From Lentzea aerocolonigenes (GTDB taxonomy: Bacteria; Actinomycetota; Actinomycetes; Mycobacteriales; Pseudonocardiaceae), in the NCBI RefSeq assembly GCF_000955955.1, contig NZ_JYJG01000492.1, positions 1-13,820 on the forward strand: a DNA stretch of 13,820 bases, read 5' to 3'. The stretch's first letter is position 1, and every line of letters begins with the position of its first letter. The notes beneath the pieces were generated by a model. The model was given only the letters and a program-made list of their open reading frames with translations. It made no database searches and had not been told where the DNA came from. A program made the position numbers and the translations under genes. Of this stretch, positions 1-13,820 are shown piece after piece.

Positions 1-1
1 C

Positions 2-70
2 GGCATCTACGTACCAGTCACCCCCGGAACCTGCACCCCCGGTGGTGAACAGCAACAGGTTCCGGGGTGA
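2..70 (+). CDS. Possible C-terminal end of an unidentified protein (5' end outside window)
   Basis: Frame 2 is open from the window edge and reads GIYVPVTPGTCTPGGEQQQVPG before a TGA at 68-70. It stops 17 bases before the stop codon of the convergent membrane-protein gene, which is where a convergent neighbour would be expected to end. The tail is rich in Pro, Gly and Gln, and about 14 of its 22 codons end in G or C, which is weak support. Frame 1 also stays open until a TGA at 46-48, so the assignment is uncertain. Too little is visible to name a family. Confidence 0.3.
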   Translation, partial: GIYVPVTPGTCTPGGEQQQVPG

Positions 71-87
71 CTGCGTTCGAGCCGCGG

Positions 88-1149
88 TCAGTGCGGCAGG
101 ACGAGCCGGTTGGCGATGTCGTACAGGTCGGCCTCCGGTACCCGGCCGGCGATGATGACCGGGGCTCCCCCGACCGCGTCGAGAACCCACAACTGGTGGT
201 AGCCGTTCTCGTCGACGTAGCGCGTTTCGTGGCCCTGCACGGGTTGTCCCGGCGCGCCGGTCGGGTTGCCGCCGACAGCGCTGTTGACGTGGATCGACGG
301 CTGGACCGTGCACGTGCCCAGCGAGTAGCTCGTGTTGGTCCCTGCCCCGGCAGGGGGCCGGTCCATGCCCTGTTCGACGTCGAAGGCGCAGATCCGCATC
401 CCGTTGGGCAGGTCGCGCAGGCCGAACGCCGGGGTGACGGTCGTCGTGCCCGGGAAACGGATGTTCTCCGCGATCTTGCGGCCGGCGTCGATGAGTTGCT
501 GCACGGGCGCTGTGCTGCCGTGCGCGGCGGACACGTTCACATACATCGAACCGCCGTCGGGGTGCGCCACGTACAGCTCGTAACCGCCAGGCCCGGTGGA
601 CACCGAACTCTCGATGCCGTGCTGCCCGTTGATCGTCACGGACCTGCCAGGACCCGACTTGAACGTCGCCTGGTCCACCGGCACCATCCGGAACTGCTGG
701 ACGTCGACCTCCAGGACCTGGCCGTCGGCCGTGACGGTCAGCATGTACTCGCCGCCGTACAGGGGCGCGGCCGGGTTGGCCGCGCTGGACCCGACGTTGA
801 TCCGCTGCGCCCGGTAGGCGACCGAGCCCGGCGGGAGCCAGCCGAGGGAGTAGGGCATCTGCAGACCCGCCGGGGCCTGTTCGGCAGTGGTCGGGGTCTG
901 GCTGCCCTGGGAGCCGTTGGCGGTGGCGGCGATCTGGGGTTGCTCGGCTGGGCCAGGCCGGTTCAGCACCACGGCGGTGACGGCGCCGAGGGTCAGCACG
1001 GTCGCCCCGGCGGCGACCGCGAGCGGGCGGCTCAGCCCGGAGCGCCTGCTGTCGATGCGTTGGCGTGCCGCGGCGAGCACCGCGTCGCTGTCGGGCGCGT
1101 CGTGTTCGTGCGCCGTGAAGGTGTCCTTGATCAGGTTCTCGATGTTCAT
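88..1149 (-). CDS. Single-pass membrane protein, putative anti-sigma factor or sensor partner of the upstream sigma factor
   Basis: This 353-residue protein starts at an ATG whose A is also the last base of the sigma gene's TGA (TGATG), so the two genes are very probably translationally coupled. A GGGAG five bases upstream is a fitting ribosome-binding site. Residues 1-41 are charged and probably cytoplasmic. Residues about 42-63 (LAVAAGATVLTLGAVTAVVL) form one membrane helix. A Gln/Thr/Ala-rich linker follows, then an extracytoplasmic domain of roughly 260 residues. The outer domain has two cysteines near residues 254 and 280 that could pair. The open frame continues upstream inside the sigma gene, but the coupling and the membrane topology favour this start. 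I see no classical zinc-binding anti-sigma motif (HxxxCxxC), so the anti-sigma role rests on gene order and topology only. It could instead be a sensor or lipid/cell-wall-associated protein of unknown function. Confidence 0.8.
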   Translation of the reverse strand: MNIENLIKDTFTAHEHDAPDSDAVLAAARQRIDSRRSGLSRPLAVAAGATVLTLGAVTAVVLNRPGPAEQPQIAATANGSQGSQTPTTAEQAPAGLQMPYSLGWLPPGSVAYRAQRINVGSSAANPAAPLYGGEYMLTVTADGQVLEVDVQQFRMVPVDQATFKSGPGRSVTINGQHGIESSVSTGPGGYELYVAHPDGGSMYVNVSAAHGSTAPVQQLIDAGRKIAENIRFPGTTTVTPAFGLRDLPNGMRICAFDVEQGMDRPPAGAGTNTSYSLGTCTVQPSIHVNSAVGGNPTGAPGQPVQGHETRYVDENGYHQLWVLDAVGGAPVIIAGRVPEADLYDIANRLVLPH

Positions 1150-1649
1150 CACGTCTCCCTGGCCTCCGCCATCTGCTCGATGGCCAAGCCGTTTCGCAGT
1201 GCCGCCAATGCTTTGTGGGCGTGTGCGCGGACGGTGGCCTGGGCGCAGCCGAGCAGCCCGGCGATCTCGGGATCGGGCAGTTGCTCGTAGTACCGCAGCA
1301 CCACCACAGCGCGTTGACGCTTGGGCAGCCGCGCCAGGCGTTGCCACATGTCCTCGCGCGCGGCGTGGTCCGACGCGAAATCGTCCGCACGTGCCTCGTC
1401 GGGCAGGTCGTCCGACGCGAACACACGCGCAGACCAGCTATGTCGCCAGGACAGGTAGCCGTTGGTCACCATCCGCAGCACATACCGGTCGGGGTGATCC
1501 GCGCTGCTGATCCGCGACCAGTGCCGGTACACCTTGACCAGCACGTCCTGCACCAGATCAGCCGCCTGCTCCCGCTCGCCGGTGAGCATCGTCGCGTACC
1601 GCAGCAACCGCGGTAGTTGCGCACGGGCGAAGTCGTCGTAGTCAGCCAT
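1149..1649 (-). CDS. SigE-family (ECF-like) RNA polymerase sigma factor
   Basis: This 166-residue protein has the size and layout of the short actinobacterial SigE-family sigma factors. Region 2 lies at about residues 5-45 (FARAQLPRLLRYATMLTG, then AADLVQDVLVKVYRHW) and recognises the -10 element and core polymerase. Region 4 lies at about 105-155 (LPKRQRAVVVLRYYEQLPDPEIAGLLGCAQATVRAHAHKAL) and carries the helix-turn-helix for the -35 element. I chose the ATG (MADYDDF). A GTG one codon upstream is equally possible, and neither has a convincing Shine-Dalgarno sequence. The gene overlaps the downstream membrane-protein gene by one base, which makes a two-gene operon of the sigma/anti-sigma type. 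The 122-base gap to the divergent protease gene contains an inverted repeat that may control one or both promoters. The sigma identity is secure; its regulon and signal are unknown. Confidence 0.92.
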   Translation of the reverse strand: MADYDDFARAQLPRLLRYATMLTGEREQAADLVQDVLVKVYRHWSRISSADHPDRYVLRMVTNGYLSWRHSWSARVFASDDLPDEARADDFASDHAAREDMWQRLARLPKRQRAVVVLRYYEQLPDPEIAGLLGCAQATVRAHAHKALAALRNGLAIEQMAEARET

Positions 1650-1678
1650 CACTGTTGGAGACTCACACCGACGGTGAT

Positions 1679-1706
1679 CTGTTTACCGGCTTCGGCGAAT
1701 AAACAG
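1679..1706. promoter_or_regulatory. Inverted repeat in the divergent sigma/protease promoter region
   Basis: CTGTTTA at 1679-1685 is repeated perfectly inverted as TAAACAG at 1700-1706, with a 14-base spacer. Corresponding points of the two arms are 21 bases apart, about two helical turns, as expected for a dimeric regulator binding one DNA face. The repeat lies in a short AT-richer patch between the two divergent start codons. No promoter could be assigned convincingly, so the operator role is inferred. Confidence 0.35.
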
Positions 1707-1771
1707 GTTGATCCACTCAACGAGTCATAGAGGCAAGGGGAAACACCAGCTGACGACACAAGGGGCGATCT

Positions 1772-4700
1772 GTGCACAAACGCGGTTTCATCCATGCGGC
1801 GGTCGTCGCCGTGGTGGCGACCGGTGTGGCCGTCTCACCAGCAGCGGCGGAACAACCCACACCGGCGCCGGCCGAGGCACCCAGGACGGTCACGTTGATC
1901 ACCGGCGACAAGGTGACCGTGACCAGGAAGAACGGCTCCTGGGACGCCAAGATCCAGCCGGCCGCCCGGCTCGGGCCGGTGCGGTTCGTCAAGTCCGTCA
2001 GCGCCAAGGGCGTCACGGTGATCCCGTCGGTCGCCGAGCCGCTGATCCGGGCGGGCGAACTGGATCGCAAGCTGTTCGACGTGACCGGCCTGATCGACCT
2101 GGGCTACGACGACGCCCACACGTCCGAGATCCCGCTGCTGGTCGAGTCCAGAGGCGCCCGGACGCTCGGCAAGATCACCCGTGAGGTGCCGGCGGTCGGG
2201 CTCTCCGCGGTGGCCACGCCGAAGAACAAGGCCGCGGAACTGTTCGGCAAGGCCGGCGCGGGCAAGATCTGGCTCAACGGCAAGGTGCAGCCGTCACTGG
2301 ACGTGAGCGTGCCGCAGGTCGGCGCGCCGGTCGCCTGGCAGGCCGGGTACACCGGCGCGGGCGCGACCGTCGCGGTCCTCGACACCGGCTACGACCCGAA
2401 ACACCCCGACCTGGCCGGGATCGTGAAGGGCGAGAAGGACTTCACCGGCGAAGGCATCGTCGACAACGTGGGCCACGGCACCCACGTGGCCTCGACCGTC
2501 GCCGGTCGTGGCGCCAAGTACACCGGCGTCGCCAAGGGCGCGGACCTGCTGATCGGCAAGGTCTGCCAGACCGGCGGCTGCCCGTTCGACGCGATCCTCG
2601 CCGGCATGCAGTGGGCCGCGGACAGCGGCGCCAAGGTCGTGAACATGAGTCTGGGCGGCGGGTCCGGCGACGGCGTCAGCGACCCGCTGGAGATCGCGGT
2701 CAACCGGCTCTCAGCCGAGAAGGGCACGTTGTTCGTGGTCGCGGCCGGCAACTACGGCCAGCGAACGCCGGTCTCGAGCCCCGCGTCCGCGGACGCCGCG
2801 CTGGCCGTGGCCAGCGTGAGCAAGCAGGACAAGTACAGCCTGTTCTCGCAGCCCGGACCGCGGTTCAAGGACCACGCCGTCAAACCGGACATCGCCGCGC
2901 CCGGTGAGGACATCGTGGCCGCGCGAGCCACGGGAACGCTCGCCGACCGTGCCGTCGACGAGCACTACGCGCGGCTGAGCGGCACGTCCATGGCGACGCC
3001 GCACGTGGCCGGTGCCGCGGCGATCCTGGCCGCACAGCACCCCGACTGGACCGGGCAGCAGATCAAGGCCGCGCTGATGGGCAGCGCGACCCCGATCGAC
3101 GCCACGATCTACCAGCAGGGCGCCGGCCGTCTCGACGTGGGCAGGGCGTCCAAGCAGACGATCATCCCCAGCACGGGCAGCCTGAGCCTCGGTTTCGTGC
3201 GGTGGCCGCACAACCAGCCCGCGCTGACCAAGCAGATCACGTATCGCAACACCGGCAGCGCACCGGTTTCGCTGCGCCTGAGCATGGACGTCCCGGCGTT
3301 CCGCATGAGCGCCGATGAGGTCACGGTGCCCGCCAACGGTGAAGCCGCGGTGACTGTCACCTTCGACCACTCCGCCGCGCAGATCGGTGTCCACGGCGGC
3401 AGGCTCACTGCCAAGAGCGGCGACGGCACGGTGATCCAGACACCGGTCGGCGCGTACAAGGAACCGGAAAGCTACGACCTGACGGCGAAGCTGATCGACC
3501 AGAACGGCGCCGCGCCGGCCGAGGGCCTGCTGGCGGGCGCGATCTGGGTTCCGCTGGGCACCGGCCAGGACGACTTCGACCTGATCGGGAACAACAGCAC
3601 CGTGCGGCTGCCCGCGGGCCGGTACGCCGTGTTCGGCACGGTCCAGACCGCGGTTCCCGGTCAGCCCCTGCCGACCAGCACCAGGGTGGCCGACCCGGAA
3701 ATCGATCTGCACAAGGACACCGTGGTCACGCTCGACGCCAGGAACAGCAAGAAGGTCAGCGTGCAGGCCGACGAGAAGGACGCCCGCCCGATCTCCTGGA
3801 CGAACGGGATGGTCATCGACACCGGTGCGCGTGGCGTCGGCTACTACAGCATGTCGGACAACAACGACTACGCCGCGCCCACCACCAAGCACACCAAGGA
3901 GTTCCGGTACTTCGACCGGATGAAGCTCGAACGGCCGCAGGTCCGGCTGACGGTCGGCAAGCCCGAGTCGTTCGAGGTCCCCGTGGAGTGGGTACCGGGC
4001 TCGCCGCAGCCGGCCGGCTCTCGCGCACTGTCCGCTGTGGACGTCGGGCATGCCACGCCCGGCGAGATCGCCGCGGCCGATCTCAAGGGCAAGCTGGCGG
4101 TGTTCACCCTGGGCGACGGTGAGGGCCTCGAGTTCAGCCCACGGGTGCGGGCACTCGCCGAGGCGGGCGCGAACTCCGTGCTGTTCCACTTCTCCGGCAG
4201 CCCCGTGCGGTTGACGGAGACGCCGCCACTGCCGTTGACGGCCACGTTCAGTCCTGAGGGCGCTCGGCTGGCGAAGTTGCCGAACGCGTCGGTGACGCTG
4301 ACCGGCTTGCCGGTGAGCCCGTACCGGTACGAGCTGGTGTTCCCCAGTTACGGGGACGTTCCAGCGAACGTGACCTACCGGCCGCGCAACAGCGACCTGG
4401 CCACGGTGAGGACGACCTACCGGGCGCCGGTGGACGGTGTGGGCTACGCGTCGATGTTCGCCACCGACGGGAAGTACGACCTGGAGGGCTCGCTGGAGTC
4501 GACGCCGACTCCGCTTCCCAGGGAGCGGACCGAGTACTACTCCCCTGCCACTTGGGCGAACTCCGTGAGCGTGCTGGCGGGCGGTGCCGCGCAGCAGTAC
4601 GAGGCCGCCAAGCGGACCTTCAAGCCCGGTGAGAAGTCCACTGTGGACTGGGGCAAGGCCGTGATCGGGCCGGGTGTCACCGGGTCGGTGGGCTTCTTCT

Positions 4701-5326
4701 CGGCCGAGCCGCACCTGACGTACCGCGCCGGCGAGAAGATCAACGCCCATCTGCCGCTGTTCTCCGACTCGGCCGGCCACTCCGGGTTCCCCGATTCCGG
4801 TGACACCGGCGACACCGTGCTCTACCTGGACGGCAAGGAGATCGCCCGCAGCGGCCAACCCGGCAGCGGCCAGTTCACGGTGCCGGCGGGCGCGGCGAAC
4901 TACCGGCTCACCGCCGACGCGAGCCGGAGCAACCCGGGATGGCCACTGTCCACAAAGGTCAGCGTGGAATGGGGCTTCCGGTCAGGGCACACCACCGCCG
5001 CCACCCCACTGCCGTTGCTGTCGATCGGTTTCGACCCCGAACTCGACCTGACGAATCACGCGCCCCGCAACGCGCTGTTCCCGGTACCGCTGCGCGTCGA
5101 CCGGCAGCCGGGCGCACCGGGCGGCAAGGCCGTGCCGAACCAGGTCGAGGTGTCCTGCGACGACGGGCAGACCTGGCAGCGGGTGCCGGTGCTGCGCGCG
5201 AACGGCGGCTGGTTGGCGGTCATCCGGAACCCGGCGTCCGGGTTCGTGTCGCTGCGCGCGAACGCCGCGGACCAGGACGGCAACACGGTGACCCAGACGG
5301 TCATCAGGGCCTACCGGGTGAACTGA
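1772..5326 (+). CDS. Secreted subtilisin-like serine protease (S8 family), large multidomain form
   Basis: This 1184-residue protein starts at GTG, six bases after AAGGGG. A Sec signal peptide (MHKRGFIHAAVVAVVATG...) probably ends after AAA at residue 26. An I9-like propeptide region (VTLITGDKVTV ... KLFDVTGLIDLGYDD) fills about 38-180. The S8 catalytic domain spans about 185-460, with Asp204 (AVLDTGYD), His235 (GHGTHVAST), oxyanion Asn327 (VVAAGNYG) and Ser406 (SGTSMATPHVAGAAA). All key residues are present, so it should be active. About 720 residues follow: a beta-rich, Fn3-like stretch near 465-560, a protease-associated-domain-like stretch near 765-830 (ADLKGKLAVFTLGDG ... AGANSVLF), and a beta-rich end without a clear family. 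The size matches the actinobacterial S8 proteins of about 1100-1250 residues. It diverges from the sigma gene and ends at a hairpin. The native substrate cannot be told. Confidence 0.95.
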   Translation: MHKRGFIHAAVVAVVATGVAVSPAAAEQPTPAPAEAPRTVTLITGDKVTVTRKNGSWDAKIQPAARLGPVRFVKSVSAKGVTVIPSVAEPLIRAGELDRKLFDVTGLIDLGYDDAHTSEIPLLVESRGARTLGKITREVPAVGLSAVATPKNKAAELFGKAGAGKIWLNGKVQPSLDVSVPQVGAPVAWQAGYTGAGATVAVLDTGYDPKHPDLAGIVKGEKDFTGEGIVDNVGHGTHVASTVAGRGAKYTGVAKGADLLIGKVCQTGGCPFDAILAGMQWAADSGAKVVNMSLGGGSGDGVSDPLEIAVNRLSAEKGTLFVVAAGNYGQRTPVSSPASADAALAVASVSKQDKYSLFSQPGPRFKDHAVKPDIAAPGEDIVAARATGTLADRAVDEHYARLSGTSMATPHVAGAAAILAAQHPDWTGQQIKAALMGSATPIDATIYQQGAGRLDVGRASKQTIIPSTGSLSLGFVRWPHNQPALTKQITYRNTGSAPVSLRLSMDVPAFRMSADEVTVPANGEAAVTVTFDHSAAQIGVHGGRLTAKSGDGTVIQTPVGAYKEPESYDLTAKLIDQNGAAPAEGLLAGAIWVPLGTGQDDFDLIGNNSTVRLPAGRYAVFGTVQTAVPGQPLPTSTRVADPEIDLHKDTVVTLDARNSKKVSVQADEKDARPISWTNGMVIDTGARGVGYYSMSDNNDYAAPTTKHTKEFRYFDRMKLERPQVRLTVGKPESFEVPVEWVPGSPQPAGSRALSAVDVGHATPGEIAAADLKGKLAVFTLGDGEGLEFSPRVRALAEAGANSVLFHFSGSPVRLTETPPLPLTATFSPEGARLAKLPNASVTLTGLPVSPYRYELVFPSYGDVPANVTYRPRNSDLATVRTTYRAPVDGVGYASMFATDGKYDLEGSLESTPTPLPRERTEYYSPATWANSVSVLAGGAAQQYEAAKRTFKPGEKSTVDWGKAVIGPGVTGSVGFFSAEPHLTYRAGEKINAHLPLFSDSAGHSGFPDSGDTGDTVLYLDGKEIARSGQPGSGQFTVPAGAANYRLTADASRSNPGWPLSTKVSVEWGFRSGHTTAATPLPLLSIGFDPELDLTNHAPRNALFPVPLRVDRQPGAPGGKAVPNQVEVSCDDGQTWQRVPVLRANGGWLAVIRNPASGFVSLRANAADQDGNTVTQTVIRAYRVN

Positions 5327-5333
5327 CCCGCTC

Positions 5334-5373
5334 GTACTCGTTGATCAGCCCGCGAAGGCTGATCAACGAGTAC
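5334..5373. terminator. Perfect 17-bp hairpin between convergent genes, probable bidirectional terminator
   Basis: GTACTCGTTGATCAGCC (5334-5350) pairs perfectly with GGCTGATCAACGAGTAC (5357-5373) around a six-base loop. It begins eight bases after the protease stop. It also contains the stop codon and last codons of the convergent ABC transporter gene. No long T tract follows on either strand, which is common for actinobacterial terminators. A symmetrical stem between converging genes could stop transcription from both sides. Confidence 0.75.
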
Positions 5374-7180
5374 TGACCGTCTCGTCGAGGAAGCCGCCGG
5401 ACTGGTGGCGCCACAGCTTCGCGTACGTCCCCTCGGCGTCGAGCAGTTCCGCATGGGTGCCCTGTTCGACGATCCGGCCCCGGTCGAGCACGATCAGCCG
5501 ATCCATCCGCACGACCGTGCTCAGCCGGTGTGCGACGACGATCGCGGTGCGGCCCTCCATGAGCCGCCACAGCGCCTCTTGGACCAGCACCTCGCTCTCC
5601 GAGTCCAGCGCGCTGGTCGCCTCGTCCAGCAGCAGGATCGGCGCGTCCCGCAGGATGGCGCGGGCCAGCGCGACCCGCTGCCGCTGTCCGCCGGACAGTT
5701 TGATGCCGCGTTCGCCGACCATCGTGTCGAACCCGTCGGGCAACGCGTCCACGAACTCCGTCACGTGCGCGGCATGCGCGGCGCGGAGGATCTCGGCGTC
5801 GGTCGCGCCCGGCCGTGCGAACGCGATGTTCTCGCGCAGCGTCCGGTGGAACATGGCCGGGTCCTGGGGCACGTACGCGATCAGGCCGCGCAGGTCGGCC
5901 TGACTCAGGCGGGCGATGTCCTGTCCGCCGATGAGGACGCGGCCCCGGTCGACGTCCATCAGCCGCAGGAGCAGCCGGGTGAGCGTGGTCTTGCCGCCGC
6001 CGGAGCGACCGACGAGCCCTATCCGCGTGCCCGCGGGGATGTCGAGGTCGAGCCCGTCGAACAGCGGCTCGTCACCGCCGTGTGTGAACACGACGTTCTC
6101 GAACTGGACTCGGGAGTCCTTCACCAGCAACGGTTCCGGGTGCAACGGGTCGAGCACCGTCGGCGGGTCGAGCAGCAGTTCGGTGAACTGGGCTGCCTCG
6201 GTGAGCGCACTCTCCACCTGCCGGTAGATCTGGTTGAACTCGAACATGATCCGCGTCGCGTTCCCGAAGTAGGCGAACGTGACAACGATCGCCTCCACGC
6301 CGATCCCACCGCTGACCCCGATCGCGACCACGAGGCCGAGCACGTTGGTGAGCACCGACAGCGGCGCGATCACGGTGTCGATGCGCAGGTTGTTGTAGTC
6401 CCACGACCGCAGTGCCAGCGTTCGCTGCTTGGCAGCGCGGGTCCGGTGCTCCGCGCCCTCGCGCCGCTCGGCGGCGAACGCCCGCACGGTATCCATGTTC
6501 GTGAGCGTGTCCGAGACGTGGCCGGACACCTGGGCGATGGCGGCCTCGCGCTGGTCGACCAGCCGCTGACGGTGGCGGATGAGCGGCGCGACCACACATC
6601 CCGTGACCAGGATCAGGCCGACCAGCACCGCGACGAGGACCGGGTGGTAGCTCCACAGCACGACGCAGGCGAAACCCAGCGGGATGAGGTTGGCGAAGAT
6701 CTTGAACGCCAGCGTGTCCACGAAGTCCTCGAAGCGGAACGCGAAGCTCAGCACCCGCTTGGTGAGCGATCCGGCGAAGTTGTCGTGGAAGAACGCCGCG
6801 TCCTTCCTCAACAGCTCGTCCATGGCGAGGGCGGACAGGTTCTCGATCCCGCGGCCGTCAACGCGGTTGAGGCAGTGCATGCCGATGCGCCACAGCAACT
6901 CCGAGAGGAGCATCAAACCGCCGAAGGCCAGCACGTACGGCAGGACGGCACCGAGGCTCGTGTCGCCACCACCCGCAAGCTTTCCCACGAGGCCGCCCAC
7001 CGCCAACGGCGCGAGATAGAGCTGACACGTGACCCCCAGCGCGGGCGACACGAGAGCACCCGCGGAGAGGAATCCGTGGCGCCGCAACTCCTTTCCGTAC
7101 AGGCGCAGAGCGAGCGGCACCGCGTTCTCGCGGACAGGCCTTTCCGTTTCTGGCACGACCCTCCGACCCCCTCCGAACAC
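5363..7180 (-). CDS. ABC transporter half-transporter, exporter type (fused membrane and ATPase domains)
   Basis: This 605-residue protein has the exporter layout. A membrane domain covers about residues 25-320, with hydrophobic segments near 40-65, 80-98, 160-200 and 275-305. The ATPase domain covers about 355-590 and has every hallmark: Walker A GRSGGGKT (391-398), Q-loop Gln439 (YVPQDP), signature LSGGQRQR (495-502), Walker B ILLLDE (515-520) and H-loop His551 (VVAHRLS). It should work as a homodimer or with an unlinked partner, since no second half is adjacent. The substrate (drug, lipid, peptide or siderophore) cannot be told. The GTG start at 7180 has GGGGAAG upstream; a GTG at 7156, preceded by GGAGG only three bases away, is an alternative. 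Its last codons lie inside the terminator stem shared with the protease gene. It follows the regulator gene on the same strand after 150 bases. Confidence 0.93.
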   Translation of the reverse strand: MFGGGRRVVPETERPVRENAVPLALRLYGKELRRHGFLSAGALVSPALGVTCQLYLAPLAVGGLVGKLAGGGDTSLGAVLPYVLAFGGLMLLSELLWRIGMHCLNRVDGRGIENLSALAMDELLRKDAAFFHDNFAGSLTKRVLSFAFRFEDFVDTLAFKIFANLIPLGFACVVLWSYHPVLVAVLVGLILVTGCVVAPLIRHRQRLVDQREAAIAQVSGHVSDTLTNMDTVRAFAAERREGAEHRTRAAKQRTLALRSWDYNNLRIDTVIAPLSVLTNVLGLVVAIGVSGGIGVEAIVVTFAYFGNATRIMFEFNQIYRQVESALTEAAQFTELLLDPPTVLDPLHPEPLLVKDSRVQFENVVFTHGGDEPLFDGLDLDIPAGTRIGLVGRSGGGKTTLTRLLLRLMDVDRGRVLIGGQDIARLSQADLRGLIAYVPQDPAMFHRTLRENIAFARPGATDAEILRAAHAAHVTEFVDALPDGFDTMVGERGIKLSGGQRQRVALARAILRDAPILLLDEATSALDSESEVLVQEALWRLMEGRTAIVVAHRLSTVVRMDRLIVLDRGRIVEQGTHAELLDAEGTYAKLWRHQSGGFLDETVSTR

Positions 7181-7277
7181 CTCAGCTTCCCCATGCTGCC
7201 GCAGAGGGTCTGGTTGCAGCGACCGAATATCACCGCACAGACGCGGCCGGCGGCACTCCCACCGAACGCCGAGGATT

Positions 7278-7290
7278 GTCCTAAAAGGAC
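7278..7290 (-). promoter_or_regulatory. Short palindrome upstream of the ABC transporter gene
   Basis: On the minus strand the sequence reads GTCCTTTTAGGAC: 5-base arms around TTT. It sits about 98 bases before the transporter's GTG and about 41 bases after the end of the regulator gene. It could be an operator for the transporter or a weak hairpin after the regulator. No T tract follows, which favours a binding site. The 150-base gap (7181-7330) otherwise shows no gene and no promoter I can assign. Confidence 0.25.
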
Positions 7291-7330
7291 CTTCAAGCCA
7301 CGAGCTGAGTTCCGGGCGAAGCCGAGCTGT

Positions 7331-8056
7331 TCACACCGGCAGCTCGCCGTACTCCGCGTACTCCCGTGCCCCTCGCGCGCGGAACACCGACCGCGCATGC
7401 GTGAACGCCGCCTCCGCCGCCTCCGCGTCACCCCGGCTCCGGTGCAGCAGCGCGAGGTCGTACTCGGTGCGCGCCCGCCACAGCGGTGTCTCCATGGCGT
7501 CCCAGATCGACATCGCCGCGTCGAGGTAGTCCTGCGCGAGGTCCAGCCGTCCCTCTGCCAGGTGCAGCTGTCCGAGGACGCGCAGGGTGACGGCCTGGCC
7601 CCAGCGGTCGTCCTTGGCGCGGACGGTGGCGAGCACCGCTTCGAGCCGGGGCAGCGCCTCCGCGCTGTGGCCCGACCGCATCTGCGCCTTGGCGTGGGCC
7701 CGCACGGCGTAGGAGTGCATGAGGTCGTCGCCGAGTTCGCCGAAGATCGTGGCGGCGTCGGCGCACAGCGTCATGGACGTCTCGTAGTCCTCGCGCGCCC
7801 GGTGGTAGAGACCCATGCTGCGCAACGACAGTGCGACCCCTCGTCTGCTGCCGGCCCGCCGGTACGCGGCCAGTGACTGCTCCAGGTCCGCCCTCGCCTC
7901 GTCGTACTCGCCCATTTCCAGGCGGACCGAGCCCCTGATCCGCAGCACGTGCCCGATGCCCACCTGGTCGTCGAGCGCCTGGGACAGGGTGGCCGCCTGG
8001 CTCAGGAAGTGCACCGCCTCGGTCAGGTGTCCGGGTTCACGGCACGCGAGACCCAT
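7331..8056 (-). CDS. TPR-domain C-terminal part of the AfsR-like regulator, displaced by a frameshift
   Basis: This 241-residue open frame is built of tetratricopeptide-like helix pairs (for example EYDEARADLEQSLAAYRRAG, GRLDLAQDYLDAAMSIWD and GDAEAAEAAFTHARSVFRARG). It is the natural continuation of the regulator gene upstream. If one copy of the 16-bp repeat at 8138-8169 is removed, the upstream protein reads without a break through RYSQDRFAEARQLFGEAL into this segment, giving one protein of about 1003 residues. The ATG at 8056 has no good ribosome-binding site (GCCGGG at best), so independent translation is doubtful. In AfsR-type regulators the TPR end is thought to sense partners or signals and restrain the NB-ARC switch. 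Either this is the stranded half of a broken gene, or the break is an assembly error. Confidence 0.7.
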   Translation of the reverse strand: MGLACREPGHLTEAVHFLSQAATLSQALDDQVGIGHVLRIRGSVRLEMGEYDEARADLEQSLAAYRRAGSRRGVALSLRSMGLYHRAREDYETSMTLCADAATIFGELGDDLMHSYAVRAHAKAQMRSGHSAEALPRLEAVLATVRAKDDRWGQAVTLRVLGQLHLAEGRLDLAQDYLDAAMSIWDAMETPLWRARTEYDLALLHRSRGDAEAAEAAFTHARSVFRARGAREYAEYGELPV

Positions 8057-10358
8057 CCCGGCGAGTGCGGCGGCTTGGCCGCGGACGTCGTGCAGGTCGC
8101 GGTAGCGGTCCAGCGCCTCGCCGAAGAGCTGGCGGGCCTCGGCGAAGCGGTCCCTCGGCGAAGCGGTCCTGGGAGTACCGCAGACGCGCGAGTTCGGCCA
8201 GCACGTCCGCGGCGAGGCCGGGGTCGCCGACGTGCTGGACCGACGTCATCGCGACGCCGATGATCCGGTCCCTGAGGTCGTGGTTGGTCACCTGCTCGAT
8301 CGCGGTGTGGGCCGAGACGAAGTCGCACACGTGCCGGTGCAGGCCGATGGCGGCGGCGCGTTCGACCGCCACCACGAGCGCCGGTTCCTCATCCCGCAGC
8401 CAGGCGTCGAGGTCGTCGGACAGCCGTTCGGCCATGGCGGTGACGCCGTCGGGTTCCTGGTGCCCGGTGGCCGGACGCCAGGTGGACTCGGCCGGAGGGC
8501 TGTTCACGGCCGTGCAGCTCAGCAGCGCGATCCAGCCGTCCAGAACGCGGGCGATCGACGCGGTCAGCTCGGCGGGCTCGTCGGCCTCGGCTCGTTCGCG
8601 GGCGTAGAGCCGGACCAGGTCGTGCAGCCGGTAGCGCAGGACTCCCGCCGCGTCGGCACCGGACAACGTGGCCAGCTGCGCGTCGACGAGCACCTCCAGA
8701 ACCTTCTCCGCGTCCGCCTCGGACGTCTCGAGCAGCCAGCTCACCACCCAGGTGGAGAAGTCGGGCAGGCCGAGGTGTCCCATCCGGCCCAGTGCCGTGC
8801 GGGCCCCGTCGTCGAGTGCCCGGCAGCTCAACGCGATGCTGCTGCGCACGGCCAGGTCTCCCGCGGAGAGTTCGTTGAGACGGCGGCGTTCGTCGGTCAG
8901 GCGATCGGCGAGGACCCGCAACGGCAGCTGCCGCCGCGAGGCCAGGCGGGCACCGGCGATCCGCAACGCGAGCGGCAGGCGTCCGCACGCGGCGACGATC
9001 CGGTTCGCCGAGTCCACGTTCTCCGCCAGGCGCGCCTCGCCGACGATCCGCGCGAGCATGTCGTACGCCTCGCCGGGCGTCACGAGGTCCAGTTCGGTGA
9101 ACAACGCTCCGGCCAGTCCCGCGAGGCGGTCGCGCGACGAGACGAGCACGGCACAGGAGGCGCCGCCCGGCAGCAGGGGCCGCACCTGTTCCTCGGACGC
9201 GGCGTCGTCGAGCACCACGAGCACCCGGCGGCCGGCGAGCAACGTCCGGTAGAGCTCCTGGCGCTCCTGCGCCGACTCCGGCAACTGACCGGGATCCATC
9301 CCGAGCGCGGTCAGGAACCGGCCCAGGACCTCGCCTGCGGTCGCGGGCAGGTCGCTCGTACCGCGGAGCTCGGCGTAGAGCTGGCCGTCGGGGAAGGACC
9401 GGGCCGCCTCGTGCGCGGCGCGGACGGTCAGCGCGGACTTCCCGCACCCTCCCGGTCCCGCCACGATCTGCACGGCGGATGTCTCCTCGCACAGCAGGGC
9501 GACCAGTTCCTCCAGTTCCCGCGCCCGGCCGGTGAAGTCGGCGAGCGTCGCGGGCAATTGGGCGGGCGCCGTCGCGAGCGCTGTGCGGGCGACCGGTGCC
9601 GCGTCCGCCGCAACCAGCTCCAGGGTGCCGCGCAGGATAGCGGAGTGGATCGTGCCGAGCTCGGCCCCGGGTTCCACGCCGAGCTCGTCGACGAGCGCGT
9701 CCCGGCCCTCCCGGTAGCAGGCGAGCGCGTCGGCCTGCCGTCCCAGCCGGTACAGCGTCACCATGAGCTGCCCGCGCAACCGTTCGTTCACCGGCTGCCG
9801 GGCCACTGCGGCGGTCAGCTCGGCGAGGTGGTCGAATCGGCCGAGGCCCAGCTCGGCCGCGAAGCGTTCCTCCGCAACGGTCACCAGCAGTTCGTCGAGC
9901 CGCCGCGCCTCACCGCTCAGCAGCGTGTCCCGCAGGCCGGACAAGGCGGGACCGCGCGACAGCGCGACCGCCTCCCCGAGCAGCCGCGCCGCCGGCTCAT
10001 GACCGTGAACCTGGCTCTGCTGCCGGGCTTTGCCGAGCAGGACGGCGAGTTCGTCGGCGTCCACCCTGGCGTCGTCGAGGCGGACCAGGTAGCCCTGCGA
10101 CTTGGACATGATCACGTCCGGGGCGCCGTGGTCGGCGAAAGCCTTGCGCAGCTTGGAAACGTACGTCTGGATGAGCGACCGCGCGCTGACGGGCGGTTCC
10201 TCACCCCACAGCAGCTCGACCAGCCGGTTCGCCGGCACCACCCTGCCGCGTTCCAGCACCAGAGCAACCAGCAGCACCTGTGGCTTCAGACCGCCGAGCG
10301 GTACGGATCTGCCGCCCACCACGGCTTCGACCGGACCGAGCAATCGGAACTCCAGCAA
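8037..10358 (-). CDS. AfsR/SARP-type regulator with BTAD and NB-ARC domains, truncated by a frameshift
   Basis: The frame encodes 773 residues. Residues 1-95 form an OmpR-type winged helix (MLEFRLLGPVEAVVGGRSV ... SLIQTYVSKLRKAF), and about 96-245 are the bacterial transcriptional activation domain. An NB-ARC STAND ATPase follows, with Walker A GPGGCGKS (301-308), Walker B VLVVLDDA (379-386), a GLPL-like motif GRLPLAL (459-465) and an MHD-like RLHD (577-580). The TPR region begins after about 690. From about residue 736 the sequence turns into Arg/Pro-rich nonsense (GPLRRGPPALRRGAGP...) and stops, exactly at a 16-bp tandem duplication; the true continuation is in another frame (7331-8056). 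The start is a TTG with GGAGGT six bases upstream. The DNA-binding and ATPase parts remain intact, so the product may still act, perhaps without normal control. It lies 76 bases after the VanX homologue. Confidence 0.85.
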   Translation of the reverse strand: MLEFRLLGPVEAVVGGRSVPLGGLKPQVLLVALVLERGRVVPANRLVELLWGEEPPVSARSLIQTYVSKLRKAFADHGAPDVIMSKSQGYLVRLDDARVDADELAVLLGKARQQSQVHGHEPAARLLGEAVALSRGPALSGLRDTLLSGEARRLDELLVTVAEERFAAELGLGRFDHLAELTAAVARQPVNERLRGQLMVTLYRLGRQADALACYREGRDALVDELGVEPGAELGTIHSAILRGTLELVAADAAPVARTALATAPAQLPATLADFTGRARELEELVALLCEETSAVQIVAGPGGCGKSALTVRAAHEAARSFPDGQLYAELRGTSDLPATAGEVLGRFLTALGMDPGQLPESAQERQELYRTLLAGRRVLVVLDDAASEEQVRPLLPGGASCAVLVSSRDRLAGLAGALFTELDLVTPGEAYDMLARIVGEARLAENVDSANRIVAACGRLPLALRIAGARLASRRQLPLRVLADRLTDERRRLNELSAGDLAVRSSIALSCRALDDGARTALGRMGHLGLPDFSTWVVSWLLETSEADAEKVLEVLVDAQLATLSGADAAGVLRYRLHDLVRLYARERAEADEPAELTASIARVLDGWIALLSCTAVNSPPAESTWRPATGHQEPDGVTAMAERLSDDLDAWLRDEEPALVVAVERAAAIGLHRHVCDFVSAHTAIEQVTNHDLRDRIIGVAMTSVQHVGDPGLAADVLAELARLRYSQDRFAEGPLRRGPPALRRGAGPLPRPARRPRPSRRTRRDGSRVP
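8138..8169. repeat. Perfect 16-bp tandem duplication causing a frameshift
   Basis: CTCGGCGAAGCGGTCC occurs twice with no spacer, at 8138-8153 and 8154-8169. Sixteen is not a multiple of three, so the extra copy shifts the reading frame of the AfsR-like gene. With one copy deleted, the minus strand reads on as a normal TPR helix (DRFAEARQLFGEALDRYRDL). The duplication is therefore the lesion that splits the gene. Confidence 0.9.
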
Positions 10359-10364
10359 ATCGTG

Positions 10365-10370
10365 ACCTCC
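10365..10370 (-). promoter_or_regulatory. Ribosome-binding site that fixes a TTG start for the AfsR-like gene
   Basis: The minus strand reads GGAGGT, then six bases (CACGAT), then TTG CTG GAG TTC. This near-perfect Shine-Dalgarno sequence supports the TTG at 10356-10358. The resulting N-terminus, MLEFRLLGPVEA, is what family members show at the start of the winged helix. Confidence 0.75.
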
Positions 10371-10434
10371 CCGGCGTCACCACCGCAAGTAGATCACACC
10401 CGCCGGGGGTCGGAGTTCTGGAAATGCGGATATA

Positions 10435-11067
10435 TCAAGGAACAATGGGCCCGTAGACGGCTTGGGGCGATCCCGTCAGGTACGCCCAGTACCGATCGCC
10501 GTAAGACCAGTGCCACCACGCGCTCGGGTAGTTGACCAGTCCGGCGCCGCGCAACGCCTGCGCGAGGACGGCGCGGTGGTGTCGTGCGGTGGCGTCCACC
10601 GCGGGATCTTCGGTGTGAGAGCGCTCCGCCGCGGTGTCGTTGACCGCGGTGCCCAGATCGAGCTCGATCTCGTCCACCGTGCACAGGCTCAGGTCCACCG
10701 CCGCCCCGGCGACGTGCGGTGCCACCTCGGGAGGCGAACTGCGCACGCTCGCCATCTGGCGCAGCTCCGGCTCGCCGGCCCGCGGTGAGCGCGCACGGGA
10801 CTCCGCGACGGCCGACTCGAACGACGCGATCTGCAGCGCCTGCGGCCGGTACCCCTCGACGATCAGCAGTCTCAGCTCCGCCGGCAGCAACGTCTGCGCG
10901 GTGACCAGCCGGTCCACCACACCGATCCGCAAGTGCGCGTACAACCCTTCCTCGTCGGCAAGCCGGCTGTCGAGCCGAAGAGCGGCAACAGTGCGCAGGT
11001 CGACCAGGGGCTCGCCGCGCTCGCGCACCGGGATCGCCGCCACAGCGGGATCCGACAGCCACACCAT
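10435..11067 (-). CDS. VanX-type D-alanyl-D-alanine dipeptidase homologue (M15D) lacking the catalytic glutamate
   Basis: The 210-residue protein has no signal peptide and resembles the cytoplasmic VanX family, zinc enzymes that hydrolyse D-Ala-D-Ala. From the ATG, the transition-state arginine is Arg74 (VEGYRP), and the zinc ligands are His118 and Asp125 (HVAGAAVDLSL) and His186. The last motif is normally ExWH-like (EWWH), with Glu as general base. Here it reads NYPSAWWHWSYGDRYW, with Ala183 in that place; GCG instead of GAG is a one-base difference. The enzyme is predicted to be impaired or repurposed. I chose the ATG at 11067, giving MVWLSDPAVAAIPVRE, with GAGAGG eight bases upstream. A TTG at 11073 has AGGAGG at seven bases, and a GTG at 11115 would add 16 residues. 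No vanH or vanA homologue is adjacent, so this is not a resistance cluster. Confidence 0.85.
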   Translation of the reverse strand: MVWLSDPAVAAIPVRERGEPLVDLRTVAALRLDSRLADEEGLYAHLRIGVVDRLVTAQTLLPAELRLLIVEGYRPQALQIASFESAVAESRARSPRAGEPELRQMASVRSSPPEVAPHVAGAAVDLSLCTVDEIELDLGTAVNDTAAERSHTEDPAVDATARHHRAVLAQALRGAGLVNYPSAWWHWSYGDRYWAYLTGSPQAVYGPIVP

Positions 11068-11124
11068 CTCCAACGCCTCTCCTCCTGGTTCACCGTTCTG
11101 AACACGCGGTCGCACGGTGCACGC

Positions 11125-11169
11125 ACGTACTGGAATTTTTCTTTAACGCGACGTACGTCCGTCCGGACG
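11125..11169. promoter_or_regulatory. AT-rich island with palindromes between the VanX homologue and the CHAP gene
   Basis: A short AT-rich run (GGAATTTTTCTTTAA) stands out in GC-rich DNA. ACGTAC (11125-11130) lies on its left. On its right are the perfect 10-bp palindromes GACGTACGTC (11150-11159) and CGTCCGGACG (11160-11169). This lies 58-102 bases upstream of the VanX-homologue ATG and more than 165 bases upstream of the CHAP start, so it may hold a promoter and operators, most likely for the former. No sigma-factor motif is certain. Confidence 0.3.
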
Positions 11170-11240
11170 CGGCCGGCGCGTCCGATGGCGCGCACCTGGC
11201 GGCACGACGCCGTGCGCACGCGTGCTGGGCTGCGGTTAAA

Positions 11241-11313
11241 GGTTTCGTGGACCGTCTTGAAACCCCTCCTGGCGAATCTTGGATCCATCACCGGCCGGAC
11301 ACCGACCGGATCC
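11241..11313 (+). promoter_or_regulatory. Upstream region of the CHAP-repeat gene with two short repeats
   Basis: GGTTTC (11241-11246) and GAAACC (11259-11264) form a 6-bp inverted repeat with a 12-base spacer. Downstream, GGATCC occurs at 11281-11286 and again at 11308-11313 and could pair in the transcript. TTGAAA (11257-11262) and TTGGAT (11279-11284), 16 bases apart, make a weak -35/-10 pair. The coding start is 24 bases beyond the second GGATCC. All assignments here are tentative. Confidence 0.22.
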
Positions 11314-11337
11314 CGCACCAGAGTCGAGGAGAACCCC

Positions 11338-12747
11338 GTGTTCCGATCAGGAATCAGCCGCACCGGCACCGAGTCCAAGTCCGTCGGCACCGGGCTGCGC
11401 AAGACCACCCGCACCGTGCTGTCCGCGGCGCTGGCCGTGATGGCCGGCACCGTCCTGATGGCACCGCCCGCAAGCGCCGCCCCGTCCAGAGACCGCATCG
11501 TCGACGTCGCCGCCGGCAAGGTGGGCGAGGACGCCTGCTCGCCCGGCTTCTTCAACAGCTGCGGCATGGCGTGGTGCGCGGAGTTCGCCCGCTGGGTGTG
11601 GAAGGAGGGCGGCGTCTCGGATCTCAAGGGCCTCGACGGCTGGGCGCAGTCGTTCAAGACCTACGGCAAGAACAACGGGACGTACCACTCACGGTCCAGT
11701 GGGTACAAGCCGCAACCCGGCGACGCCATCGTGTTCGACTGGGACCACAAGTCGGGCGACGACCACCCGATCGACCACGTGGCCATCGTGACGAGCTCCT
11801 CCGCCACCACGGTCAACACCATCGGCGGCAACCAGGGTGACCCGAGCCGGGTCCGGAAGTCGAGCTACCAGCGTTCGAACGGCGACATCGACGGCTACAT
11901 CTCCCCCGTGGGCATCGGCGACGGCGGTGGCGGCGGCGAGAAGCCGGTCGTGAACCACAGCGTCACCGGCGACTCGTTCACGGACCTGGTGGGACGCAAG
12001 CCCGACGGCACCATCTGGGCGTACAACAACAACATCCTCCGCGACAACGGCGTCCCGTACACCTCCGGCCGCGAGATCGGCCACGGCTGGAACGCCTTCG
12101 ACACCGTCCTGTCCGCGGACGTGACCGGCGACGGCTACACGGACCTGGTGGCACGCAAGCCCGACGGCACGTTGTGGCTGTACGCCAACGACAGCAAGAA
12201 CGACGGCCTGCCCTACAGCTCCGGCCGCCAGATCGGCAACGGCTGGAACGTCTTCGACACCATCGTCGGTGCCGACCTGACCGGTGACGGCTACGCCGAG
12301 CTCGTCGGACGCAAGCCGGACGGCACGATCTGGATGTACGCCAACAACATCGTCCGCGACAACGGCAAGCCCTACAGCTCGGGCCGCGAGATCGGCCACG
12401 GCTGGAACGTGTTCGACATGCTGGTCGCGGCCGACGTGACCGGTGACGGCTACGCGGAGATGGTGGGACGCAAGGCGGACGGCACGTTGTGGATGTATGC
12501 CAACAACATCGTCCGAGACAACGGCCAGCCGTACAGCTCGGGCCGCGAGATCGGCCACGGCTGGAACGCGTTCGACACGATCATCGGTGCGAACGTGACC
12601 GGTGACGCCTTCGCCGACCTCGTCGCCCGCAAGGCAGACGGCACGATCCTGCTGTACTCCAACAACATCCTGCGCGACAACGGCCAGCCGTACAGCTCCG
12701 GCCGCCAGATCGGCAGCAGCTGGAACATCTTCGACGTCATCATGTGA
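11338..12747 (+). CDS. Secreted CHAP-domain hydrolase with five C-terminal propeller-like repeats
   Basis: The 469-residue protein starts at GTG with GAGGAG six bases upstream. A long, Arg/Lys-containing signal peptide probably ends after ASA at residue 47. A CHAP (amidase/endopeptidase) domain covers about 50-190, with candidate catalytic Cys80 (MAWCAEF), His147 (DHVAIV) and Asn165 (GGNQGD). Cys67 and Cys75 could form a disulfide. A Gly-rich linker (DGGGGGEKP) leads to five repeats of 52-53 residues at 207-259, 260-311, 312-364, 365-417 and 418-469. Each has the pattern xxVTGDGYxDLVxRKxDGTxWxYxNN followed by GRxIGxGWNxFD. CHAP enzymes cut peptidoglycan peptides or the amide to muramic acid. 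The repeats resemble FG-GAP/VCBS-like and tachylectin-like propeller blades that may bind Ca2+ and sugar. The frame is open far upstream, but the signal peptide and ribosome-binding site support this start. It is divergent from the VanX homologue. Confidence 0.9.
   Translation: MFRSGISRTGTESKSVGTGLRKTTRTVLSAALAVMAGTVLMAPPASAAPSRDRIVDVAAGKVGEDACSPGFFNSCGMAWCAEFARWVWKEGGVSDLKGLDGWAQSFKTYGKNNGTYHSRSSGYKPQPGDAIVFDWDHKSGDDHPIDHVAIVTSSSATTVNTIGGNQGDPSRVRKSSYQRSNGDIDGYISPVGIGDGGGGGEKPVVNHSVTGDSFTDLVGRKPDGTIWAYNNNILRDNGVPYTSGREIGHGWNAFDTVLSADVTGDGYTDLVARKPDGTLWLYANDSKNDGLPYSSGRQIGNGWNVFDTIVGADLTGDGYAELVGRKPDGTIWMYANNIVRDNGKPYSSGREIGHGWNVFDMLVAADVTGDGYAEMVGRKADGTLWMYANNIVRDNGQPYSSGREIGHGWNAFDTIIGANVTGDAFADLVARKADGTILLYSNNILRDNGQPYSSGRQIGSSWNIFDVIM
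11956..12744 (+). repeat. Five tandem 156-159-bp coding repeats
   Basis: The repeats start at 11956, 12115, 12271, 12430 and 12589 and encode 53, 52, 53, 53 and 52 residues. Copies three and four are the most alike, with near-identical stretches such as MYANNIVRDNG and PYSSGREIGHGWN. Copies one and five have lost part of the DxTGDGxxD loop (SVTGDSFTD and NVTGDAFAD). The close likeness suggests duplication within the gene. Confidence 0.85.
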
Positions 12748-12756
12748 CGCGGTTCT

Positions 12757-12794
12757 CCGAAGGCGCGCCCGGCGGTTGCCGGGCGCGCCTTCGG
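12757..12794 (+). terminator. Strong hairpin terminator after the CHAP-repeat gene
   Basis: CCGAAGGCGCGCCCGGC (12757-12773) pairs perfectly over 17 bp with GCCGGGCGCGCCTTCGG (12778-12794) around a GGTT loop. It lies nine bases after the stop codon. There is no long T run after it, but the stem is very GC-rich and stable. Confidence 0.85.
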
Positions 12795-13065
12795 CGTTCC
12801 ACGTCCAGCTGCCTTTGTTCCACCGCTGACGCGGCCGGTGCCGTCCGCACCGAACTGAGCGAGTACTGAGATTTAGTCAACACTGAAGCAACTGTGACAA
12901 CTCGCACAGCGCGCCAAGGCGAGAGGATCCCGTGTCCGAACGGCTTGACCATCCACCCGCTCGCCGCACCGCTCAGGAAGCTCATCGGTTGTCTGCACTA
13001 GGCTCGGGGTCGACGTCTCATCGAGGTTCACCGGCGGTCATCGCGAGTCCCAGGGAGCTACCGAC
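12795..13065. other. Gap before the RraA-family gene, no gene seen
   Basis: The non-coding stretch between the CHAP and RraA-family genes is 318 bases, and its first part is the terminator hairpin. The remainder has a somewhat AT-richer patch at about 12866-12900 and no frame with convincing coding character. A plus-strand frame from the GTG at 12932 (MSERLDHPPARR...) has a GAGAGG five bases upstream. However, it runs on out of frame into the RraA-family gene as Arg/Ser-rich shadow sequence. Confidence 0.5.
12999..13004 (+). promoter_or_regulatory. Possible -10 element for the RraA-family gene
   Basis: TAGGCT in the context CACTAGGCTCGGGG resembles the TAGRRT -10 boxes of actinobacterial housekeeping promoters. 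It would start transcription about 55 bases before the GTG. No good TTGAC-like -35 lies at 16-18 bases. Confidence 0.3.
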
Positions 13066-13806
13066 GTGGTCGAGACGCACGACATCGTTCGCCCGCCCGC
13101 GGAACTCAGCGCCGCGCTCGCGGTGCTCGGCAGCGCGACGGCCAGCGCCGAGCTCAGCCGCATGGGCATCCGCAGCGCGTTCATCCAGGGGCCGGTCACG
13201 GTGACACCCGGGATGCGCGTGGCCGGGCCGGCGTTGACGCTGCAGTTCCTGCCGAAGCGGGAGGACCTGTACCCCGCCGACGAATACGCCGAGCCGGAGA
13301 AGCAGTTGCACCGGCACGTGATGTACCACGCGCAGGCCGGCGACGTGATCGTCGTGGACGCGCGTGGTGACATGAGCAGCGGTGTGTTCGGCGAGATGAT
13401 GCTGACCTACTTCAAAGGTCGTGGCGGCGCCGGTGTCGTGGTCGACGGGTGCCTGCGCGACGTCGGTGAGGCCCGCAAGCTCGGGCTCGGGCTGTGGATC
13501 CGGGGCGCCACACCGAACTTCCACGCCCAGACCGGCATCGTGCCGGCCGCGGTGAACGTGCCGGTCGCGTGCGGTGGCACGCTCGTCGAGCCAGGCGACA
13601 TCGTCGTCGCCGATGACGACGGGGCGGTCGTGGTGCCGGTCAAGCTCGCGCCCGCACTGGTGGCCGCCGCCCAGGAACACGCGGAGTGGGAGGAGTTCTC
13701 CCGGATCCGGCTGGCCGAGGGTGGCGACCTGCGGCGGTACTACCCGCTGTCGGACGATGCCAGGGCCGAGTACGAGCGGTGGCGGGCTGATCAGGGCGAG
13801 GATTAG
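13066..13806 (+). CDS. RraA/HMG-aldolase family protein
   Basis: The 246-residue protein starts at GTG with GGGAG eight bases upstream. It has the RraA fold signatures: GVFGEMM (106-112), VVVDGCLRDVGEARKLGLGLW (124-144) and a C-terminal VEPGDIVVADDDGAVVVP (174-191). Glu110, twenty residues, then Arg131-Asp132 match the acidic-X20-Arg-Asp pattern of the metal-dependent 4-hydroxy-4-methyl-2-oxoglutarate/4-carboxy-4-hydroxy-2-oxoadipate aldolases. It is longer than E. coli RraA (about 160 residues) and nearer aldolase size, with an extra charged tail after about 205. A pyruvate-releasing aldolase is likelier than an RNase E inhibitor. Homologues are often mislabelled as menaquinone methyltransferases. 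No aromatic-degradation genes are visible nearby, so the substrate is unknown. Confidence 0.88.
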   Translation: MVETHDIVRPPAELSAALAVLGSATASAELSRMGIRSAFIQGPVTVTPGMRVAGPALTLQFLPKREDLYPADEYAEPEKQLHRHVMYHAQAGDVIVVDARGDMSSGVFGEMMLTYFKGRGGAGVVVDGCLRDVGEARKLGLGLWIRGATPNFHAQTGIVPAAVNVPVACGGTLVEPGDIVVADDDGAVVVPVKLAPALVAAAQEHAEWEEFSRIRLAEGGDLRRYYPLSDDARAEYERWRADQGED

Positions 13807-13820
13807 GGCCTGTATCGAAG

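Follow-up and report, generated by a model that had tools for sequence, protein, structure and literature searches.

AfsR of Streptomyces coelicolor and other large SARPs (STAND) carry a winged helix-turn-helix (wHTH), a BTAD, an NB-ARC and a C-terminal TPR part, in this order and commonly within about 1000 residues. In AfsR, according to the available portion of PMC10936776, the SARP domain spans residues 1–270, the NOD 271–618, an arm 619–777 and the TPR part 778–993, and an essential role in vivo is reported for the NOD. The same portion states that the isolated SARP domain is a stronger transcriptional activator than either full-length AfsR or AfsR without the TPR part, and that forms without the TPR part still bind and activate in vitro; the TPR-less form is set there against the SARP domain and not directly against full-length AfsR.

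Two other described systems are close to the locus reported here. Change in tandem-repeat copy number is reported elsewhere as phase variation, with promoter repeats of Mycobacterium tuberculosis as an example in the accessible part of that source (PMC12817950). Pseudogenes made by a short tandem duplication, for their part, have two perfect copies, a unit length not divisible by three and a C-terminal part left intact out of frame.

We analyzed a window of 13,820 bp, which is one whole contig (C147) of a 10.25-Mb Lentzea draft assembly of 648 contigs (G000). It contains a regulator gene whose intact orthologues have the domain order and size of the large SARPs and whose TPR part, unlike that of S. 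coelicolor AfsR, stands out of frame. Word searches of an open-access library listed no publication about this locus, nor any about natural frameshifts in large SARPs of Lentzea.

A frame break at a 16-bp tandem duplication

The regulator is read from a 773-codon ORF on the minus strand (10358–8037) that starts with TTG at 10358, preceded by a good ribosome-binding site (GGGGAGG), and agrees with its close orthologues through residue 735. Pfam and orthologue alignment assign these 735 codons (8154–10358, minus strand) to the N-terminal portion of a large SARP, including the start of the TPR part. The wHTH (residues 29–91), BTAD (99–242) and NB-ARC (282–492) domains all lie within them and are untouched by the lesion. 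Comparison with orthologues identified the next 38 codons (residues 736–773; 8037–8153, minus strand) as out of frame and ending in a premature stop. The C-terminal 268 codons (7331–8137, minus strand), placed by the same two methods, continue in another frame, and their four TPR_12 stretches were found by Pfam solely in that shifted frame.

The sequence CTCGGCGAAGCGGTCC is present twice, head to tail and perfect in both copies, at this break. The copy that comes first in gene direction (8154–8169, minus strand) still keeps the regulator frame; with the second (8138–8153, minus strand) a net excess of 16 bp shifts it, the choice of which copy is the extra one being arbitrary. TRF reported an array at 8137–8169 (one additional matching base being counted at 8137) with a period of 16, 100% matches and a score of 66, the top-scoring short array in the window. 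When 2 Mb were simulated under an order-3 Markov model fitted to the base statistics of the genome, perfect tandem repeats with periods above 12 did not occur. Across the 10.25-Mb assembly the 16-mer has three occurrences, namely the two tandem copies and one single copy on another contig. The single copy lies within an unrelated ORF (L004 position 2016; G000:C411:4615), probably by chance.

The orthologue alignment, the codon-position composition and a frame scan blind to repeats agreed on the site of the break. GC content by codon position changes over between 8169 and 8137 and is retained as a coding pattern in the C-terminal part, and the scan returned a single transition in the window, at 8152. 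The reading of the earlier note, namely a perfect 16-bp duplication that breaks the frame of an AfsR-like regulator, spares its three N-terminal domains and removes about a quarter of a protein of some 1003 residues, is thus borne out: by comparison with intact relatives the joined protein has 735 + 268 = 1003 residues, and 268/1003 is 27%.

With respect to class, PF00486 (winged helix) and PF03704 (BTAD) scored above their cut-offs at the N-terminus, and PF00931 (NB-ARC) scored 53.9 bits in the central part against a cut-off of 23.5. The C-terminal TPR part is outside the present product and is fused to the other domains in 10/10 close orthologues. From these profiles, the gene derives from a large SARP, and its current product would lack the C-terminal TPR. 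The NCBIfam AfsR equivalog model NF053617 gave 523.8 bits against a cut-off of 1430, with the truncated protein as the one scored; because of this difference the regulator is probably a paralogue of AfsR rather than AfsR itself. The genome contains 43 AfsR-like matches at E ≤ 1e-50.

Orthologues and the age of the lesion

Ten close orthologues (P0001–P0010), seven of them from Lentzea, on which basis the genome is assigned to that genus, were 78–92% identical and 989–1026 aa long, and all ten listed were continuous. The residues matched by the two parts of the window gene are adjacent in every one of them (for example, 721|722 in P0001 and 736|737 in P0002), and judged at the protein level none has an extra copy or a conserved split. 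The comparison with relatives proposed in the earlier note came out with uninterrupted genes in 10/10 close orthologues. N-terminal and C-terminal identities were 91.6/92.5% for P0001, 91.1/93.7% for P0003 and 89.9/87.6% for P0002. One lesion between equally conserved parts is the pattern of a recent frameshift pseudogene, and the lesion looks recent because the two parts are equally conserved.

Among the other 23 genomes of the genus, the top match reached 48% in the matches listed, and by this comparison the regulator gene is accessory in the genus. A relative from Catellatospora (P0067, 756 aa, 51%) terminates in the same TPR as the window lesion. Two further matches are incomplete: P0122 consists of a C-terminal fragment only (147 aa, 94% identical), and P0124 (Lentzea sp., 229 aa) begins inside the protein and is without about 113 TPR residues. 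Their N-terminal halves were absent among the matches listed in searches covering proteins of about 165–1352 residues. At the level of sequence, P0122 and P0124 suggest repeated loss of the regulator gene; they might also be gene calls at contig edges.

The same two proteins bear on a reading in which the gene is functionally split, with a truncated SARP-NOD protein and a TPR protein restarted through translational coupling. The internal ATG at 8056 starts a 241-codon ORF whose first 20 nt are shared with the end of the upstream ORF, an arrangement that speaks for coupling, but no clear ribosome-binding site was found ahead of this ATG and the two parts are fused in all ten close orthologues. 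Searched against proteins of about 133–422 aa, the 241-residue fragment returned six matches at E ≤ 1e-40: besides P0122 and P0124, these were four proteins whose contigs are shorter than 3 kb and which may be cut off by the contig end. We find a functional split barely credible.

The same lesion type elsewhere and its origin

Perfect tandem duplications of at least 13 bp whose length is not divisible by three were counted, non-primitive arrays being left out, in a G000 sample of 1,199,600 bases; ten N runs in it (12,778 bases), each an entire masked short contig, leave 1,186,822 unmasked bases. Seven were found. Five (L063, L067, L071, L168 and L176) lie between genes or at gene ends as judged by eye, including L063, for which the automatic classifier called a frame shift of the expected step and where the upstream gene stops before the repeat. 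The classifier also flagged L039, L057 and L096, of multiple-of-three length, for steps that their duplications cannot explain. An extra 106,358 bases of G000 loci held no such duplication.

The remaining two break genes. L175 (G000:C32:7951–7982) is a perfect tandem duplication of 16 bp inside the gene of a LacZ-type beta-galactosidase, which it splits. The NCBIfam matches of the gene fragment are below their cut-offs; in 12 other genomes the orthologues align as far as query residue 366, which lies just beyond the lesion, and their open frames are 917–1251 aa in 11 genomes and 721 aa in G010, a relative assembled as one contig. L166 (G000:C22:3120–3147), a perfect tandem duplication of 14 bp, interrupts egtB (a gene of ergothioneine biosynthesis) about 24 codons past the inferred start; egtB scores above its NCBIfam cut-off and is matched in 24/24 genomes of the genus. 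The site is single-copy in 5/5 relatives compared (nine loci, of which four on the other strand were excluded). From a TTG within the second copy the other 407 codons form an open frame, so that the cell might still produce an almost complete EgtB. The regulator is therefore not special as a lesion site, two unrelated genes of the assembly carrying the same kind of lesion.

We lean towards a recent, real 16-bp tandem duplication as the event that put this large SARP gene out of frame. It would have arisen by filling in and joining of a staggered break, nearly without flanking homology; slippage between repeats is less expected. Three Ku matches above cut-off were found in the genome. The junctions of the three frame-breaking duplications have 1 bp (regulator), 0 and 0 bp of microhomology, and microhomology-driven slippage was rejected on these values. 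A common target motif was likewise set aside: GCGGT was seen by eye at 3/3 duplications and is a frequent, hand-picked 5-mer. The lesions share with pseudogenes made by short tandem duplication the features listed above; unlike the usual cases, one assembly contains three of them within about 1.2 Mb, at 0–1 bp of microhomology, and they may come from the cell or from the assembly.

The competing explanation, a possible one that we take seriously without favoring it, is an error of assembly or consensus in which pieces overlapping by 14–16 bp were joined end to end unmerged, the gene being intact in the cell. Unmerged overlaps and the fill-in of a staggered break would look alike at these sites. 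The draft state of the assembly (648 contigs) and the occurrence of perfect two-copy duplications of 16, 16 and 14 bp in three genes, with 0–1 bp of additional matching, agree with such an error, as does the damage to egtB, which is unexpected because every one of the 24 genomes has a match to this gene. Frame-breaking duplications were recognised neither in 0.8 Mb of G010 nor in 0.29 Mb of relatives' loci (292,140 bases, which may overlap each other and include some G010). At a rate of two per 1.25 Mb, the probability of zero events in 1.09 Mb is P = 0.175, a comparison of low power, and the difference in duplications between G000 and its relatives is suggestive and not significant. The G010 sample has two perfect duplications of at least 13 bp whose length is not divisible by three, L133 at a strand change and L117, which is ambiguous; the relatives' loci have none.

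Frame transitions point in both directions on the question of assembly error. One of 13 transitions in G000 fell on a duplication of at least 13 bp and of a length not divisible by three, compared with 0/38 in G010; a second G000 transition (L039) coincides with a 15-bp duplication. Frame breaks overall, however, are fewer in G000, with 13 in 1.187 Mb (11.0 per Mb) vs 38 in 0.8 Mb of G010 (47.5 per Mb), in loose counts that contain false positives and were made with a codon model trained on G010. On these counts the idea that G000 has frameshifts in general excess was rejected. The scan missed egtB because its upstream part is too short. The 38 apparent transitions in G010 (loci L097–L136), over fourfold as frequent per Mb as in the draft, are perhaps sequencing errors.

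Several further points count against an assembly error. A stretch of 33 bp fits in a short read, and assemblers usually resolve it. The sampled contigs have no N gaps inside them, and unmerged overlaps at N gaps were thereby ruled out. Perfect duplications of at least 15 bp with a multiple-of-three length are as common in G010 (18 in 0.8 Mb) as in G000 (13 in 1.2 Mb), which indicates that perfect duplications arise naturally, and two further orthologues of the regulator, P0122 and P0124, seem broken. In a separate look at shorter units, no frame-breaking duplication with the expected shift was found at periods of 7–12 in either sample, with about half of the sites unclassed; at periods of 5–6, shifts of the expected step were about as frequent as others (9 vs 7 in G000, 12 vs 9 in G010). 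The caution of the earlier note about an artefact gained weight from the duplications in the beta-galactosidase gene and egtB.

It is unlikely, in our estimate, that a process of the strain or lineage writes perfect 14–16-bp tandem duplications nearly without microhomology, for example by Ku-dependent fill-in joining or by precise loss of a mobile element, which would leave both copies of its target-site duplication. Such a process would mean recent and in principle revertible knock-outs across accessory and conserved genes (the regulator, beta-galactosidase and egtB).

The earlier note had also raised a switch between full-length and truncated states. In this reading, copies would be lost and gained by slippage and a mixed population of both forms would toggle the neighboring genes. 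Dropping one of two tandem copies is easy in principle and the C-terminal part is undecayed, and the locus shares with phase-variable repeats such as the M. tuberculosis promoter repeats, as far as the accessible text of PMC12817950 describes them, that copy number in principle decides output. Unlike those repeats, it has two copies only, shows no sign of switching or hypermutability, and its duplication is absent from the close orthologues; a repeat tract kept in relatives, as at a phase-variable locus, was seen in 0/10 of them at the protein level. The 1 bp of flanking homology leaves little to help re-form the duplication, and the same lesion type in unrelated genes gives no sign of selection for switching at the regulator. 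A hairpin-driven origin was rejected as well, the folding of the single strand around the repeat having a z of −1.17 with 29/200 shuffles as good or better. On these grounds the switch is unsupported and very improbable.

Predicted effect on the regulator and its neighbors

If the frame break is real, the product would have 773 residues, made up of wHTH, BTAD, NB-ARC, an equivalent of the AfsR arm (the stretch after NB-ARC, by analogy), the start of the TPR part and 38 wrong residues. It would resemble TPR-less AfsR with 38 wrong residues added, because the break sits at the start of the TPR part. With the TPR sensor lost, the regulator would most likely be unresponsive or unstable and in effect a pseudogene, not a constitutive activator. 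The constitutive activity suggested in the earlier note is weakened by the lower activation of TPR-less AfsR than of the SARP domain alone; it keeps some ground in that TPR-less forms activate in vitro, so that a truncated product need not be inactive (both from the available portion of PMC10936776).

An ABC exporter gene, with a membrane domain fused to an ATPase (5363–7180, minus strand), lies 150 bp downstream of the regulator and is a possible target of the regulator or a possible victim of polarity, which may lower its expression. An M15 peptidase gene (PF01427; 10435–11115, minus strand) lies 76 bp upstream; NCBIfam dipeptidase models scored it below their cut-offs. The peptidase, regulator and exporter genes stand in a row on the minus strand (5363–11115) and are possibly one unit. 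A promoter and terminator scan of 7000–11300 found nothing between the regulator and its neighbors, which is weak evidence in a GC-rich genome, and an Rfam search gave no match. Elsewhere in the window, a 159-bp unit array of 4.8 copies (11983–12735) encodes FG-GAP-like repeats behind a CHAP domain, and a SigE-family ECF sigma factor precedes an ORF that neither Pfam nor NCBIfam matched and that is possibly its partner (88–1652).

Overall, the locus is best read as a commonplace frameshift of recent date or as an error of the assembly, rather than as a special genetic switch, and the wider point is that three genes within about 1.2 Mb bear this type of duplication. If it is an artefact, the assembly breaks genes through unmerged short overlaps and its frameshifts are not to be taken as biology. 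If it is real, one of the more than 40 AfsR-like regulators of this genome would have lost its sensor half recently and naturally, and would be useful mainly as a natural truncation for comparison with the intact relatives.
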